A DNA stretch of 62,130 nt from Candidatus Fermentithermobacillaceae bacterium (GCA_012841375.1 DUUV01000052.1:1-62130), one strand, 5' to 3'. Positions 1-62,130 are shown, numbered from the stretch's first letter. Notes: generated from the sequence alone by a model not told the origin. Program-made: numbers and translations.

Positions 1-2
1 CC

Positions 3-908
3 CAGGGGCCGGTCTTCCCTATCACTCCACAAGGAGGCGACCCCATCCTCCGCATCGACGTCTTCTATGCCGAGAAGGGTACCGTGGTGAGACTGGATTT
101 GGAGGAGTATGTAAAGGGCGTTGTGGCTTCCGAGATGCCGGCTTCAGCCGGCCTTGAGGCTCTCAAAGCCCAGGCCGTCTTGGCGCGGACCTACGCTTCC
201 CGCAAAATGCGCATCCTAGGAGGCACTCCAACTCGGCAAGACGCCGACGTGACTTCGGATTACAGGCAAGACCAGGCGTGGGCGCCGGTGGAAGCGATCA
301 AAGAAAAATGGGGCGCCGTGGCATGGTGGCTCAATTGGCCGAAGATCGAAAGGGCTGTGGACGAAACTCGCGGCCTCATCCTCACATATAACGCCGCTCC
401 GGCCGAAGTAGTGTTCCACTCCACATGCGGCGGCAGGACAGAGGCGTCAAAAGATGTATGGGTCAAAGACCTCCCTTATCTCCAAAGTGTTCCGTGTGAT
501 TTCTGCAGCCATTCGCCCTACTACGCCCCCCAGACCGTGACAATTCCCCTCTCGAAGGTCTCTTCAGCCCTCGGAGACCTTGGTGTTTCCGTGCCTGTTT
601 CTACGCTGGCAGCAGGCGGTTTCCCGACCGTCTCGCAAGTCTCGCCAACCGGCAGGATTAAGGAAGTCCTCGCCGGTGGAGAACGTATCCGGGGTCTTGA
701 GTTCCGAATGGCCCTTGGGTTGCGTTCGACCAACCTGTCCTGGGCGGTTCGCGGGAACAATGCCGTCTTCCAGGTCAAAGGATACGGCCACGGCGTAGGC
801 ATGTGTCAATACGGAGCCGACGGCATGGCTAAAGAAGGTCGCAACTACACCGAGATCCTGGGCTACTACTTCCCCGGCACCAAGGTCACGGCGATATTCG
901 AGGAATGA
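3..908 (+). CDS. spoIID: Stage II sporulation protein D (SpoIID), 5' truncated
   Basis: SpoIID is the peptidoglycan lytic transglycosylase of the DMP engulfment complex in the mother-cell membrane. The frame is open from base 3 to the stop at 906-908, so the true start and the N-terminal membrane anchor lie outside the window; the GTG at 84 is internal. Visible family features are EEYVKGVVASEMP (containing the catalytic Glu region), a conserved Cys set in HSTCGGRT and CDFCSH, and the C-terminal HGVGMCQYGADGMA block. The family is usually about 330-390 residues; about 302 codons are present here. It stands upstream of spoIIQ-like, spoIIID and mbl genes, the usual clostridial order, which supports the call. 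Expression is expected under sigma-E, but its promoter is outside the window. Confidence 0.95.
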   Translation, partial: QGPVFPITPQGGDPILRIDVFYAEKGTVVRLDLEEYVKGVVASEMPASAGLEALKAQAVLARTYASRKMRILGGTPTRQDADVTSDYRQDQAWAPVEAIKEKWGAVAWWLNWPKIERAVDETRGLILTYNAAPAEVVFHSTCGGRTEASKDVWVKDLPYLQSVPCDFCSHSPYYAPQTVTIPLSKVSSALGDLGVSVPVSTLAAGGFPTVSQVSPTGRIKEVLAGGERIRGLEFRMALGLRSTNLSWAVRGNNAVFQVKGYGHGVGMCQYGADGMAKEGRNYTEILGYYFPGTKVTAIFEE

Positions 909-1189
909 TGTTGTCGACAGTCATAGTTGTGGAATGTGAGTCTATGATGTGGAACAGGTTAGGTTAACCGGCACAATCAGCAATCCATCCCGGAATAGCC
1001 TCCGGGTCCCGCAGCTTTTGAGGGCCTGCGTTCTTAAACACTATTATACGAGCCTTTCCCCCCCCAATTAAGAGTCAGATGTTCTAGTGTGCCGGTTACT
1101 CCGGCGTCTTCTGCCATTGTGCCGTGTGCGGACGTCTGCGCATATCCCGGCCATATTATGGCAACTCTACCAACTGGGGAGGTGTCTTT
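909..1189. other. spoIID-spoIIQ intergenic region
   Basis: No gene is seen. A short GC-rich hairpin (989-1006, stem CCCGGA/TCCGGG) lies 9 bases before TTTT and may be a weak terminator for spoIID. A sigma-A-like pair TTGAGG (1018-1023) and TATTAT (1042-1047) with an 18-base spacer follows. An 11-base perfect inverted repeat (965-975 and 1088-1098, TAACCGGCACA) brackets both. I found no clear sigma-F motif for the downstream spoIIQ-like gene. Confidence 0.35.
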
Positions 1190-1951
1190 ATGGCTCATGA
1201 TGGTTCGTCCCGGCGGTATCGAAGGCGCGCCAACGCCGAACGCAATTGGCAAGTGATTCTTCGAGCAGCGATTATCGGAGCATATTGTGTCGTTCTCCTG
1301 ATCGCGGGCCTTTATCTTGGCTACAGAGGCAGGGAACGACCCGAACCGGTGCCCACCTCGCTTTCTGGAGCGCCTGAAGACCAAAACCCGGAAGGCTTAG
1401 CAGACAGCGTTACTACACCAGGCGGCCCGGAGATCGCGTCCCAATCCTGGGCGACGGCCACGGCTCCGGCTGAGCAGGACCCCGACAAGACCATTGCCCC
1501 GGCCGAGCCCGTTTTCGACGAGTCGGTTACTGGATCAGAGACCTCTGGTACAGGGGCAACCCAGTCCCCAGGGACGGGTCAGGATCAACCCGCATGGCCT
1601 GTCGAGGGAGATTTGGTAGGCGAAGCGCGGTGGGTTTTCTCGGACTACTGGGGAGAGTGGCGCTACCTGCCCGGCATTGAGATATCAGTGAACCCGGGTA
1701 CCCCCGTAACTGCCGCGATGTCCGGAACGGTCACGTCTGTTTGCAGTGACCCCGACCTGGGTACCCTAGTGACACTGGAGCATCCCGACGGAACGACTAC
1801 TGAATACGGACGGCTTTCTGGGTGCATCTTAGGCGTTGGCGACATAGTGAAGCAGGGTGAGGAGATCGGTCGAACGGGTGGCACCACTCTTTACTTCGGC
1901 ACCTCAGTGAACGACGAGGCCGTTCCGGTGACTGAGTACATGAAGCCATAG
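1190..1951 (+). CDS. spoIIQ: SpoIIQ-like LytM (M23-fold) protein with degenerate zinc site
   Basis: The predicted 253-residue protein has an N-terminal transmembrane helix (about residues 18-41), a Pro/Thr/Glu-rich linker, and a C-terminal LytM/M23 fold (about 130-253). SpoIIQ is the forespore partner of SpoIIIAH in the engulfment channel; position between spoIID and spoIIID is its standard place. The start at 1190 is chosen because GGGGAGG lies 7 bases upstream; an in-frame ATG at 1124 has no such site. The M23 zinc ligands are not conserved: the first His/Asp motif reads YLPGIEIS (about residue 160) and the final HxH motif reads LYFGTS (about residue 233). It is therefore probably a structural, non-catalytic LytM domain, as in Bacillus SpoIIQ. 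A generic M23-like envelope protein is the alternative. Confidence 0.8.
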   Translation: MAHDGSSRRYRRRANAERNWQVILRAAIIGAYCVVLLIAGLYLGYRGRERPEPVPTSLSGAPEDQNPEGLADSVTTPGGPEIASQSWATATAPAEQDPDKTIAPAEPVFDESVTGSETSGTGATQSPGTGQDQPAWPVEGDLVGEARWVFSDYWGEWRYLPGIEISVNPGTPVTAAMSGTVTSVCSDPDLGTLVTLEHPDGTTTEYGRLSGCILGVGDIVKQGEEIGRTGGTTLYFGTSVNDEAVPVTEYMKP

Positions 1952-2073
1952 GCTTGCTGGGATTGGCATGCCGGGCCACCCGGGAGCGGTTCGGCCGCTC
2001 GGTGACATCAGGCGGTTCGAAGAACGGGATTTCTTGCCCTTCGCCATGCGGTGAGGTTTGGCCTTCACCGACC

Positions 2074-2101
2074 GAATTAACTCAGCACTGGAGCATATAC
2101 A
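2074..2101 (+). promoter_or_regulatory. Candidate sigma-E-like promoter for spoIIID
   Basis: A GAATTAA -35-like element (2074-2080) is followed after 13 bases by CATATACA (2094-2101), resembling the sigma-E -10 consensus. The position about 30 bases upstream of spoIIID fits the known mother-cell control of that gene. The match is imperfect and spacing is at the short end. Confidence 0.35.
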
Positions 2102-2133
2102 TCTAGCGTAAGACGCAGCGAGGGGGCCCTGCC

Positions 2134-2382
2134 ATGAACGACGTAATATGGAAGCGCGCGATTGATATCGGCGAATTCATCGGTGAGACCCGCGCCACGG
2201 TTCGAGAGACCGCGCGCTCGTTCGGCGTATCCAAAAGCACCGTCCACAAGGATGTTACAGACAGGCTGCCCAAGATCCGTCCGCAACTGGCCAAGCTGGT
2301 TCGCGAGGTTCTTGACATGAATAAGGCTGAACGCCACATCAGAGGGGGTGAGGCTACCAGGCGGAAGTATCAGGCCGAGTAA
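2134..2382 (+). CDS. spoIIID: Sporulation transcription factor SpoIIID
   Basis: This 82-residue protein is a full-length SpoIIID, the small mother-cell DNA-binding regulator that activates and represses sigma-E and sigma-K genes. The helix-turn-helix is seen at about residues 20-45 (TVRETARSFGVSKSTVHKDV) and is followed by the basic C-terminal helix typical of the family (MNKAERHIRGGEATRRKY). A purine-rich site (GCGAGGGGG) precedes the ATG. It lies between spoIIQ-like and mbl genes, the standard arrangement, with a candidate sigma-E-type promoter just upstream. Confidence 0.96.
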   Translation: MNDVIWKRAIDIGEFIGETRATVRETARSFGVSKSTVHKDVTDRLPKIRPQLAKLVREVLDMNKAERHIRGGEATRRKYQAE

Positions 2383-2478
2383 TCCCGCTAACGGCACTCC
2401 CAGAGAACGACGATATAGCCCAGGGAAGCCAAACCAAAAGTTCCCTGGGTCTTCAATTTATTGAGGAGTGCATAGCCC

Positions 2479-3480
2479 ATGGGCAGACACGTGGGGATCG
2501 ACCTCGGCACCTGCTCGGTTCTCGTCTTCGTCTCGGGTATGGGCATCGTAACGCGGGAGCCTTCAGTCGTAGCCAGGGAAGTGTCAACGAACAAGGTTAT
2601 CGCGGTTGGAAACGAGGCCAAGAGGATGCTGGGAAGGACGCCCGGCACCATTATGGCGCTACGCCCCCTCCGGGGCGGCGTCATCACTGACTACGATGTC
2701 ACTCTGGCCATGCTCCGCCATTTCGTAAAGCAGAGCCTTCCCTGGTTTCCGCCGGTTAAGCCCGAGCTCTTGATCGCAGTGCCCGCGTCGGTCACCCACG
2801 TTGAGCGGAGGGCGGTTCTACAGGCCGGCAAGGAAGCCGGCGGCGGCAAGGTCTATATCCTTGAGGAACCGTTGCTCGCCGCCTTAGGGGCAGGGCTGGA
2901 TATCGACGACCCTTCGGGCCACATGATTGTGGATATCGGCGGCGGCACCACTGACATCGCCGTCCTATCCATGCGCGACATGGTGACTCAGGCGTCCACC
3001 AGAGTCGGCGGCGACGCCTTTGACGATGCTATCGGCCGGTATGTACGCCGTGAGTACAACCTCGTGATCGGCGAACAGACAGCCGAGAGAGCGAAGATGG
3101 CGGTAGGTTCCGCGTTTCCCAGGGAAAAGACCGAAGTGGAGATAAGGGGACGAGACCTGGTGACGGGGATGCCCCGCAGCCTTGTGCTGGATTCCTTAGG
3201 GGTCCGCGAGGCCATCAACGATCCACTGACCACAATCGCTCAAGCCGTTCGAAGCGTCTTGGACAAGACTCCTCCGGAACTCCTGGGAGACATCATTGGC
3301 CGGGGCATAGTCCTTACCGGCGGCGGGGCCCTGCTCGACGGCATCGATGAATTCTTCAGGCGTGAGACCGGTGTGGCGGTCCACATTGCCGAGGATCCCG
3401 TCTCATGTGTCGCTGCGGGCACCAAGATCGCGTTGGAGCATCTGGACGTATACGGCAAGAGGTACAAGGCGTCCGGCTGA
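2479..3480 (+). CDS. mbl: MreB-family rod-shape actin (Mbl type)
   Basis: A 333-residue bacterial actin of the MreB/Mbl family; it forms membrane-associated filaments that direct elongation-phase wall synthesis. The phosphate-1 loop (GIDLGTCSV), phosphate-2 loop (DIGGGTTDIAVLS, about residues 157-169) and adenosine loop (LTGGGALLDG, about 277-286) are present. The Cys-Ser in the first loop replaces the more usual Ala-Asn. Its place between spoIIID and the flhO/flhP flagellar genes is the same as for mbl in Bacillus, so Mbl is favoured over MreB. No mreC/mreD follow. Confidence 0.93.
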   Translation: MGRHVGIDLGTCSVLVFVSGMGIVTREPSVVAREVSTNKVIAVGNEAKRMLGRTPGTIMALRPLRGGVITDYDVTLAMLRHFVKQSLPWFPPVKPELLIAVPASVTHVERRAVLQAGKEAGGGKVYILEEPLLAALGAGLDIDDPSGHMIVDIGGGTTDIAVLSMRDMVTQASTRVGGDAFDDAIGRYVRREYNLVIGEQTAERAKMAVGSAFPREKTEVEIRGRDLVTGMPRSLVLDSLGVREAINDPLTTIAQAVRSVLDKTPPELLGDIIGRGIVLTGGGALLDGIDEFFRRETGVAVHIAEDPVSCVAAGTKIALEHLDVYGKRYKASG

Positions 3481-3561
3481 ACTCGGCGCCGGCAGGTCAT
3501 CGTTGCGGAAGACGAAAGCCCGTCAAGACTCAGTTTCCCACGTGCCGGGCCTTTGAACAGC

Positions 3562-3588
3562 TCAACTCCTCACCAAAACCTCCGATAA
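3562..3588 (+). promoter_or_regulatory. Sigma-D (sigma-28) type promoter for flhO-flhP
   Basis: TCAA (3562-3565), a 15-base spacer and TCCGATAA (3581-3588) match the sigma-D pattern TAAA-N15-GCCGATAT except for single positions. It lies 23 bases before flhO. In Bacillus the flhO-flhP pair is sigma-D dependent, which supports the reading. Confidence 0.55.
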
Positions 3589-3610
3589 GTAGGTGGGGGG
3601 AGAGATATAG

Positions 3611-4354
3611 ATGCTTCGAGGCATCCTTTCAGGCGTAACGGCCATGCGGGCCCAGGTGAGAAACCAAGAGGTAATAGCCAATAACCTGGCCAACGTGGAT
3701 ACCGCCGCCTACAACAGAGACACGACTGTGTTTTCGAGTTTCCACGACGCTTTGACCATGATGTTTCGCGGAAACGATTTCCCGCAGGCGCTTGGAGGAA
3801 TGTCCTCAGGCGCGGTTGTTCAGGACATACAGACGGTTCGGTCGGTCGGACCGATAGAGAATACCGGTGAACTGATGGACGTCGCCCTTCCGGGCGGCGT
3901 CTACTTTGCCGTGGAGACTGCCTCGGGCACCCGCTACACAAGACGCGGAGACTTCGAGATGTCCGCCGACGGGTACCTGACCTTGGGCGGCTTCCGTGTG
4001 CTGGGCAGCGGTGGTCCTATCCAAGTAGAGCAGTACAGGTCAAGGGCGATCAGAGAGGACGGCGCGGTTGTCTGTGACGGGACGATTGTAGATGTGTTGA
4101 ACGCCTATACGTTTCCGGATGAGAGCGTCCTCACCAAGGAGGGGACGTCGCTCTACAACTCCGGTGGAACTGCTCCCGTGCCCGTTCAAGATCCGGGTCT
4201 CATAACAAGAGCCCTGGAGAAGTCCTCGGTTGACCCTGTAACGGAAATGGTCAGTCTGATAACGGCCATGCGCGCCTACGAGGCAGCGCAAAGGGCCATT
4301 CAATCCCACGACGAGACTCTCGGCATGGCGGTCGAGAGAGTCGGTCGTCCGTAG
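3611..4354 (+). CDS. flhO: Flagellar basal-body rod protein, FlgF/FlhO type
   Basis: A 247-residue flagellar axial protein of the FlgE/F/G family, which builds the rod across the cell wall. The N-terminal family signature is clear (about residues 1-40: LRGILSGVTAMRAQ, then ANNLANVDTAAYNRD), as is the C-terminal one (SSVDPVTEMVSLITAMRAYEAAQRAI). Both ends form the coiled-coil core of the rod. It precedes a second, more FlgG-like paralogue after 17 bases, matching flhO-flhP of Bacillus downstream of mbl. A sigma-D-like promoter and the purine-rich AGGTGGGGGGAGAG region stand upstream. Confidence 0.92.
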   Translation: MLRGILSGVTAMRAQVRNQEVIANNLANVDTAAYNRDTTVFSSFHDALTMMFRGNDFPQALGGMSSGAVVQDIQTVRSVGPIENTGELMDVALPGGVYFAVETASGTRYTRRGDFEMSADGYLTLGGFRVLGSGGPIQVEQYRSRAIREDGAVVCDGTIVDVLNAYTFPDESVLTKEGTSLYNSGGTAPVPVQDPGLITRALEKSSVDPVTEMVSLITAMRAYEAAQRAIQSHDETLGMAVERVGRP

Positions 4355-4371
4355 GAAATGAGGGATAGAGC

Positions 4372-5133
4372 ATGTTGAGAGCGCTTTGGACGGGAGCTAC
4401 GGGAATGGCTTCCCAGCAGCTCCTCATTGACACGATTTCCAACAACCTGGCCAACGTGAACACGACCGGCTTCAAGAAGCAGAGGGTTCAGTTCCAGGAC
4501 CTCTACTATGAGAACATCCCGGTAGGTATATCTTCCAGCGCCTCTGTGGGAAGCGGTTCGCGCGTCGTGGCCACGGACCGGAGCTTCCGGCAAGGCAACA
4601 TGGAACCCACCAACGACCCCTTGTCTGTAGCCATAGAGGGTCCGGGCTTTTTCACAGTGGAGACCTTGACCGGCACCGCCTACACAAGAGACGGGTCCTT
4701 CAGGGTTGACGCCCAGGGACGTCTGGTGAACGCCTCAGGGTACGTCGTCACGTCAGACGGAACGGCCATTGAGATCCCCCAGGGCGCCACTGACGTGGAG
4801 ATCAGCGAGAGCGGGGTCGTCTACGGCAGGGTTGATGGAGTCCTGCAGGAGTTCGGCGCGCTGCAGATAGCGATGTTCGCCAATCCGCAGGGACTTGAGG
4901 CCAGCGGAGGCAACTTGTTCAGAGTGACTCCTGTGTCCGGCGAAGCCGAGCTCCTTAGTCCGGGAGAGGGCGGGGCCGGTATCCTACGAGGCGGCTACAT
5001 TGAGACCTCCAATGTGGAGATCGTGACCGAGATGGTGAACTTGATAGTCGCCCAGAGGGCTTTCGAACTCAACTCCAAGACGGTCGAGACTGCCGACCAG
5101 ATGTGGGGCATAGCGAACAATGTCAAGCGTTAA
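4372..5133 (+). CDS. flgG: Flagellar basal-body rod protein FlgG (FlhP)
   Basis: A 253-residue distal-rod protein. The N terminus carries the family block LRALWTGATGMASQQ followed by ISNNLANVNTTGFKK; the C terminus carries GYIETSNVEIVTEMVNLIVAQRAFELNSKTV (in parts), typical of FlgG. The middle (about 75-200) is the FlgE/F/G domain with PGFFTVET and YTRDGSF. The 3' end overlaps the next gene by 14 bases, suggesting translational coupling. It could equally be named flhP by synteny with Bacillus. Confidence 0.95.
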   Translation: MLRALWTGATGMASQQLLIDTISNNLANVNTTGFKKQRVQFQDLYYENIPVGISSSASVGSGSRVVATDRSFRQGNMEPTNDPLSVAIEGPGFFTVETLTGTAYTRDGSFRVDAQGRLVNASGYVVTSDGTAIEIPQGATDVEISESGVVYGRVDGVLQEFGALQIAMFANPQGLEASGGNLFRVTPVSGEAELLSPGEGGAGILRGGYIETSNVEIVTEMVNLIVAQRAFELNSKTVETADQMWGIANNVKR

Positions 5134-5413
5134 GGGAATGTCGGCCGTGGAGGCCCACAACGCGCTCCTCCGGGATATCGCCGTCACCGAGAAGACCGGT
5201 GGGGCTGACTCCAAACTACTTAAGACCTGCCAAGACTTCGAATCTGTGTTTCTGACAATGATATGGAAGGAAATGCAGAAATCATCAAAGGTAGACCTGG
5301 GTGTCTTCGGGGCATTTGCCGAGGACGCCATGGGCCGGAGCTGGGCGAAGTCAGGCGGGATTGGATTGGCGAAGGTGATCTACAAAAGCATGTCGAAGCA
5401 TCTCCCGAACTGA
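5120..5413 (+). CDS. Rod-binding protein (FlgJ N-terminal domain type)
   Basis: A 97-residue single-domain protein resembling the N-terminal rod-cap domain of FlgJ, which scaffolds rod assembly; the muramidase half of proteobacterial FlgJ is absent, as is normal in this phylum. Recognisable parts are the CQDFESVFLTMIWKEMQKS helix (about residues 34-52) and FGAFAEDAMGRSWAKSGGIGLA (in parts). It overlaps flgG by 14 bases. An alternative start is the ATG at 5138, six codons later and just after the flgG stop. Confidence 0.85.
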   Translation: MSSVKGMSAVEAHNALLRDIAVTEKTGGADSKLLKTCQDFESVFLTMIWKEMQKSSKVDLGVFGAFAEDAMGRSWAKSGGIGLAKVIYKSMSKHLPN

Positions 5414-5463
5414 CTCTTTCGCAAAACGGCGCCTTGAGGCGCATGTTCGGGAGATGATCGAGA

Positions 5464-5898
5464 TTGGCACCAGAAGTCGGGCAGCCGGCGCCTGAGGAGA
5501 TACTTCCTCACCGGCAGCCTTTTATTTTTGTCACAAGAGTCGTCTCAATCGACCCCGAAAAGGGTGCTGTTGCCGAGTACGACGTCCCTCATGACCTTTC
5601 CATATTCCGGGGGCATTTTCCGGGTCACCCGATCTTGCCGGGCGTGATAGTATTGGAGATGCTTGCGCAAACGGGAGCTCTGTCCATCCTATCCAGAGAG
5701 GAATTCAAAGGAAAGCTGGCGTACCTCGCCGGCGTTGAGTCCGCGCGGTTTCGGAGGCCCGTGAGACCTGGAGATACTCTGCGAGCCGAGATAACCCTGG
5801 ACTCAATGCGGATGAACATAGGGAGAGCGCAGGGAAAGGTCACTGTAGACGGCCAGGAGGTGGCGAAGGCTACGATCCTGTTTGCCATCCAGAAGTAA
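5464..5898 (+). CDS. fabZ: 3-hydroxyacyl-ACP dehydratase FabZ
   Basis: A 144-residue hot-dog-fold dehydratase of type II fatty-acid synthesis that converts 3-hydroxyacyl-ACP to trans-2-enoyl-ACP in the cytosol. The catalytic His lies in [14 protein letters not shown] and the catalytic Glu in [12 protein letters not shown]. The entry motif PHRQPFIFV is also typical. It starts at TTG 5464, supported by GGGAGA at 5449-5454. It sits alone between flagellar genes and metK, apart from other fab genes. Confidence 0.95.
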
Positions 5899-5914
5899 GA
5901 GGGAGGTGTCGTTC

Positions 5915-7102
5915 ATGCCCACCATTGGAGAAGGGGTGCGGCTTTTTACCTCGGAATCGGTCACCGAGGGACATCCCGACAAAGTTGCTGACCGGATAGC
6001 CGATAGTATTCTAGACAGGATAATCGAGAAAGACCCCTTCGCCAGAGTTGCGTGCGAATGTATGGTGAAGACAGGTTTTGTCCTGGTAGCCGGTGAGATC
6101 TCGACCGAATGCTATGTGGATATGCCTCAGATAGTGAGGGATACTCTCCGGTCCATCGGCTATACGAGGGCAAAGTTCGGCTTTGACTCGGAAACTTGCG
6201 CCGTCCTCACGGCGATAGAGGAACAATCGCCCGACATAGCCCTGGGCGTTGACAGATCCCTGGAATCCAAAGAAGGTGAAATGCCTGACACGCTTGGCGC
6301 GGGTGACCAGGGGATGATGTTTGGGTACGCCATCGATGAGACCGACGTATTCATGCCCATGCCTATTCATCTGGCCAATATCATGGCCCGACGACTGGCC
6401 GCGGTCAGGCGCGATGGCACCGTACCATATTTGAGACCCGATGGAAAGACCCAGATAACAATGGAGTATGTAGACGGAAAGCCGGCCAGAGTACATACGG
6501 TAGTAGTATCGGCACAACACGCCAGCGAGGTTGGGCTCGAGAAGGTGCGCGATGACATTCTGGCACACGTGATAAAGCCTGTACTGCCTGCAGGTATGAT
6601 GGACTCGCGCACGAGGGTGCTGGTCAACGCTACAGGCCGGTTTGTGGTCGGAGGACCTCAGGGAGACTGTGGACTTACCGGACGCAAGATCATCGTCGAC
6701 ACTTACGGCGGTTTCGCCCGCCACGGCGGAGGAGCCTTTTCCGGCAAGGACCCCTCTAAAGTAGACCGTACCGCGGCCTACGCTTCGCGGTACGCCGCCA
6801 AGAACATCGTCGCCGCGGGCTTGGCCAAAGAATGCGAGGTCCAGGTAGCGTATGTGATTGGGGTAGCCCGTCCGGTGTCGCTCTTCGTCGATACCAAGGG
6901 TACCGGGAAGGTCCCGGACCGGTGCATTTTGGAAGCCCTCACGAAGTCGTTGGATTTCCGTCCTGCGGCCATAATCGACCGCATGGAGCTTAGAAGACCC
7001 ATTTACGCGGCTGTCTCAGCGTACGGCCACTTTGGCAGGGCCGATCTGGATCTTCCGTGGGAAAGGTTGGACCTCAAAGACGAACTCTTGAAACACATCT
7101 AG
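5915..7102 (+). CDS. metK: S-adenosylmethionine synthase
   Basis: A 395-residue methionine adenosyltransferase, full length for the family, making S-adenosylmethionine from methionine and ATP. Signature motifs are [13 protein letters not shown] near the N terminus, [12 protein letters not shown] in the middle and [15 protein letters not shown] (phosphate-binding loop) in the C-terminal third. The start at 5915 is chosen because GAGGGAGGTG lies 6 bases upstream; an upstream in-frame ATG at 5882 falls inside fabZ. No SAM riboswitch is visible before it. Confidence 0.97.
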
Positions 7103-7156
7103 ACCCCGAGCTTCCTCCCGGGGCATCCTCATACAATGCTCCGGGGGGAGGCTCCA

Positions 7157-7477
7157 ATGCAACCACAGAAGATCGCGCTCTTGTGTCTCATGTTGCTCGG
7201 CGTAGTTCAGCTTGTGACAAGCCTGCGGGGCGGGCGAGAGGGAGGTCAGGCCCGTCTCAGGATCCTGATCAAGGCAAGTGGATCTCCTCAGCCGGCGGAA
7301 GGGCTTATCCGATACCTCCTATGGGAACTGGCATTTTGGCGGGGATTGGACGTTCGATTGAGTCTTGTCATGGACGAACCTTGCGAGGAGATGCGGGCTG
7401 TCGAGGCCATTCTGCTGGAAGAAGGGTTGTTGGAGCCCGCGAACGACTTTGAGCCGGACCTGGTATTCGTGTTGTAG
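7157..7477 (+). CDS. Small single-pass membrane protein of unknown function
   Basis: A 106-residue protein that I do not recognise. Residues about 5-22 form a hydrophobic helix (KIALLCLMLLGVVQLVTSL), so it is likely anchored in the membrane. The remaining part is soluble and acidic near the C terminus (EEMRAVEAILLEEGLLEP), ending in FEPDLVFVL. The start at 7157 follows GGGGGAGG with good spacing; an earlier in-frame ATG at 7136 lacks one. It lies between metK and comFC, on the same strand with short gaps. Confidence 0.6.
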   Translation: MQPQKIALLCLMLLGVVQLVTSLRGGREGGQARLRILIKASGSPQPAEGLIRYLLWELAFWRGLDVRLSLVMDEPCEEMRAVEAILLEEGLLEPANDFEPDLVFVL

Positions 7478-7541
7478 TGTGGGCCCGGCGCGATGTCGCA
7501 AGAATTGGGCCCCGAAGGAGGCCGCGAGAACCGTCAGCAGG

Positions 7542-8324
7542 ATGGAAGCATGGTCTATTGTAAGGCGCTTTGCCGACAGGGTGTCCGGCCTTGTCTACGG
7601 CCAGCCGGTTCAATGCGCCCTCTGCGGCGCGATTATCTCGAGGCAGAGGAGTCGCCGGCCCGGTGATGAGGGAGAGGCGATGCTATCGGCGCTCACCTAT
7701 CCTCCGGGTATCTGCAACCCTTGCCTGGACAAGCTTTCCCACCAAATGTCATGGATTTGCGAGGCGTGCGGCGCGCCTATACGGCGGCCTCTTCGTGTGT
7801 GTCCAGACTGTCAGAAGTGCCTGTACACCTTTGACGGCCAGCGGTCGGCAGGGATCTATGACGTTCCGATCAAGACCGCCATAATTCGAATGAAATACCA
7901 GGGCGAGCGGTGGCTGTCGCGCCCGTTGGGCTGGCTTCTGGCAAGGGCCGCAAGTGAGTTTCTGCCCGTGGACCTGGTAATCCCAATACCCTTGGAGCCC
8001 GGAAGCCGGGTCCGGCGAGGGTATAATCAGGCGTTGGACCTAGCCAAAGAAGCTTCGGCCCTTCTCGAGGTACCGCTCCTGGATATCCTTGTCCGTGATA
8101 CGCGCTACTCACATCAAGTCGATCTTGGACGAAGAATGAGATGGGGGAACTTGCGGGAATCCATGACCCCCAAGCGGAGACTAGACCTGGGGGGCCAGAG
8201 GTGCCTCCTCGTTGACGACGTCACCACGACAGGAGCCACCCTGGATGAGGCCGCCAGGGTACTCAAGGGCCTTGGTGCCGAAAAGGTGTACTGCGCAACG
8301 GTCGCCAGGACTCTGCGACACTAG
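7542..8324 (+). CDS. comFC: ComF family protein (phosphoribosyltransferase fold)
   Basis: A 260-residue ComFC/GntX-type protein. The N-terminal half has a zinc-ribbon set (CALCG, CNPCLD, CEACGAP, CPDCQKC); the C-terminal half is a phosphoribosyltransferase domain with the PRPP-binding loop LLVDDVTTTGATLDEA. In Bacillus ComFC is needed for transformation. It is often followed by yvyF and flgM, as here. The start at 7542 (MEAWSIVRRF) is chosen by family length; its ribosome binding site is weak, and the frame stays open upstream to 7365 with a composition unlike ComF. Confidence 0.9.
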   Translation: MEAWSIVRRFADRVSGLVYGQPVQCALCGAIISRQRSRRPGDEGEAMLSALTYPPGICNPCLDKLSHQMSWICEACGAPIRRPLRVCPDCQKCLYTFDGQRSAGIYDVPIKTAIIRMKYQGERWLSRPLGWLLARAASEFLPVDLVIPIPLEPGSRVRRGYNQALDLAKEASALLEVPLLDILVRDTRYSHQVDLGRRMRWGNLRESMTPKRRLDLGGQRCLLVDDVTTTGATLDEAARVLKGLGAEKVYCATVARTLRH

Positions 8325-8336
8325 GAGGAATGCCGT

Positions 8337-8744
8337 GTGAATCGAGACATCCGGAACTGCCGCAGATGCGGAAAGATCATTATCTACGTGGGCATTCCAG
8401 TATGCGAAGAGTGCCTCCGAAAAGAAGAGGAGTACTACGACGTTGTCAAACGCTATCTTGATGAGCATCCCCGATCCAGCGTAAGGGAGATCAGCGACGC
8501 TACCGCCGTTCCGGTTGAGGTTGTCATGGAGTTCGTCAGGCAGGGATCGCTAGTGGCATCGGGGGGCGCAAGTGAGGTGCTTTCTTGTCGGATATGTGGC
8601 GAGTCGATACCATCGGGCCGTGTGTGTCCCAAATGCGCGGCCGCGCTTATCTCGGCCACCGGCAAGCCTTCGCGCAAGGCCGTCGATGACAAGATTCCTT
8701 CGAGGATGTACAGTATGGATATGATCGCAAGAAGAAAACGGTGA
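8337..8744 (+). CDS. yvyF: Flagellar operon protein, YvyF type
   Basis: A 135-residue protein with two Cys zinc-knuckle pairs: CRRCGK and CEEC at the N terminus, CRICGE and CPKC in the C-terminal half. A helical segment lies between (YYDVVKRYLDEHPRSSVREIS). This matches the uncharacterised YvyF/TIGR03826 family found between comFC and flgM in Bacillus and Clostridia. It starts at GTG 8337 after AGGAGGAA. Its exact role is unknown; conserved position suggests a function in flagellar regulation. Confidence 0.85.
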   Translation: MNRDIRNCRRCGKIIIYVGIPVCEECLRKEEEYYDVVKRYLDEHPRSSVREISDATAVPVEVVMEFVRQGSLVASGGASEVLSCRICGESIPSGRVCPKCAAALISATGKPSRKAVDDKIPSRMYSMDMIARRKR

Positions 8745-8762
8745 CCACAATTTGCGGGAAGC

Positions 8763-8789
8763 TAAACCGATAAACGGCTTTTCCGATTA
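8763..8789 (+). promoter_or_regulatory. Sigma-D (sigma-28) type promoter for flgM
   Basis: TAAA (8763-8766), a 15-base spacer and TCCGATTA (8782-8789) fit the sigma-D consensus TAAA-N15-GCCGATAT. It lies 40 bases before flgM. FlgM is the anti-sigma factor for sigma-D, so this would give the known self-limiting loop. Confidence 0.6.
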
Positions 8790-8828
8790 ATAACGTGGAT
8801 ACGGGCAATTCGAAAAGGGTGATGTCAC

Positions 8829-9128
8829 ATGATGATATCCAGGGCTCAGATTGGTCAGATACTGAAGGTCTATGAGTCCCAAGCTGCTCAGCGCTCGTCC
8901 AAGGTAGCTTCGGCGAGAGGAGCTTCGGCCGCGAAAGACAAGGTCGTGCTCTCCGCGAGCCAGGATGACCAGAATAGAGTCCGCGAGATCTTGAAGGACA
9001 TTCCCGATATTCGCTTGGAGAAGGTTGAGGCCCTGAAGAAACAGATTGAAGCAGGCACATACAAGGTTGAGGCTTCCGAAGTAGCCGACAAAATGCTGGG
9101 CCGGTTGTTGGCTGACCGCATCAAATAG
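8829..9128 (+). CDS. flgM: Anti-sigma-D factor FlgM
   Basis: A 99-residue FlgM, which holds the flagellar sigma factor inactive until the hook is complete and FlgM is exported. Typical features are the short basic N terminus with MMISRAQIGQILKVYE, a low-complexity Ala/Ser linker, a DKVVLSAS box, and the C-terminal sigma-binding helices (DIRLEKVEALKKQIEAGTY, then ASEVADKMLGRLL). It begins the flgM-flgN-flgK-flgL run. Two ATG codons (8829, 8832) are possible starts. Confidence 0.93.
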   Translation: MMISRAQIGQILKVYESQAAQRSSKVASARGASAAKDKVVLSASQDDQNRVREILKDIPDIRLEKVEALKKQIEAGTYKVEASEVADKMLGRLLADRIK

Positions 9129-9159
9129 CCCTCTCCATACACCATAGGAGTGCTCTGGA

Positions 9160-9564
9160 ATGACAGAGAAGACCCTTAGCTTCCTTTTGCGCGAAATCGG
9201 CTCGGCCATCGACCGGCTCATAGAGCTGGCCGAACAGAAAACCGAGGTGATCGTGAGCGGCGATGTGACCGGCCTCAACGAGATCGTCGCTAAAGAGGAT
9301 GACGTCTCTCGGAGTCTGGCGGCTCTAGAAGAGGAAAGGACACGGCTCGCCGGCCCGAAGGCCGAGGCAAGCCCTGAGATAGAGACACTCCGCAATTCAC
9401 TCCGCGAGAAAGCGGAGAAGATGAGAGTCCTGAACGAGCGGAACCAGGAGCTTCTGAGGCAGGGACTCAAGCTTGTCGAGTTCGAACTCAAACTGCTCAT
9501 GCCTCAGCCCTCATACAAAGGAGCGCCCGCGCAGGGGCCCGTTCTTTTCGACCATAAGGTCTAG
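9160..9564 (+). CDS. flgN: Flagellar export chaperone FlgN
   Basis: A 134-residue, almost wholly helical protein, predicted coiled coil, matching FlgN, the cytosolic chaperone for the hook-filament junction proteins FlgK and FlgL. The N-terminal part LLREIGSAIDRLIELAEQK and the central DVTGLNEIVAKEDDVS are the usual FlgN landmarks. It is placed directly before flgK and flgL, its expected clients. Identification depends on fold and context, since sequence conservation in this family is low. Confidence 0.87.
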   Translation: MTEKTLSFLLREIGSAIDRLIELAEQKTEVIVSGDVTGLNEIVAKEDDVSRSLAALEEERTRLAGPKAEASPEIETLRNSLREKAEKMRVLNERNQELLRQGLKLVEFELKLLMPQPSYKGAPAQGPVLFDHKV

Positions 9565-9584
9565 GGCTTACGGGGGGAGTACAT

Positions 9585-10982
9585 ATGTCGACGTTCTCGA
9601 TGTTTGAAATAGGCAAATCGGCTCTCATAGCATCCAAGAGAACCATGGATGTCACGTCCCACAACATAGCCAACGCGGCGACACCGGGTTACTCCAGGCA
9701 GGATGCCTTCCTGGAACCCCTCATACAGCGACAGTCCCAGATGATCTCGGGGGTCGGAGTCCGTGTGGCGGACATCAGGCGTACCCGGGATATCTTTGTT
9801 GACGCGGTGCTTAGAAATGAAAGCGGCAGGGAGGCCGCGTTTCTGGTTCAGCAGGAAGTGCTCGATCACGTCCAGACCGCCGTGGCCGAACCGCAAGGCA
9901 ACAGCATCCGGGAGACCATAGACTCCTTTTGGTCGGCTTGGCAGGATCTTTCGTCGGACGCCGATTCGCCCGGCGCGCGTGCGCAGCTCATGGAACGGGG
10001 ACGCTCACTTGTGGATATGTTCAACCACTTGGGCGGGCAGCTCGACTCGGTCACCGAAGACATCGACATCCACATTGAGTCCCTGGTTGTCCGAGTTAAT
10101 GACCTGGCTGAAAGAGTCGCGGGGTTGAACGTGGAGATCGCGAGGGCCCTCGCCCGGCAGGAACCGGCGGCAGACCTTATGGACCGTAGGGACTTACTCC
10201 TGGATGAACTAACCGAGCTTACCGGAGGCACCGTGTCTTTCTCGGGAGAGGGTAACAACGTCCGGTTCAGCATCGGAGGATTCCCTATCGTGGACCGCGA
10301 CAAGACCTACAAGATTGAGGTCTCGACGTCACCTACCGGCACTGAGTTCAAATGGCTGAGTTCACCGGAAGGAGCCCCGCAGACCATGTCGAGCATCGGA
10401 GGGAGACTCGGGGGCCTCAAGACCGCTAAGGAACAGCTGGTTGTGGATTTCAAGCATCAACTTGAGCGACTGTTCGGCGATATCGTGCGGAGCGTCAACA
10501 GCGTGCACATACAGGGGGACGCGGGCATCCCGTTTTTTGTGCAGGACAGCGGCGCCCTTGCTTACCTAGGTTTTACACAGGTCAACCCGGCCATAGTAGC
10601 CGATCAGTCCTTGATCGCGGCCACCCGGAATCCGGACGAGCCCGGGGACATGGCTCTCGAGATAGCAGATATTCTGGCAGACGGGTGCGACGATCCTGAC
10701 AATCCGGGAGAGACAATACTCCCGTTTATCGAGACATGGATTGCCATGATGGGCACATTGGGCGCGAAGGCCCAAAAGGTCGAGACCGGGGTGACCACTC
10801 AGGGGCTTCTCGTAAAGGAGCTCCGGAACCGGAGGGACAGTATAAGCGGAGTGTCGGTTGATGAGGAAGTGGCCCAGCTGATTCGCCAGCAGCATGCGTT
10901 CAGCGCCGCGAGCCGCGTAATCACGGTGGCCGACGAAGTCATAGACACAATCATCAACAGGATGGGACACGCCGGACGATAA
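9585..10982 (+). CDS. flgK: Flagellar hook-associated protein 1 FlgK
   Basis: A 465-residue FlgK, the first hook-filament junction protein. The N-terminal rod/hook signature is clear (FEIGKSALIASKRTMDVTSH, then HNIANAATPGYSRQ), and the C terminus has the FlgK form SGVSVDEEVAQLIRQQHAFS followed by AASRVITVADEVIDTIIN. The centre (about 90-330) is the long FlgK helical region. It is preceded by its chaperone gene flgN and followed by flgL after 24 bases. Confidence 0.96.
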   Translation: MSTFSMFEIGKSALIASKRTMDVTSHNIANAATPGYSRQDAFLEPLIQRQSQMISGVGVRVADIRRTRDIFVDAVLRNESGREAAFLVQQEVLDHVQTAVAEPQGNSIRETIDSFWSAWQDLSSDADSPGARAQLMERGRSLVDMFNHLGGQLDSVTEDIDIHIESLVVRVNDLAERVAGLNVEIARALARQEPAADLMDRRDLLLDELTELTGGTVSFSGEGNNVRFSIGGFPIVDRDKTYKIEVSTSPTGTEFKWLSSPEGAPQTMSSIGGRLGGLKTAKEQLVVDFKHQLERLFGDIVRSVNSVHIQGDAGIPFFVQDSGALAYLGFTQVNPAIVADQSLIAATRNPDEPGDMALEIADILADGCDDPDNPGETILPFIETWIAMMGTLGAKAQKVETGVTTQGLLVKELRNRRDSISGVSVDEEVAQLIRQQHAFSAASRVITVADEVIDTIINRMGHAGR

Positions 10983-11006
10983 GTACGGGAAAGGGGGGCG
11001 CATGAG

Positions 11007-11819
11007 ATGAGATTGACGGACGTTTCCATTGAGAGGAATTTCCTCTACAACGTAGGCACTGCCGAGAGGAGGCTCCAGAGGCTTCAAGATCAGGCCTCTT
11101 CAGGCAAGCTGTTCCAGCGCCCACAAGACGATCCCATCGGGGTTCAGCGCTCGATCCACCTAAAGCACCAGTTGGCCGAGACCGTTCAGTACCTCCGAAA
11201 CCTTGATAGAGCGCGTACCTGGATGGATCATGTTGAGACAGGTCTTGCCCAGGTGACCAGTGCCCTCCAGAGAGTCTCGGAGCTGGCGCTGTTTGCCGTG
11301 ACCGGCACAACACCAGAGGACGCAAGAGAAGCGGTAATCATGGAGATCGAGGAGATCCGCCAAGAGATCGACAGTATAGAGAGGCTCAGGATTGAGGACA
11401 AGCAGGTCCTGAGCGGCCCCATGCCTACCTGGCGCGTTGGGGATCAAGTCACGGTATCGACCGACAACCATGCGGGCTTGTTCCAGGATATCAGGACCAG
11501 CCTGGACGAGATTGTGAACCTCCTGAAGACAGACCCCCATGGCGACCCGATCAAGCAGACTATACAGGACATATCTGACCTGGACGATCGAGTCTTGGCG
11601 GAAAGAGCCAAGAACGGTGCCAGGATCCACCGAATAGAGGCGTTGGAAAGCAAACTCCAGGGCCTCGACATAGACTTCCAGCGGATGATCTCGGATGTAG
11701 AGGATGTTGACCTGACCGAGATCCTGGTCCGGCTTAAGTCAGCGGAGGCGTCCTATCAAGCGGCGCTCGGGGCCGGGGCGCGACTCATCCAGCCTACCCT
11801 TCTGGACTACTTAAGGTAG
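11007..11819 (+). CDS. flgL: Flagellar hook-associated protein 3 FlgL
   Basis: A 270-residue FlgL, the second hook-filament junction protein. The N-terminal flagellin-like helix is visible (ERRLQRLQDQASSGKLFQRP, then DDPIGVQRSI), as is the C-terminal one (DLTEILVRLKSAEASYQAAL). The middle is shorter than in Bacillus FlgL but within the family range. Downstream comes fliW after only 19 bases; the yviE gene found at this place in Bacillus is absent. Confidence 0.95.
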   Translation: MRLTDVSIERNFLYNVGTAERRLQRLQDQASSGKLFQRPQDDPIGVQRSIHLKHQLAETVQYLRNLDRARTWMDHVETGLAQVTSALQRVSELALFAVTGTTPEDAREAVIMEIEEIRQEIDSIERLRIEDKQVLSGPMPTWRVGDQVTVSTDNHAGLFQDIRTSLDEIVNLLKTDPHGDPIKQTIQDISDLDDRVLAERAKNGARIHRIEALESKLQGLDIDFQRMISDVEDVDLTEILVRLKSAEASYQAALGAGARLIQPTLLDYLR

Positions 11820-11838
11820 GCCGTAGGAGGAACCCTTC

Positions 11839-12294
11839 ATGCAGATACTCACCAAGAGGTTCGGATTGGTGGAAGTTGATCCCTCGAGGATACTCACATT
11901 TCCCGATGGCCTTATCGGGTTTTCCGAGTACAAAGAGTTCGTGGTAATCGACCTGGAGGCGGGCGGAGGATGTCTCAAATTGCTGCAGTGTTTGAGCGAG
12001 CCGTCTCTGGAATTCGTCATTCTAGACCCGCAGTGGGCGTTCACCGGCTATGACCCGGAGCTCTATCCAAACGACCTCGAAGGCCTTGAGGTCAGTTCCC
12101 CCGATGAGCTCATGGTGTTGGTTGTAGTCACGGTTCCTAGAGACATAAGGAAGATGACGGCCAACCTGCAGGCCCCCTTGTTGGTGAACCCGAAGAGAAG
12201 ACTGGCCAGGCAGGTGATTGTGGCTTCGCCGGAGTATACAACCAAGCACAGTGTCCTCCAGGCTCTGGCAAGTCAGGTCAAAAGGACTGGTTAA
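11839..12294 (+). CDS. fliW: Flagellar assembly factor FliW
   Basis: A 151-residue FliW. In Bacillus it binds flagellin and also binds and inhibits CsrA, linking flagellin translation to filament assembly. Recognisable are ILTFPDGLIGFSEYKEFVVI (about residues 14-33), a central SPDELMVLVVVTVP strand, and the C-terminal ANLQAPLLVNPKRRLARQVI. The gene is followed by csrA after 3 bases, the conserved partner-switch pair. RBS TAGGAGGAA precedes the ATG. Confidence 0.97.
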   Translation: MQILTKRFGLVEVDPSRILTFPDGLIGFSEYKEFVVIDLEAGGGCLKLLQCLSEPSLEFVILDPQWAFTGYDPELYPNDLEGLEVSSPDELMVLVVVTVPRDIRKMTANLQAPLLVNPKRRLARQVIVASPEYTTKHSVLQALASQVKRTG

Positions 12295-12297
12295 GCC

Positions 12298-12564
12298 ATG
12301 CTTGTTCTGACCCGGAAGAAAGGGCAGGCCATCAAGATTGGCGATGACATTGTTGTCACCGTGACAGAAGTCAGAGGCCGGGGCGCCAAGGCCCTGGTGA
12401 AGATCGGTATCGAAGCGCCCAAAGGAACCAAAGTGCTTCGAGAGGAAGTCATGAAAGAGATTGCCGACGAGATGGCTTTGGCCAGCGGAGGCGAGTTTGA
12501 CCTTCGGGAGCTCGAGGCAGAGGTAAAGACCGCTCAGGAACCCAAGACAGAACCCCAATCCTAA
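12298..12564 (+). CDS. csrA: Carbon storage / flagellin translation regulator CsrA
   Basis: An 88-residue RNA-binding CsrA homodimer subunit. The first strand MLVLTRKKGQAIKIGDDIVV and the C-terminal VLREEV motif that carries the conserved Arg are both present. It is longer than the usual 61-75 residues because of an acidic tail (EFDLRELEAEVKT...). It is coupled to fliW, which sequesters CsrA in Bacillus. The known CsrA target there, the flagellin mRNA, is not next to it in this genome. Confidence 0.97.
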   Translation: MLVLTRKKGQAIKIGDDIVVTVTEVRGRGAKALVKIGIEAPKGTKVLREEVMKEIADEMALASGGEFDLRELEAEVKTAQEPKTEPQS

Positions 12565-12589
12565 ACTCCTTCACCATCACTTCCGATAC
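12562..12589 (+). promoter_or_regulatory. Sigma-D (sigma-28) type promoter for fliD-fliS-fliT
   Basis: TAAA (12562-12565, overlapping the csrA stop codon), a 16-base spacer and TCCGATAC (12582-12589) match the sigma-D consensus. The fliD start lies 65 bases downstream. In Bacillus fliD-fliS-fliT is sigma-D dependent. Confidence 0.6.
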
Positions 12590-12654
12590 CTACTGTGGTT
12601 AATACGTATGCTTCGTGGAGCGGAGTGAACCGAAATGGGTGTGAGGTGACCCGC

Positions 12655-14487
12655 ATGGCAATATCTCTAAACGTAACTGGTTTAGACACTGACACCATCA
12701 TCCAACAGTTGATGGCGATCGAGAGACAACCCCTTCAGAAGCTTCAGTCCCAAAAGACTCTCCTGGCCAAGCGAAAGAGTGCTTGGGATACTGTAAATAC
12801 CAGGTTGGGGAACGTCTCGTCGAGGCTCGCTTCGCTTACCCGCATATCGACCTTTGAAGGGAAGAAGGTCGCCGTACAGAACAGCGCCGTTGTATTGGCC
12901 AGCGCTTCTTCGACGGCCAACTGTGGGTCGTACAGCCTCCGGGTGACTTCTCTCGCCAGGGGTCAGATAGCCGGTTCAGCTTCTTTTGCGTCGCACGATT
13001 CGCCGCTCAACATCTCCGGAGCCTTGACGCTAAACGGCCGGGCAATAGAAGTCAATATCACCGATACGCTTTCATCTATAGCGGCTAAGATCAACGCTGC
13101 TGATACGGGCGTGGAGGCCTCGGTGCTTCAGACGGAGCCGTCAAAGTACAGGCTGGTCCTTACTTCATCCGAAACCGGTACTACCAATGCCATGTCTTTT
13201 GAGGGAGACTTGAGTGCCTGGCAAGCTTTGGGCGTAATTGACGGGAACGGTGTCCTGAACGAGATCCAGGCAGCTTCAGACGCTGTCTTCACTCTAAACG
13301 GAGTTCAGTTTGTCAGGCACTCGAATACCGTGTCCGATGCCGCGCCTGGACTCACCCTGGATCTTGCCCAGGCGGTGGATCCCCAGACAGGTTCAGGAGG
13401 CGTGACGACCATCACCGTATCTCCTGACGACGACGCCGTCGTTGAGTGCGTGAAACAGTTCATAGTTGACTACAACACGCTCATCGAGACGATCAAGTCT
13501 TACAACTCTTATGACCCGAATTCTGGAACCGCGGGCACGCTGTTCGGCGATCCCTTACTGCGCCGCTTGCTGGTCGCGTTGCGGGAGGTCATCTTCAAGC
13601 AGGTTGACGGCGCCTTCCCCGGATTCGGAACGTTGTCCTCCGTGGGAATCTCGACCGGTGCTCCCGGTTCGTACACTAAGGACGGCAAGATCGTGCTGGA
13701 TGAGGCCAAGCTTCGAGAAGCCCTCGCAACCAACCGCGACGCAGTAATGACTCTCTTTGGCGCCAGAGCGCCCAACGTCGCGCTCTTCTCGGCCGGGGCT
13801 TCCGTGACCGCCTCGAGCACATACGGGCCCGAGTATCCTGCCTCCAGCGTGATTGATGGCAGCAGTTCACCGCTCCTTTGGGGGCAAGGCGGAGGATGGA
13901 CCGACGGTACCCCCGGGGCCTTTCCCGACTTCCTGGAGATAGAGTTCGGGGGAGAGAGGACCATCGACAGGATTGGGCTGTACACATTGGGCAGCGAGAC
14001 GTATCCGGCCGAGTCTTACGGTGTGAGGGATTTCGACGTCGAGTATTGGGACAGCGCAGGTAATTCATGGGTCAGCCTGTTCGCCGTGACCGGCAACACC
14101 CAGGGGTATGTGTCTCAGGCGTTCGATCCGGTCACGACAAGCAAGATCCGCATAAACGTGACGGGCTCCAACGACGACCAACACTCGCGGATCCTGGAGG
14201 TCCAGGCCTTTGCCAAGAACGACGGAGCTTTTTCCAGCCTTGCCGAGACGCTGCGTATGTACACCGCATCTGACGGGCTGCTTCCCGTCAGGACGGAACA
14301 GATCGACAGGCTTGACCGCGATCTCTCGCGACAGATCGAGAGCATGCAAAGACGTCTTGACATGCGAATGGAGTCGCTGAGAAGGAAGTTTTCGGCACTC
14401 GAGGTCATGCTTCAGCAGTTCAACGCGCAGAGCGCATGGCTCTCACAGCAATTGATGTCGCTCACACATGATACACGGAATGGGTGA
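12655..14487 (+). CDS. fliD: Flagellar filament cap FliD with an inserted discoidin-like domain
   Basis: A 610-residue FliD, about 100-150 residues longer than usual. FliD forms the pentameric cap that folds flagellin at the tip. The N-terminal FliD domain (about 1-100: LDTDTIIQQLMAIERQPL) and the C-terminal coiled coil (about 535-605) are normal. Between them, about residues 378-520 form an extra domain starting VTASSTYGPEYPASSVIDG and ending DDQHSRILEVQAF, with LEIEFGGERTIDRIGLYT inside: the pattern of the F5/8 type C (discoidin, CBM32-like) beta-sandwich. Such domains bind sugars or phospholipids, so this cap may be an adhesin; this is inference. The start at 12655 is chosen because GAGGTG lies 6 bases upstream; an in-frame GTG at 12595 is less likely. 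Confidence 0.92.
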   Translation: MAISLNVTGLDTDTIIQQLMAIERQPLQKLQSQKTLLAKRKSAWDTVNTRLGNVSSRLASLTRISTFEGKKVAVQNSAVVLASASSTANCGSYSLRVTSLARGQIAGSASFASHDSPLNISGALTLNGRAIEVNITDTLSSIAAKINAADTGVEASVLQTEPSKYRLVLTSSETGTTNAMSFEGDLSAWQALGVIDGNGVLNEIQAASDAVFTLNGVQFVRHSNTVSDAAPGLTLDLAQAVDPQTGSGGVTTITVSPDDDAVVECVKQFIVDYNTLIETIKSYNSYDPNSGTAGTLFGDPLLRRLLVALREVIFKQVDGAFPGFGTLSSVGISTGAPGSYTKDGKIVLDEAKLREALATNRDAVMTLFGARAPNVALFSAGASVTASSTYGPEYPASSVIDGSSSPLLWGQGGGWTDGTPGAFPDFLEIEFGGERTIDRIGLYTLGSETYPAESYGVRDFDVEYWDSAGNSWVSLFAVTGNTQGYVSQAFDPVTTSKIRINVTGSNDDQHSRILEVQAFAKNDGAFSSLAETLRMYTASDGLLPVRTEQIDRLDRDLSRQIESMQRRLDMRMESLRRKFSALEVMLQQFNAQSAWLSQQLMSLTHDTRNG

Positions 14488-14491
14488 TGAC

Positions 14492-14908
14492 ATGGCCATC
14501 GGCAGCACGGCATACGGGGCTTTAGGCGGCAGAGACCGGGCACTCAATGTGTATAAGCACATGAGCATCGAGACGGCCGCCCCCGCCGAACTGGTCCTTA
14601 TGCTTTACAACAGGGCTCTACGGAACATGGAAGAAGCTACTGGTTGTCTGAACCGAAAGGACATCGAGGGATCCAACCAAAACCTCCAAAAGGCACAGGA
14701 CATTGTCGATGAGCTTCTTGTCTCCTTGAACGTCCCCGCCGGAGGGAAACTGGCGCAGGATTTGGCTGCCATGTACGAGTACGTGAATTCCCGGCTTCTC
14801 ATGGCCAACGTCAAGAAAGACGCTTCCTTCGTCCAAGACGCGGCAAGAGTCTTGAGCGAGATCAGGGACGGTTGGGCGGAAGTGGTGGGGAAGCATGCCT
14901 ACCGCTAG
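14492..14908 (+). CDS. fliS: Flagellin export chaperone FliS
   Basis: A four-helix FliS chaperone of about 138 residues that binds the disordered flagellin C terminus before export. Diagnostic are ETAAPAELVLMLYNRALRNM (about residues 23-42), the long middle helices around NLQKAQDIVDELLVSLN, and the YEYVNSRLLMANVKKDASFV segment. In-frame ATG codons at 14468, 14480 and 14492 are possible; the last fits the family N terminus (MAIGSTAYG) and has GGGTG upstream. Adjacent to fliD and overlapped by the next gene. Confidence 0.93.
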   Translation: MAIGSTAYGALGGRDRALNVYKHMSIETAAPAELVLMLYNRALRNMEEATGCLNRKDIEGSNQNLQKAQDIVDELLVSLNVPAGGKLAQDLAAMYEYVNSRLLMANVKKDASFVQDAARVLSEIRDGWAEVVGKHAYR

Positions 14909-15266
14909 TGGTACCCCTCACATAGCGGAGACCACCCGGGCCTTGGTCAAGGCGACCCAGGCTATCAAAGACTCGGCAGTCGCCGGGGATTTTGAGGGTC
15001 TGGCCCGCACCATCGAGAGACGTGAGGAGATCATCGCAGTGTTTCGGTCCATGAACGACCTGGCGAATCTCCCCACCGGTGACCGGAACGAGATCATCGC
15101 GGCACTCAAGAAGATACAGGAGATGGAAGCCGAAGTCAGGCAGGTCTTGGAAAGCGAAATGGCCGCCGACAACCGGGCCATCGTCGATGTGGCCACTAAG
15201 TCAAAGGCGCTTTCGGCGTACGAGCGCGTGGTCCCAAAACCGCGAAGGTTCGACACCCACAAGTAG
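14895..15266 (+). CDS. FliT-like flagellar chaperone (putative)
   Basis: A 123-residue helical protein overlapping fliS by 14 bases. Sequence features are long amphipathic helices (TTRALVKATQAIKDSAVAGD; IIAALKKIQEMEAEVRQVLE) and a basic C-terminal tail. Position immediately after fliD-fliS is the FliT position in Bacillus, where FliT acts as the FliD chaperone. Sequence conservation of FliT is weak, so the name is inferred from context and helix content. It is the last gene before a strong terminator. Confidence 0.6.
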   Translation: MPTASGTPHIAETTRALVKATQAIKDSAVAGDFEGLARTIERREEIIAVFRSMNDLANLPTGDRNEIIAALKKIQEMEAEVRQVLESEMAADNRAIVDVATKSKALSAYERVVPKPRRFDTHK

Positions 15267-15303
15267 GACCGGAAGAGGGCCTGTCAATTTGTCGAATAAT
15301 GGG

Positions 15304-15330
15304 AAAGCCCCGGCTCGCCGGGGCTTTTGT
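15304..15330. terminator. Bidirectional intrinsic terminator between the fla operon and csp
   Basis: A perfect 10-base stem (AAAGCCCCGG at 15304-15313 and its complement at 15318-15327) with a CTCG loop is followed by T-rich sequence on the plus strand and, because the stem ends in A3/T3, works on both strands. It separates the convergent fliT-like gene and cold-shock gene. Confidence 0.9.
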
Positions 15331-15347
15331 TTTCGCTAAGCTTGAGG

Positions 15348-15548
15348 TTAGATAGCCTTAACCACGTTGGCTGCCTGCAGTCCTTTAGGACCGTCGACGA
15401 TGTCGAACTCGACAGTGTCGCCCTGGTTGAGGGTGCGGAACCCGTCGGTCTGGATGGCAGTGTAGTGGACGAAAACGTCCGGGCCGTCATCGCGCTCGAT
15501 GAAGCCGTAACCCTTTTCCGCGTTGAACCATTTGACTCTACCTTGCAT
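15348..15548 (-). CDS. csp: Cold-shock protein (CspA family)
   Basis: A complete 66-residue single cold-shock domain that binds single-stranded RNA and DNA. RNP1 (KGYGFIERD) and RNP2 (DVFVHYTAI) are intact, and the first strand [13 protein letters not shown] is canonical. GGAGGA lies 11 bases before the start. The gene is monocistronic, between its own sigma-A promoter and the bidirectional terminator. Its 5' leader of about 70 bases (15549-15618) is long enough to fold, as in other csp mRNAs. Confidence 0.97.
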
Positions 15549-15624
15549 TTCGGGACATTCCTCCTAAATTGCAGACGACGGGTCCCGGCCACGTCGTCTC
15601 CTGGAGCTTTCTGCTCGTGCTCGC

Positions 15625-15653
15625 AATATAGCATTCCCCAAAGGGCCAGTCAA
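15625..15653 (-). promoter_or_regulatory. Sigma-A promoter of csp
   Basis: On the minus strand TTGACT (15648-15653) and TATATT (15625-15630) are separated by exactly 17 bases. This predicts a transcription start near 15618 and a leader of about 70 bases. Confidence 0.75.
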
Positions 15654-15823
15654 CAGACATTTTGTTCACTACCTGTGGATAATGTGCATGACTCTGTTGA
15701 TATCCAGTTAGGAATGGATTTTCTTATGGGGATATCGTTGTGGATTGTCGCGACATGTCGAAGATGGCCGCAAATCCGCCCGGCGAGTCGAAAATCGTCC
15801 GTTTGGCCCAGAGGTAGCTACTG

Positions 15824-15850
15824 GAAGGATTCAACCCTCTCGCAGGGAAT
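15824..15850 (+). promoter_or_regulatory. Candidate sigma-H promoter of hpf
   Basis: GAAGGATTC (15824-15832) matches 8 of 9 positions of the sigma-H -35 pattern RNAGGAWWW, and AGGGAAT (15844-15850) matches RNNGAAT after 11 bases. Bacillus hpf (yvyD) is known to use sigma-H and sigma-B. The rest of the 338-base csp-hpf gap shows only the csp promoter and nothing else I can support. Confidence 0.5.
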
Positions 15851-15886
15851 AATATAGCTCAAACGGTCACTCGGGAGGTTGGTTTA

Positions 15887-16399
15887 ATGGAGATCAATGT
15901 GAGGGGTAAGAACATCGATGTAAATCCCGGTCTCAAGCAATACGCAGAGAAAAGGCTGTCAAAGATAGACCGGTATATTAAACACACGCCCCTCGCCTGT
16001 CAAGTTACCTTCTCGACCGAGCGGGACAACTACGTAGTTGAAGTCACCATCCCGTTGAACGGCTATCTTCTCCGCGCCGAGGAGTCGGACAGGGATGCGT
16101 TTAGTTGTGTTGACAATGTCATGGAAAAACTGGAAAAGCAGATTGAGAAGTACCGTACCAGGCTCTTCAAACGGGAAAAGGTTGAAGTTGCTACGGCTCC
16201 CCGAGAAGACCAGGAAACCGGGCGCATAGTGAAGGTCAAGCGTTTCGCGATTAAGCCCATGACGCCGGAAGAGGCGGCCATGCAGATGGATCTCCTCGGC
16301 CATGACTTTTTTGTATTCCACAATGCCGAAACTGACTCAGTCAATGTTGTGTACAGACGCAAAGACGGCAACTACGGGCTCATCGAACCTGAGGACTAA
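15887..16399 (+). CDS. hpf: Ribosome hibernation promoting factor, long form
   Basis: A 170-residue long-type HPF, which pairs 70S ribosomes into inactive 100S dimers in stationary phase. The N-terminal S30AE domain spans about 1-100 (MEINVRGKNIDVNPGLKQYA; DRDAFSCVDNVMEKLEKQI), and the C-terminal dimerisation domain covers about 112-170 (VKRFAIKPMTPEEAAMQMDL; NVVYRRKDGNYGLIEP). Start supported by GGGAGG at 15873-15878. A sigma-H-like promoter lies just upstream, consistent with stationary-phase use. Confidence 0.97.
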   Translation: MEINVRGKNIDVNPGLKQYAEKRLSKIDRYIKHTPLACQVTFSTERDNYVVEVTIPLNGYLLRAEESDRDAFSCVDNVMEKLEKQIEKYRTRLFKREKVEVATAPREDQETGRIVKVKRFAIKPMTPEEAAMQMDLLGHDFFVFHNAETDSVNVVYRRKDGNYGLIEPED

Positions 16400-16404
16400 A
16401 GAAG

Positions 16405-17571
16405 ATGTTTGAACCAAGGGTTACGGTCGTCATTTTCGAGGGCGGACAAGCCAGGACGGACCTGGACTCGCTTATCGCTTCCGTCCGCAGGGAAGTAGTG
16501 CTGGATACGTGTGAGAAGCTCAGGTCGGTCCCTGAGATCGACGAGACGGTGTTGGTGACCAACTACTCTGACTTGGCTGCCTCGGCGCGTGAGATGGGTG
16601 TGGTCGTTGATTACGATCCCCCTGGCTCGAAGCCCTTTCATTTCGGGAAAAGGCTTCGCGAGGTCATCGTTGCCCATGGAATCGAGAACGTTATCTACAT
16701 GGGAGGAGCGGCGGCTCCCCTCCTAAGCGCCAAGGAGTTCGCCGATATCGCCGTTGCCCTGAAGAGAGAGAGAAACCTGGTGGTGATGAATAACGTTCAG
16801 TCGGCGGACCTGGTTGCTTTTGCTCCCGCGAGGGCCATTGACGAGATTGAACTCCCAAACAAGGATAACCCCTTGGGGAACCTCCTCAGGGAGATCGGCA
16901 TGCGCCGGGTGCTCATCCCTAACTCGGGGAGGGTGAACTTTGACCTGGACACTCCCACGGATTTTCTCATACTCGGCATGCATCCGATGTGCGGCCCCCG
17001 GGCCAAGCGAGCGGTCAGTTTCCTGAACTGGTCACGAAAGACGATTGATGAAGCTACCGGCGTCCTCCGGCAAGCGTCCAAGGAAGTCGCCGTTATAGGA
17101 CGGGTTGGTCCCGCTGTCATCCAGTATGTAAACTCGAACATGGTTCACAGGATGAGGGTTTTTTCCGAAGAAAGAGGTATGAAGGCTCTCGGTCGTGAGG
17201 AGAGAGGAGAAGTTGTCTCGCTCTTGGGGTTCATGATCGAAGAGGCCGGCCCAGAGAAGTTTTTCGACTATCTATCAAGGACGGTAGACGTTGCCTTCAT
17301 TGACTCCAGGGTCATATTCGGTCATCTGAGGAAACAGCTTTCAGATTGGGATAGGTTCCAATCTGACCTGGGGCGGTATGAGTTGATAGGGGACCCGTGG
17401 ACCCGTGAGTTCACTAGGTGCGCCTGTAATGCGCCAATTCCCGTGGTACTTGGCGGGCACAGCCTGGTTGCGGCGGGGCTTTGGCTTTTGGCCGAGATGA
17501 TTGTGAAAGAGCGGGAGGCGTCCGGATACAGGCACAACACCTATACGCTGTCTAGGGGAATCAGGCTGTAA
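16405..17571 (+). CDS. Nucleotidyltransferase-like protein of unknown function
   Basis: A 388-residue protein with an N-terminal half that resembles a GT-A/CofC-MobA type nucleotidyltransferase. The pattern VVIFEGGQARTDLDSLIASV, a repeated VLVTNYSD strand, NVIYMGGAAAPLLSAKEFAD where these enzymes carry the metal-binding Asp strand, and RVNFDLDTPTDFLIL near residue 190 fit this fold. The usual LAAGxGxRxG loop is not conserved, so catalysis is uncertain. The C-terminal half (about 210-388) is unrecognised, with a Cys pair in TRCACNAPI. It lies 5 bases after hpf and 40 bases before another uncharacterised gene, probably one operon. Confidence 0.5.
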   Translation: MFEPRVTVVIFEGGQARTDLDSLIASVRREVVLDTCEKLRSVPEIDETVLVTNYSDLAASAREMGVVVDYDPPGSKPFHFGKRLREVIVAHGIENVIYMGGAAAPLLSAKEFADIAVALKRERNLVVMNNVQSADLVAFAPARAIDEIELPNKDNPLGNLLREIGMRRVLIPNSGRVNFDLDTPTDFLILGMHPMCGPRAKRAVSFLNWSRKTIDEATGVLRQASKEVAVIGRVGPAVIQYVNSNMVHRMRVFSEERGMKALGREERGEVVSLLGFMIEEAGPEKFFDYLSRTVDVAFIDSRVIFGHLRKQLSDWDRFQSDLGRYELIGDPWTREFTRCACNAPIPVVLGGHSLVAAGLWLLAEMIVKEREASGYRHNTYTLSRGIRL

Positions 17572-17611
17572 CGGAGGTTCCCTTGGAAAGGCATGCAAGG
17601 GTGGGGTAACG

Positions 17612-18262
17612 ATGTCGGTTGACAAGCGAAGTGTTTCGGCGAGGGAGTACGAAGATACCCTCAAGCGGATAAGAGATGTAGTCACGGCCAGGGCCGTCCT
17701 GGGCCCTGACGGTTCGATTGAAGAAATTCACGTCTTGGCGGGTCCGGGCAGGCCCGTTAAGTTTATCGCTCGCGATGTGGAGTCATCTCTCATCGCTGCT
17801 TTCGGCCACCCGATCGATAGGAGAAAGGTCTCCATCGCCCAACTGGGCGGCGATCCCGGTAGACAGGAGAAGCGGGTACAGCTGCGCAAGGTTGAGATCG
17901 TATCTGAAGCCGATACGGCCGAAGTCAATGTCTACCTCAAGATGGGAAACAACGAGGTGATGGGCTCGGCCGAAGGAGTGCCGACCGCCAAGAACTGGCT
18001 GTGGCTTTCGGCGTGCGCAGCCATCAACGCTATCGGTCAGTACCTGGCATCGGATATCTCTTTCGCGGTCGAGGACGTCAGCGTCACGACTTCTCGTTCG
18101 ACCCGGATCGCCCTGGTTTCAGTTCGTCTGTTCGCTTCCGGAAAAGAGCTGTTGCTTACAGGCTCTTGTCCAATCTCCCATGACGATAGGGAAGCCGTCG
18201 TCAAAGCCACTTTGGACGCGGTTAACCGTAAGTTTGCCCAAATGCTTGAGGGAGACACCTAA
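17612..18262 (+). CDS. Conserved hypothetical protein
   Basis: A 216-residue soluble protein I do not recognise. The N-terminal part (about 1-75) has AREYEDTLKRIRDVVTARAV and predicted alpha/beta character with IEEIHVLAGPGRPVKFIARD. The remainder has two similar beta-rich stretches around RVQLRKVEIVSEADTAEVNV and IALVSVRLFASGKELLLTGS, with a long helix between (KNWLWLSACAAINAIGQYLA), so it may be a duplicated fold. It follows the nucleotidyltransferase-like gene in the same orientation. No function can be inferred. Confidence 0.6.
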   Translation: MSVDKRSVSAREYEDTLKRIRDVVTARAVLGPDGSIEEIHVLAGPGRPVKFIARDVESSLIAAFGHPIDRRKVSIAQLGGDPGRQEKRVQLRKVEIVSEADTAEVNVYLKMGNNEVMGSAEGVPTAKNWLWLSACAAINAIGQYLASDISFAVEDVSVTTSRSTRIALVSVRLFASGKELLLTGSCPISHDDREAVVKATLDAVNRKFAQMLEGDT

Positions 18263-18425
18263 GCGGAGCTCAGGAAGAGTGGTTCAGGCTCTCAGTAGAG
18301 GATTGTGAAACCTGGCGGAGAATTTGAGCTTTGGGACCGGCGGTCGACGCTTTCAGCGGAGCCTGACGGTTGTCCGGACTTAGCGGGTTCGGATATGTGC
18401 CATTAGGCTAACTGGGGGTTCTTCG

Positions 18426-18503
18426 GTGAACAAGCTCGTCAGAATCATTCTTGCTCTTTCGGCTCTGCTTCTGGCAGGAGTACGTTCGTGGCAGGTAGGC
18501 TAA
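18426..18503 (+). CDS. Possible 25-residue membrane microprotein
   Basis: GTG at 18426 opens a 25-codon frame ending TAA at 18501-18503. A GGGGG tract (18414-18418) stands 7 bases upstream at proper ribosome-binding spacing. The peptide is MNKLVRII followed by a Leu/Ala-rich hydrophobic stretch and a short C-terminal RSWQVG, the form of a small membrane protein or leader peptide. It fills an otherwise empty gap of 283 bases before the HD-GYP gene. The evidence is limited to this pattern. Confidence 0.4.
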   Translation: MNKLVRIILALSALLLAGVRSWQVG

Positions 18504-18545
18504 TAATCTAGCGGCTGCCGCCGGTCCCCAAGAGAGGTGCCCTGG

Positions 18546-19802
18546 TTGAAGTCTAGTGGAGGTTTCTTGAAACAGGCCTACATACTGGTGACCGCGGGGG
18601 TAGGTGTGTGGGTCCTATTAACCAACTTCCCAACCTTCCGGTCATCCTCGGAACTTGCGGAATACCTGTTTATGTTCATCCTCGTCGCTATCGGAGAAGT
18701 CGCTCCCGTGACCATACCCAGGGGGAGCGGCACGGTTTCCGTCTCTCCACCTATGAACTATACCGTTACCGTGCTTTGCGGCCCTGCGGCGGGCATCTGG
18801 GTGAACGCCCTGGCTACTCTTCGGAAGAGAGATTTCTCGGGTCAGGTGCCGCTAAAGCTCGTCCTCTTCAACCGGGGCATGCTGGCGATCTCGATGTTCA
18901 TGTTCTCTAAGGCTTATGCCGCCATGGGGGGCCATTTCGGGACGTTGGAGTGGCCGCGGGGGTACGTGGCGTTTCTGACGGCCGCCATAGTCGACACTTT
19001 GTGCAACGCCCTCCAATTCTCCGTCTATTTCAGCCTGGATTCAGGTATGTCTCTCCGGGGAGTGTGGCGGCTCAACATCCAGTGGAGCCTCCCCAGCATG
19101 TTGGCACTCTACCCGCTTGGCATTCTCATGATCCTGGTGGCCCAGGAGGCGGGGCCATTCCTTCTCACGCTGTTCTACCTGCCCCTCTTGACGATGAAGT
19201 ACTCGCTGACCAAGTACATTGAGCTACGGTTGGCTTACCACGAGATGGCAGGAGCCTTGTCAAACGCCATTGACGCCAGGGACGCGTACACCAGGGGACA
19301 CTCGGAGCGGGTGGCTGAATATGCGGCCTTGCTTGCCAAGGGATTGAAGCTCACCGAAGACCGTATCGAGATGATCCGGTACGTCGGATTACTCCACGAT
19401 GTAGGAAAGATCGGCATCAGAGACGCCATAATGAAAAAGCAGGGCACGTACACCTACGAAGAATACGAGGAAATGAAGAAGCATTCCGTGATGGGCTCTC
19501 AGATGCTTGAGGGCATGAAGTTCATCGGAAAGGGCCAAGATTGGGTCAAGCACCATCATGAGCGTTGGGACGGCAGGGGTTTCCCCGATGGCTTGAAAGG
19601 CGAGGAGATCCCACTGGAGGCCAGGATCATCGCGTGCGCGGACTCATTCGACGCCATGACAACGGACAGGCCTTACAAGGCCAAACTCACCATACTTGAG
19701 GCAAAGGAAGAACTGGCAAGATGCGCCGGCACTCAGTTCGACCCTGAGGTCGTAAAGGCTATGCTCAAAGTGGTCGATAGGATGATCTCCGCCGGGATGT
19801 GA
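18546..19802 (+). CDS. Membrane-bound HD-GYP domain phosphodiesterase (c-di-GMP)
   Basis: A 418-residue protein with an N-terminal half of about five or six transmembrane segments (residues about 5-230) and a C-terminal HD-GYP domain (about 235-418). HD-GYP enzymes hydrolyse c-di-GMP. Metal and motif residues are present: HSERVAEYA, LLHDVGKIGI, MKKHSVMGSQML, and HHERWDGRGFPDGL; the GYP triad here reads GFP. The C-terminal CADSFDAMTTDRPYK block is typical. The TTG at 18546 is chosen because AGAGAGGTG lies just upstream; GTG 18537 overlaps that site. The following gene (DUF5317) begins 4 bases after its stop. Confidence 0.85.
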   Translation: MKSSGGFLKQAYILVTAGVGVWVLLTNFPTFRSSSELAEYLFMFILVAIGEVAPVTIPRGSGTVSVSPPMNYTVTVLCGPAAGIWVNALATLRKRDFSGQVPLKLVLFNRGMLAISMFMFSKAYAAMGGHFGTLEWPRGYVAFLTAAIVDTLCNALQFSVYFSLDSGMSLRGVWRLNIQWSLPSMLALYPLGILMILVAQEAGPFLLTLFYLPLLTMKYSLTKYIELRLAYHEMAGALSNAIDARDAYTRGHSERVAEYAALLAKGLKLTEDRIEMIRYVGLLHDVGKIGIRDAIMKKQGTYTYEEYEEMKKHSVMGSQMLEGMKFIGKGQDWVKHHHERWDGRGFPDGLKGEEIPLEARIIACADSFDAMTTDRPYKAKLTILEAKEELARCAGTQFDPEVVKAMLKVVDRMISAGM

Positions 19803-19806
19803 TCTC

Positions 19807-20352
19807 TTGTACGCGTCTGCACTGCTGGTTGCGGTCGCTCTGGCTCTTGTCATGGGGGGCGATCTCCGGAAGATCGCTTCGCTTGAGATAGAGAGACTCA
19901 CTTGGATAGCCGTCTCGTTTGCCCTCCCTCTGGCGGCTCCTCTTGCCCTTCGCGCGGGGCTGGACGTCAACGTGACCGCCGCGATTGTGACCGTTCTCTC
20001 CTACGGGATGCTGTTCTACGGCCTGGCGGCCAACATGAGACTTCCCGGTATAGCCGTGATCGGGCTGGGCTCTCTCGCGAACCTGGTGGCGTTAGCAGCA
20101 AACTCCTTCAGGATGCCTGTACGGCTAGACTTGTTCGACCCGGCCATGCGAGCTCAAGAAGCGGCCAGGCTGGCTGAAAGCCTCACTCACGTCCCACTGG
20201 ACGCCACGACCAACCTCACGTTCTTGTCAGATGTGATCCCTTGGCGACTTTTCGGAGGACGTCCCTCAATGGTCAGCATAGGCGATATACTCATAGCACT
20301 GGGTATCGCTTATCTGGCATTCCGGTCCGTCAAGCCCCGGTGTCTCCGCTAA
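19807..20352 (+). CDS. DUF5317 family membrane protein
   Basis: A 181-residue integral membrane protein with about five hydrophobic segments. It resembles the DUF5317 family: an N-terminal GGDLRKIASLEIERLTWIAV (about residues 17-36) and a C-terminal SDVIPWRLFGGRPSMVSIGD (about 140-160) are the recognisable parts. It begins at TTG 19807 only 4 bases after the HD-GYP gene, so the two are translationally coupled and may act together. The function of the family is unknown. Confidence 0.75.
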   Translation: MYASALLVAVALALVMGGDLRKIASLEIERLTWIAVSFALPLAAPLALRAGLDVNVTAAIVTVLSYGMLFYGLAANMRLPGIAVIGLGSLANLVALAANSFRMPVRLDLFDPAMRAQEAARLAESLTHVPLDATTNLTFLSDVIPWRLFGGRPSMVSIGDILIALGIAYLAFRSVKPRCLR

Positions 20353-20407
20353 ACCGCCCGTGATACAATGGGCTTTGACATGACTGGAAATCCACTATCC
20401 GTGGGGG

Positions 20408-23161
20408 ATGAGTTTGTCTTTTCTAAAGAAACTGTTTGACCAGAATGCGCGGGAGCTGAAGAGAATAGCCCCTGTGGTCGACGCGGTAAATGCCAAGGCG
20501 GAGGAGACCTCGAAACTGAGTGACGCGGAGCTTGCCGCCAAGACCGCCGAGTTCAGAGAGCGCGCCGGGCGCGGAGAAGAAGCCGACAGCCTCATGGTTG
20601 AGGCTTTCGCGGTCGCCAGGGAGGCTTCCCATCGCATTCTTGACATGCGCCCCTTCGACTGCCAAATAGCCGGAGCGGTTGTCTTGCACCAAGGCCGCAT
20701 CGCCGAGATGCAGACGGGCGAAGGTAAGACCTTGGTTGCCACGCTTCCGGCCTACCTGAACGCGGTGGCCGGGCGCACGGTGCACGTTGTGACGGTCAAC
20801 GACTACTTGGCCAGATTTCACAGCGAATGGATGGGCCAGCTTTACAGGTTCCTGGGGCTGAGCGTAGGTCTAGTGATACCCCAGATGGATGCCGGCACGA
20901 AGACGAGATCGTATTCATGCCCCATAATTTACGGGACCAATACGGAGTTTGGTTTCGACTACCTCCGCGACAACATGGCGCTCCGAAAGAGCGACCTCGT
21001 TCAGGGCCCCTTGGACTACGCGATAATCGACGAGATTGACTCGATACTCATAGATGAAGCCAGGACACCACTCATAATCGCGGGGCCCTCCGCCGGCTCC
21101 GCTCAAGAGTACTATCGTTTCAGAGACCTCTCAAAGTCGCTCCGGCGAGACATCCACTACACGCTGGACGAAAAGGCCAAGCTGGTAGCGCTAACCGAAG
21201 AGGGGCACCAGAAGGCGTCGGAATGGCTGGGCGTGGACTTGGACGCGGCGGAAAACATCCACCTTCAGGGCTACATCAGACAAGCTCTGAAAGCCAAGGA
21301 GCTTATGACCAAGGATGTGGATTACGTCGTCAAGGACGGCCAGGTTCTCATAGTCGACGAGTTCACTGGACGGATCCTGGTAGGGCGGAGGTACTCGGAC
21401 GGGCTGCACCAGGCCATTGAGGCCAAGGAGGGGTTGGACGTTAAAGAAGAGTCCGACACCCTGGCCACCATTACCGTTCAGAATTACTTCAGGATGTACA
21501 AGAAGCTCTCGGGCATGACCGGCACCGCTCTGACCGAGGAGCCTGAATTCCGGGAGATTTACGGGTTGGATGTGGTGGTGATCCCCACCAACAAGCCGCT
21601 CATCAGAGAGTCCCTTCCCGATTCCATCTGGAAGACTGAGAAGGCCAAGTACCGGGCCGTAGTCGAGGAGATAAAGACCCTCCACGCTCAAGGCCGGCCC
21701 GTCCTGGTGGGAACCAGGTCAATTGAGAAGTCGGAGATGCTGTCGGGCATGCTGGACAGAGAGGGTATCCCTCACCAGGTCCTCAATGCGAAACATCATG
21801 AGCGCGAGGCGGAGATTGTGGCGCAGGCGGGCCGGAAAGCCGCGGTGACCATAGCTACCAACATGGCGGGAAGGGGCACCGACATCCTCTTGGGCGGAAA
21901 CCCCGATTTCATGGCCAGGCAAGGGCTGAGAAGATTGGGCTTCGACTCGGATGTAGTCGTGTTGGCATCGGAGAAGGTGCTTCCTGCCGACATGGTCAGG
22001 CGTATTGAATCCGGCGACATAGATGAAGGCTTGAAGACCGTCCTTGAGGCGAGGGAGCAGTACAAGCGCCTGTATAAAGAAGCCAAGGCCGTTACCGACA
22101 AGGAGCACGAGGAGGTCGTGAGGCTCTCGGGCCTCCACGTCTTGGGTACCGAGCGGCATGAGGCCAGGCGCATCGACAACCAGCTCAGGGGTCGCGCAGG
22201 ACGACAGGGCGATCCGGGTTCCTCAAGGTTCTACCTTTCTTTAGAAGACGAGCTCATGAGGCTGTTCGGCGGCGAGATGCTGTCGTCGGTCATGGATAGG
22301 GTCGGGTTCTCTGAAGATGAACCTATAGAACACAATTTGGTGACCAAGGCCGTCGAGACGGCCCAGAAGCGGATTGAAGCCCACAACTTCGGCATCCGCA
22401 AGAACGTTGTTGAGTACGACAACGTCCTGAACAAACAGCGCGAAGTCATCTACTCTGACCGGCGGGAAGTCCTCATGGTCGAAGACCCGGAGCCCATCGT
22501 GATGGCGATGGTTGAACGGGTTGTGGAACGGGCGATGGACCTGTACTGGCCGGAGAAGGTGAGGAAAGAAGAAGCCGACGTGGGAGGCCTCTCCCTCTAC
22601 ATGCGGGACCTGCTTCCCGGCCTTCAGGAGAGCGACGTGACGGACGCGGATGACCGGGAGGTACTGAGGGACAGCCTGATACAGAGGACAAAGGATACAA
22701 TCGCCCAGAGAGCCGGAGCGCTTGGCGAGGACGCTGCCGAGCTTTACCGCTTTGTCATTCTCAGGGTTACCGACAGGCAGTGGATTGACCAGCTTCGAGT
22801 CATGGAGGACCTTCGCGAGGGCATCGGTCTCCAGGCATATGGACAAAAGGACCCGCTTGTGGAATATACCCGCCTGGGGTACGAGATGTTCCAGGGGCGA
22901 GTTCAGAGTATCGAAGAGACCGTGGTAAGGTACCTGGCCAGGGTCGAAGTAAAGAAGGACGGGCGGGCGCCGTCGGCCGGTACGGGCGATGGTGACCCGG
23001 CAAGGCGTAGTCTTCGGATGAGCGGCCCCAATAACCCGCCTGCCTCGACAGGCGGAACAAAGGCGCCGGTGGTCCGGTCAGGGCGAAAGGTTGGGCGCAA
23101 CGATCCGTGTCCTTGCGGCAGCGGCAAGAAGTACAAGAACTGTTGCGGCAAGATCGCTTAG
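20408..23161 (+). CDS. secA: Preprotein translocase ATPase SecA
   Basis: A 917-residue SecA motor that drives proteins through SecYEG. Visible are the Walker A motif (MQTGEGKTLVATLPAYLNA), the DEAD-like IIDEIDSILIDEARTPLII, the NBD2 motifs ATNMAGRGTDILLGGNP and LRGRAGRQGDPGSSRFYLS, and the C-terminal zinc site RNDPCPCGSGKKYKNCCGK that binds SecB or phospholipid. Length is normal. A TTG two codons later (20414) would fit the usual SecA N terminus as well as the ATG at 20408. It is followed by prfB after 36 bases, as in many Bacillota. Confidence 0.98.
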   Translation: MSLSFLKKLFDQNARELKRIAPVVDAVNAKAEETSKLSDAELAAKTAEFRERAGRGEEADSLMVEAFAVAREASHRILDMRPFDCQIAGAVVLHQGRIAEMQTGEGKTLVATLPAYLNAVAGRTVHVVTVNDYLARFHSEWMGQLYRFLGLSVGLVIPQMDAGTKTRSYSCPIIYGTNTEFGFDYLRDNMALRKSDLVQGPLDYAIIDEIDSILIDEARTPLIIAGPSAGSAQEYYRFRDLSKSLRRDIHYTLDEKAKLVALTEEGHQKASEWLGVDLDAAENIHLQGYIRQALKAKELMTKDVDYVVKDGQVLIVDEFTGRILVGRRYSDGLHQAIEAKEGLDVKEESDTLATITVQNYFRMYKKLSGMTGTALTEEPEFREIYGLDVVVIPTNKPLIRESLPDSIWKTEKAKYRAVVEEIKTLHAQGRPVLVGTRSIEKSEMLSGMLDREGIPHQVLNAKHHEREAEIVAQAGRKAAVTIATNMAGRGTDILLGGNPDFMARQGLRRLGFDSDVVVLASEKVLPADMVRRIESGDIDEGLKTVLEAREQYKRLYKEAKAVTDKEHEEVVRLSGLHVLGTERHEARRIDNQLRGRAGRQGDPGSSRFYLSLEDELMRLFGGEMLSSVMDRVGFSEDEPIEHNLVTKAVETAQKRIEAHNFGIRKNVVEYDNVLNKQREVIYSDRREVLMVEDPEPIVMAMVERVVERAMDLYWPEKVRKEEADVGGLSLYMRDLLPGLQESDVTDADDREVLRDSLIQRTKDTIAQRAGALGEDAAELYRFVILRVTDRQWIDQLRVMEDLREGIGLQAYGQKDPLVEYTRLGYEMFQGRVQSIEETVVRYLARVEVKKDGRAPSAGTGDGDPARRSLRMSGPNNPPASTGGTKAPVVRSGRKVGRNDPCPCGSGKKYKNCCGKIA

Positions 23162-23197
23162 CTAAACTATTTAGGAGGGAAGCCGCAAGGCGATATC

Positions 23198-24302
23198 ATG
23201 TACGAAGAAGTTATCCAGACACTCCAGTCCGTAGCTGAAAGGCTCGGCAGCATCGGGAGGTCTCTTTGACCCGGAACGCCTGAACCAGGAACTGGCTTCT
23301 CTTCGTAAGGCTATGGAGGACCCTTCCATATGGCAGGACTCGAAGAAGGCGCAAGAGACAGGACGACGGCTGAGCCGGATTCAGGCCAAGCTGCAGAAGT
23401 GGCAAGACCTCAAGCGCTCCTGCCAAGACAACCTCGAGATGGCCGAACTGGCCGAGGCCGAAGGCGAGATGTCCCTCATGGACGACCTGGCGAGTTCGGC
23501 CAAAGAACTGGCTGCCAAGGTCCGGGAGCTTGAGCTTGAGACTCTCTTGTCAGAGCCCTACGACTCGCGTGACGCGATCTTGACGCTCCATGCGGGGGCC
23601 GGCGGCACCGAAGCCATGGATTGGGTCGAGATGCTCTACCGGATGTACACAAGATGGGCCGAGCGCCGCGGATTCAAGGTTGAGACCCTCGATTCTCTTC
23701 CCGGGGAAGAAGCAGGGCTGAAGAGCGTGAGTTTCGCCGTGAAAGGCGATTACGCCTACGGATACCTGAGGACGGAACGCGGCGTACACAGGCTCGTGAG
23801 GATATCGCCCTTTGACTCCAATGCCAGGAGGCACACGTCTTTCGCGTCGGTTGACGTACTTCCCGATATCGAAGAAGAGGCCGAGGTGGACTTGAACCCG
23901 GATGACCTCAAGATAGATACATTCCGGTCGTCGGGCGCAGGAGGACAGAACGTCAACAAAGTCGAGACCGGTGTCAGGATCACCCATATCCCCACCGGGA
24001 TTGTAGTCTCGTGCCAGAACGAGAGGTCGCAGCATTCCAACAGGATATTGGCCCTGAGGCTCCTTTCCGCAAAACTGCTTGCGCTGAAAGAAGAAGAGAG
24101 GCGCAAGGAGATAGAGAGCCTGCGAGGCCCTCAGAAGGAGATAGCTTGGGGCAGTCAGATCAGGTCGTACGTCTTCCAGCCGTACACCATGGTCAAAGAC
24201 CACCGCACAGGCACCGAGGTGGGGAGCGTCGAACGTGTCATGGACGGAGGCATTGACGAGTTCATCTTCGCCAAGCTGCAAGCCGACGCGCTTACTTCTT
24301 AA
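23198..24302 (+). CDS. prfB: Peptide chain release factor 2 with programmed +1 frameshift
   Basis: RF2 recognises UGA/UAA stops. The reading starts at ATG 23198 (AGGAGGGA upstream), runs 23 codons to an in-frame TGA at 23267-23269, and continues in the +1 frame after CTT at 23264-23266. The shift site CTT-TGA-C is preceded by the internal Shine-Dalgarno-like GGGAGG (23255-23260), the classical prfB autoregulation signal. The shifted frame gives [20 protein letters not shown] and then a normal RF2 with the SPF tripeptide (VRISPFDSN) and GGQ motif ([15 protein letters not shown]). The total is about 367 residues. An ORF finder sees only the part from 23313. Confidence 0.96.
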
Positions 24303-24325
24303 GGAGAAATGAGGGAGACCTGCCC

Positions 24326-24778
24326 ATGACGAAAAGGAACTCTTTTCTGGCTATAGCGCTCACTCTCACCCTTGTCCTTGGGGGAGTCCTGGGTTGGGTT
24401 GGGAAGGGGATGGCCGCAGGCGATCCTCTCCCGGGGAGCGAGCAGGACCCGCTGGTCTCAAGGTCATATGTGGATTCCAGAATCGAAGCCCTCCTTTCCA
24501 GCGTTTCAATGGGGCCCCAGATGACCGTAGTGGAGCTTGAGCCGGGCCAGAGACTCATATGCGGCGCCGGCACCGAGATCATCCTTCGTGGAGGGAGCGG
24601 CGCGGTCATTGACTCGGAGCTGGGAGGCCTATGTGATGTTACCCAGGGCAAAGACCTCAGGATGGGAGAGGCCGCTCCGGCCAATCACCTTCTGTTGGTG
24701 CCGCGAGACGATGGAAGAGGGATTCAGGCCTTAACCGCCGTTATACTCATGGTGCGAGGGAACTACACGCTGGAATAG
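24326..24778 (+). CDS. Secreted or membrane-anchored hypothetical protein
   Basis: A 150-residue protein with an N-terminal signal or anchor helix (about residues 6-27, ending GWVGKGMAAG). After the helix comes DPLVSRSYVDSRIEAL, a segment I have the impression is shared by small exported proteins in spore formers. A beta-rich domain follows (VVELEPGQRLICGAGTEIIL; GNYTLE at the end). Function is unknown. It follows prfB and overlaps the convergent csaB by 16 bases. Confidence 0.6.
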   Translation: MTKRNSFLAIALTLTLVLGGVLGWVGKGMAAGDPLPGSEQDPLVSRSYVDSRIEALLSSVSMGPQMTVVELEPGQRLICGAGTEIILRGGSGAVIDSELGGLCDVTQGKDLRMGEAAPANHLLLVPRDDGRGIQALTAVILMVRGNYTLE

Positions 24779-25863
24779 AGAACTCGAAGTATCATGTCTA
24801 TGTTTTCCGCCGCCTTTGCCCGCAGTGCCGGGACGCTCTTTCCGAGCTCGGCTTCGTAGCCCGTACGGCCGTTCAGAAACCGGCGGAAATCCCCGGCAAC
24901 GTCCCAGGACGAGCCGGTTCGGGGATCGGGTAGGGCCGGATTGCCCACCATCCTGCAGAAGGCTCCTATCTTCGGGTCGATATCAACGCCCAGGAAGGGG
25001 ACTCCCGCGTGGGCCGACAAGATGAGAGTGTGCAGCCTCATACCGAAGCAGAACACGCCTTTCTCCAGTAGTCCCAGGGCTTCGGCGGGCCGGATACCCT
25101 TCACGAGCGGCACCGGCCTTTCTCCTTGAGACGATATGCTTCTCTCTACCGCTTCCGAGACCGGCACGTCCCGTTCTTGCATGACGAGCAAGGCCGGGCA
25201 GAACCCCTCGCTCCTCAAGAGAGTCACCGCTTCGGCCACCGCCCTGTAGAAACCGTCTTCCTGGCCTCCTCGGAGGGCCAGCCAGACGATGTCTCTTTCT
25301 TGGTCCAACCCATGAGATGCCAATATCTCGCGAGTCCTTGTAGGGGGAGCGGGGGTCAGGAGAAACGCCGGATCTGCCGTCACCGTCACTTTGGCGTCTA
25401 TCCCAACGCCCAATTCTCTGAGGACCGATTCTGATTCCGGGTCTCTCAGCGTGATCTCTCTCGCCGTGAGGAGCGCGGCACGGGTCAGGCGTTTTCCCAA
25501 GGCGGACCGGAGGGGACCGATCCCGTTGGCGTACACTACGAGCGGCTTCCCCAAGACTTTGGTCAGGTAGATAAAGGCGATGTAGTAAGAAAGTGACCTG
25601 AACGATGTTGCGTCTTGAAGGAGACTCCCGCCGCCGAACACTACCAGGTCACTGGCTCGTATGGCCGATACGACGCCGCCGGGAGACATCCGGTTGAACG
25701 CCTTGATGCCGTGGGAAACTGAAGTCTCGCTCGGATTGGCTGAAAGCACCGATATATCTACACCCGGGGCCCTCCGACCGATGGCCTCAACAGTGGAAGC
25801 GAGTATGGCTTCGTCGCCTAAGTTTCCGAAGCCGTAGTACCCCGAGAGGAGGAGCTTCGCCAA
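24763..25863 (-). CDS. csaB: Polysaccharide pyruvyl transferase CsaB
   Basis: A 366-residue pyruvyl transferase that adds ketal pyruvate to a cell-wall polymer, the ligand of S-layer-homology proteins. The N terminus AKLLLSGYYGFGNLGDEAIL is diagnostic; also present are VVFGGGSLLQDATSFRSL, MRLHTLILSAHAGVPFLGVD and the GIDAKVTVTADPAFLL core. TTG at 25863 is chosen because GAGGTG lies 7 bases upstream; the open frame runs back to 26043 but that part does not match the family. It is divergent from the glycosyltransferase gene, the usual surface-polymer pairing. Confidence 0.9.
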   Translation of the reverse strand: MAKLLLSGYYGFGNLGDEAILASTVEAIGRRAPGVDISVLSANPSETSVSHGIKAFNRMSPGGVVSAIRASDLVVFGGGSLLQDATSFRSLSYYIAFIYLTKVLGKPLVVYANGIGPLRSALGKRLTRAALLTAREITLRDPESESVLRELGVGIDAKVTVTADPAFLLTPAPPTRTREILASHGLDQERDIVWLALRGGQEDGFYRAVAEAVTLLRSEGFCPALLVMQERDVPVSEAVERSISSQGERPVPLVKGIRPAEALGLLEKGVFCFGMRLHTLILSAHAGVPFLGVDIDPKIGAFCRMVGNPALPDPRTGSSWDVAGDFRRFLNGRTGYEAELGKSVPALRAKAAENIDMILRVLYSSV

Positions 25864-25942
25864 GAATCCGCACCTCAATTTCTCGTGAAATAATAAGACT
25901 CTGACGGAGAGGCGCTTCGACAAGAACAGGTTTTCGATAGGG

Positions 25943-25971
25943 ATCATAGCAGAAAAGCACCCCGGTGTAAA
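25943..25971 (-). promoter_or_regulatory. Sigma-A promoter of csaB
   Basis: On the minus strand TTTACA (25966-25971) and TATGAT (25943-25948) are separated by 17 bases, each matching 5 of 6 consensus bases. The predicted start of transcription lies near 25936, some 73 bases before csaB. Confidence 0.7.
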
Positions 25972-26065
25972 AATGACAGGAGCAGGCGGCGGCCGTGTAG
26001 AATTCTGACACGCTAGGCGGGATCCAGGCGAAGTGTAGGACAAAAGGTCTTAAGGATTGGTGTGT

Positions 26066-26845
26066 GTGCCACCGGAAGTCAACATTATGAGTGTGGAGTT
26101 CTATCCCGTAACCAAGGCGGGAGCATTCCGTTCTCTTGACTGGATGCTTTCCAGGGACGATGGACGGACCCGTCTTGTGGTCACCGCCAACCCTATCATG
26201 GTCATGACGGCCCAACGTGATCCGTCATTCAAGGAGATCTTGGAGAAGGCCGACCTCTTGGTACCTGACGGCATCGGCATTCTATGGGCGGCCCGGAAAA
26301 AGGGAAGGCCGTTGCCGGAACGGGTTACCGGTGTAGATCTCACCCACTACCTGTTGCGAAGGCGACCGGCCCCAAGGATATATCTATTGGGGGGCAAGCC
26401 GGGTGTAGCCGAGCGCGCCTACCGGAACATCGAGAAAGAGACACCGGGCGCCAGGATATGCGGGACCCGCCACGGGTATTTTGGTCCGGACGAAGAGCCT
26501 GCAGTGGTTCAAGGCATTCGCGCCGCCAGGCCGGACGTCATCCTTGCCGGTATGGGAAGTCCCAGACAAGAGAAGTTCATCTGGCGAAACAGGGACAAAT
26601 TGGGCGCCAAGGCAGCCATCGGAGTAGGTGGCGTGTTGGACATACTTGCAGGTGAGTCCAAGCGGGCCCCAGAGGTCTTCCAGAGGGCCGGTCTGGAGTG
26701 GTTGTACCGGCTGGTAATGGAGCCAAAGCGGCTCCGCGCCGACCTGAAGCTCATCGAATTCTTCATCAAAATACAGGTGGAGGCGGCTTTGAAGAAGGAT
26801 GATCCGGCGGATGCCGGGGAAGGACCGGACGACGAGTACAGATGA
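26066..26845 (+). CDS. WecG/TagA/CpsF family glycosyltransferase
   Basis: A 259-residue glycosyltransferase of the GT26 family, which transfers N-acetylmannosamine(uronate) to a lipid-linked sugar in wall teichoic acid or related polymer synthesis. Family motifs are VTANPIMVMTAQRDPSFKEI, LLVPDGIGILWAARKKG, ERVTGVDLTHYLL, IYLLGGKPGVAERA, VILAGMGSPRQEKFIWRN and AIGVGGVLDILAGESKRAPE. GTG 26066 is chosen because AAGGA is 9 bases upstream; TTG 26057 and GTG 26060 are also in frame. Divergent from csaB. The exact polymer cannot be told, so no symbol is given. Confidence 0.88.
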   Translation: MPPEVNIMSVEFYPVTKAGAFRSLDWMLSRDDGRTRLVVTANPIMVMTAQRDPSFKEILEKADLLVPDGIGILWAARKKGRPLPERVTGVDLTHYLLRRRPAPRIYLLGGKPGVAERAYRNIEKETPGARICGTRHGYFGPDEEPAVVQGIRAARPDVILAGMGSPRQEKFIWRNRDKLGAKAAIGVGGVLDILAGESKRAPEVFQRAGLEWLYRLVMEPKRLRADLKLIEFFIKIQVEAALKKDDPADAGEGPDDEYR

Positions 26846-26861
26846 GAGAGGGGCAATCAAC

Positions 26862-27731
26862 ATGTCAAAGCTCCAGCGCGAGACGGGTGGCAGTGGGGCC
26901 GGCGTCGAGCATATCGAAGAAATGGCACGTCGCCTGCGTTACCACATCATCCGAATGGTAGGGAAGGCGGGCTCGGGCCACCCCGGGGGATCCCTTTCGA
27001 GTTCCGACATAGTCGCGGCGCTGTACTTCGGCGGAGTGTTGAGGGTTGATCCTAGAAACCCCTTGTGGAGCGAGCGGGACCGGTTTGTGTTGTCAAAAGG
27101 TCACGCTGCCCCCGTCCTGTACGCCGCGCTGGCGGAGATGGGATTCTTTCCGGTGGATGTCCTTCTCACGCTCCGGAAGATGGGATCGCCCCTCCAGGGC
27201 CACCCTGATTGCAGGAAAGTGGCGGGAGTTGAGGTTTCTACAGGGTCCTTGGGCCAGGGCCTCTCGATCGCGGTAGGCATGGCGTTGGCGGGCAAGCTGG
27301 ACAAGAAGGACTACAAGGTGTGGGCCCTTCTAGGCGATGGCGAGTGCCAAGAGGGACAAGTGTGGGAAGCGGCCATGGCAGCGGCGCACTACAAGCTCGA
27401 CAACCTGCGCATCATTATAGACCATAACCACCTTCAGATAGACGGGCCGGTTGACCGGGTCATGTCGGTGGGATCTCTCGGGGACAAGTTCCGCGCTTTC
27501 GGTTGGGAAGTGTTGAGCGTGGACGGGCACGACATCCGCGAGCTCCTGGAGGCGTACAGGAGATCGAGCGAGGGGAAGCCGCTGGCCATCGTCGCCGAGA
27601 CAGTGAAAGGAAAAGGCGTTAAATTCATGGAGGGCGTCGCGGCCTGGCACGGAAAGGTCCCTCAGGGTGAGGAACTGGACCGGGCTCTTGCGGAAGTCAC
27701 AATTCGCGAGACGGAGGAGAGAGGGCAATGA
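26862..27731 (+). CDS. Transketolase, N-terminal subunit
   Basis: A 289-residue thiamine-diphosphate-binding half of a split transketolase (pentose phosphate pathway). TPP-binding features are SGHPGGSLSSSDIVAALYFG, SKGHAAPVLYAALAEMGFF, GSLGQGLSIAVGMAL and the GDGECQEGQVWEAAMAAAHY motif with its Asp/Asn partners (IIDHNHLQIDG). The start at 26862 has AGAGAGGGG upstream. The stop overlaps the next gene's ATG (ATGA), so the two subunits are coupled. Split transketolases are common in Archaea and Clostridia. Confidence 0.94.
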   Translation: MSKLQRETGGSGAGVEHIEEMARRLRYHIIRMVGKAGSGHPGGSLSSSDIVAALYFGGVLRVDPRNPLWSERDRFVLSKGHAAPVLYAALAEMGFFPVDVLLTLRKMGSPLQGHPDCRKVAGVEVSTGSLGQGLSIAVGMALAGKLDKKDYKVWALLGDGECQEGQVWEAAMAAAHYKLDNLRIIIDHNHLQIDGPVDRVMSVGSLGDKFRAFGWEVLSVDGHDIRELLEAYRRSSEGKPLAIVAETVKGKGVKFMEGVAAWHGKVPQGEELDRALAEVTIRETEERGQ

Positions 27732-28714
27732 AAGCGGCAAGAGACGCGTACGGCGAGGTCTTGGTGGAGCTCGGGAAAGAGAACGTCCGTATCGTGGTCT
27801 TGGACGCCGACCTGTCGTCGTCAACGAAGACGGCCGTCTTCGGCAAGGCGTTTCCCGATAGGTTCTTCAATATGGGAATAGCCGAAGCCAATATGATGGG
27901 CGTCGCGGCGGGGATGGCCAGAGCGGGCAAGATACCTTTCGTCTCCACCTTCGCGGTGTTCGCCACCGGGAGGACATACGATCAGATAAGACAATCCATT
28001 GCGTATACGGGGTTCAATGTGAAGATAGTCGCCACCCACGGGGGGTTGACGGTTGGCGCCGACGGCGCTTCACACCAGGCTCTGGAGGACATCGCCCTAA
28101 TGAGGGTATTGCCCGGCATGACCGTCATAGTGCCTAGCGACGCCGAAGAGACGAAGCTGGCGGTCAGGGCAGCGGCTGCCCATACCGGACCCGTGTACAT
28201 ACGGCTTGGACGCGAAGCCGTTCCTCAAGTCTTTCCCGCCGGCTCCTCCTTTGAGATCGGCAAGGGGAACGTCCTTCTGCCCGATGTCTCCCGCGAGGAT
28301 GTGATTGCCGCCGACCCGTCGTCTCGGCGATTTGATGTGTCGTTCATCGCCTGCGGCGTAATGGTTAAGGAGTGCCTGGACGCCGCGTCCCTCCTGGAGG
28401 CACAGGGACTCCGTTGCGCGGTCGCAGGGTTCGCCTCGGTGAAACCGTTTGACGCCGACCTGTGTATGGCTTTGGCAAAGGGGAGCCGCCTTGTGGTCGC
28501 CGCCGAAGAGCACAGCGTTATCGGAGGTCTTGGCGGCGCGGTGTGCGAGTGCCTGTCGGGAAGTCATCCGTCCAGGGTACTCCGGATAGGCGTCGAAGAC
28601 CGCTTCGGCGAGTCGGGCCCGGCTAGGGAGTTGTTGGAGGCCTACGGACTCACCGCGGATTCGGTTGCCCGGAGAGTCAGGGCGGTCCTGGACACGAATC
28701 AGACGACGGTCTAG
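27728..28714 (+). CDS. Transketolase, C-terminal subunit
   Basis: A 328-residue pyrimidine-binding and C-terminal half of transketolase. It contains VVLDADLSSSTKTAVFGKAF, the catalytic-Glu region RFFNMGIAEANMMGVAAGMA, and HGGLTVGADGASHQALEDIA. The final third is the transketolase C domain (VVAAEEHSVIGGLGGAVCEC). It starts within the stop of the N-terminal subunit. No other pentose phosphate genes are in the window. Confidence 0.94.
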   Translation: MKAARDAYGEVLVELGKENVRIVVLDADLSSSTKTAVFGKAFPDRFFNMGIAEANMMGVAAGMARAGKIPFVSTFAVFATGRTYDQIRQSIAYTGFNVKIVATHGGLTVGADGASHQALEDIALMRVLPGMTVIVPSDAEETKLAVRAAAAHTGPVYIRLGREAVPQVFPAGSSFEIGKGNVLLPDVSREDVIAADPSSRRFDVSFIACGVMVKECLDAASLLEAQGLRCAVAGFASVKPFDADLCMALAKGSRLVVAAEEHSVIGGLGGAVCECLSGSHPSRVLRIGVEDRFGESGPARELLEAYGLTADSVARRVRAVLDTNQTTV

Positions 28715-28780
28715 GTATTACCCGGCAATACACTGGGTAAGAGCACGCCGGGGATCGCTTCTTGACATACGCTGTCTGCC

Positions 28781-28814
28781 GGCCGGTGGCCGGGTCCGAG
28801 CCCGGTTACCGGCC
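28781..28814 (+). other. Strong inverted repeat in the ftsE leader
   Basis: GGCCGGTGGCCGGG (28781-28794), loop TCCGAG, CCCGGTTACCGGCC (28801-28814). In RNA this makes a 14-pair stem with two G-U pairs. It is not followed directly by a T-run (the next one is TTTTTT 32 bases later), so it is either a weak tktC terminator or a structured ftsE leader element. Confidence 0.5.
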
Positions 28815-28940
28815 TCGCATTTCCGCTGCTCTGGCAGATATTGACCTTTTTTCTCCGGGAGGATGAAACAGGATCGGGCGATCTTGTGTCGAATGTATGG
28901 GACGGTACTGGAGTTTTGTCTTTTCTTGGGGTGACGGCCG

Positions 28941-29621
28941 TTGATCCAAGTGCGGGGAGTCTCGAAAGCCTATCCCGGAGGCATGCTGGCCCTAAATCGG
29001 GTGAGCCTGGATATCCGCAAGGGCGAGTTTGTCTTCATCGTGGGGCAGAGCGGAGCGGGCAAGTCCACTTTGATCAAACTGCTGTATCGAGAAGAGGTAC
29101 CGTCGGAAGGACAGGTATTTGTAGGCGGCAGGGACGTTGCTCGAATGCGCCGCCGCGAAGTTCCTCTTCTAAGGAGAAAGATCGGCGTGGTCTTTCAGGA
29201 CTTCAAACTACTGCCGGATCGCACCGTAGCCGAGAACGTCGCGTTTGCCCTCCAGGTTACGGGCTACAGCGGGAGAGACGCCAACAAGGCGGTATCCCAG
29301 GTACTGTCGATGGTGGGGCTCAGGAACCGTCAGAACTCCTATCCGGGCGAGCTTTCCGGCGGTGAGCAGCAGCGGGTGGCTATCGCCCGGGCCTTGGTGA
29401 GGAACCCTGATATCTTGATAGCGGACGAGCCTACCGGGAACCTCGATCCCGATACCTCTCTTGAGATATTCCGACTGATCGAACGCGCGAACAGATACGG
29501 GACCACGGTGGTTATTGCCACCCACGCTCGCCACGTAGTTGACGCAATGAGGAAGCGAGTCATCGAGCTCAAGAGAGGCAGCGTGGTGAGGGACGTCCGC
29601 AGAGGGGCGTATGACGATTGA
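28941..29621 (+). CDS. ftsE: Cell-division ABC transporter ATPase FtsE
   Basis: A 226-residue ABC ATPase with Walker A (GQSGAGKSTLIKLLY), the signature (LSGGEQQRVAIARALV) and Walker B (ILIADEPTGNLD). With FtsX it forms a transmembrane switch that activates peptidoglycan hydrolases at the cell surface; in Bacillus the target is CwlO. It starts at TTG 28941. The stop overlaps the ftsX start, so the two are coupled. The 226-base gap before it holds a strong hairpin. Confidence 0.95.
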   Translation: MIQVRGVSKAYPGGMLALNRVSLDIRKGEFVFIVGQSGAGKSTLIKLLYREEVPSEGQVFVGGRDVARMRRREVPLLRRKIGVVFQDFKLLPDRTVAENVAFALQVTGYSGRDANKAVSQVLSMVGLRNRQNSYPGELSGGEQQRVAIARALVRNPDILIADEPTGNLDPDTSLEIFRLIERANRYGTTVVIATHARHVVDAMRKRVIELKRGSVVRDVRRGAYDD

Positions 29622-30502
29622 GGTATACCCTCGGAGGATACCTGATTAGCGAGACACACAAGAGCATATGGCGCAGCAGGATGTCATCGTTCCTGTCGTG
29701 CGGGACGACGGCTCTGGCTCTGTTTTTGCTGGGAGTCGCGATTCTCATCAACCTGAACTTGTCACACCTTTTCACCGATGTGCAAAGCCAGATGGAAATC
29801 CAGGCCTACCTTACCATGGAAGCTTCCGAGGAAGACGCGGAGGCCGCGATCCAAGTCGCCCAAGCCTTGAACGGGGTGGCCGAGGTCAGATACGTCAGCA
29901 GGGAAGAAGCCTTTCGAGAACTCCAAGAGATGTTCCAGGAGAAAGCCACCGTCCTCGAAGGGATTGAGAACCCGCTGCCCGCCAGCATCCGGCTGACGAC
30001 TTTCCGTCCTGAAGATGTCCCGGATGTGGTAGCGCGCCTAAGGGAAATCCCATGTGTCGACGACGTCATCTATCAAGAAGAAGCCAGCCGGAATCTGGCC
30101 GTCTTGGGTCGTGTGTCACAGGTGCTTTCACTGGGCGGGACGGTCATCGTAGGCCTCGTGGCCATCACGGTAATCGGCAACTCAACCAGGATGACGATTG
30201 AGGCCAGGCGCCATGAGATAGGGATCATGAAGCTCGTAGGCGCCACCGACGGATTCGTCGTTGGACCGTTCGTGCTGACCGGGATTGTCTTGGGGATGTT
30301 TGGAGGCCTTCTTGGAGCCGGGCTCTCCGTCGGCCTGTACAACTACCTTACGGGCAGCCTGGAAAGCGTGTTGCCGTTCATCCCCATACTGAGCCTCACG
30401 AGAGGAACCGCCATCAACATAGCAGGGATCTTGGTGATCACGGGTGTCGCCGTCGGTACCCTGGGGTCGGCTCTCTCTCTGAGAAGGCATTTGAACGTGT
30501 AA
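29618..30502 (+). CDS. ftsX: Cell-division protein FtsX
   Basis: A 294-residue membrane partner of FtsE. One transmembrane helix lies at about residues 24-47, followed by an extracellular domain (about 48-165, QMEIQAYLTMEASEEDAEAA) that contacts hydrolases, then three helices (about 170-195, 215-240, 262-288). FtsX-typical segments are GNSTRMTIEARRHEIGIMKL and VGATDGFVVGPFVLTGIVLG. The start TTG overlaps ftsE. A coiled-coil M23 protein follows after 13 bases and is its likely client. Confidence 0.95.
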   Translation: MRYTLGGYLISETHKSIWRSRMSSFLSCGTTALALFLLGVAILINLNLSHLFTDVQSQMEIQAYLTMEASEEDAEAAIQVAQALNGVAEVRYVSREEAFRELQEMFQEKATVLEGIENPLPASIRLTTFRPEDVPDVVARLREIPCVDDVIYQEEASRNLAVLGRVSQVLSLGGTVIVGLVAITVIGNSTRMTIEARRHEIGIMKLVGATDGFVVGPFVLTGIVLGMFGGLLGAGLSVGLYNYLTGSLESVLPFIPILSLTRGTAINIAGILVITGVAVGTLGSALSLRRHLNV

Positions 30503-30515
30503 GGAGGTTCCGGCG

Positions 30516-31670
30516 ATGAAAGGTCGCCCTCTGGCAGTATTGGCGTTGGCCCTGATCATGATCGCGTCTCTGGTGGCGGCTCCCTTCATTCCCGCAAGGA
30601 CCGCCTTCACCGCCGACGATCTGTGGGAGAAGATGGCCGAGCTGGAGAGACTCCAGAAGGAGATCGAGGAGTACAAGAGCCGGATTAGCAAGCATCAGAA
30701 GACCGAGTCCACCATTGTTCAGGAGTTGGGTCGCCTTGACGACGAGCTGGCCCTGTCCGAACGAGAGCTGGCCTATATCGAGAAGAGCATCGACTACAAC
30801 AATGATCAGATCCGCATCACAAGGGAAGAGATCGCCGTCATTGAAGCGCGCTTGAGCGCCCAAAAGGCAGCCTTCGACGCACGGCTGGTCAGCATGTATA
30901 AGGCGGGGCAGACTTCTTACATCGACGTGCTCCTGACCTCCAAGAGTTTCTCAGACCTCATGGCAAGACTGCATTACCTCAAGCGATTGGCAGCCGACGA
31001 CACCGAGCTCATCGAGGGGTATACCGCCGATAGGCTGGAACTGGTAGCCAAGAGGGAATCGCTGGAGGCCCGCCTCAACGAACTGGAGGAACTCAAGGCA
31101 TCGGAGGAAGAGAAGCAAGAGGCTGTCTTGAGGAGGACCGAGGAAAGGCAGAAATACCTGGCCCAGATCATGTCCGAAAAGTCGCTCTTCGAGAAGGCGT
31201 TGGACGAAATGGAACAAGAGTCCAAGGCACTGGAGCGCATTATCGCCGAGGCTCAAGCCAAAGGTCAGCTTCCGCAGAGGGAGCTTTCAATGATCTGGCC
31301 GGTCACCGGGTATTGGATAACATCCTATTACGGTATGAGGTACCACCCGGTATTGGGATACGACCGGTTTCACAGCGGGATAGACTATGCGGCCGACTAT
31401 AACGTCCCCATCAAAGCCGCCGAGTCGGGCACGGTCCTGCTTGCCGGAGTCAACGGGGGCTACGGCAACTGCGTCATCATAGATCACGGCGGCGGCATCT
31501 CCACTCTCTACGGGCATGCAAACAAGGTCCTCGTGAAGGTAGGCGACGTGGTCGTCAAGGGACAGCAGATCGCCTTGGTCGGCAGTACCGGCGTGTCTAA
31601 CGGGCCTCACCTTCATTTTGAGGTCAGGATTAACGGGCAGACCACCAATCCCCTGGACTGGCTCCCGTAA
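30516..31670 (+). CDS. Coiled-coil M23 peptidoglycan endopeptidase (FtsEX-linked)
   Basis: A 384-residue exported protein: signal peptide (about 1-30), a long coiled coil (about 34-250), and a C-terminal M23/LytM domain. The zinc site is intact (FHSGIDYA with its His and Asp; HLHFEVRING with HxH), so it should be active. EnvC- and CwlO/PcsB-like architecture next to ftsEX suggests its coiled coil docks on FtsX to control hydrolysis. The RBS TAAGGAGG is strong. The contrast with the degenerate SpoIIQ-like domain at the start of the window is clear. Confidence 0.9.
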   Translation: MKGRPLAVLALALIMIASLVAAPFIPARTAFTADDLWEKMAELERLQKEIEEYKSRISKHQKTESTIVQELGRLDDELALSERELAYIEKSIDYNNDQIRITREEIAVIEARLSAQKAAFDARLVSMYKAGQTSYIDVLLTSKSFSDLMARLHYLKRLAADDTELIEGYTADRLELVAKRESLEARLNELEELKASEEEKQEAVLRRTEERQKYLAQIMSEKSLFEKALDEMEQESKALERIIAEAQAKGQLPQRELSMIWPVTGYWITSYYGMRYHPVLGYDRFHSGIDYAADYNVPIKAAESGTVLLAGVNGGYGNCVIIDHGGGISTLYGHANKVLVKVGDVVVKGQQIALVGSTGVSNGPHLHFEVRINGQTTNPLDWLP

Positions 31671-31760
31671 GGTACTGCCTGGAAGCGGGAATGTGGATAT
31701 GCTAGACTGAATACATCGTAAAGTAACCCCATGCCCCGGAAAGGGGGGAGCCGTCCTTTC

Positions 31761-32873
31761 ATGTCCAAACGACGGGTGCTCTTACTCTGCCTTATTACGG
31801 CTCTCGTGGCAGTCACGGTGACTGCGGGTACCTGCTTCTACTTCATCTACACGGGACCTATAGGCAAGGTATTCGGGATAGTCAACCTCCTTGACCAAAG
31901 TTATTACCGCCCCGTGGACCGTGAGAAGGCCCTTGAGGGCGCTTCGCGGGGCGTCGTGACGAGCCTTGGAGACCCCTACTCATCCTACATGTCACGGCAG
32001 GAATGGGAGGAGTTCCAGGTAAGGACCTCCGGGGCCTATTCGGGGATCGGCGTCACCATTGACGTCAGGGACAAATATGTGCGCATTGCGACTCCTATGA
32101 AGGGTTCGCCTGCCGAAGAGGCCGGACTTCGAGCAGACGACCTCATCCTCAGGGTAGACGGCGAACCGGTTGCGACCAGCGACGAAGCCGCGGCCAAGAT
32201 CAGGGGGCCGGCCGGCACTTCGGTGACGCTTACCATAGGTAGAGACCAGGAGTCGTTTGACGTGACGATCACGCGGCGTGATATCGTGGTGCCCGCTTCT
32301 TCTTACTCGATGAAGGAAGGCGGGATCGGATATATCGAGCTTCTGAGCTTCAACGAGCACTCCGACGCCGAAGTTGCCGCCGCTCTGGAAGACCTGAAGG
32401 ACCAGGGCGCCAAGGCCATAGTCCTTGACCTCCGGTACAACGGCGGCGGGTACGTCAACCAGTGCCTCAATATCGCCGAGATGTTCGTGCCAAAAGGCCC
32501 CGTAGTGACCTTGAACTACAAGAACGCGCCTGCCGAGACCTACTCTTCACAGGGTTCCGGCCTGGGAATGCCACTCGTGGTGCTCGTCAACGGGGGCAGC
32601 GCCAGCGCCTCGGAGATCCTGGCGGGGGCCATTCAGGACAGCGGAGCCGGGGTCCTTGTCGGGGAAAGGACATTTGGCAAGGGACTGGTGCAGGGTGCCT
32701 TCCCTCTGAAGGACGGTTCGGTCGTGAAACTGACTACAGCGGAATACCTGACGCCGTCAGGGCGTGCCATCAACGGCGCCGGACTGGAACCGGACGTGGA
32801 AGTCCACGGAGACGACTTGCAGCTCCAGAGAGCCCTTGAAATAGCCGCCCAGGCCATTTCAGGAACACAATAG
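31761..32873 (+). CDS. ctpB: C-terminal processing peptidase (S41), CtpB type
   Basis: A 370-residue membrane-anchored serine protease: N-terminal helix (about 4-26), PDZ domain (about 85-170, SGAYSGIGVTIDVRDKYVRI), and S41 catalytic core with the Ser in VNGGSASASEILAGAIQDSG and the Lys in VGERTFGKGLVQGAFPLKDG. CtpB in Bacillus cleaves SpoIVFA/SpoIVFB-complex components during sporulation. ATG 31761 is chosen because of the GGGGGGAG upstream; the ATG at 31731 lacks an RBS. It belongs to the ftsEX-ctpB-minJ cluster seen also in Bacillus. Confidence 0.92.
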   Translation: MSKRRVLLLCLITALVAVTVTAGTCFYFIYTGPIGKVFGIVNLLDQSYYRPVDREKALEGASRGVVTSLGDPYSSYMSRQEWEEFQVRTSGAYSGIGVTIDVRDKYVRIATPMKGSPAEEAGLRADDLILRVDGEPVATSDEAAAKIRGPAGTSVTLTIGRDQESFDVTITRRDIVVPASSYSMKEGGIGYIELLSFNEHSDAEVAAALEDLKDQGAKAIVLDLRYNGGGYVNQCLNIAEMFVPKGPVVTLNYKNAPAETYSSQGSGLGMPLVVLVNGGSASASEILAGAIQDSGAGVLVGERTFGKGLVQGAFPLKDGSVVKLTTAEYLTPSGRAINGAGLEPDVEVHGDDLQLQRALEIAAQAISGTQ

Positions 32874-32892
32874 AGGGGATGTCTTTAGAACG

Positions 32893-34146
32893 GTGCAGCC
32901 TTTCTACGAGTTACTTGAATCGGTCGTTAAGTCGTACCCCGGCATTTTCCTAAATCCTGTGGTGGATGTGTTGTATTTGGTCGTGCTGGGGTTGGTCGCC
33001 GGCCAATACGCCAGGGTTCAGTCTCTCGAGGAAAGGCTCTACGGGAGGTCCAAGAACAAGGCGTTCATCAAGACCCTCTGGGGGATCGGTTTGGGCCTTG
33101 TCGGAGGTCTCTTGGCCTCCGTACTTCTAGTGATGGTGGGCGTAACGGTCAGCGACGCGGGGTTCAGTTACCTCTTGCCCCTCTCCCTGTTCCTCTTTCT
33201 ATGGAGTCCCAGGTTTCTGTGTTTCTCGTACTCCGGAGCCCTTTTGAGCCTAAGCCACCTCGTGTTCGGTTGGCCCAGGGTCAACGTGCAGGCCATAATG
33301 GCTCTGGTCGCGTGCCTGCACGCGGCAGAGTCGCTCCTCATTCGCTTAAGCGGCGCCGGCTGCTCCACGCCCCTCTACGTGCCCGGGAAGGATGGAAGGA
33401 CTGTCGGCGGGTTCGCGCTGCAGAGGTTCTGGCCCGTCCCCTTGATCGTCCTCTTCATGGTCAAGGTCCCCGACATTTCGGCCATGACGGGTCTCATTCA
33501 CCTGCCTGACTGGTGGCCTCTTATCAAAGCGCCGCCGGTCCAAGGGCCGGGAACCCCGCTCTTCACGATGATGCCCGTGGTAGCCGCGCTTGGGTACGGT
33601 GATCTGGCCATTTCGGTGACTCCCCGGGAGAAGGCGAAAGAGACCTCCCGCAACCTCTTCTTGTTCAGCGTCATCCTACTGGGGTTCGCGGTAGCCGCAT
33701 CTCGCTGGTCGCCTTTTGTCTGGGTCGCCGCGCTGTTTGCGCCCATCGGGCATGAGATAGTGATTCGCATGGGCAACCGCCAGGAGTCCGAGAGAGATCC
33801 GCTGTTCGTGTCTGACGGCGACCTCGTGGTGCTGGACGTCTTCGAGGGTACCCCGGCTCATGCCGCGGGGATCGAGAGAGAGGCGCGGATCACCATGATC
33901 GGAGGGCAAGAAGTGCGAGGGCGTCAAGACCTTGAAGCAGCGCTTGCCGCGCCCGGTGACCTCGCTTTTACGTTCATGAACGTCGGCGACAAGAGACCAC
34001 GAGAAGTCTTGGTAAGAAGGAATGGTACCGAACCGGTGGGCATCCTTCCGGCGCCCGGCATCGGAGACTCTCCCCTTGTAGTTCCCCACAACTCCGGTCC
34101 TCTGGTGGTTTTCCTGAAGAAATTCCTAGCCCGGAAGGCCTCATAG
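32893..34146 (+). CDS. minJ: Polytopic membrane protein with C-terminal PDZ domain, MinJ-like
   Basis: A 417-residue protein with about seven or eight transmembrane segments (about 20-290) and one PDZ domain (about 310-375: [39 protein letters not shown]). In Bacillus MinJ bridges DivIVA and MinD and follows ctpB, exactly this order. No DivIVA or MinCD gene is in the window to support the link. It starts at GTG 32893 after GAGGGGAT. Another PDZ protein of unknown role is the alternative. Confidence 0.7.
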
Positions 34147-34199
34147 AACAGAGTTCCTACCAGGGAGATTGCCTCTGAAGATCCGGAGGGGCCAAACAT

Positions 34200-34228
34200 T
34201 TGATTGCTATCATGCCCGTATGTATAAT
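34200..34228 (+). promoter_or_regulatory. Sigma-A promoter of uvrBAC
   Basis: TTGATT (34200-34205), 17 bases, and a perfect TATAAT (34223-34228) lie 25 bases before uvrB. A half-site-like GAACAGAGTTC at 34147-34157 is upstream, but its 3-base spacer does not fit the 4-base LexA box of Gram-positive bacteria. Confidence 0.75.
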
Positions 34229-34252
34229 GGTCAGGCGGAGGGATGTCCCCGG

Positions 34253-36271
34253 ATGCCTGACTTCAAACTTCAGTCGGATTACGTGCCCAAGGGCGATCAG
34301 CCTGAGGCGATTGACGCCCTGGTGGAGGGCATCCAGAAGGGCATGAGGGATCAGGTACTCCTCGGAGTGACGGGTTCGGGAAAGACCTTCACCATAGCGA
34401 ACGTGGTTGAAAAACTGAACCGTCCTACGCTGGTCATTTCACACAACAAGACCCTGGCGGCCCAGCTGGCTTCCGAGTTCAAGACCTTTTTTCCGAACAA
34501 TGCCGTTGAATACTTTGTGAGCTACTACGATTACTACCAGCCTGAGGCCTATGTGCCGCAGAGCGATATGTACATTGAAAAAGACGCGACCATCAACGAA
34601 GAGATAGACAAGCTCCGCCATTCGGCTACCTTCGCCCTGTTTGAGCGCAGGGATGTTCTTGTGGTGGCGTCTGTCTCCTGCATCTATGGCCTGGGGTCAC
34701 CCGAAGACTATCGCGACCTGGTCTTATCTCTTCGAAAAGGGATGGTGAGGGACAGGCAGAGCATCTTGCGGCGTTTGGTGGACATCCAGTACATCCGCAA
34801 CGACATCGATTTCCAGCGGGGCACCTTTCGGGTAAGAGGGGACACCGTCGAGATATATCCGGCCGGAGCCACCGACAAGGCCATTAGAGTCGAGCTTTTC
34901 GGCGATGAGGTCGAGAGGCTCGTGGAGTTTGAAGTCTTCTCAGGGAGGCCCCTGGCGGAGATGGACCACGTAGCGGTATATCCGGCAAGGCACTATGTGG
35001 TGACCGACACCAAGATGCAGCGGGCGATCAAGTCCATCGAAGAGGAGCTGGAAGAGAGGCTCAGAGAACTCAGGGACGCCGGAAAGATCCTTGAGGCCTA
35101 CAGGCTCGAGCAGAGGACCAGGCAAGACCTGGACATGCTCAGTGAGCTGGGCTATTGCCCGGGTATTGAGAACTACTCCAGGCATCTTACAGGGCGGGCG
35201 CCCGGTGAACCTCCCTACACGCTCCTGGATTTCTTCCCGGAGGATTTCCTGGTGATAATCGATGAGTCTCACGTTACGGTCCCCCAGATCCGCGCGATGT
35301 ACGTGGGCGACAGGTCCCGCAAGACCACGTTGGTGGAGTATGGTTTCCGCCTGCCGTCGGCCCTGGACAACCGCCCGCTTACTTACGACGAGTTCGAGTC
35401 AAGGATCGGGCAGACCATTTATGTATCGGCGACTCCCGCTCCTTACGAACTCGGGAAGGCAAGCCAGGTAGTCGAGCAGGTCGTCAGGCCTACGGGGCTT
35501 GTCGATCCTGAAATCGAGGTGCGTCCCACCAAGGGCCAGATCGATGACCTGGTGAGCGAAGTGCGCGATGCGGCGAGCAGGAAGGAGCGCGTCCTCGTGA
35601 CGACGCTGACGAAGCGGATGGCGGAGGATCTCACCGATTATCTGCGGGATGTGGGCATAAAGGTCAGGTACATGCATTCCGATGTGGAGACGCTGGAGCG
35701 AATGGAGATCATCCGGGACCTCCGGTTGGGGGCTTTCGATGTGCTGGTTGGGATCAACCTGCTCCGGGAAGGTCTTGACCTGCCCGAGGTATCTCTGGTC
35801 GCTATTTTGGACGCCGACAAAGAGGGCTTCCTGAGGTCCGAGACCTCACTGATCCAGACCATCGGACGCGCGGCCAGAAACGTCCACGGCAAGGTCATCA
35901 TGTACGCCGACTCGGCGACGGGTTCAATGAGAAGGGCCATTGAAGAGACCAACCGCCGGCGTAAGAAGCAAGAGGAGCACAACAAGAAGCACGGCATCAC
36001 TCCCGCCACGGTGGAAAAGGCCGTGCGGGATGTCATCCAAGCCCAGCGGCCGGTCCAATCACAGGGCAAGTACTACTGGGCCGACACCGACCTCAAAGAT
36101 GTCCCCAAGCGCGCCATCCCGGGCCTCATCGACCAGTTTAGGAAAGAGATGAAGGCGGCCTCGAGAGATTTGGAGTTCGAACGAGCAGCGCTACTCAGGG
36201 ACATGATATGGGAGTTGGAGCTGAGACTCGGCCAAAGGGACACGCGAGGTCAGATGAATGTCAAGAGATAA
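34253..36271 (+). CDS. uvrB: UvrABC excinuclease subunit B
   Basis: A 672-residue UvrB, the helicase-like damage-verification subunit of nucleotide excision repair. Visible are Walker A ([19 protein letters not shown]), the beta-hairpin region [20 protein letters not shown], the DEAH-type [15 protein letters not shown], motif [20 protein letters not shown] and a C-terminal UVR domain ([20 protein letters not shown]). The ATG at 34253 fits known UvrB N termini. It overlaps uvrA by 14 bases; uvrB-uvrA-uvrC form one operon here. Confidence 0.98.
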
Positions 36272-39134
36272 GATCGTCATAAGAGGCGCCAGGCAGCACA
36301 ACCTCAAGAATATCGACCTTGAGATACCGCGGGATAAACTCACAGTCGTCACGGGGCTGTCGGGGTCGGGAAAGAGCTCCCTGGCCTTCGATACGATTTA
36401 CGCCGAAGGCCAGCGGCGCTATGTGGAGTCCCTCTCCGCATACGCCAGGCAGTTCCTGGGCCTCATGGACAAACCCGACGTTGCCTACATAGAAGGGCTT
36501 TCGCCGGCCATCTCAATCGACCAGAAATCAGGTACCCGCAATCCCAGGTCAACCGTGGGGACGGTCACCGAGATATACGACTACCTGAGACTCCTCTATG
36601 CGAGGGTTGGGCACCCTCACTGTCCCCAATGCGGCAAGCCCATCGCCAAACAGACCGTTGATCAGATAGCGGACCAGATAGAGGAACTTCCCGAGGGCAC
36701 GCGTTTTTCGGTCCTGGCCCCCATAGTCCGGGGCCGTAAGGGGGAGCATGAGAAGGTCTTCGAGGAGATCCAGCGGGCCGGTTACCTCAGAGTGCGGGTG
36801 GACGGGACCGTAGGAGAGGTCGGCGAGTTTGTCGGGAGGCGCCTGGATAAGAAGAAGAACCACACCATAGAGGTGGTCGTCGACAGGTTGGTGAGGCGGG
36901 AGGGCATTCGCTCCCGTCTTGTGGATTCGATCGAAACCGCCATCGGACTCTCAGGCAACTTGGTGGTGGTAGAGGTTCAGGGCTCTTCCGATCTCACTTT
37001 CTCTGAAGCCTTGGCATGTCCCGACTGCGGCATCAATCTTCCAGAGATCGAACCCAGACTCTTTTCCTTCAACAACCCGTTCGGGGCTTGTCCTTCCTGC
37101 AACGGGTTGGGCGTGAACATGGAGCTGGATCCGGACCTCATCGTGCCCGACCGGAGGAAGTCCCTGAGTGACGGGGCAGTTGCGCCTTGGAGCGGAACGC
37201 CTGACGGCTACTACATGCAGCTTCTTTACGCCGTCTGCAAGCACTTCGATATTCCGACCGAATCGCCATTTGACACGCTGACCGAAGAGCAGGTCAATAT
37301 CATCCTCTACGGCAGTGGTGGCCGGCGCATCCCCTTCCACTACGAGAACCAGTATGGAAGGACCAGTGACAGGAACGTCGCGTTCGAGGGGGTCATCCCC
37401 AACCTTGAGCGACGGCACAAGTCGGCGTCCAGCGATTATATCCGCCTGTGGGTCGAGGAGTTCATGGCCACGCGTCCGTGCCCGGCGTGCGGAGGGACCC
37501 GGCTCAAGCCTGAAGCGCTGGCCGTAACCGTAGGCGGCAAGAACATCAGTGAAGTCACGTCCATGTCGGTTCAAGGAGCGCTGAAGTTTCTGGATACGGT
37601 CGATTTCACGGAGCGAGAAGCGATCATCGCCAACCAGGTGATGAAGCAACTGCGGGCAAGGCTCCAGTTTCTCATGAATGTAGGTCTCGGCTATCTCACC
37701 CTATCCCGACACGCAGGCACTCTGGCAGGCGGCGAAGCGCAACGCATCAGGTTGGCGACACAGATAGGCTCGGGACTGGTGGGAGTCCTTTACGTACTCG
37801 ACGAACCCAGCATTGGCCTTCATCCCCGGGATAACGAGAGACTCCTGAAGACCATCACTCACCTTAGAGATTTGGGCAACACGCTGATAGTTGTGGAGCA
37901 CGACGAAGATACGATACGGACTGCCGATCACATAGTCGACGTGGGGCCGGGCGCGGGAGAGCACGGAGGCTCTATTGTGGTCTCGGGCACTCTTGACGAT
38001 GTCCTGTCCTGCGAGGAGTCGCTTACGGGTCAATACCTGTCCGGGCGAAGGAGCATCCCTGTGCCTGAGCGGCGTTCGCGGAGCGGCAAGTTCTTGAGGA
38101 TTAAGGGCGCCAGAGAGCACAACCTCAAGAACATAGATGTGGATATCCCTTTGGGAGTATTTACGTGCGTGACGGGTGTATCGGGTTCGGGCAAGAGCAC
38201 CCTAGTGAACGACATCCTTTACCGCAAGCTCGCGTCCGTTCTACACGGCACCCGCACCAGACCGGGAGACCACGACGAGATACTGGGACTGGAGCATTTG
38301 GAGAAGGTCATAAACATCGACCAGTCGCCTATAGGACGCACTCCCAGGTCCAACCCGGCCACCTATACAGGTACGTTTACCGACATCCGCAATATTTTCG
38401 CCATGACGCCCGATGCCAAAGTGCGCGGGTACAAACCGGGACGGTTCAGTTTCAACGTGAGGGGCGGGAGATGCGAGGCCTGCAAGGGCGACGGCATAAT
38501 CCGAATTGAGATGCAGTTTCTCCCCGACGTCTACGTTCCCTGTGAGGTGTGTGGCGGCAAGAGGTACAACAGCCAGACCCTCGAGGTCAAGTACCACGGC
38601 AAGAATATATCCGAGGTCCTGAACATGACCGTGGAAGAAGCGCTAGGCCTTTTCCGGGACGTGCCCTCAATTCACCGGCGCCTCTCGACCATTGCAGACG
38701 TAGGGCTTGGATACATCCGGTTGGGTCAACCGGCCACCACACTGTCGGGAGGGGAAGCCCAGCGCGTGAAGCTGGCCACCGAGCTCAGCAGGCGAGGAAA
38801 CGAGCGCACTCTATATATCCTGGATGAGCCTACGACAGGGCTGCACTTCGAGGACACGCGCCGGCTCCTCAACGTCCTTCAGCGGTTGGTTGATGCAGGC
38901 AGTACGGTAGTCGTCATCGAACACAACCCTGACGTGGTCAAGAGCGCCGACTATATCATCGACCTGGGGCCCGAAGGCGGTGAAGAGGGCGGGACGGTGG
39001 TGGCCACCGGGACTCCCGAGGAGATAGCCGAGAACGAGCGTTCCCATACAGGTCAGTTCCTGCGGAAGTTGTTGAGCCGGACTGCCGGCGGCTCGAAACC
39101 CACTGTCGAAACCCACACGGCCGGAGGCAACTGA
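36258..39134 (+). CDS. uvrA: UvrABC excinuclease subunit A
   Basis: A 958-residue UvrA, the damage-recognition ABC ATPase. It has two ABC modules (Walker [16 protein letters not shown] at about 30 and [15 protein letters not shown] at about 640; signatures [19 protein letters not shown] and [17 protein letters not shown]) and two zinc modules with Cys pairs (CPQCGKP, CPDCG, CPSCNG, CPACGG in the first half; [16 protein letters not shown] in the second). It overlaps uvrB upstream and is followed by uvrC after 2 bases. Confidence 0.98.
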
Positions 39135-39136
39135 GT

Positions 39137-41080
39137 TTGGAAAGACCTCTTACTCACGATGAAACGGCGTGGACAGGGCTGGTCGGCGACCGGCACGAGC
39201 TTGCCGAGAAGATAAGGGAGTGTCCTGAGTCCCCCGGGGTTTACGTGTTCCGGGGGCTCGACGGCAAGGTGCTCTACGTCGGGAAGGCCAAGAGCCTCAG
39301 AAACAGACTGAGGTCCTACTTCGCATCGAACCTCCCGCCGAAGACCGAGGCCCTCATGTCCAAAGTGGCGCGCCTGGAGACCATCATCGTAGGGTCTGAG
39401 ACCGAGGCATTGATACTCGAACTCAACCTCATAAAGAAGCACAGGCCCGAATACAATATCCGGCTCCGCGACGACAAGCATTACCCTTACATCCGGGTTG
39501 GGGTAGCCGATCAGTGGCCAAGGGTCACTCTGGTGAGGAGGCGTAGCAAGGACGGAGCCAGGTACTTTGGCCCCTTCACCAGAGCCGCTTCAGTGAGAGA
39601 GACCCTGGCTTTGCTGAGGCGCATTTTTCCTTACCGTACATGCACGGACACTACCCTTGCTCAGGCTACCCGCCCGTGTCTCGACTATCATATCCAGAGG
39701 TGTATGGGCCCCTGCACCGGCACCCTTGATGATGGCGACTATAGGGCGATGATTGACGAGGTCGTGAAGTTCCTAGAGGGCCGCCACGAAGAAGTAAAGA
39801 CCAGGCTTGAACGCCGGATGGGTAAGTATGCGGAAGATATGGAGTTTGAGAAGGCCGCAAGGGTCCGGGACCAGATCAGGGCCCTGGAAGACGTAACACG
39901 CAAGCAGCTCATAACCGTGCCCGACTGGAAAGACAGGGACCTCATCGGGCTGGCTCGTTCCGGAGACTCCGCCTTTGTTGCGCTCCTTCCCGTGAGAGAA
40001 GGGAAGCTGGTCGGAAAGGAAGGGTTCATGCTGCAGGGCGCGGCCGAGGAAGGCGATGCCCGGGTGATCGAGGCGTTCATCTCCCAGTACTATTCCTCGG
40101 CCCAGGTGTTCCCAAGCGAGATCCTTGTGCCTGTCGAGCTCTCGTCCTCCAAGGAGCTGGAGGCGTTCTTGGGTGAAGCGCGGCGCGCGTCGGGCCAGAG
40201 AGAGCGCGCCATCCGCATAAGGACCCCCAGACGGGGGAGGTTCAAGGAACTGGTCCTCATGGCCCAGGACAACGCCAGAAACATGCTTGCCGAGCAGATC
40301 CCCAAAGAGCAGCGTGAAACCGACGCCAACAACAGGGCCATGGAGGCTCTACGAGATAGCTTAGGGTTAGAGAAGCTCCCGAGACGCATCGAGGGTTACG
40401 ATATCTCCAACTTGACCGGCAAGCAAGCCGTGGCCTCAATGGTGGTCCTCACCAATGGGAGGCCGGACAAGTCTCAATATAGGAAGTTCCGGATGAAGGT
40501 TGACGGCAAGCCCAATGACTTCGCCATGATGCAGGAAGTCTTGTGGCGCCGGTTCCGGAAGGGATTGGCCGAGAGGGAAGAAGCCAGGACGTCGGGAAAG
40601 CCCGGGAAGTTTGCCGTCTTCCCCGACCTCATAGTGGTCGATGGCGGTAAAGGCCAGGTCAGCGCGGCCCAGGAAGTGCTGGATGAGCTGGGCCTCTCCA
40701 TACCGATGGCGGGCCTGGCCAAACGGAATGAGGAGGTTTTCCTTCCGGGACGGTCCGAACCGGTTGAGCTTCCCCGTGACTCGGGAGGGCTCTTTCTGGT
40801 CATGCGTTTGAGAGATGAAGCTCACAGGTTCGCGGTCTCATACCACAGGGCCTTGCGCGGAAAGAGGGCGACTCAGTCGGCGCTCTTGGAGATCCCCGGA
40901 GTCGGCCCGGTCAAGGCGCGGGAGCTGCTCAGGGTATTCGGAGACGTTGCCTCCATCCGCGACGCCACTCCGGAAGAAGTGGCACGCGTAGGGGGGATAG
41001 GTCCCGACTTGGCCGCAACGATCCTCAAGACTTTGAGGCGCGCAGGTGACACCAGACCACGTGACCCGGGTCTCCTCTGA
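39137..41080 (+). CDS. uvrC: UvrABC excinuclease subunit C
   Basis: A 647-residue UvrC, which makes both incisions in nucleotide excision repair. The N-terminal GIY-YIG domain (PESPGVYVFRGLDGKVLYVG), UVR domain (KYAEDMEFEKAARVRDQIRA), RNase H-like domain (IEGYDISNLTGKQAVASMVV; IVVDGGKGQVSAAQEVLDEL) and C-terminal helix-hairpin-helix (LLEIPGVGPVKARELLRVFG) are all present. It begins at TTG 39137. The last 56 bases overlap the convergent oppF gene, with no terminator between them. Confidence 0.97.
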   Translation: MERPLTHDETAWTGLVGDRHELAEKIRECPESPGVYVFRGLDGKVLYVGKAKSLRNRLRSYFASNLPPKTEALMSKVARLETIIVGSETEALILELNLIKKHRPEYNIRLRDDKHYPYIRVGVADQWPRVTLVRRRSKDGARYFGPFTRAASVRETLALLRRIFPYRTCTDTTLAQATRPCLDYHIQRCMGPCTGTLDDGDYRAMIDEVVKFLEGRHEEVKTRLERRMGKYAEDMEFEKAARVRDQIRALEDVTRKQLITVPDWKDRDLIGLARSGDSAFVALLPVREGKLVGKEGFMLQGAAEEGDARVIEAFISQYYSSAQVFPSEILVPVELSSSKELEAFLGEARRASGQRERAIRIRTPRRGRFKELVLMAQDNARNMLAEQIPKEQRETDANNRAMEALRDSLGLEKLPRRIEGYDISNLTGKQAVASMVVLTNGRPDKSQYRKFRMKVDGKPNDFAMMQEVLWRRFRKGLAEREEARTSGKPGKFAVFPDLIVVDGGKGQVSAAQEVLDELGLSIPMAGLAKRNEEVFLPGRSEPVELPRDSGGLFLVMRLRDEAHRFAVSYHRALRGKRATQSALLEIPGVGPVKARELLRVFGDVASIRDATPEEVARVGGIGPDLAATILKTLRRAGDTRPRDPGLL

Positions 41081-42005
41081 TCTCCACCGGCAGGGGTTCC
41101 ATCTCGGCGCAGATGTCCATTTTGTGGGCGCACCTTGTCTGAAACCTGCAGCCAGGGGGCGGGTCCACTGCCGAAGGCACCGTGCCCTGAAGCCGTATCC
41201 TGGACTCGCCGGTCGCTCCCAGGCGCGGAATGGCCGAAAGCAACGCCTGAGTGTAAGGGTGGGAAGGGTTTTCGAAGAGGCTTTCGGTCGGCGCCGTCTC
41301 GACAATCTTGCCTAGATACATGACCGCCACTCTATGGCTGGCATGGTGCACCACGGCGAGGTCGTGGGATATGAGCAGGAACGAGACACCTGTCTCCGCC
41401 TGGAGCCCCTCGAGGAGGTTCAGTATCTGGGCTTGTACGGATACGTCTAGGGCCGATACCGGTTCGTCGGCGACGATGAGGCGCGGCCGCATGGCAAGGG
41501 CTCGAGCCACCCCGATCCGCTGCCTCTGCCCGCCGCTGAACTGGCGTGGGTATTGGTCCAGGTGAAGGGGGGTGAGTCCGACCCTCTCGAGCAACTTGAC
41601 CGACTCGTCTTCCCGTTCCTCCAGCGGCACGCCCCTTTTCTCCAGAGAGACCCCGAGTATCTGACGCACCGTGTGGCGTGGATTCAGTGACGCGTAGGGG
41701 TTCTGGAATATCATCTGCCCATTAGGTTCGGTTTTCCCTTCATAGAGGACCTGACCTGCAGTCGGCGCATAGAGTCCTACGATGACTCGGCCTAGGGTGC
41801 TCTTGCCGCATCCCGACTCTCCCACGAGGCCGAGGGTCTCGCCTTCCTCGATATAAATGTCTACGCCGTCAACCGCCTTGGTTGTACGTTCCTTCTCGCC
41901 GAGAAGGCACCGGGCCAAGAATCCCGGCCTCGAGTAGAAGTAGCGCTTCAGGCCGATGGTCTTGACCAGGGGAGTCCTTTCCTTCAAGGAAGCGGCAGCC
42001 TCCAC
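41025..42005 (-). CDS. oppF: Peptide ABC transporter ATP-binding protein (OppF/DppF)
   Basis: A 326-residue ATPase of a peptide-type importer. Walker A GESGCGKSTLGRVIVGLYA, signature FSGGQRQRIGVARAL and Walker B RLIVADEPVSALDVSV are complete. The C-terminal oligopeptide domain carries a Cys set (CRFQTRCAHKMDICAEMEP, plus a Cys in the last 10 residues), similar to the four-Cys element that binds an iron-sulphur cluster in some Opp ATPases. Its GTG start directly follows the TGA of oppD. It is the last gene of the operon, and its 3' end overlaps uvrC. Confidence 0.94.
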   Translation of the reverse strand: MEAAASLKERTPLVKTIGLKRYFYSRPGFLARCLLGEKERTTKAVDGVDIYIEEGETLGLVGESGCGKSTLGRVIVGLYAPTAGQVLYEGKTEPNGQMIFQNPYASLNPRHTVRQILGVSLEKRGVPLEEREDESVKLLERVGLTPLHLDQYPRQFSGGQRQRIGVARALAMRPRLIVADEPVSALDVSVQAQILNLLEGLQAETGVSFLLISHDLAVVHHASHRVAVMYLGKIVETAPTESLFENPSHPYTQALLSAIPRLGATGESRIRLQGTVPSAVDPPPGCRFQTRCAHKMDICAEMEPLPVEIRGDPGHVVWCHLRASKS

Positions 42006-43016
42006 TCACGAACACCCCGAATCCTGGGCGGCGGCCACATCGCCGTATTCCGGCACACCGTATCTGTGGCACCTGACCATTCTGTCTCCGGCGTCCAAGA
42101 GGGACTCAAGGGTCTCCAGGCAACCGGGTACCGCCTTGTCACACCGGGGGTAGAAGGCACATCCCTCATGGTTCTCGGATAGATCGGCTACCTGTCCCCG
42201 TATGGGTGTGAGCGGAACGCCCTTCCGAAACCTAGGGATGCACCCGATGAGCCCGCGTGTGTACGGGTGGAGAGGGCGCGACAGGACATCCTTAACGCTG
42301 CCTTCCTCCACTATCTGACCGGCGTACATGACGGCGATGCGGTGGCAGAACTGAGACGCGACGGCCAGGTTGTGGGTGACGAGGACTATGGCGGTCCCTC
42401 TGTCGCGATTTATCTGCCTCAGCAAGTCAAGGATCTGGGCTTCGATAGTGACATCCAACGCGGTGGTGGGTTCATCGGCCAAGATGAGTTTGGGGCGGCA
42501 GGAGAGAGATATGGCGATCATCACCCGCTGCTGCATCCCGCCGCTCAATTGGTGTGGGTAGTACCCGAGCACCGTCTCGGGCGAAGGTATCCCGACTTCT
42601 TTGAGGAGGTCTACCAGAACACTACGGGTACTGGGCAGTCCGTGGACTCTCAAGGCTTCTTTCATCTGCGCCCCGATTTGGTGGGCGGGGTTCAGGGTGG
42701 ACATGGGGTCCTGGAACACCATGGCCACGGTGCCTCCTCGAAGCGCCTGAAGCCCTTTCCCGTTCAGCGCCAGGACATCGGTCCCGTCAACTTCTATGCT
42801 TCCGGCAACGATCTCGCCGGGAAACGGGAGGAGCCTCATCACCGATAGGAGCGTGGCGCTTTTTCCGCACCCGGATTCTCCCACCAGCCCCACGATCTCG
42901 CCTTCGCGGACCGAAAGGTCCACTCCTCTCACGGCCCGTACCGGGCCCCTGTCGGTCCGGTAACAGACTTGAAGCCCCTTTATGGAAAGGACCTCCTTAT
43001 CGCCGGGTGCTGCCAT
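42006..43016 (-). CDS. oppD: Peptide ABC transporter ATP-binding protein (OppD/DppD)
   Basis: A 336-residue ATPase, partner of OppF. Walker A GESGCGKSATLLSVMRLL, signature LSGGMQQRVMIAISLSC and Walker B KLILADEPTTALDVTI are present, followed by the oligopeptide-transporter C domain with CAFYPRCDKAVPGC and a fourth Cys near the end (MVRCHRYG). The gene lies 23 bases downstream of the permease gene, with AAAGGAGG before its ATG. Substrate class (oligopeptide, dipeptide or other) cannot be decided from the ATPase. Confidence 0.94.
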   Translation of the reverse strand: MAAPGDKEVLSIKGLQVCYRTDRGPVRAVRGVDLSVREGEIVGLVGESGCGKSATLLSVMRLLPFPGEIVAGSIEVDGTDVLALNGKGLQALRGGTVAMVFQDPMSTLNPAHQIGAQMKEALRVHGLPSTRSVLVDLLKEVGIPSPETVLGYYPHQLSGGMQQRVMIAISLSCRPKLILADEPTTALDVTIEAQILDLLRQINRDRGTAIVLVTHNLAVASQFCHRIAVMYAGQIVEEGSVKDVLSRPLHPYTRGLIGCIPRFRKGVPLTPIRGQVADLSENHEGCAFYPRCDKAVPGCLETLESLLDAGDRMVRCHRYGVPEYGDVAAAQDSGCS

Positions 43017-43039
43017 GTGGAGCGCCTCCTTTCACGTAC

Positions 43040-43951
43040 TCAGAAAGTCTGAAGGTCAGGGTCCAGGACTTCCCGCAGTCCCTCCCCGACGAGATTCACC
43101 GACAAGACAAGAGCGACCAAGATGATCCCAGGAAACGTCGACAGCCACCACGCGTTCAAGATGAAGCGGTATCCGTCTTGGATCATGGAGCCCCATGTCG
43201 GGATCCTGGGAGGGATCCCGATCCCCAGAAAACTCAAGGAGGCTTCCATGACCATCATGGTGCCCATCCGCAGGGTTCCCACCACCAATAGCGGGTTCAC
43301 GATGTTGGGGAGTATCTCAAAGCCCATTATCTCCAGGTCTGACCGCCCTAAGACTTTGGCTGCTTCCACGTATTCTTTGGTCTTTTCGGCCAAGACTCCC
43401 GCTCTGGCCAGCCTGAAAAACTCAACCCATCCCTTGAAGCAGAGAGCCCAGACTAGGTTCCAGAACCCTGGCCCCAGCATGGCCATCGCGCCTATGGCGA
43501 AGATGAGGTAGGGGAATGCCAGGAGCACCTCTGTGAGTCTGGACATGAACGTGTCGAGGGTGCCTCCATAGTAGCCTGCAAGCACGCCCAAGACTCCTCC
43601 GGTGAAAATGGAGATGGCCACCGTTATGAGGCCCACCAAGATGGAGACCCGTGCGCCGTGGAGGATGCGCGTGAGTACGTCACGGCCCAAATGATCGGCC
43701 CCCAATACGTACTCGCCGCCCGGCGGGCTGAACCTGTCGTTCAGGTTCATCTTGTCCGGCGAATAGGGGGAAATGAGCGGGGCCAGGACTGCCGCCAGCA
43801 CGATGGCGGTCACAACCACCGCGCCGGCGACTGCGGACTTGTTGCGGCCCAAGCGCTTGAGAGTCGCCCCGGCGCTCTCTGCCCACAGCCTGAGGCGCAA
43901 ACGCATCAACCTTCGCCTGACACTGGCCTGTGTGCTCTCTCCCCTTATCAA
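43040..43951 (-). CDS. oppC: Peptide ABC transporter permease (OppC/DppC)
   Basis: A 303-residue permease with six transmembrane segments; the first lies at about 38-60 (SAVAGAVVVTAIVLAAVLAP). The EAA loop reads VEAAKVLGRSDLEIMGFEIL (about residues 188-207). N-terminal DPPC-type sequences such as SPPGGEYVLGADHLGRDVLT identify the C subunit. The annotated TTG at 43951 has only a weak RBS; an in-frame ATG at 43906 is possible. Partner of the OppB permease just upstream. Confidence 0.92.
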   Translation of the reverse strand: MIRGESTQASVRRRLMRLRLRLWAESAGATLKRLGRNKSAVAGAVVVTAIVLAAVLAPLISPYSPDKMNLNDRFSPPGGEYVLGADHLGRDVLTRILHGARVSILVGLITVAISIFTGGVLGVLAGYYGGTLDTFMSRLTEVLLAFPYLIFAIGAMAMLGPGFWNLVWALCFKGWVEFFRLARAGVLAEKTKEYVEAAKVLGRSDLEIMGFEILPNIVNPLLVVGTLRMGTMMVMEASLSFLGIGIPPRIPTWGSMIQDGYRFILNAWWLSTFPGIILVALVLSVNLVGEGLREVLDPDLQTF

Positions 43952-43955
43952 GTCC

Positions 43956-44978
43956 TTACACCTTCTCTCCGACTACGAGTTTTGGGTTAAGCCATGTGTA
44001 GAGGATGTCGGCGATGAGGTTCACCGTCACAAACGTGAGTCCGTATACCATGACCGCCCCTTGTACAAGCGAGTAGTCGCGACTGAAGATGCCGTCCACC
44101 ACCAGCCGTCCCATACCCGGCCATCCAAATATGGTTTCAACCACCATGTTCCCGCCCAAGAGGCCGCCAATCTCCAGGCCCGTCACCGTTACCGCAGGTA
44201 TGAGGGCGTTTCTGAAAGCGTGCTTGATGATGACCGCCCATTCGGCGACGCCCTTGGCTCTGGCGTAGGTCACGTAGTCTTTTCTGAGGGTCTCGAGCAT
44301 GGATGAGCGGATTATCCTCGTGATCACAGCCGCGGGCGCCGCGCCCAGGGCTATGGAGGGCAACACCAGGTGCCTGAGGGAGTCCTTGAGCGCAGGCAGG
44401 TTGCCTGTAAGGATCGAATCCAAGACGTAGAAACCGGTGACATGAGACGGGACCAACCCGTATGTCGCCCTTCCCGATGTCGGAAGCCACTTGAGGTGCA
44501 CCGAAAAGATCAGGATTAGGACTATGCCGAGCCAGAAAGCCGGCATGGATATCCCCAGAAATGAACATGCCATGCTGGAGCGGTCGATGAGCGACTTATG
44601 CTTCACGGCCGTGATGATACCGAGTGGCACGGCCACCGCGAGCGCTATCAGGATGGCCGCCAGGGCCAGCTCGACGGTAGCCGGAAGGGCCTCGAGGAGG
44701 AGCTTGCCTACGTTGGACGACCGGGATATGGAGTAGCCAAGGTCCCCCTTAAGGACCCGCATGAGATAAGAGGCGAGTTGCACGTGGAGTGGATCATCCA
44801 GATTGAACTGGGATCTTAGCGCGTCTATTTCCTCCTGGGTGACGTTTGAGGCTTCCCCCAACATGATGTCTACGGGGTCTCCGGGTAGGAGCCTCATGAA
44901 GAGAAAGACGACTATGCACACTCCCAGCATGATGGGCAGCGCGGCCAGCGCTCTCTCCAGGATCTTCACTCCACGCAC
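43956..44978 (-). CDS. oppB: Peptide ABC transporter permease (OppB/DppB)
   Basis: A 340-residue permease with about six transmembrane segments. Diagnostic are FLFMRLLPGDPVDIMLGE near the N terminus, LLEALPATVELALAAILIAL, and the EAA loop YVTYARAKGVAEWAVIIKHA followed by FRNALIPAVTVTGLEIGGLL. GTG 44978 follows AAGGAGG. It comes directly after the binding-protein gene (21-base gap) in the same operon. Confidence 0.94.
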   Translation of the reverse strand: MRGVKILERALAALPIMLGVCIVVFLFMRLLPGDPVDIMLGEASNVTQEEIDALRSQFNLDDPLHVQLASYLMRVLKGDLGYSISRSSNVGKLLLEALPATVELALAAILIALAVAVPLGIITAVKHKSLIDRSSMACSFLGISMPAFWLGIVLILIFSVHLKWLPTSGRATYGLVPSHVTGFYVLDSILTGNLPALKDSLRHLVLPSIALGAAPAAVITRIIRSSMLETLRKDYVTYARAKGVAEWAVIIKHAFRNALIPAVTVTGLEIGGLLGGNMVVETIFGWPGMGRLVVDGIFSRDYSLVQGAVMVYGLTFVTVNLIADILYTWLNPKLVVGEKV

Positions 44979-44999
44979 GTCACACTCGCCTCCTTAGGT

Positions 45000-46595
45000 C
45001 TACTCGGTAGGAAGTGAAACGTTGAAGCCGGCCTCTCTCAGAAGCTCAACCGCTTTGGCCGGATCGTACTCGTATGGCTTTAGGTCATGGTTGTACCCAA
45101 AGCCGCTCGGTATGAACGCCGTCGACAGTCTGGTGGCCTTGCCTCCGTAAATGGTGGCTATAATGGTATCCCAGTCGATGGCATGGTTCAGTGCCTGCCG
45201 GACCTTGACGTCATCGAATGGGGGCTTGGTTAGGCAGAACTCTATGCCGTACGTCCTGGTACCTGGGACCGATTCAACTTTTGCGTTGGGATCGCCCGAC
45301 AATGAATCGGCCATGTCGGGTGGGAGCTTGTCGGCTATGTGGATCTCGCCGGCCTTCAAGGCGGCAACTCTGGTCGCCGGGTCGGGCATCATGCGGAATA
45401 CCACCGTGTCGATGCGGGCAGGCCCTACGGGCGGGAGGTCCGGCGCCCCACCGTAATAATCTTCAAATCGCGTGAGGACGACCTGGTCATCCAGACGACC
45501 CTCCTTGAACATGAAGGGGCCCGCGCCGACCGGCTTCTCGGCGAACCCGGCATCTCCCACCTCAGTCACATAGTCCTTGGGCACAATCTGGAAGTGACAC
45601 AGGGCCTGAGGGAAGACAGGGAACGGGTTCTCAAGAGTGAAGGTGACCGTGTAGTCGTCGTTCTTGACCACCGAAGCCAGCGGGCCCAAGAGTCCCAGCC
45701 TCGGAGAGGTCTGGCCTCCAATGCCGTTCTCTTGGAGGATTCTCTCGAAGGTGAACACAACGTCGTCGGCGTCCAGCGCCTCTCCGTTGTGGAACTTGAT
45801 CCCCTCTCTTATCTTGAACACATATGTAGTCGGGTCGGGTGTTTCCCACGACTCGGCTATCTCGGGGATTACTTCGCCATCCCAAGTCCGCGTGACAAGG
45901 GCGTCAAAAACGTTCCTTATCACGGTCTCAGTATCGCGGTCGCGGTAGTTGCCCGGATCCATGGTAACGATCTTGTCGATGCCCAGGCCGATCTTAATCG
46001 TACCCGTTCCCTCCACGGTGACGTCGTGCAGGTTGATACGGGAGTCCATGGATACGCGCCAACCTCCCACTTTGGTCGAGGCCGCGGCGGTCTCCTCAAG
46101 GCAGTACCCGAAAACCCAAGGGCAATCTTTGTAGATGATGTCCTGCACCTCAAAGTACAAGGCCTTTCGTGTCTCGTCATCGGTGGCCGAAGTGGCTTGG
46201 CTCAAGAGGTCGTCCACTTCCGGGTTTGAATAAAACGAGTAGTTACCCCGCTCGCCTGTGGCCAGTTTTGGTATGGCCAAGTCAAATGGGTCGAAGTAGG
46301 AGCTGCCCCAGTCGGTCATGTAGAGCTGGCGGTTGCCCTCCATGAATTCGGCCTTCATGGCGCTCCATTCCCAAGTCCGGGCTTCTGCCTGTATACCGAT
46401 GTTTCTGAGCTGGGAAGCGACAGCTTCGGCTTCGTCTTTCCGGTTGGCCTCGCAGTCAATGACGATCGAGAGGGTTTCTCCGGTGACTGCCGGCTCCTTC
46501 GGGGCGCAACCGGAGACCCCGACAAAGAGGGCCAGGGCCAAAATAGCGACCGGGACGAGGACAACCGACCTCTGCAGGTTCCTCATGTGAGTCAT
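45000..46595 (-). CDS. Peptide-binding lipoprotein (SBP_bac_5), apparently circularly permuted
   Basis: A 531-residue extracellular binding protein for the oppBCDF system. It has a lipoprotein signal (lipobox VSGC, Cys30). The two halves of the family fold are in swapped order. Residues about 41-195 (LSIVIDCEANRKDEAEAVAS, ARTWEWSAMKAEFMEGNRQL, YKDCPWVFGYCLEETAAAST) look like the normal C-terminal part. Residues about 197-531 look like the normal N-terminal and middle part (IVTMDPGNYRD, ESWETPDPTTYVFKIREGIK, KPVGAGPFMFKEGRLDD) and end at YDPAKAVELLREAGFNVSLP, the place where ordinary family members continue with the segment found here at 41-195. The frame is intact with a strong GGGGAGG site, so this is a permuted gene rather than a fragment. 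Confidence 0.85.
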   Translation of the reverse strand: MTHMRNLQRSVVLVPVAILALALFVGVSGCAPKEPAVTGETLSIVIDCEANRKDEAEAVASQLRNIGIQAEARTWEWSAMKAEFMEGNRQLYMTDWGSSYFDPFDLAIPKLATGERGNYSFYSNPEVDDLLSQATSATDDETRKALYFEVQDIIYKDCPWVFGYCLEETAAASTKVGGWRVSMDSRINLHDVTVEGTGTIKIGLGIDKIVTMDPGNYRDRDTETVIRNVFDALVTRTWDGEVIPEIAESWETPDPTTYVFKIREGIKFHNGEALDADDVVFTFERILQENGIGGQTSPRLGLLGPLASVVKNDDYTVTFTLENPFPVFPQALCHFQIVPKDYVTEVGDAGFAEKPVGAGPFMFKEGRLDDQVVLTRFEDYYGGAPDLPPVGPARIDTVVFRMMPDPATRVAALKAGEIHIADKLPPDMADSLSGDPNAKVESVPGTRTYGIEFCLTKPPFDDVKVRQALNHAIDWDTIIATIYGGKATRLSTAFIPSGFGYNHDLKPYEYDPAKAVELLREAGFNVSLPTE

Positions 46596-46779
46596 TTCAC
46601 AGCCTCCCCTTTCGTGATCTGGTGAATAGGAGATCAGCGGTCAGCGAAGACCGACAGGGGTGGCATCCCATGATGCCTCAAGCCTCTGAAGGCGCCAACT
46701 CTGGGAGGGCCGTCGCGCGGTCTCTCATGGTAGGAGACTCGCTATTCTTTCGTGGGTACCTCCGCCTCCTGACGCTCTT

Positions 46780-46935
46780 GCACTGCAAGTGTCCCCCATC
46801 GACGCTTACGAGGTTAGCTGACGGGCGCGGGCCGATGAAGTAGCCCTACCGTTTCGGGATTAGCCCCTGATGCCTTTGGGTCCCCCGCTCTCCCATAGGG
46901 AGATTCAGCGCAAAACGGAAGTTTGTGTTCACCGG
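46780..46935 (-). ncRNA. ydaO-type c-di-AMP riboswitch upstream of the peptide transporter
   Basis: Read on the minus strand, the element opens with CGCTGAATC (46902-46910), continues with GCGGGGGACCCA and GGGGCTAATCCC, then GGGCTAC, and ends with the hallmark block CCGTCAGCTAACCTCGTAAG (within 46801-46824), all characteristic of the ydaO/yuaA family that binds c-di-AMP. Outer limits are approximate. The binding-protein ATG is about 200 bases downstream. I see several hairpins but no T-run between, so the switching mechanism is not evident. The c-di-AMP synthase gene cdaA is 9 kb away in this window. Confidence 0.88.
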
Positions 46936-47002
46936 GGAAGTGTTGTTGTGTAAAGTGACTCCGTGAACCGCTCTTCTTGCTGAGCGCTGTAACTCTTTGA
47001 TG

Positions 47003-47032
47003 ATGTTACCATCTATTGGGTTGGAGAGTCAA
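47003..47032 (-). promoter_or_regulatory. Sigma-A-like promoter of the riboswitch-peptide transporter operon
   Basis: On the minus strand TTGACT (47027-47032) and TAACAT (47003-47008) are 18 bases apart. Transcription would start near 46996 and include the complete riboswitch. No gene lies in 46596-47186; the space holds this promoter, the riboswitch, the leader and the divergent promoter. Confidence 0.6.
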
Positions 47033-47136
47033 GAAAGGGGCCCCGCAAGAGCATGGTGAGGGGCTACGAAAGGATTCCAGAGAGGAGGGCCGGCAAAGGA
47101 GTTTTATACGAAACCTTGAATTTATTGAGACGTATA

Positions 47137-47165
47137 TTGACATATATTAATCCGGCGCATAATAT
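47137..47165 (+). promoter_or_regulatory. Sigma-A promoter of the DUF2089 operon
   Basis: A perfect TTGACA (47137-47142), 17 bases, and TAATAT (47160-47165) lie 22 bases before the ATG at 47187, giving a very short leader of about 15 bases. AT-rich flanks contrast with the region. Confidence 0.7.
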
Positions 47166-47186
47166 TGACAGCGGAAGGTGAGAGCC

Positions 47187-47573
47187 ATGGCAGAAGTGAT
47201 AGGCAAGTGTCCCGTGTGTGGGGGTAACCTCGAAGTAACCGAGCTCCAGTGCCCTTCCTGCAGCACTCGTGTCTCGGGTCATTTCGATCTCTGCAAGTTC
47301 TGCAAGCTCCCCCAGGAACAGAGGGCGTTCGCGGAGATCTTCATAAAGAACCGGGGGAACATCCGCGACGTTGAGAAGGAGCTGGGCATATCATATCCGA
47401 CGGTCCGCGGGCGGCTGGAGGCCCTCATAAAGGCCCTCGGGTACCCGGTGGATTCCGAACCGGATGTCTCTTTGGCCCAGCGTGCCGTACAGAAGAAGAC
47501 GATCATCGAGAGGCTCTCCAGAGGCGAGATTTCGGCTCAGGAGGCCGCCAGGCAGCTCAAGAACCTCAAATAG
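47187..47573 (+). CDS. DUF2089 family zinc-ribbon/HTH protein
   Basis: A 128-residue protein with an N-terminal zinc ribbon (CPVCGG and CPSC, then CKFCKL) followed by a helix-turn-helix-like region (VEKELGISYPTVRGRLEALI) and a C-terminal SHOCT-like tail (IIERLSRGEISAQEAARQLK). This fits DUF2089, probable small DNA-binding regulators. Start at 47187 with GGAAGGTGAG upstream. It heads an operon with two SHOCT-like proteins and is likely to regulate it. Confidence 0.85.
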   Translation: MAEVIGKCPVCGGNLEVTELQCPSCSTRVSGHFDLCKFCKLPQEQRAFAEIFIKNRGNIRDVEKELGISYPTVRGRLEALIKALGYPVDSEPDVSLAQRAVQKKTIIERLSRGEISAQEAARQLKNLK

Positions 47574-47693
47574 TTAGTATGGGGAAAACCCCCGGAACGG
47601 TTAGCATCGCCGCGACGGGGTTATCCATATGACCGCCCTGGGCCGGGGAGAAGAGGCCCAAACCAAGGGTGGCCAAAGAGGGAGGAGTACCTA

Positions 47694-48893
47694 GTGTCTA
47701 AAGAAGAGAAGATGCTGATTCTGCAGATGGTGGCCGACGGAAAGATAACCCCCGAGCAAGGCGCAGAGCTCCTGAGGGCCGTCGGCGAGTCTGGGCCTCA
47801 GGCGCCTGCCAGGCCCAGTGTTTCCCCTGCGCCTCCGCGCCAGGCGGACAAAGCGCCCGCCCCCATGGACGCCGATTTTAGTCAGTCTCTGGACGAGAGC
47901 ATTCGAAGAACCGTAGAGGCCAGCGTCAAGAAGGCCGAAGTGGCCGCCGAAGCTGCCGCCAGGCATGCCGAGGAGTTTGCCGAAAGGATCGCTCGCGAAG
48001 GTGAAAACCTGGGTAAGGTGCTGGGAGAGAGCGGCGAGAACCTGGGTAAGATCTTCGGACGCATTTTCGGTGGCGGGTGGGCATTCGGAGGAGGAAACCA
48101 GTTCGATTTCCCCGAGGAGATAAGGGGCGAGCTTCCTTCTGAGGGCGAGCTCAAGGTGGAACTGACTACTCGAAACGGACGGATTTCGTTGGACACATGG
48201 GATGAACCCGGGTACAGACTCGTTGTCAATAGAAGAGTCAGGGCCTTGACCGAAGAGGAAGCCAAGACCAAGGTGAACGATTTGTATGAGTTCAAGCAGG
48301 ACGGACTCAACCTCGTCGCCCGGACGAAGGAACTGAGTGGAGGGTTCCTCGGCGCAAATGTGTCGGTTCACTTTGCACTGACCCTGCCGAGAGACAGAGA
48401 GGCCGGCGTCACAGTGAGTTCCGCCAATGGGCGGTTGGTCCTGGACGGACTGTCGGGCTCCTCGCTCAGGGCTTCCACGGCAAACGGGCGCATAGAGGCC
48501 ACACGCAATGAATTTCGGACTGCCGACCTGGATTCGGCCAACGGCAGAATCCAGTTCACCGGAAAAGTGAGAGACCTGACCATCAGGACCGCCAACGGCA
48601 GGGTGGAAGCCGATGTGGAAGGCGCGGGAAGTTGGGACCTATCGAGCGCCAACGGAAGAATCGAGTTGAATGTCCGTAGAACACCCGGAGCCGCCTATGA
48701 GGTGGAGGCGTCATCTGTCGCGGGCAGGGTCGACGTTGCCGGACTTGACGACGCTGAGGTCCTCATAAATGAGACCAGGCACGTATCCGGTTCCAGGCGC
48801 TACAAGGCCCGGAGCAAGAACTACGATGCGGCCGAGGTGAAAGGCTCCATCAAGGCGTCTACGGCATCCGGTAGGGTAACCGTAATATTCTAG
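47694..48893 (+). CDS. SHOCT-like/DUF4097 beta-strand-repeat protein
   Basis: A 399-residue protein. Residues about 1-32 form a SHOCT-like helical pair (EEKMLILQMVADGKITPEQG), followed by a low-complexity Pro/Ala and helical linker. The C-terminal half (about 205-399) is a right-handed beta-strand repeat of the DUF4097 type, with the repeated tetrad SANGRI / TANGRV seen about six times (about residues 240-330). No signal peptide is visible, so it is presumably cytosolic. Proteins of this family occur beside envelope-stress modules. Start GTG 47694 after GGGAGGAG. Confidence 0.75.
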   Translation: MSKEEKMLILQMVADGKITPEQGAELLRAVGESGPQAPARPSVSPAPPRQADKAPAPMDADFSQSLDESIRRTVEASVKKAEVAAEAAARHAEEFAERIAREGENLGKVLGESGENLGKIFGRIFGGGWAFGGGNQFDFPEEIRGELPSEGELKVELTTRNGRISLDTWDEPGYRLVVNRRVRALTEEEAKTKVNDLYEFKQDGLNLVARTKELSGGFLGANVSVHFALTLPRDREAGVTVSSANGRLVLDGLSGSSLRASTANGRIEATRNEFRTADLDSANGRIQFTGKVRDLTIRTANGRVEADVEGAGSWDLSSANGRIELNVRRTPGAAYEVEASSVAGRVDVAGLDDAEVLINETRHVSGSRRYKARSKNYDAAEVKGSIKASTASGRVTVIF

Positions 48894-48925
48894 AACCTCT
48901 GGGTTATGAAGAGGAGGCCGGTCTT

Positions 48926-49306
48926 GTGGAAGAAGAGAGGGTTCGCGTCCTTAACATGGTTAAGGAAGGCAAGATCACCGTGGAAGAGGCCATGAAGATC
49001 TTGGAGGCGCTCGGCACGCCTGAAGAGGAGCCGGAGGCGCCACAGTCCAAGGCCAGGTGGTTAAGGGTTAGGATCACAGACCTCAAGACGAACAAGCCGA
49101 AGGTATCAGTCAACCTGCCGATAGGGCTTGTGGACTGGGCGCTTCGCACCGGTACCAAGGTCGCCTCTTTTGGGGGCGTGGACCTGAACGGTATGGGTGT
49201 CAACCTTGAGGAACTGAGGTCAGCCATCAACTACGGCCTCAAAGGCAAGATCATCGACGTGGTGGATGAAGAAGAACAGACCCACATCGAGGTCTTGGTG
49301 GAGTAG
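48926..49306 (+). CDS. SHOCT-like domain protein
   Basis: A 126-residue protein with an N-terminal SHOCT-like region (VRVLNMVKEGKITVEEAMKI) very similar to that of the previous gene and a C-terminal domain (WLRVRITDLKTNKPKVSVNL; GKIIDVVDEEEQTHIEVLVE) of unknown role. It begins at GTG 48926 after GAGGAGG, 32 bases after its neighbour. The three genes from 47187 probably form one operon, ending in the hairpin at 49333-49358. Confidence 0.7.
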   Translation: MEEERVRVLNMVKEGKITVEEAMKILEALGTPEEEPEAPQSKARWLRVRITDLKTNKPKVSVNLPIGLVDWALRTGTKVASFGGVDLNGMGVNLEELRSAINYGLKGKIIDVVDEEEQTHIEVLVE

Positions 49307-49330
49307 ACGTCGCTGAAAGATCTTGGACGA

Positions 49331-50185
49331 TTAGGCGGGGGACTCCGGTTCCCCGCCTGACTGTTTACGCAAGCCTTCCGCTATCTGGGCGATCCTCCTG
49401 AACCGGTGGTTCACGGCCGACTTGGATGCCGCCGGGACCAAGAGCTGTCCCAGTTCCTCCATAGTAAGGTCGGGGTTTTCCAGCCGCAACCGGGCGAGCT
49501 CCTTTAAGGCGGCGGGTAAGTGAGAGAGGCCGAGCTCTTCATCTATCGTCCGAATATCCCGGAGCTGTTTGATCGATGCTTCTACCGCCCTGGAGACATT
49601 GGCTCTGTCCATGTTGACGACTCTCAGGACCGAGCTCTTGAGAGACTTCCGGGCCCTTATGTCCTCGTAGTCCATGACGGCCTGGAAAGCCCCGGTCATC
49701 CGCAGAAACTCGGCGATCTCATCTGCGTCCTTGAGGTAGGCCACATGTGAGGAACGACGCCGGACGAGCCCGCTCTTCAGTCCCTCCTTGCCGAGCAGCG
49801 AGCTCACCAACAACCCATCTTTGGACGTGGGGAGAGCTATCTCGAGGTGGTGGTTCCGCACGGGCGAAGATATCGACCCGCGGGCCAGGAAAGCCCCTCG
49901 CAGGAATGCCCGCCTGCAAGACGAGTTCGATGACAGGACACTTGAGGGTGCCGGCGGCAGAGACTCGGGAGCTTCACGGGCTCCCCATTGCTTCATGAGA
50001 TATATGCGACGCCGCATAAGGAACGGCTCGACCGGGACTCCCTCGCCGTGCTTCAAATCTTTGGGGCGTTTCAGGTACCTCCGTAGGGCGAGTATCTCCC
50101 AATAGGCCTCTCTGCGATCCCTCGTTTTTACCCTCGCCAGCTCCTCTTTGACGGCGCGTGAAAAGGTGCCCTTTCTGTCCCTCAA
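49331..50185 (-). CDS. whiA: Sporulation/division regulator WhiA
   Basis: A 284-residue WhiA (DUF199) protein: a LAGLIDADG-like N-terminal domain (about 85-180, CRRAFLRGAFLARGSISSPV) and a C-terminal helix-turn-helix (about 215-275, DLTMEELGQLLVPAASKSAVNHRFRR in two parts). It is a DNA-binding regulator of cell division and, in Streptomyces, sporulation. It overlaps yvcK by 4 bases. The rapZ-yvcK-whiA order is conserved in Bacillus. Confidence 0.95.
   Translation of the reverse strand: MRDRKGTFSRAVKEELARVKTRDRREAYWEILALRRYLKRPKDLKHGEGVPVEPFLMRRRIYLMKQWGAREAPESLPPAPSSVLSSNSSCRRAFLRGAFLARGSISSPVRNHHLEIALPTSKDGLLVSSLLGKEGLKSGLVRRRSSHVAYLKDADEIAEFLRMTGAFQAVMDYEDIRARKSLKSSVLRVVNMDRANVSRAVEASIKQLRDIRTIDEELGLSHLPAALKELARLRLENPDLTMEELGQLLVPAASKSAVNHRFRRIAQIAEGLRKQSGGEPESPA
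49333..49358 (+). terminator. Possible terminator shared by convergent operons
   Basis: AGGCGGGG (49333-49340) and CCCCGCCT (49351-49358) form an 8-base GC-rich stem with a 10-base loop, and GACTGTTT follows on the plus strand. It lies over the 3' end of whiA, so it could stop both operons. The T-run is poor. Confidence 0.45.
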
Positions 50186-51177
50186 GTCCCTGACGCTACC
50201 TTCCTTCCCCGCAACGTGGAAGCTCCTTTGTCTGAAACAAATCCGATTATGGACCTGGCCAGTTTTGACGAGTCGTGTCTGGCCAGATCGCCCTTGGACA
50301 GGTAGTCCCCCGGTACGACCGAGTATCCCCTCTCAATCAAAGCGGCCCGGTCAAGTCGAACCTGGTACCGCCCCTCTCCGGCGTATTTGGCGGCCGTCTC
50401 CGCCGGGGCCTCGGCGATATTGGCCAATACCGATGTGACCAGGCGGCCGGCATGCTTCTCGATGGCGAGGACGTGATCGGCCACTGAGTAGCCGTCCGTC
50501 TCACCCGGTTGGGTCATGATGTTGCACACGTATATTTTCCTGGCCTTCGAAGTCGCTATGGCTTCCCTGATTCCTGGGACCAACAGGTTGGGGATGACCG
50601 ATGTGTACAGACTGCCCGGGCCTATGACGATCCCGTCCGCTCTCCTGATCGCGCTCACGGCGTCATCCAGCGCAGGCGGTTCGGGAGGGCACAGGCTGAG
50701 CCTCACGATGCGTTTCCTGACCTGAGGGATCGCGTATTCCCCCAAGACCACCGAACCGTCGTCCATCACGGCGCGCAAGGTGACGTCGCTCAAGGTCGCA
50801 GGGACCACTCTACCTCTTACCGCGAGGATTCTGGACATGGTTCTGACCGCCAACTGGAAGTCGCCGGTCATCTCGGTCATGGCGGCGAGAAACAGATTCC
50901 CGAAGTTGTGTCCCGCAAGGGTCCCCCGGGTAAATCTGTGGTTGAATAGGTTGGCCATGTCGGGCTCCGCTTCAGCCAAAGCCAGGAGGCAGTTCCGGAT
51001 ATCTCCCGGAGGGAGCATCCCCATGTCTTTCCTGAGCTTGCCCGAGCTTCCGCCGTCGTCGGCGACCGTGACTATGGCCGTCAGGTCGCATTCCAGCGAC
51101 TTGAAGCCTCTCAACACACTGGCGAGACCAGTACCCCCGCCTACGGCCACTATCTTAAGTTTCTGCAGGTGGCTCAA
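50182..51177 (-). CDS. glmR: YvcK/GlmR UDP-sugar-binding regulator
   Basis: A 331-residue protein of the YvcK/CofD-like family. The N-terminal VGGGTGLASVLRGFKSLECD glycine-rich loop and TVADDGGSSGKLRKDMGMLP are diagnostic, with HNFGNLFLAAMTEMTGDF and GPGSLYTSVIPNLLVPGIRE further on. In Bacillus it binds UDP-GlcNAc and stimulates GlmS, linking carbon status to wall synthesis. GlmS is present 9 kb away here. It starts at TTG 51177, overlapping the end of rapZ. Confidence 0.94.
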   Translation of the reverse strand: MSHLQKLKIVAVGGGTGLASVLRGFKSLECDLTAIVTVADDGGSSGKLRKDMGMLPPGDIRNCLLALAEAEPDMANLFNHRFTRGTLAGHNFGNLFLAAMTEMTGDFQLAVRTMSRILAVRGRVVPATLSDVTLRAVMDDGSVVLGEYAIPQVRKRIVRLSLCPPEPPALDDAVSAIRRADGIVIGPGSLYTSVIPNLLVPGIREAIATSKARKIYVCNIMTQPGETDGYSVADHVLAIEKHAGRLVTSVLANIAEAPAETAAKYAGEGRYQVRLDRAALIERGYSVVPGDYLSKGDLARHDSSKLARSIIGFVSDKGASTLRGRKVASGT

Positions 51178-52088
51178 TGACCAGGACCTCCAGATTCTCC
51201 CCGCTCGATATCCCTATGCTCGACTACTACAGTATGTTCGTTGGCTTCCAGGTGGGCGCGGAGAGCTTCTCCTATCGTGACTGACCGGTGCCTTCCTCCT
51301 GTACAGCCTATGGCGATGGTGAGGTGAGACTTTCCTTCGTCAACGTAATTCGGCAGGAGGAAGTCGACAAACTTGGTGAGCCGGTTGAAGAAGCCTTTGG
51401 CCAAGGTGGGTTTGAGCACGTAACGACTTACCTTGGTGTCCAGTCCGGTGAGGGGCCTGAGTTCGGCGACGTAGTGGGGGTTGGGAAGGAACCTCACGTC
51501 AAAAACGAGATCGGCGTCAAGCGGGAGGCCGTACTTGAACCCGAACGTGACTATCGTTATCAGCAATTTCTGCAACTTGACCGTCTTCGAGAAGACCTCG
51601 ATCAACTGCTTTCTGAGGTCAGATGTGCTCAGGTTGGACGTGTCGATGATGAGAGTCGCCTTGGACCTGATATCGGAGAGCATGTCACGCTCGTCCCGTA
51701 TGCCCTCCAGGGTGCTTCCTTGCGGAGAGAGCGGGTGACGCCTGCGGGTTTCCTTGTACCGCCTCACCAAAACATCGTTGTCGGCCTCGAGGAACAAGAT
51801 GGCCGGTTTCACTCCGTCAAGGCTCAGAGTTTCCAGAGCGCCCGAGAGGTCTTCGAAAAACTCCCGGCCTCGAACGTCCACACCCATGGCAATCTTGGAT
51901 ATGGGCTCTTCCAGCTGCTTGCACAGCTGCATGAAGGTCGGGATCAGGGCCGGAGGAAGGTTGTCGACGCAATAGTAACCCAAGTCCTCCAGAGTCCTAA
52001 GGGCTTGAGACTTGCCCGCGCCGGAGAGTCCGGTTATGAGTACCAGGTTGGCGTTGAAACCTTCGATAGGTTCGCTGATATCGGACAC
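51174..52088 (-). CDS. rapZ: RNase adapter/nucleotide-binding protein RapZ
   Basis: A 304-residue RapZ (YvcJ) with N-terminal P-loop (LITGLSGAGKSQALRTLEDL) and a C-terminal domain (about 160-300) including IAIGCTGGRHRSVTIGEAL. In enteric bacteria RapZ senses glucosamine-6-phosphate and controls glmS mRNA decay; the Bacillus homologue is a GTPase. It starts at GTG 52088, with AGAGGTGGGAGA upstream, and overlaps yvcK. Confidence 0.95.
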   Translation of the reverse strand: MSDISEPIEGFNANLVLITGLSGAGKSQALRTLEDLGYYCVDNLPPALIPTFMQLCKQLEEPISKIAMGVDVRGREFFEDLSGALETLSLDGVKPAILFLEADNDVLVRRYKETRRRHPLSPQGSTLEGIRDERDMLSDIRSKATLIIDTSNLSTSDLRKQLIEVFSKTVKLQKLLITIVTFGFKYGLPLDADLVFDVRFLPNPHYVAELRPLTGLDTKVSRYVLKPTLAKGFFNRLTKFVDFLLPNYVDEGKSHLTIAIGCTGGRHRSVTIGEALRAHLEANEHTVVVEHRDIERGESGGPGH

Positions 52089-52118
52089 TCTCCCACCTCT
52101 CTTTGCGGGCCGGCCCGG

Positions 52119-52931
52119 TTATTCTCCGGCGGGTACCCCCAAATCGGCCCACAGACGCGCTTGGCGGGACGGCTTCACCAGAAAATCAAGATTGGCGCCT
52201 TCCTGCCACGCCTTGTACATGCTTTCCCCCTGCCTGAGCCCTATCTCCGGGTAGTCTCTGGGCTTCACCAGCCGGGGCTTCGGGTGTTCTCCGTAGCTGT
52301 CGTTGGGCATGAATATGCTCTGGTCTTTGTATTCAACGTCGTAGAAGGCCAACCCTTTACGCAGTTTAATGGGGTCGTACACCGATTGGAAGTCCCTGGC
52401 GATCCAGTTGGCCAAGACCAGAGGTACTTGGCCGGGGTTCACCGTTACGTGACCGTAGAAAGGTGGTATTAATAGGATGTCGCCTTCGGCGAAGTCCGCA
52501 ACGACGAAATCGTCAACTTGCCCGCTGACCTCGCCTCCCCGCTGCATAAGGAAGTGGGCCTTGCCGTAGAGGATCTGGTAGACCTCGGGATAAGTCCAAG
52601 GGTGCCCCGGGGCTTTAGGATGGTAGTGACCAAGGGTTTTCACGTACTCCGCCCCTATCTTGCCCGGGTAGATGACCGTAATGTCGTACCTGAGGCCTGC
52701 GTCCTCCATCGCCCGCCGGTCGCTCTGGAGGCCTGTGCCGCGATACATGTGATAAAGCGGGTCAGGCCCGGGCTCGCCGGGGTACAACAGCACCTCTCTG
52801 AGGTCCTCCAAGCGCCTCACCGACGGCTCGGGGGCCACTACTCCTTCTCCGAAGGTCAAGCGTCCGTCTTCCCCCATTGATACTAGAAAGCCGGCCAAAC
52901 GGGACAAAGATACATTGACAAGGTCTGCCAT
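52119..52931 (-). CDS. Cupin-type glucose-6-phosphate isomerase
   Basis: A 270-residue cupin-fold phosphoglucose isomerase (cPGI), the metal-dependent enzyme better known from Archaea, interconverting glucose- and fructose-6-phosphate. Metal-site motifs are TLGHYHPKAPGHPWTYPEVY (His, His, Glu) and FYGHVTVNPG (His). ATG 52931 has AAGAAGGG upstream; GTG 52940 is also in frame. It lies between a COG1751 gene and rapZ with gaps of about 30 bases and may be the source of fructose-6-phosphate for GlmS. Confidence 0.9.
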   Translation of the reverse strand: MADLVNVSLSRLAGFLVSMGEDGRLTFGEGVVAPEPSVRRLEDLREVLLYPGEPGPDPLYHMYRGTGLQSDRRAMEDAGLRYDITVIYPGKIGAEYVKTLGHYHPKAPGHPWTYPEVYQILYGKAHFLMQRGGEVSGQVDDFVVADFAEGDILLIPPFYGHVTVNPGQVPLVLANWIARDFQSVYDPIKLRKGLAFYDVEYKDQSIFMPNDSYGEHPKPRLVKPRDYPEIGLRQGESMYKAWQEGANLDFLVKPSRQARLWADLGVPAGE

Positions 52932-52966
52932 TGGCGTCACCCTTCTTTCCAGTGCTTGACGGTAAC

Positions 52967-53524
52967 CTATGCTCTAGTGTTCCGCGGTTTGCAGATGATC
53001 TCCAAGACCTGCGTTTCAAAGAACGTCTTGGCGTGAGACGGTACGAGCATCACAGCGCTATCCGCGCCGGCGCCCGAGCCGCCGACCGAGATCACAGGCT
53101 CGCCGTAAGGGATAAGTCCGGCATCCAAAGCCATCACCGCGATTTCCAGGGCGACTTTTATCCCCTGGGAGAACATCCGCAGAGTATCCGCGATTATCCC
53201 GCCGGGGTACAGGCCGCCTTGTTTCTGGGTGATGGCCCTCTCGACATTTGCGAAGAGGTGGGTTGTAGTCAGGACCTGAACTCCGGCCTCCTTGAGCTCC
53301 CTGCGGGTCTCAGGTCCCATTTCGTCCAGTCCGGGTCCTCTAAACCCGATGTGGTGGGTGACGCAGACCACGTTGACGTCCTTGCCTACAAAGTGCCTTG
53401 CGGTGAAACCCGTATTAGACGCGACTACAATGTGTTTGATGCCTGCCTCTTTGGCTCGCGCCAGCGCCAGCCTGACGGTTTCCTCGGTATTGGCTTTTCC
53501 CCTGGAGGCGAAATAAGTGGTCAT
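52967..53524 (-). CDS. COG1751 protein (pyruvate-kinase alpha/beta-domain fold)
   Basis: A 185-residue protein matching COG1751, which shares the alpha/beta fold of the pyruvate kinase C-terminal domain. It shows ANTEETVRLALARAKEAGIK, HIVVASNTGFTARHF, VVCVTHHIGFRGPG and VISVGGSGAGADSAVMLVPS. There is no catalytic pyruvate kinase part. The function is unknown; the fold suggests binding of a phosphorylated sugar. Its ATG overlaps the stop of the HTH-TPR regulator (ATGA), so the two genes are translated together. Confidence 0.8.
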   Translation of the reverse strand: MTTYFASRGKANTEETVRLALARAKEAGIKHIVVASNTGFTARHFVGKDVNVVCVTHHIGFRGPGLDEMGPETRRELKEAGVQVLTTTHLFANVERAITQKQGGLYPGGIIADTLRMFSQGIKVALEIAVMALDAGLIPYGEPVISVGGSGAGADSAVMLVPSHAKTFFETQVLEIICKPRNTRA

Positions 53525-55458
53525 TCGCTCTCATCTCCTCTCGGTGGTTTTGATTGCGATGGGCTCAGGAGAGAGCATTCTCTGTGGAGCTCCCGTATGT
53601 CCCAGCGTCCTTTCTCGTATATCTGAAACGCCCGTTTTTCCATGAGGCGTTCCTCCTGGCTGTTGCCCATTTCCCTGAATACCTGAGACAGCCAGAGCGC
53701 AGCGCACGCCAGGTCTCGCTGGGCTCCTTCTCTCTGGAAGCAATCCACTGCCTGCCTTCCCAATTCTGCGGCCTGAGGGAATCTGCCCGCCCTCCTGTGT
53801 ATGCAGCCTCTTATGAGCCATATCCATCCTCTCTCACGGTTGGCGTGCTCGTCGATGTGAGGCATGGCTTCATCAATAAGTCGCTGAGACTCCTCGGGAT
53901 TGCCTTCGCGTAGCGAGACCCTGGCCAGTTCGACAAGGCCGTAGGCCCACTTTAGGTGAAGCCCTATCGACTTGTTCAGTTCCAGGGCTTTCATGAGGTG
54001 ATTACGGGCTTCTGCCATGTCGTCCATCCTATACATGATCATCCCCAGGTTATGCCAGGCCGTCGCCATTTCTTCGGGCTCCAGTTCCTCGCCTTTCTCA
54101 AGGCAGGAGAGGAAGTATTGACGGGCACTCTTCCAGTTGCGCCTCTCAAACTCGATGACGCCCATGAGAAGAGCCTGGTGTGAAAGGACACGGTCTACCT
54201 CGGGCGAGCTGCGACTCACCGCCCAACGCTTTGCCTCTTCCAGTGCGTTTTCGGCCTCTCCCGACTTACCTCGCTTAAGGTTGATGGCGGCCAGGTTGAT
54301 TAGAAGGGGCCCGTACAACTTCGAGTCCTCCGACGAAATCTGGAGGCCCTTCTTGTACCAGGCGGCAGCTGCTTCCAGGTCATGGGCGGCGAATAGGGCG
54401 CCGATCTGGTTGCATACATTCTCGTGCTGTTTCACAAGGCCGGCAGACTCGAGGGTGGAGGATGCGCTGCCTGCAAGTTCGCTTGCTGCCTGGAAGTTGT
54501 CTCCCAACGCCGCACAGCGTGCGGCCTCCAAGAGACAGCGACCTTTATCGTAGGGCCGGTCAAGGATTCCGTGGATGACGGCTGCCCTATACCACGAATT
54601 TGCCGCTTCTTCAAACAGATCCCTCAGGCGGAAATCCATTGCGGCTTTCTCGAGAAAGACGACCGCTTCTTTGTCCAGCATGGCCTTCATCAAGGTTTCG
54701 GCCAGGTTCCTGAAGAAGAAAGGATCATCGTCCGGGTAAAGCTGCATTGCCTGCGCCAGGCCACGGTGGATCTCCCGCATCTTCTGCTGGCTGAAGAGGG
54801 ACGAGACCGGAACATAGGGGTAGGACACCCTGAATCTGGTGCATCCTACGTCCTCGAGGATAGACAGGATCCCCTTATCTCGTAGACTCCTCGTGATCCT
54901 TGTGAAGTCATCGCTGTCCAGGTCGGCTATGGCCTTTACCCATTCGGATTTAGCGTCGTTGCCCGCTGTGGAGATGAGAGCCAGGAGACGGATTTCCTCT
55001 TCTGAGAGGTCCATAGCATCGAACACTCTGTCCGATTCATCTCTGGCTAGCTCCTCCAGAAGCTCAGACAAGAAGTACTTCACACTCTGCGCGTCCCTAT
55101 CACTCAGAGTGCCGAGGACCACGTAAAACGCTTTTCTCTTATGGCGCAGATTTGACTTCGTAAGGAATACTTCAACAAGGTCTTTCAGTTCATGCCTAAG
55201 TGCATCGGTGAGAACCAGAGGTTGCTCATCGTAACTGCTGACAGGTTGATTTTCAGAGTAGAGGAGAGACATGGGGACGTTCAATACGGAAGCTATCCTG
55301 TCTTTGTACTCGTCGTTAAGGTTCTTGCGAGTGCCGTTCAAGACAAGAGAGAGGTAGGACTCAGAGAGACCGATCCTGGCCGCAAGGTCCTTGATGCGGA
55401 TGTTCCTCTGAGCCAGAAGCCGTTTCACGTTGTTGGCAAAGGTCTCGATTGAAGCCAT
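53521..55458 (-). CDS. Large XRE-type HTH regulator with TPR repeats
   Basis: A 645-residue regulator. Residues about 5-65 are an XRE/Cro helix-turn-helix (IRIKDLAARIGLSESYLSLV). Residues about 150-215 resemble a winged helix as found in STAND proteins (LSEEEIRLLALISTAGNDA; LRDKGILSILEDVG), but no NTPase motif is present. About 230-640 is a series of TPR-like helical pairs (ATAWHNLGMIMYRMDDMAEA, then RNHLMKALELNKS). HTH-TPR proteins of the RRNPP group sense secreted peptides; those are usually near 300 residues, so this one is atypical. A secreted repeat-peptide gene lies 93 bases upstream on the same strand. Its exact ligand is unknown. Confidence 0.85.
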   Translation of the reverse strand: MASIETFANNVKRLLAQRNIRIKDLAARIGLSESYLSLVLNGTRKNLNDEYKDRIASVLNVPMSLLYSENQPVSSYDEQPLVLTDALRHELKDLVEVFLTKSNLRHKRKAFYVVLGTLSDRDAQSVKYFLSELLEELARDESDRVFDAMDLSEEEIRLLALISTAGNDAKSEWVKAIADLDSDDFTRITRSLRDKGILSILEDVGCTRFRVSYPYVPVSSLFSQQKMREIHRGLAQAMQLYPDDDPFFFRNLAETLMKAMLDKEAVVFLEKAAMDFRLRDLFEEAANSWYRAAVIHGILDRPYDKGRCLLEAARCAALGDNFQAASELAGSASSTLESAGLVKQHENVCNQIGALFAAHDLEAAAAWYKKGLQISSEDSKLYGPLLINLAAINLKRGKSGEAENALEEAKRWAVSRSSPEVDRVLSHQALLMGVIEFERRNWKSARQYFLSCLEKGEELEPEEMATAWHNLGMIMYRMDDMAEARNHLMKALELNKSIGLHLKWAYGLVELARVSLREGNPEESQRLIDEAMPHIDEHANRERGWIWLIRGCIHRRAGRFPQAAELGRQAVDCFQREGAQRDLACAALWLSQVFREMGNSQEERLMEKRAFQIYEKGRWDIRELHRECSLLSPSQSKPPRGDESE

Positions 55459-55551
55459 GCTTGTCTCCCACTAGAAGGCAAAAAGATACCGGGATTGAGG
55501 GATTCCCGGTTCCTACATCTGGGATTATTCTACCAGCTTAGGCCGCTCCAG

Positions 55552-55860
55552 TCACCCTGTGATGCTGTTCTGATCAGGTGGCTCCAAGGGTGGTACGATT
55601 GGTGGCGGGTATAGCGGGCCACCGGCCACGACGATGATGCTGTTCTGATCGGGTGGCTCCAAGGGTGGTACGATCGGTGGAGGGTATAGCGGGCCGCCGG
55701 CTACGATGCTGTTCTGATCGGGTGGCTCCAGGGGCGGTACGATTGGTGGCGGGTATAGTGGGCCACCGGCGACGGCGGGTTCAGGTGTGAACGCGCCCAA
55801 GGCAGAGCCCACGCCGAACAGGCAGGCGACAACAAGGAGAAGGGCCAAGGTTTTCCTCAT
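55552..55860 (-). CDS. Secreted proline-rich triple-repeat peptide
   Basis: A 102-residue precursor with a strong signal peptide (residues about 1-23, RKTLALLLVVACLFGVGSAL) and then three nearly identical repeats of 23 residues whose core is GGPLYPPPIVPPLEPPDQNS, with a two-residue insert before the third repeat and a final TG. AAGGAGGTG stands 6 bases before ATG 55860. The residues before the repeats are EPAVA. Repeats separated by similar linkers are the form of a prepropeptide that releases several copies of one peptide; it could also be a small proline-rich wall protein. Cognate regulator follows. I do not recognise a family. Confidence 0.75.
   Translation of the reverse strand: MRKTLALLLVVACLFGVGSALGAFTPEPAVAGGPLYPPPIVPPLEPPDQNSIVAGGPLYPPPIVPPLEPPDQNSIIVVAGGPLYPPPIVPPLEPPDQNSITG
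55562..55774 (-). repeat. Three 69-base tandem repeats in the peptide gene
   Basis: Units 55562-55630, 55637-55705 and 55706-55774 are each 69 bases; the first two are separated by 6 bases (ACGATG on the plus strand). Differences are few and mostly silent (for example CCA/CCG, GGG/GGC), indicating selection on the encoded peptide sequence or recent duplication. Confidence 0.9.
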
Positions 55861-55932
55861 CTTGTACACCTCCTTGATATTCTGTGAGAACAGTCCGCTG
55901 GCCCAACGTTTTCTAGTCTCCGGGCGAGGCTC

Positions 55933-55967
55933 AAAAAAAGGGAGGCAGCAAACCCTGGCTGCCCCGT
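55933..55967 (-). terminator. Intrinsic terminator-like hairpin in the repeat-peptide leader
   Basis: On the minus strand GGCAGC and GCTGCC form a stem with an 8-base loop (CAGGGTTT), followed by TCCC and a run of seven T. It is about 70 bases before the ATG of the repeat-peptide gene. No minus-strand gene lies upstream (cdaA is divergent), so it may attenuate the leader of the peptide gene. Confidence 0.6.
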
Positions 55968-56238
55968 AAGGTGGATACCGGCTGAGCACTCGCGCGTTGT
56001 TGGGCATCCGGCAGATTCTATGAGCATTAGGTTGATTCCTGTGGCAGAAGGCGGGTTCGATGGCAGGTGTTGCCAAACGGTAACCTGGCATTAGCTCGCA
56101 GAAAGCCAAACTGAGCCTTGGAGACCTTATGTCAACTAGAGTTTGCTGAGAGGTAATCTGAAAGGGTAGTTTTCAATAACGCCACTAGATAGGGAGCGTG
56201 AAATATTCCACCAGTTAAAGTCGACTTCCAGCGTTTTC

Positions 56239-56278
56239 CACAGTACAATGCGGCTTGGCACAGTACGTTGCGGCTTGG
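56239..56278 (+). repeat. Two 20-base direct repeats upstream of cdaA
   Basis: CACAGTACAATGCGGCTTGG (56239-56258) and CACAGTACGTTGCGGCTTGG (56259-56278) are adjacent and differ at 2 positions. Their place, 80-120 bases before cdaA and in the shared region with the peptide gene, suits an operator. Confidence 0.7.
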
Positions 56279-56360
56279 TAGATTCTGAGTAGATGTCCCG
56301 GAAGGTTTCCACCCGGATCGGACGAATGTTATTCTAATATCAAGAAGGGACGGACACCTA

Positions 56361-57176
56361 TTGCTCAGAGTGTTGTCGTCATTTACATGGCAAGACTATG
56401 GCCGGTCCTTTGTGGACATCGCTATTGTTGCTTATCTGTTCTACCAGGTCTTTGTCCTTATACGCGGGACGAGAGCCGTCCAGCTGCTTAAGGGTATAGC
56501 GATCCTTTTCGTTCTCTTGCAGGTTACCGACTTCCTGGAGCTATACACGGTCAACTGGCTCCTGGGAACCGTGAGTGAGATGCTCATCATAGCCATCCCG
56601 GTGGTCTTTTCGGCAGAGATCAGGAGAGCGCTGGAGCAGATAGGCAGGGGGAGACTGTTCACACGTTCCCTATTCCTCGGGCCGGACGCCACGCCGGAAC
56701 AGGTAGTTGAAGAGGTTACCGATGCCGTCTTCAAGCTCTCCAAGGATCAAGTCGGCGCTCTCATAGTCATCCAGAGAGACGTCGGGCTTGAGGAACATAT
56801 GGAGGAAGCGGTTACGCTGGACTCCTTAGTGTCATCGGAGCTCCTTCAGAACATTTTCGTGAAGAACTCGCCGCTCCATGACGGCGCCGTAATCATAAGA
56901 GGAGGTAGGGTCGCTGCCGCGGCGTGCTTCCTCCCTACAACGCAAGAGGCGGTAGCCCTTGAACTGGGCTCTCGCCACCGAGCCGCTCTCGGTATCACTC
57001 AGGTGTCAGATGCCATCGCCGTGACGGTGTCGGAAGAGACGGGTACCGTGTCACTGGCTATAGGAGGCAGACTCTTGAGAGGATTGGACGCCAAGACCCT
57101 CAAGGAGAAACTCACTGAACTGCTTCCGCAGAGGCAGCCGGTAAGCCAGCTGTTTCATCGGAGGTCATCCAAATGA
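56361..57176 (+). CDS. cdaA: Diadenylate cyclase CdaA (c-di-AMP synthase)
   Basis: A 271-residue membrane-bound diadenylate cyclase that condenses two ATP to c-di-AMP. Three transmembrane helices lie at about residues 12-80, then the DAC domain with SPLHDGAVIIRGGRVAAAAC (DGA motif) and LELGSRHRAALGITQVSDAI (RHR motif). It starts at TTG 56361. The cdaA-cdaR-glmM order is conserved in Bacillota and CdaR/GlmM both regulate the cyclase. The riboswitch at 46.8-46.9 kb is a probable sensor of its product. Confidence 0.96.
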   Translation: MLRVLSSFTWQDYGRSFVDIAIVAYLFYQVFVLIRGTRAVQLLKGIAILFVLLQVTDFLELYTVNWLLGTVSEMLIIAIPVVFSAEIRRALEQIGRGRLFTRSLFLGPDATPEQVVEEVTDAVFKLSKDQVGALIVIQRDVGLEEHMEEAVTLDSLVSSELLQNIFVKNSPLHDGAVIIRGGRVAAAACFLPTTQEAVALELGSRHRAALGITQVSDAIAVTVSEETGTVSLAIGGRLLRGLDAKTLKEKLTELLPQRQPVSQLFHRRSSK

Positions 57177-58390
57177 TCGAGAGGATACTTCAGAGAGATA
57201 CGTGGGCTAAGGCGCTGGCCGTGTTCTTGGCCCTTTTCATGTGGTATACGGCCATGGACGGGCAATGGGAGACGCGAGTCTACGACCTCAGGCTCGAGTT
57301 CTCCGACGCCCCCGGCAAGATCGTGACCTTCCGGAACCCTGATATGGTCAAGGTCACGTTCCAGGGGCTGGCAAGGGCCCTGGACAAGATCGATCCATCC
57401 AAACTGATCGTTCCCGTGGACATTTCGTCGTTGGAGCCAGGCACCAACCAAATACCCATTGACTTAGACTTGCGCTTGGGCGGAGTGAATGTCTCGGACA
57501 TATACCCCAAAGTCGCGGTCGTGGCGCTTGACGTTAAGGAATCGAAGCCCGTGAGCGTGAACGTGGAGACCAGGGGCGTGCCAAATGAGGAGTTTGAGGC
57601 TCAAGCGCCGGTACCTGACATAACGGTTGTTGAGGTGACGGGGCCAAGGACACAGGTTGAGTCTGTAGTCGGTGTTTTCGGCACCGTCGACATAAGCGGG
57701 GCGGCCGGGACCATCGCGAACCGCCAGGTTCCCCTCACAGCCGTCGACGCGCAGAATAACGCCGTACCAAACGTTGAGTTGAACCCTGACCACGTATCGG
57801 TGTCAGTTCCTATGAAGAGTCGTCCTCCGGCCAAGACCGTGCCGGTAAGAGCCGAGACCCAGGGCGCCCCGAAAACGGGTTACCGGGTTAAGGCAGTACA
57901 CGTCAGCCCAAGCTCGGCCAAGATTAGGGGCGATGCATCCGCGACCGGCGGGCTCTCCTATATCGCTACAGAGAAAATCGACGTCACCGATAGGACGCAG
58001 ACATTCACCTATCCGGCCAACCTGATCATCCCCCAGGGTGTGACTTCCGAAACAGTGCGGGTCAACGTTACCGTAGAGATAGAGGAAGACATTGTAAAGA
58101 AGACCTTTGCCGGGGTGTTTGTGCAGATACACTCTCTCCCCGTAGGCTACGCATTCGAACTTAATCCGACGACGGTCGACATTACGATAGAGGGCCGGAG
58201 AGACGTGATCGAAGAGATCGAGCGGAATGTTGAGGAAAACAGCGATTATCTAGAGGCGTTCATTGACGCGTCTTGGATCAAGGAGCCCGGGTCGCACAAG
58301 ATGGTGGTAAACGTGAGAGGGCTTCCCGGCACCGTGCGGTTGGACAGCATCGTTCCGAGTCACGTCATACTGGAGCTCAGGGAAAGATAA
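57173..58390 (+). CDS. cdaR: CdaR, YbbR-domain regulator of CdaA
   Basis: A 405-residue protein with one N-terminal transmembrane helix (about residues 10-25, WAKALAVFLALFMWYTAMDG) and four YbbR-like beta repeats outside the membrane (for example KPVSVNVETRGVPNEEFEAQ and KTVPVRAETQGAPKTGYRVK). CdaR binds and modulates CdaA. It overlaps cdaA by 4 bases (ATGA) and precedes glmM by 23 bases. Confidence 0.94.
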   Translation: MIERILQRDTWAKALAVFLALFMWYTAMDGQWETRVYDLRLEFSDAPGKIVTFRNPDMVKVTFQGLARALDKIDPSKLIVPVDISSLEPGTNQIPIDLDLRLGGVNVSDIYPKVAVVALDVKESKPVSVNVETRGVPNEEFEAQAPVPDITVVEVTGPRTQVESVVGVFGTVDISGAAGTIANRQVPLTAVDAQNNAVPNVELNPDHVSVSVPMKSRPPAKTVPVRAETQGAPKTGYRVKAVHVSPSSAKIRGDASATGGLSYIATEKIDVTDRTQTFTYPANLIIPQGVTSETVRVNVTVEIEEDIVKKTFAGVFVQIHSLPVGYAFELNPTTVDITIEGRRDVIEEIERNVEENSDYLEAFIDASWIKEPGSHKMVVNVRGLPGTVRLDSIVPSHVILELRER

Positions 58391-58413
58391 GGCATTATCC
58401 GGAGGCATAGGCC

Positions 58414-59772
58414 ATGAATTTGTTTGGGACCGACGGTATCCGCGGCGTTGCCAACGCGGAGCTTACGTGTGAGATTGCTTTCAGGCTCGGGAGGGCCATG
58501 GGAACCTACTTGTCGCCGGGTATGGATTTGTGTGTGGGCAAAGACACACGGGTATCGGGAGATATGCTGGAGGCTGCCATAGTAGCCGGGGCGACATCGA
58601 CAGGACGGAACATACTTAGACTTGGGGTCATCACTACTCCCGGCCTTTCGTTCTTGGTGAAGGACCTAGGTCTCGGAGGAGGCGTGATGATATCCGCCTC
58701 GCACAACCCTGCTGAGTATAACGGCCTGAAAGTGTTCGGGCCCGACGGCAAGAAGATCCCCGATGAGACCGAGTGCCGGTTCTCCGAATTCATCCTCGCT
58801 CAAGGCGACGCTGGGGCTCTTCCCATTGGACCTTCCGTCGGACGCGTGCTTCCCGGCGAAGCTCTTGTCATCCGCTACGCCCATTTCCTTGAAAAGGCGC
58901 CGCAAGAGAGGCTTTCGGGCTTGAGGGTCGCTTTGGATACCGCTAATGGCGCAACCTCCTCAATTGCGCCGGGGGTTTGGCGCAACCTGGGGGCCTCCGT
59001 GACCGTCATAAATGATACTCCGGATGGGGTCAACATCAACCGGGGGTGCGGGTCTACTCACCTTGACTCGCTATCTGAGTTAGTGCGCTCGGGAAAGCCA
59101 GGACTACCGTTTCACGTAGGATTTGCCTATGACGGCGACGGCGACCGCTGTCTGGTAGTGGACGAGAATGGAGATGTGCTGGACGGCGACCATATTATGG
59201 CCATCCTTGCACTGGATATGGCTGACCGGGGAGTATTGTCGGGAAATACGGTGGTCGGGACGGTCATGAGCAACTACGGGTTGGAAGAGTGTCTGAGGCA
59301 ACGAGACATCGTCTTGGAAAGGACCCCTGTAGGCGATCGTTACGTCTTAGAGAAAATGGAGGAGCGAGGGTTCAAACTTGGTGGGGAGCAGTCCGGGCAC
59401 ATAATTGTAAGAGACGTTTTGTGGGCCGGAGACGGAATCCTCACATCACTGCTCTTGGCCGACGCGGTGGTGCGGTCAGGGAAGACAGTCTCGGAATTGG
59501 GGCGCTTGATGAACAGCATCCCCCAGACTCTGGTCAACGTGAGGGCAGGGAGCCCCAAGGCCCTTGTAGAGCGGGAAGCCGTGCGTCTGGCGGTTCAGAA
59601 GATACAGGGCGACCTGACAGGGAAGGGAAGGGTGCTGGTGAGGCCGTCTGGCACCGAGCCGGTAGTGAGGATCATGGTGGAGGCAGAAGACTCCCAAACG
59701 GTGCGGGCTTGCATAGAGTATCTGGAGGAGGTGATCAGGAGGGAAGACCATTCGATGCAAGAGGGCAAGTGA
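58414..59772 (+). CDS. glmM: Phosphoglucosamine mutase
   Basis: A 452-residue mutase converting glucosamine-6-phosphate to glucosamine-1-phosphate. It has NLFGTDGIRGVANAELTCEI at the N terminus, the phosphoserine loop MISASHNPAEYNGLKVFGPD, the metal loop AYDGDGDRCLVVDENG and the C-terminal RPSGTEPVVRIMVEAEDSQT. GlmM of Bacillota can inhibit CdaA. Length and domains are normal. The RBS is CCGGAGG. Confidence 0.98.
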   Translation: MNLFGTDGIRGVANAELTCEIAFRLGRAMGTYLSPGMDLCVGKDTRVSGDMLEAAIVAGATSTGRNILRLGVITTPGLSFLVKDLGLGGGVMISASHNPAEYNGLKVFGPDGKKIPDETECRFSEFILAQGDAGALPIGPSVGRVLPGEALVIRYAHFLEKAPQERLSGLRVALDTANGATSSIAPGVWRNLGASVTVINDTPDGVNINRGCGSTHLDSLSELVRSGKPGLPFHVGFAYDGDGDRCLVVDENGDVLDGDHIMAILALDMADRGVLSGNTVVGTVMSNYGLEECLRQRDIVLERTPVGDRYVLEKMEERGFKLGGEQSGHIIVRDVLWAGDGILTSLLLADAVVRSGKTVSELGRLMNSIPQTLVNVRAGSPKALVEREAVRLAVQKIQGDLTGKGRVLVRPSGTEPVVRIMVEAEDSQTVRACIEYLEEVIRREDHSMQEGK

Positions 59773-60340
59773 GTGTACGAGAACAAGCAAGGTGTAGCAG
59801 GGTTGTCGAAGCGTATCGGGCAGCGTGAGGTTTCGCGCGGCGAGGGTTTGAGAGTTTAGAAGGAAAGGACACGTCACAGAACGCCATTGGTCTTGCAGGA
59901 AAGGTAGTTTGGTCGGCGGCAGGTTTCTTAATGTAGTAAAGCGCCTGGACTTCCGGATGCTTCAGGTGGGTCTGAAAGAGAGCGCGTTGGCACTCAGGGT
60001 TCCGGAAGTTGACGAGGATAGGGGTATTCGAAAGATTCGGCGGGTTCCCTACGGTTGGCCACGACCGATAGAGGTCTCTCAAAACCTCCGGGTGACCGGA
60101 GAACAATAGAGGCCGGGTGGTTGCCGCGACGTCTGTGCCGTATCGTTCCACTCTCGAGACCGTGATCCGCACCTTGAGCTTCTGTTTCCACGCTGGAGCT
60201 TCACGTCATGGGTTCACGTTCGAGCTTTGCGTTTGAGCCTCACGTCAGTGCATCGCTCCCGACGACGAGACCTCCGGATGCACCGGGTGTGGCGCCAATT
60301 TTATCCGGAGGGACAATATGGGCCAGAGGAGGATACGACA
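59773..60340 (+). other. Long glmM-glmS intergenic region containing the glmS leader
   Basis: No gene is seen. The first 165 bases before the ribozyme show no convincing promoter; the pair TTGGTC/TGTAGT just before 59940 is poor. The ribozyme occupies about 59938-60115, and about 225 bases then precede glmS without recognised structure. The glmS translation site GAGGAGG is at 60326-60332. Confidence 0.6.
59938..60115 (+). ncRNA. glmS: glmS ribozyme (glucosamine-6-phosphate-activated, self-cleaving)
   Basis: The conserved core is present: the cleavage site A59940/G59941 before GCGCCTGGACTTCCGG, the pairing CCGGAAGTTGACGAGGATAG, GGGGTATTCGAA followed by TTCGGCGGG and CCCTACGG, and the closing CTCCGGGTGACCGGAGAACA. 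The class uses glucosamine-6-phosphate as cofactor and exposes a 5'-OH end that leads to mRNA decay. The 3' limit is approximate. Confidence 0.93.
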
Positions 60341-62130
60341 TTGTGCGGCATTGTAGGCTATGTAGGAACCAAAGAGGCAGCGGGCGTTGTCTATGACGCT
60401 CTTTGCAGGTTGGAGTATAGAGGGTACGATTCGGCCGGGATAGCGGTTCTGGATTCTAAAGGGATCAGGACCGTCAAGCGCAAGGGGCGTTTGGCAGAAC
60501 TCCGTCCATTGCTCAAGACCCTACCTCGTGCTTCGCAGGCTATAGGGCATACGCGTTGGGCCACTCACGGCGCGCCGAGCGACCTAAACTCTCATCCCCA
60601 TTCTGACTGCACGGGTGACATCGTTCTCGTGCACAACGGCATCATCGAGAACCATCGTGAACTCAGGGAAAGGCTCATCGCCAGCGGCCACGTCATGCTG
60701 ACGGAGGTTGACACCGAAGTAATTGCCCATCTCATTGAGGAGAAGTACCGCGGTGATCTCGTGGCGGCCGTGGCGGAGACCGTCGCAGAACTGGAGGGTT
60801 CCATGGCCCTAGCCGTGATCCACCGGCGCGAACCCGGTAAGATCGTGGCCTATCGCGAGAAGAGTCCCCTCATCGTCGGGTTGGGAGAGGGCGAGAACTT
60901 CCTGGCTTCCGACATACCGGCCATCCTCCCGTACACGCGGAAGATCCTCGCTCTGAACGATGGTGAGATGGCCGTTATGACTGAGGACGAAGTAGTTGTC
61001 AGGAGCCTCGAAGGTGGGCTGGGCGCAGACGGACTGCCGGCGAGAGTGGAAGACAGGAAGCCCATGGTCATCGACCTGGAGGCCGAAGCGGCTGAGAAGG
61101 CCGGCTTCGACCACTTCATGCTTAAGGAGATATTTGAGCAGCCGGAGGCGCTGTCCAAGGTCGTATCGGGGCGGGTGCGCGACGGGCTGGTCAAGTTCGA
61201 GAAAGGCGAGTTCGGTCTTTCAGACGGCGACGTGCGGTCGCTGTCCAAGGCCTACCTTCTCGGGTGCGGCACGGCGTACCACGCTTGCCTAATGGGCAAG
61301 CACCTCATAGAACGATTGGCGGGAATCCCCGCCGAAGCGGCGCTTGCGTCTGAGTTCAGGTACATGGAGCCTATCGTCCCCGAAAGGACGCTGGTCATCG
61401 CCGTGAGCCAATCAGGCGAGACCCTTGACACGCTGGCTGCCGTGCGGGAGGCGAAGGAACGGGGAGCATGGAGAACCGTGGCAGTCGTCAACCAGCCCCT
61501 GAGCTCCCTTACCCGCGAGGTTGATGACGTGCTGTACCAGCGGGCGGGTCCCGAGATTTCCGTCTGCTCGACCAAGGCGTATACCACTCAGGTGGTCTGC
61601 CTGGCGATGATTGCCTGTCACATGGGACTCGTTAGGGGGCGGCTTTCCGAGGAGAAGGCACGGGCCTTTGGGCATGAGCTGAGGGGCCTGCCTGATAAGG
61701 CCGTGGGTGCTCTGGAAGCCTCAGGCGAGATGGAGCGGCTGGCGCAGGAGATGGCCAAGAAGGAAGACATCTTCTTCATAGGACGCGGCGCCGACTACCT
61801 GGCAGTGATGGAAGGGCAGCTCAAACTCAAAGAGATATCCTACATCCACGCCGAGGCTTACGCAGCCGGCGAGCTGAAGCACGGCACTTTGGCCCTAATC
61901 GCCCCCGGTGTTCCGGTGATAGCGTCTCTCATGGATCCGGCGATAGCGCCCAAAACGGCATCGAACATCATGGAAGTCAGGGCGCGCGGCGGGTGGGTTG
62001 TCGCCATCGGGTCTCAGGAATGCTTGGACCAACTGGAGCTGGGTGAAAACGATGTGGCGGTACCTGTCCCGAGCGTGAACCCGCTCCTGTCACCGGTGGT
62101 TTCGGTTATCGCCATGCAGCTCCTGGCCTA
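60341..62130 (+). CDS. glmS: Glucosamine-fructose-6-phosphate aminotransferase GlmS, 3' truncated
   Basis: GlmS makes glucosamine-6-phosphate from fructose-6-phosphate and glutamine. TTG 60341 opens the frame with MCGIVGYVGTKEAAGVVYDA, where Cys2 is the catalytic residue of the glutamine amidotransferase domain; GHTRWATHGAPSDLNSHPHS follows. The isomerase half begins with FDHFMLKEIFEQPEAL, then VAVSQSGETLDTLAAVREAK-type SIS motifs. About 597 codons are present and the family has about 608, so only the last few residues are missing beyond the window edge. It is controlled by the upstream ribozyme. Confidence 0.97.
   Translation, partial: MCGIVGYVGTKEAAGVVYDALCRLEYRGYDSAGIAVLDSKGIRTVKRKGRLAELRPLLKTLPRASQAIGHTRWATHGAPSDLNSHPHSDCTGDIVLVHNGIIENHRELRERLIASGHVMLTEVDTEVIAHLIEEKYRGDLVAAVAETVAELEGSMALAVIHRREPGKIVAYREKSPLIVGLGEGENFLASDIPAILPYTRKILALNDGEMAVMTEDEVVVRSLEGGLGADGLPARVEDRKPMVIDLEAEAAEKAGFDHFMLKEIFEQPEALSKVVSGRVRDGLVKFEKGEFGLSDGDVRSLSKAYLLGCGTAYHACLMGKHLIERLAGIPAEAALASEFRYMEPIVPERTLVIAVSQSGETLDTLAAVREAKERGAWRTVAVVNQPLSSLTREVDDVLYQRAGPEISVCSTKAYTTQVVCLAMIACHMGLVRGRLSEEKARAFGHELRGLPDKAVGALEASGEMERLAQEMAKKEDIFFIGRGADYLAVMEGQLKLKEISYIHAEAYAAGELKHGTLALIAPGVPVIASLMDPAIAPKTASNIMEVRARGGWVVAIGSQECLDQLELGENDVAVPVPSVNPLLSPVVSVIAMQLLA

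Follow-up and report, generated by a model that had tools for sequence, protein, structure and literature searches.

A secreted proline-rich repeat precursor and a large HTH/winged-helix/TPR regulator form a probable peptide-signalling pair in Candidatus Fermentithermobacillaceae

Organization of the locus

Candidatus Fermentithermobacillaceae are mostly spore-forming bacteria known almost solely from metagenomes. The window, a stretch of 62,130 nt from one member of this family, carries two neighbouring genes encoding a short repeat precursor and a large regulator, together with several putative control elements (Table 1). A preliminary description had proposed that the precursor comprises 102 residues and bears a signal peptide, and reading of the open reading frame agrees with this: its N-terminus (MRKTLALLLVVACLFGVGSALG) consists of an MRKT... 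n-region followed by a long hydrophobic stretch, the signal peptide being called by eye and with a crude hydropathy rule. The precursor has no family match in Pfam or NCBIfam and is single-copy in its own genome (2.37 Mb, 157 contigs). The near-identical 23-residue repeats initially described were found to be three copies of GGPLYPPPIVPPLEPPDQNSI, each with the same 21 residues and set 23 and 25 residues apart; the number of copies thus stands, and the stated length was nearly exact. As the same 21 residues occur three times even though their codons differ, the repeat is not due to chance. The gap of 93 nt between the precursor and the regulator on one strand was confirmed.

Table 1. Features of the locus and of the rest of the window
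Feature	Position	Strand	Basis or remark
Regulator gene, 645 aa	53521-55458	minus	HTH/winged-helix/TPR; Pfam, AlphaFold2 and structure alignment
Precursor gene, 102 aa	55552-55860	minus	signal-peptide-like N-terminus and three identical proline-rich repeats
Repeat 1, GGPLYPPPIVPPLEPPDQNSI	55705-55767	minus	protein and codon comparison
Repeat 2	55636-55698	minus	protein identical to repeat 1; 6 synonymous differences from repeat 1
Repeat 3	55561-55623	minus	protein identical; 4 synonymous differences from repeat 1, 4 from repeat 2
Sigma-H-type promoter AGGAATC-N-ATAGAAT	56015-56040	minus	pattern AGGAWWW-N11/12-RNNGAAT
17-nt leader motif CTCAGCCGGYATCCACC	55970-55986	minus	preceded by the near-palindrome GAGTRCTC
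Intrinsic-terminator hairpin and T-run	55932-55965	minus	between leader motif and precursor start
Sigma-A-like promoter match GTGACT-17-TAGAAT	55527-55555	minus	weak consensus match, 9/12
Hairpin ACCGGGA..TCCCGGT and T-run	55480-55510	minus	between precursor and regulator; read from sequence
Peptide-family ABC importer operon	41025-46595		c-di-AMP riboswitch upstream
OppA/DppA-type binding protein	45000-46595	minus	circular permutant
c-di-AMP (ydaO) riboswitch	46788-46920	minus	just 5' of the peptide-transporter operon
Diadenylate cyclase gene cdaA	56361-57176	plus	divergent from the repeat precursor
glmS ribozyme aptamer	59929-60124	plus	94.5 bits; downstream of a glmM-like gene

The regulator gene overlaps by 4 nt a PK_C-domain gene, at the head of a co-directional run (49331-53524, minus strand) with a GPI-family gene. 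This run also holds genes which, named by eye, we take to be rapZ-, yvcK- and whiA-like. Given the overlap and the shared direction, transcription of the regulator could feed into that operon.

Architecture of the regulator

The AlphaFold2 model of the regulator, built on an alignment with 11 orthologs, has a mean pLDDT of 86 and comprises an HTH domain (residues 4-66), three helices (86-141), a winged helix (145-211) and TPR-like helix pairs (224-629), the latter forming a predicted superhelix of about 10 pairs; the superhelix at the C-terminus of RRNPPA receptors has 5-9 TPR repeats. HTH_3 (E 2.4e-07) and TPR families were found with Pfam, and no NTPase domain was present among the best 25 Pfam matches, in agreement with the proposal of a 645-residue XRE-HTH/winged-helix/TPR protein devoid of an NTPase. 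RNPP-type models were likewise absent from these 25 matches. The AimR model reached 14.3 bits on the regulator, against a cut-off of 70, and none of the Rap, Rgg, PlcR, NprR and PrgX models exceeded its own cut-off. Since no known receptor model scores above its cut-off, we have chosen not to file the pair as a member of RRNPPA by descent.

With regard to structure, VIA-align matched regulator residues 339-626 to NprR-NprX (4gpk; Z 21.4, rmsd 3.3 over 278 residues), 286 residues to a phage Rap (8rsu; Z 19.6, rmsd 3.6), and the regulator to several further Rap structures, some of them pheromone-bound, with Z of 17-20. As the TPRs of LGN (Z 25.4) and O-GlcNAc transferase (Z 23.3) also score high, with a larger rmsd, the TPR similarity does not single out RRNPP proteins. 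A comparison with a viral fold library returned generic TPR proteins only. The modelled fold allows an RRNPP-like peptide site without proving one. The complex of one repeat with the TPR domain, suggested earlier as a check, was approached by modelling precursor and regulator as one fused chain, with the stops between them read as glycine; all repeats had a pLDDT below 50 and no docking was predicted, a negative but weak result.

Between genera of the family, the HTH domain is 68-72% identical and the TPR regions 32-47%. A conserved HTH with a divergent TPR region is what one would predict for a regulator whose ligand diverges and whose DNA target stays the same. No match to the regulator was found in phages and plasmids, and there is therefore no sign of a mobile system.

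Occurrence in related genomes

The search with the precursor in 61 relatives returned strong homologues in three genomes of the same genus (g1), and the search with the regulator returned full-length orthologs, 36-76% identical, in ten other genomes. Further precursors were found by reading the DNA upstream of each regulator ortholog. In total, the precursor and its leader motif occur in 10 of the 61 relatives, all of them Candidatus Fermentithermobacillaceae, in three genera; a DNA-pattern search of a genome collection also gave records from metagenome assemblies of this family only. The co-occurrence that had been put forward as a check was observed: an orthologous regulator lies directly downstream of the precursor in 9 of these 10 genomes, and the precursor lies directly upstream in all nine family genomes with an intact regulator ortholog. 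In the tenth (G013), the contig end falls inside the repeat array, and this would account for the lack of a regulator. These counts are not independent, as the genomes are few and related. Both genes are absent from four family genomes (G005, G008 and G010 of g3, and G007 of g5).

At least three gene neighbourhoods, unrelated to one another, contain the pair. Among the groups compared, the flanking genes are cdaA and the PK_C-domain gene in g1, others in g2, what we take, by eye, to be a Sir2-like gene in g4, and, beside the f2 regulator, a radical-SAM cluster. The conserved unit is the pair, not the surrounding genes. The intergenic distance varies among genomes (93, 111, 165 and 231 nt). The precursor homologues of the nine other genomes have 1-4 repeats, namely 2, 2 and 4 in other g1 species, 2 in g2 (G004) and 1-3 in g4, with a single copy in G006; two are truncated by contig ends. 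The match at a contig end in G011, initially weak, is real: one contig stops and another starts within the repeats, which marks a break in the assembly. Weak matches outside the family (E 0.006-0.9) look like low complexity.

The regulator ortholog group is restricted to this order among 154 genomes of the class, with two more genomes matching N-terminally only. For paralogous HTH-TPR proteins of the same genomes (L035, L041-L045, L050), no convincing signal-peptide ORF was found upstream; the pairing is therefore specific to this ortholog group. The two f2 genomes, G014 and G015, have a regulator of 35-36% identity, with neither the leader motif nor a clear repeat precursor upstream of it. 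The only upstream candidate there, about 70-330 nt before the regulator start (L030, L031), is an ORF with a signal peptide and a ribosome site. The two assemblies disagree on its frame at a poly-C tract, which has 9 C in G015 and 7 in G014; this could reflect phase variation, sequencing error or chance; a third frame would give GPQMPPKPPIGG, which resembles the family core. Divergent from the f2 regulator, a locus of G015 (L084, 11713-14733) contains a small Cys-rich ORF with the C-terminal end CGSGCGDGCGRGCGLECYN, one for a radical SAM protein and one resembling an ABC transporter, and is possibly a ranthipeptide-like RiPP cluster.

Selection on the repeat copies

For each repeat, the 11-residue core was taken from its GP anchor, and adjacent copies within one precursor were compared. 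The comparison covers about 136 synonymous and 293 non-synonymous sites. It gave about 56 synonymous differences (pS 0.41) and not one amino-acid difference, the single printed non-synonymous step being an artefact of averaging two-step codon paths. The chance of this pattern is about 1e-28 if changes follow site number alone, codon bias and the choice of the core being ignored in this figure. Some of the spacers between repeats differ in sequence and length. The codon comparison shows, at the sequence level, that purifying selection acts on every repeat copy; as the copies are invariant in protein and synonymous changes are many, each copy is a functional unit. This is what one would expect if a precursor gave off its peptide several times. 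Between genera the core changes: it is GP[LAV]YPPPI[VI]PP in g1, GPGIPIPIPPG in g2 and GP[VQ]LPxPLPPV in g4.

Promoter, leader and terminators

In the aligned upstream regions of 10 genomes, the AGGA of the sigma-H-type promoter is invariant and the GAAT is kept in 9 of 10, some g1 sequences deviating at the W positions. The pattern AGGAWWW/RNNGAAT agrees, spacing included, with the Bacillus subtilis consensus, and the precursor promoter is called at the level of this consensus only. Three matches to the pattern were observed in the window against 0.75 expected, and SigH exceeded its curated cut-off in all 17 genomes searched.

The leader motif CTCAGCCGGYATCCACC occurs a single time in every one of the 10 precursor genomes and is missing from the 51 others; an overlapping 15-mer, with one mismatch allowed, gave one extra site only. 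The leader had no match in Rfam at a permissive E-value and is therefore not one of the riboswitch families in that database. A leader peptide was considered and rejected: all codon positions of the motif are conserved and a shared start is absent, which makes conservation as DNA or RNA more likely. The terminator hairpin that follows is kept in 10 of 10 genomes, and its stem sequence changes between genera. Altogether, the leader is a candidate operator or attenuator, or an RNA element, for the precursor gene.

The hairpin between the two genes is conserved in four genomes of the same genus, with a similar one in G004, and is likely the terminator of the precursor transcript; the sigma-A-like match may serve the regulator. 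A read-through fusion across the 93-nt gap, which is in frame in four genomes, was also considered. Each genome has several stops there, and G006 and G011 do not keep the frame; thus no precursor-regulator fusion protein is made.

Possible link to sporulation, and peptide import

The g3 genomes, all without the system, are small and have Spo0A and SigH; no sigma-F-like match above the level of the housekeeping factor was found in them, which makes a loss of sporulation in g3 probable. All family genomes that carry the system also carry a sigma-F-like gene, and G007 has sigma-F and lacks the system. As the counts are small and phylogenetically dependent, the link to sporulation is a hint only.

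The preliminary description had also pointed to an Opp-type importer. A peptide-family importer is indeed encoded in the window, but its distribution does not follow the gene pair: for its binding protein, no match exceeded the cut-off in the pair-bearing genomes G006 and G009, and G007, which lacks the pair, encodes it. The operon is hence not a dedicated partner, and it is plausible that some oligopeptide permease imports the peptide. The binding protein has a permuted order, its residues 56-190 aligning with residues 379-516 of PDB 5u4o (C-terminal lobe) and its residues 223-525 with 69-360; this order is found full-length in at least five other genomes, with 68-86% identity.

Interpretation

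We consider that the two genes probably encode a peptide signal and its receptor, working like an RRNPP system. This reading had been proposed from the window alone, and the genomic comparison now supports it through the co-occurrence of the genes, the selection on each copy, the sigma-H-type promoter and the similarity of the TPR region to NprR and Rap. Sigma-H would drive the precursor gene in late growth, and the leader with its terminator may set the amount of transcript that passes through. The signal peptide would export the precursor, from which extracellular proteases would cut several copies of one short proline-rich peptide, its core being GPxxPxP[IL]xPP. A general oligopeptide permease would return this peptide to the cell, where it would bind the TPR superhelix of the neighbouring regulator and alter DNA binding by the HTH domain, probably first at its own locus. 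The output may be tied to sporulation entry.

A different explanation, which we regard as unlikely, would make the repeat protein a proline-rich surface protein, either secreted or anchored by lipid and perhaps belonging to the envelope or the forming spore; the regulator would then do no more than control its gene, on another cue. Proline-rich tandem repeats are frequent in surface proteins; four g1 precursors contain VVAC, VLAC or LVAC as a possible lipobox, and the sigma-H-type promoter and the sigma-F correlation would suit a spore-related product. Nevertheless, a wall anchor is not evident and the lipobox is not kept in g2 or g4. The number of copies ranges from 1 to 4, and the single copy of G006 implies that array length is immaterial. 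Identical copies between spacers of which some vary are better explained by a peptide that is cut out.

It is more improbable still that the precursor yields a multi-copy antimicrobial or cannibalism-type proline-rich peptide whose production the regulator senses or controls. The insect apidaecins are proline-rich antimicrobials made from multi-copy precursors, and the proline-rich core and stationary-phase-type promoter found here would also fit. However, proline-rich antimicrobials are cationic, whereas here the cores mostly carry no charge and, in G000 and g4, the longer repeats are acidic (EPPDQ, VEDDPP); moreover, no conserved immunity or export gene lies beside the pair, whose neighbours change. 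Finally, cis-regulation, in which translating the proline runs, with ribosome stalling and EF-P dependence, would affect the downstream regulator and the peptide itself would have no function outside, is hardly credible, for although PPP occurs in the g1 cores and a terminator-like hairpin separates the genes, the cores of G004, G009, G012 and G013 have no PPP, stalling needs neither a signal peptide nor several identical copies, and the intergenic distance is variable.

Comparison with known systems

If the pair is read as signal and receptor, one of its closest likenesses is to NprR-NprX of the Bacillus cereus group, in which an HTH is followed by helices and then by TPRs and a secreted propeptide is encoded adjacently. 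In contrast to NprR, the regulator has 645 residues and includes a winged helix, and its TPR part is longer by about 100 residues on the N-terminal side; compared with NprR-NprX, the precursor has a conserved leader and terminator before it and a proline-rich repeat of about 21 residues. The order of the genes differs from that of Rap-Phr: phr is usually downstream of rap, whereas here the precursor is upstream of the regulator. Rap lacks an HTH and targets response regulators, and Phr peptides have 5-6 residues and are not proline-rich. The likeness to Rap-Phr (phi3T, phi105, PhrI1) lies in a Sec-type propeptide with identical copies and an adjoining TPR receptor (PMC11343458, PMC4147580).

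Several copies per precursor are not new, as multiple pheromone copies per propeptide are already known in Rap, NprR, PlcR and AimR systems (PMC9765709, PMC5199041). Some nprX genes encode duplicated peptides (PMC5199041, PMC9765709), a multi-copy propeptide has been printed for B. anthracis PhrI1 (PMC4147580), and tandem-pheromone propeptides have been the subject of experiments in two phage Rap systems (PMC11343458). Most phr genes have a sigma-H promoter (PMC4689505, PMC4147580), and the nprX promoter is under SigH and SigE (PMC4147580). In anaerobic spore-forming Firmicutes, the Qsr/QssR systems of solventogenic Clostridium comprise an RRNPP regulator and an adjacent propeptide (PMC7206700). 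Set side by side by description, those systems and the present one share a regulator with an adjacent propeptide. Large TPR regulators of the AfsR/NsdA type similarly combine a DNA-binding region and TPRs in one chain; the TPR part of the regulator gave weak HMM matches to them, far under the cut-offs (NsdA, 40 against 75 bits). AfsR carries an NTPase, and we know of no peptide partner for regulators of this type. The Qsr/QssR receptors are not known to have a winged-helix insert.

The validated RRNPP systems in the benchmark of PMC10075063 have receptors of 285-473 aa and propeptides of 21-50 aa, which is a detection range and not a definition. The defaults of RRNPP_detector are 250-500 aa and 10-100 aa (PMC10075063), and the present pair would be missed because 645 aa and 102 aa exceed these limits. 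What is new here is the lineage, the size of the receptor and its winged helix, the proline-rich signal and the conserved leader. A tentative extension, to which we give a modest chance, is that the pair represents an independently evolved pheromone class, with a proline-rich signal of at least 11 residues, probably of polyproline-II type, a giant HTH/winged-helix/TPR receptor, and a dose set by the sigma-H promoter together with an attenuator responsive to the receptor or to another signal.

If the reading as a peptide signal and its receptor is true, RRNPP-like signalling reaches a Firmicutes lineage known almost solely from metagenomes and far from the cases in Bacillales, Lactobacillales and Clostridium, and comparable large-receptor systems may go undetected elsewhere owing to the detector limits of 500 and 100 aa. 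The leader motif and its terminator would offer a testable control point of pheromone production outside the textbook RRNPP picture, and the arrays, whose copies agree in protein but not in codons, would constitute a clean natural experiment on the residues of the signal.
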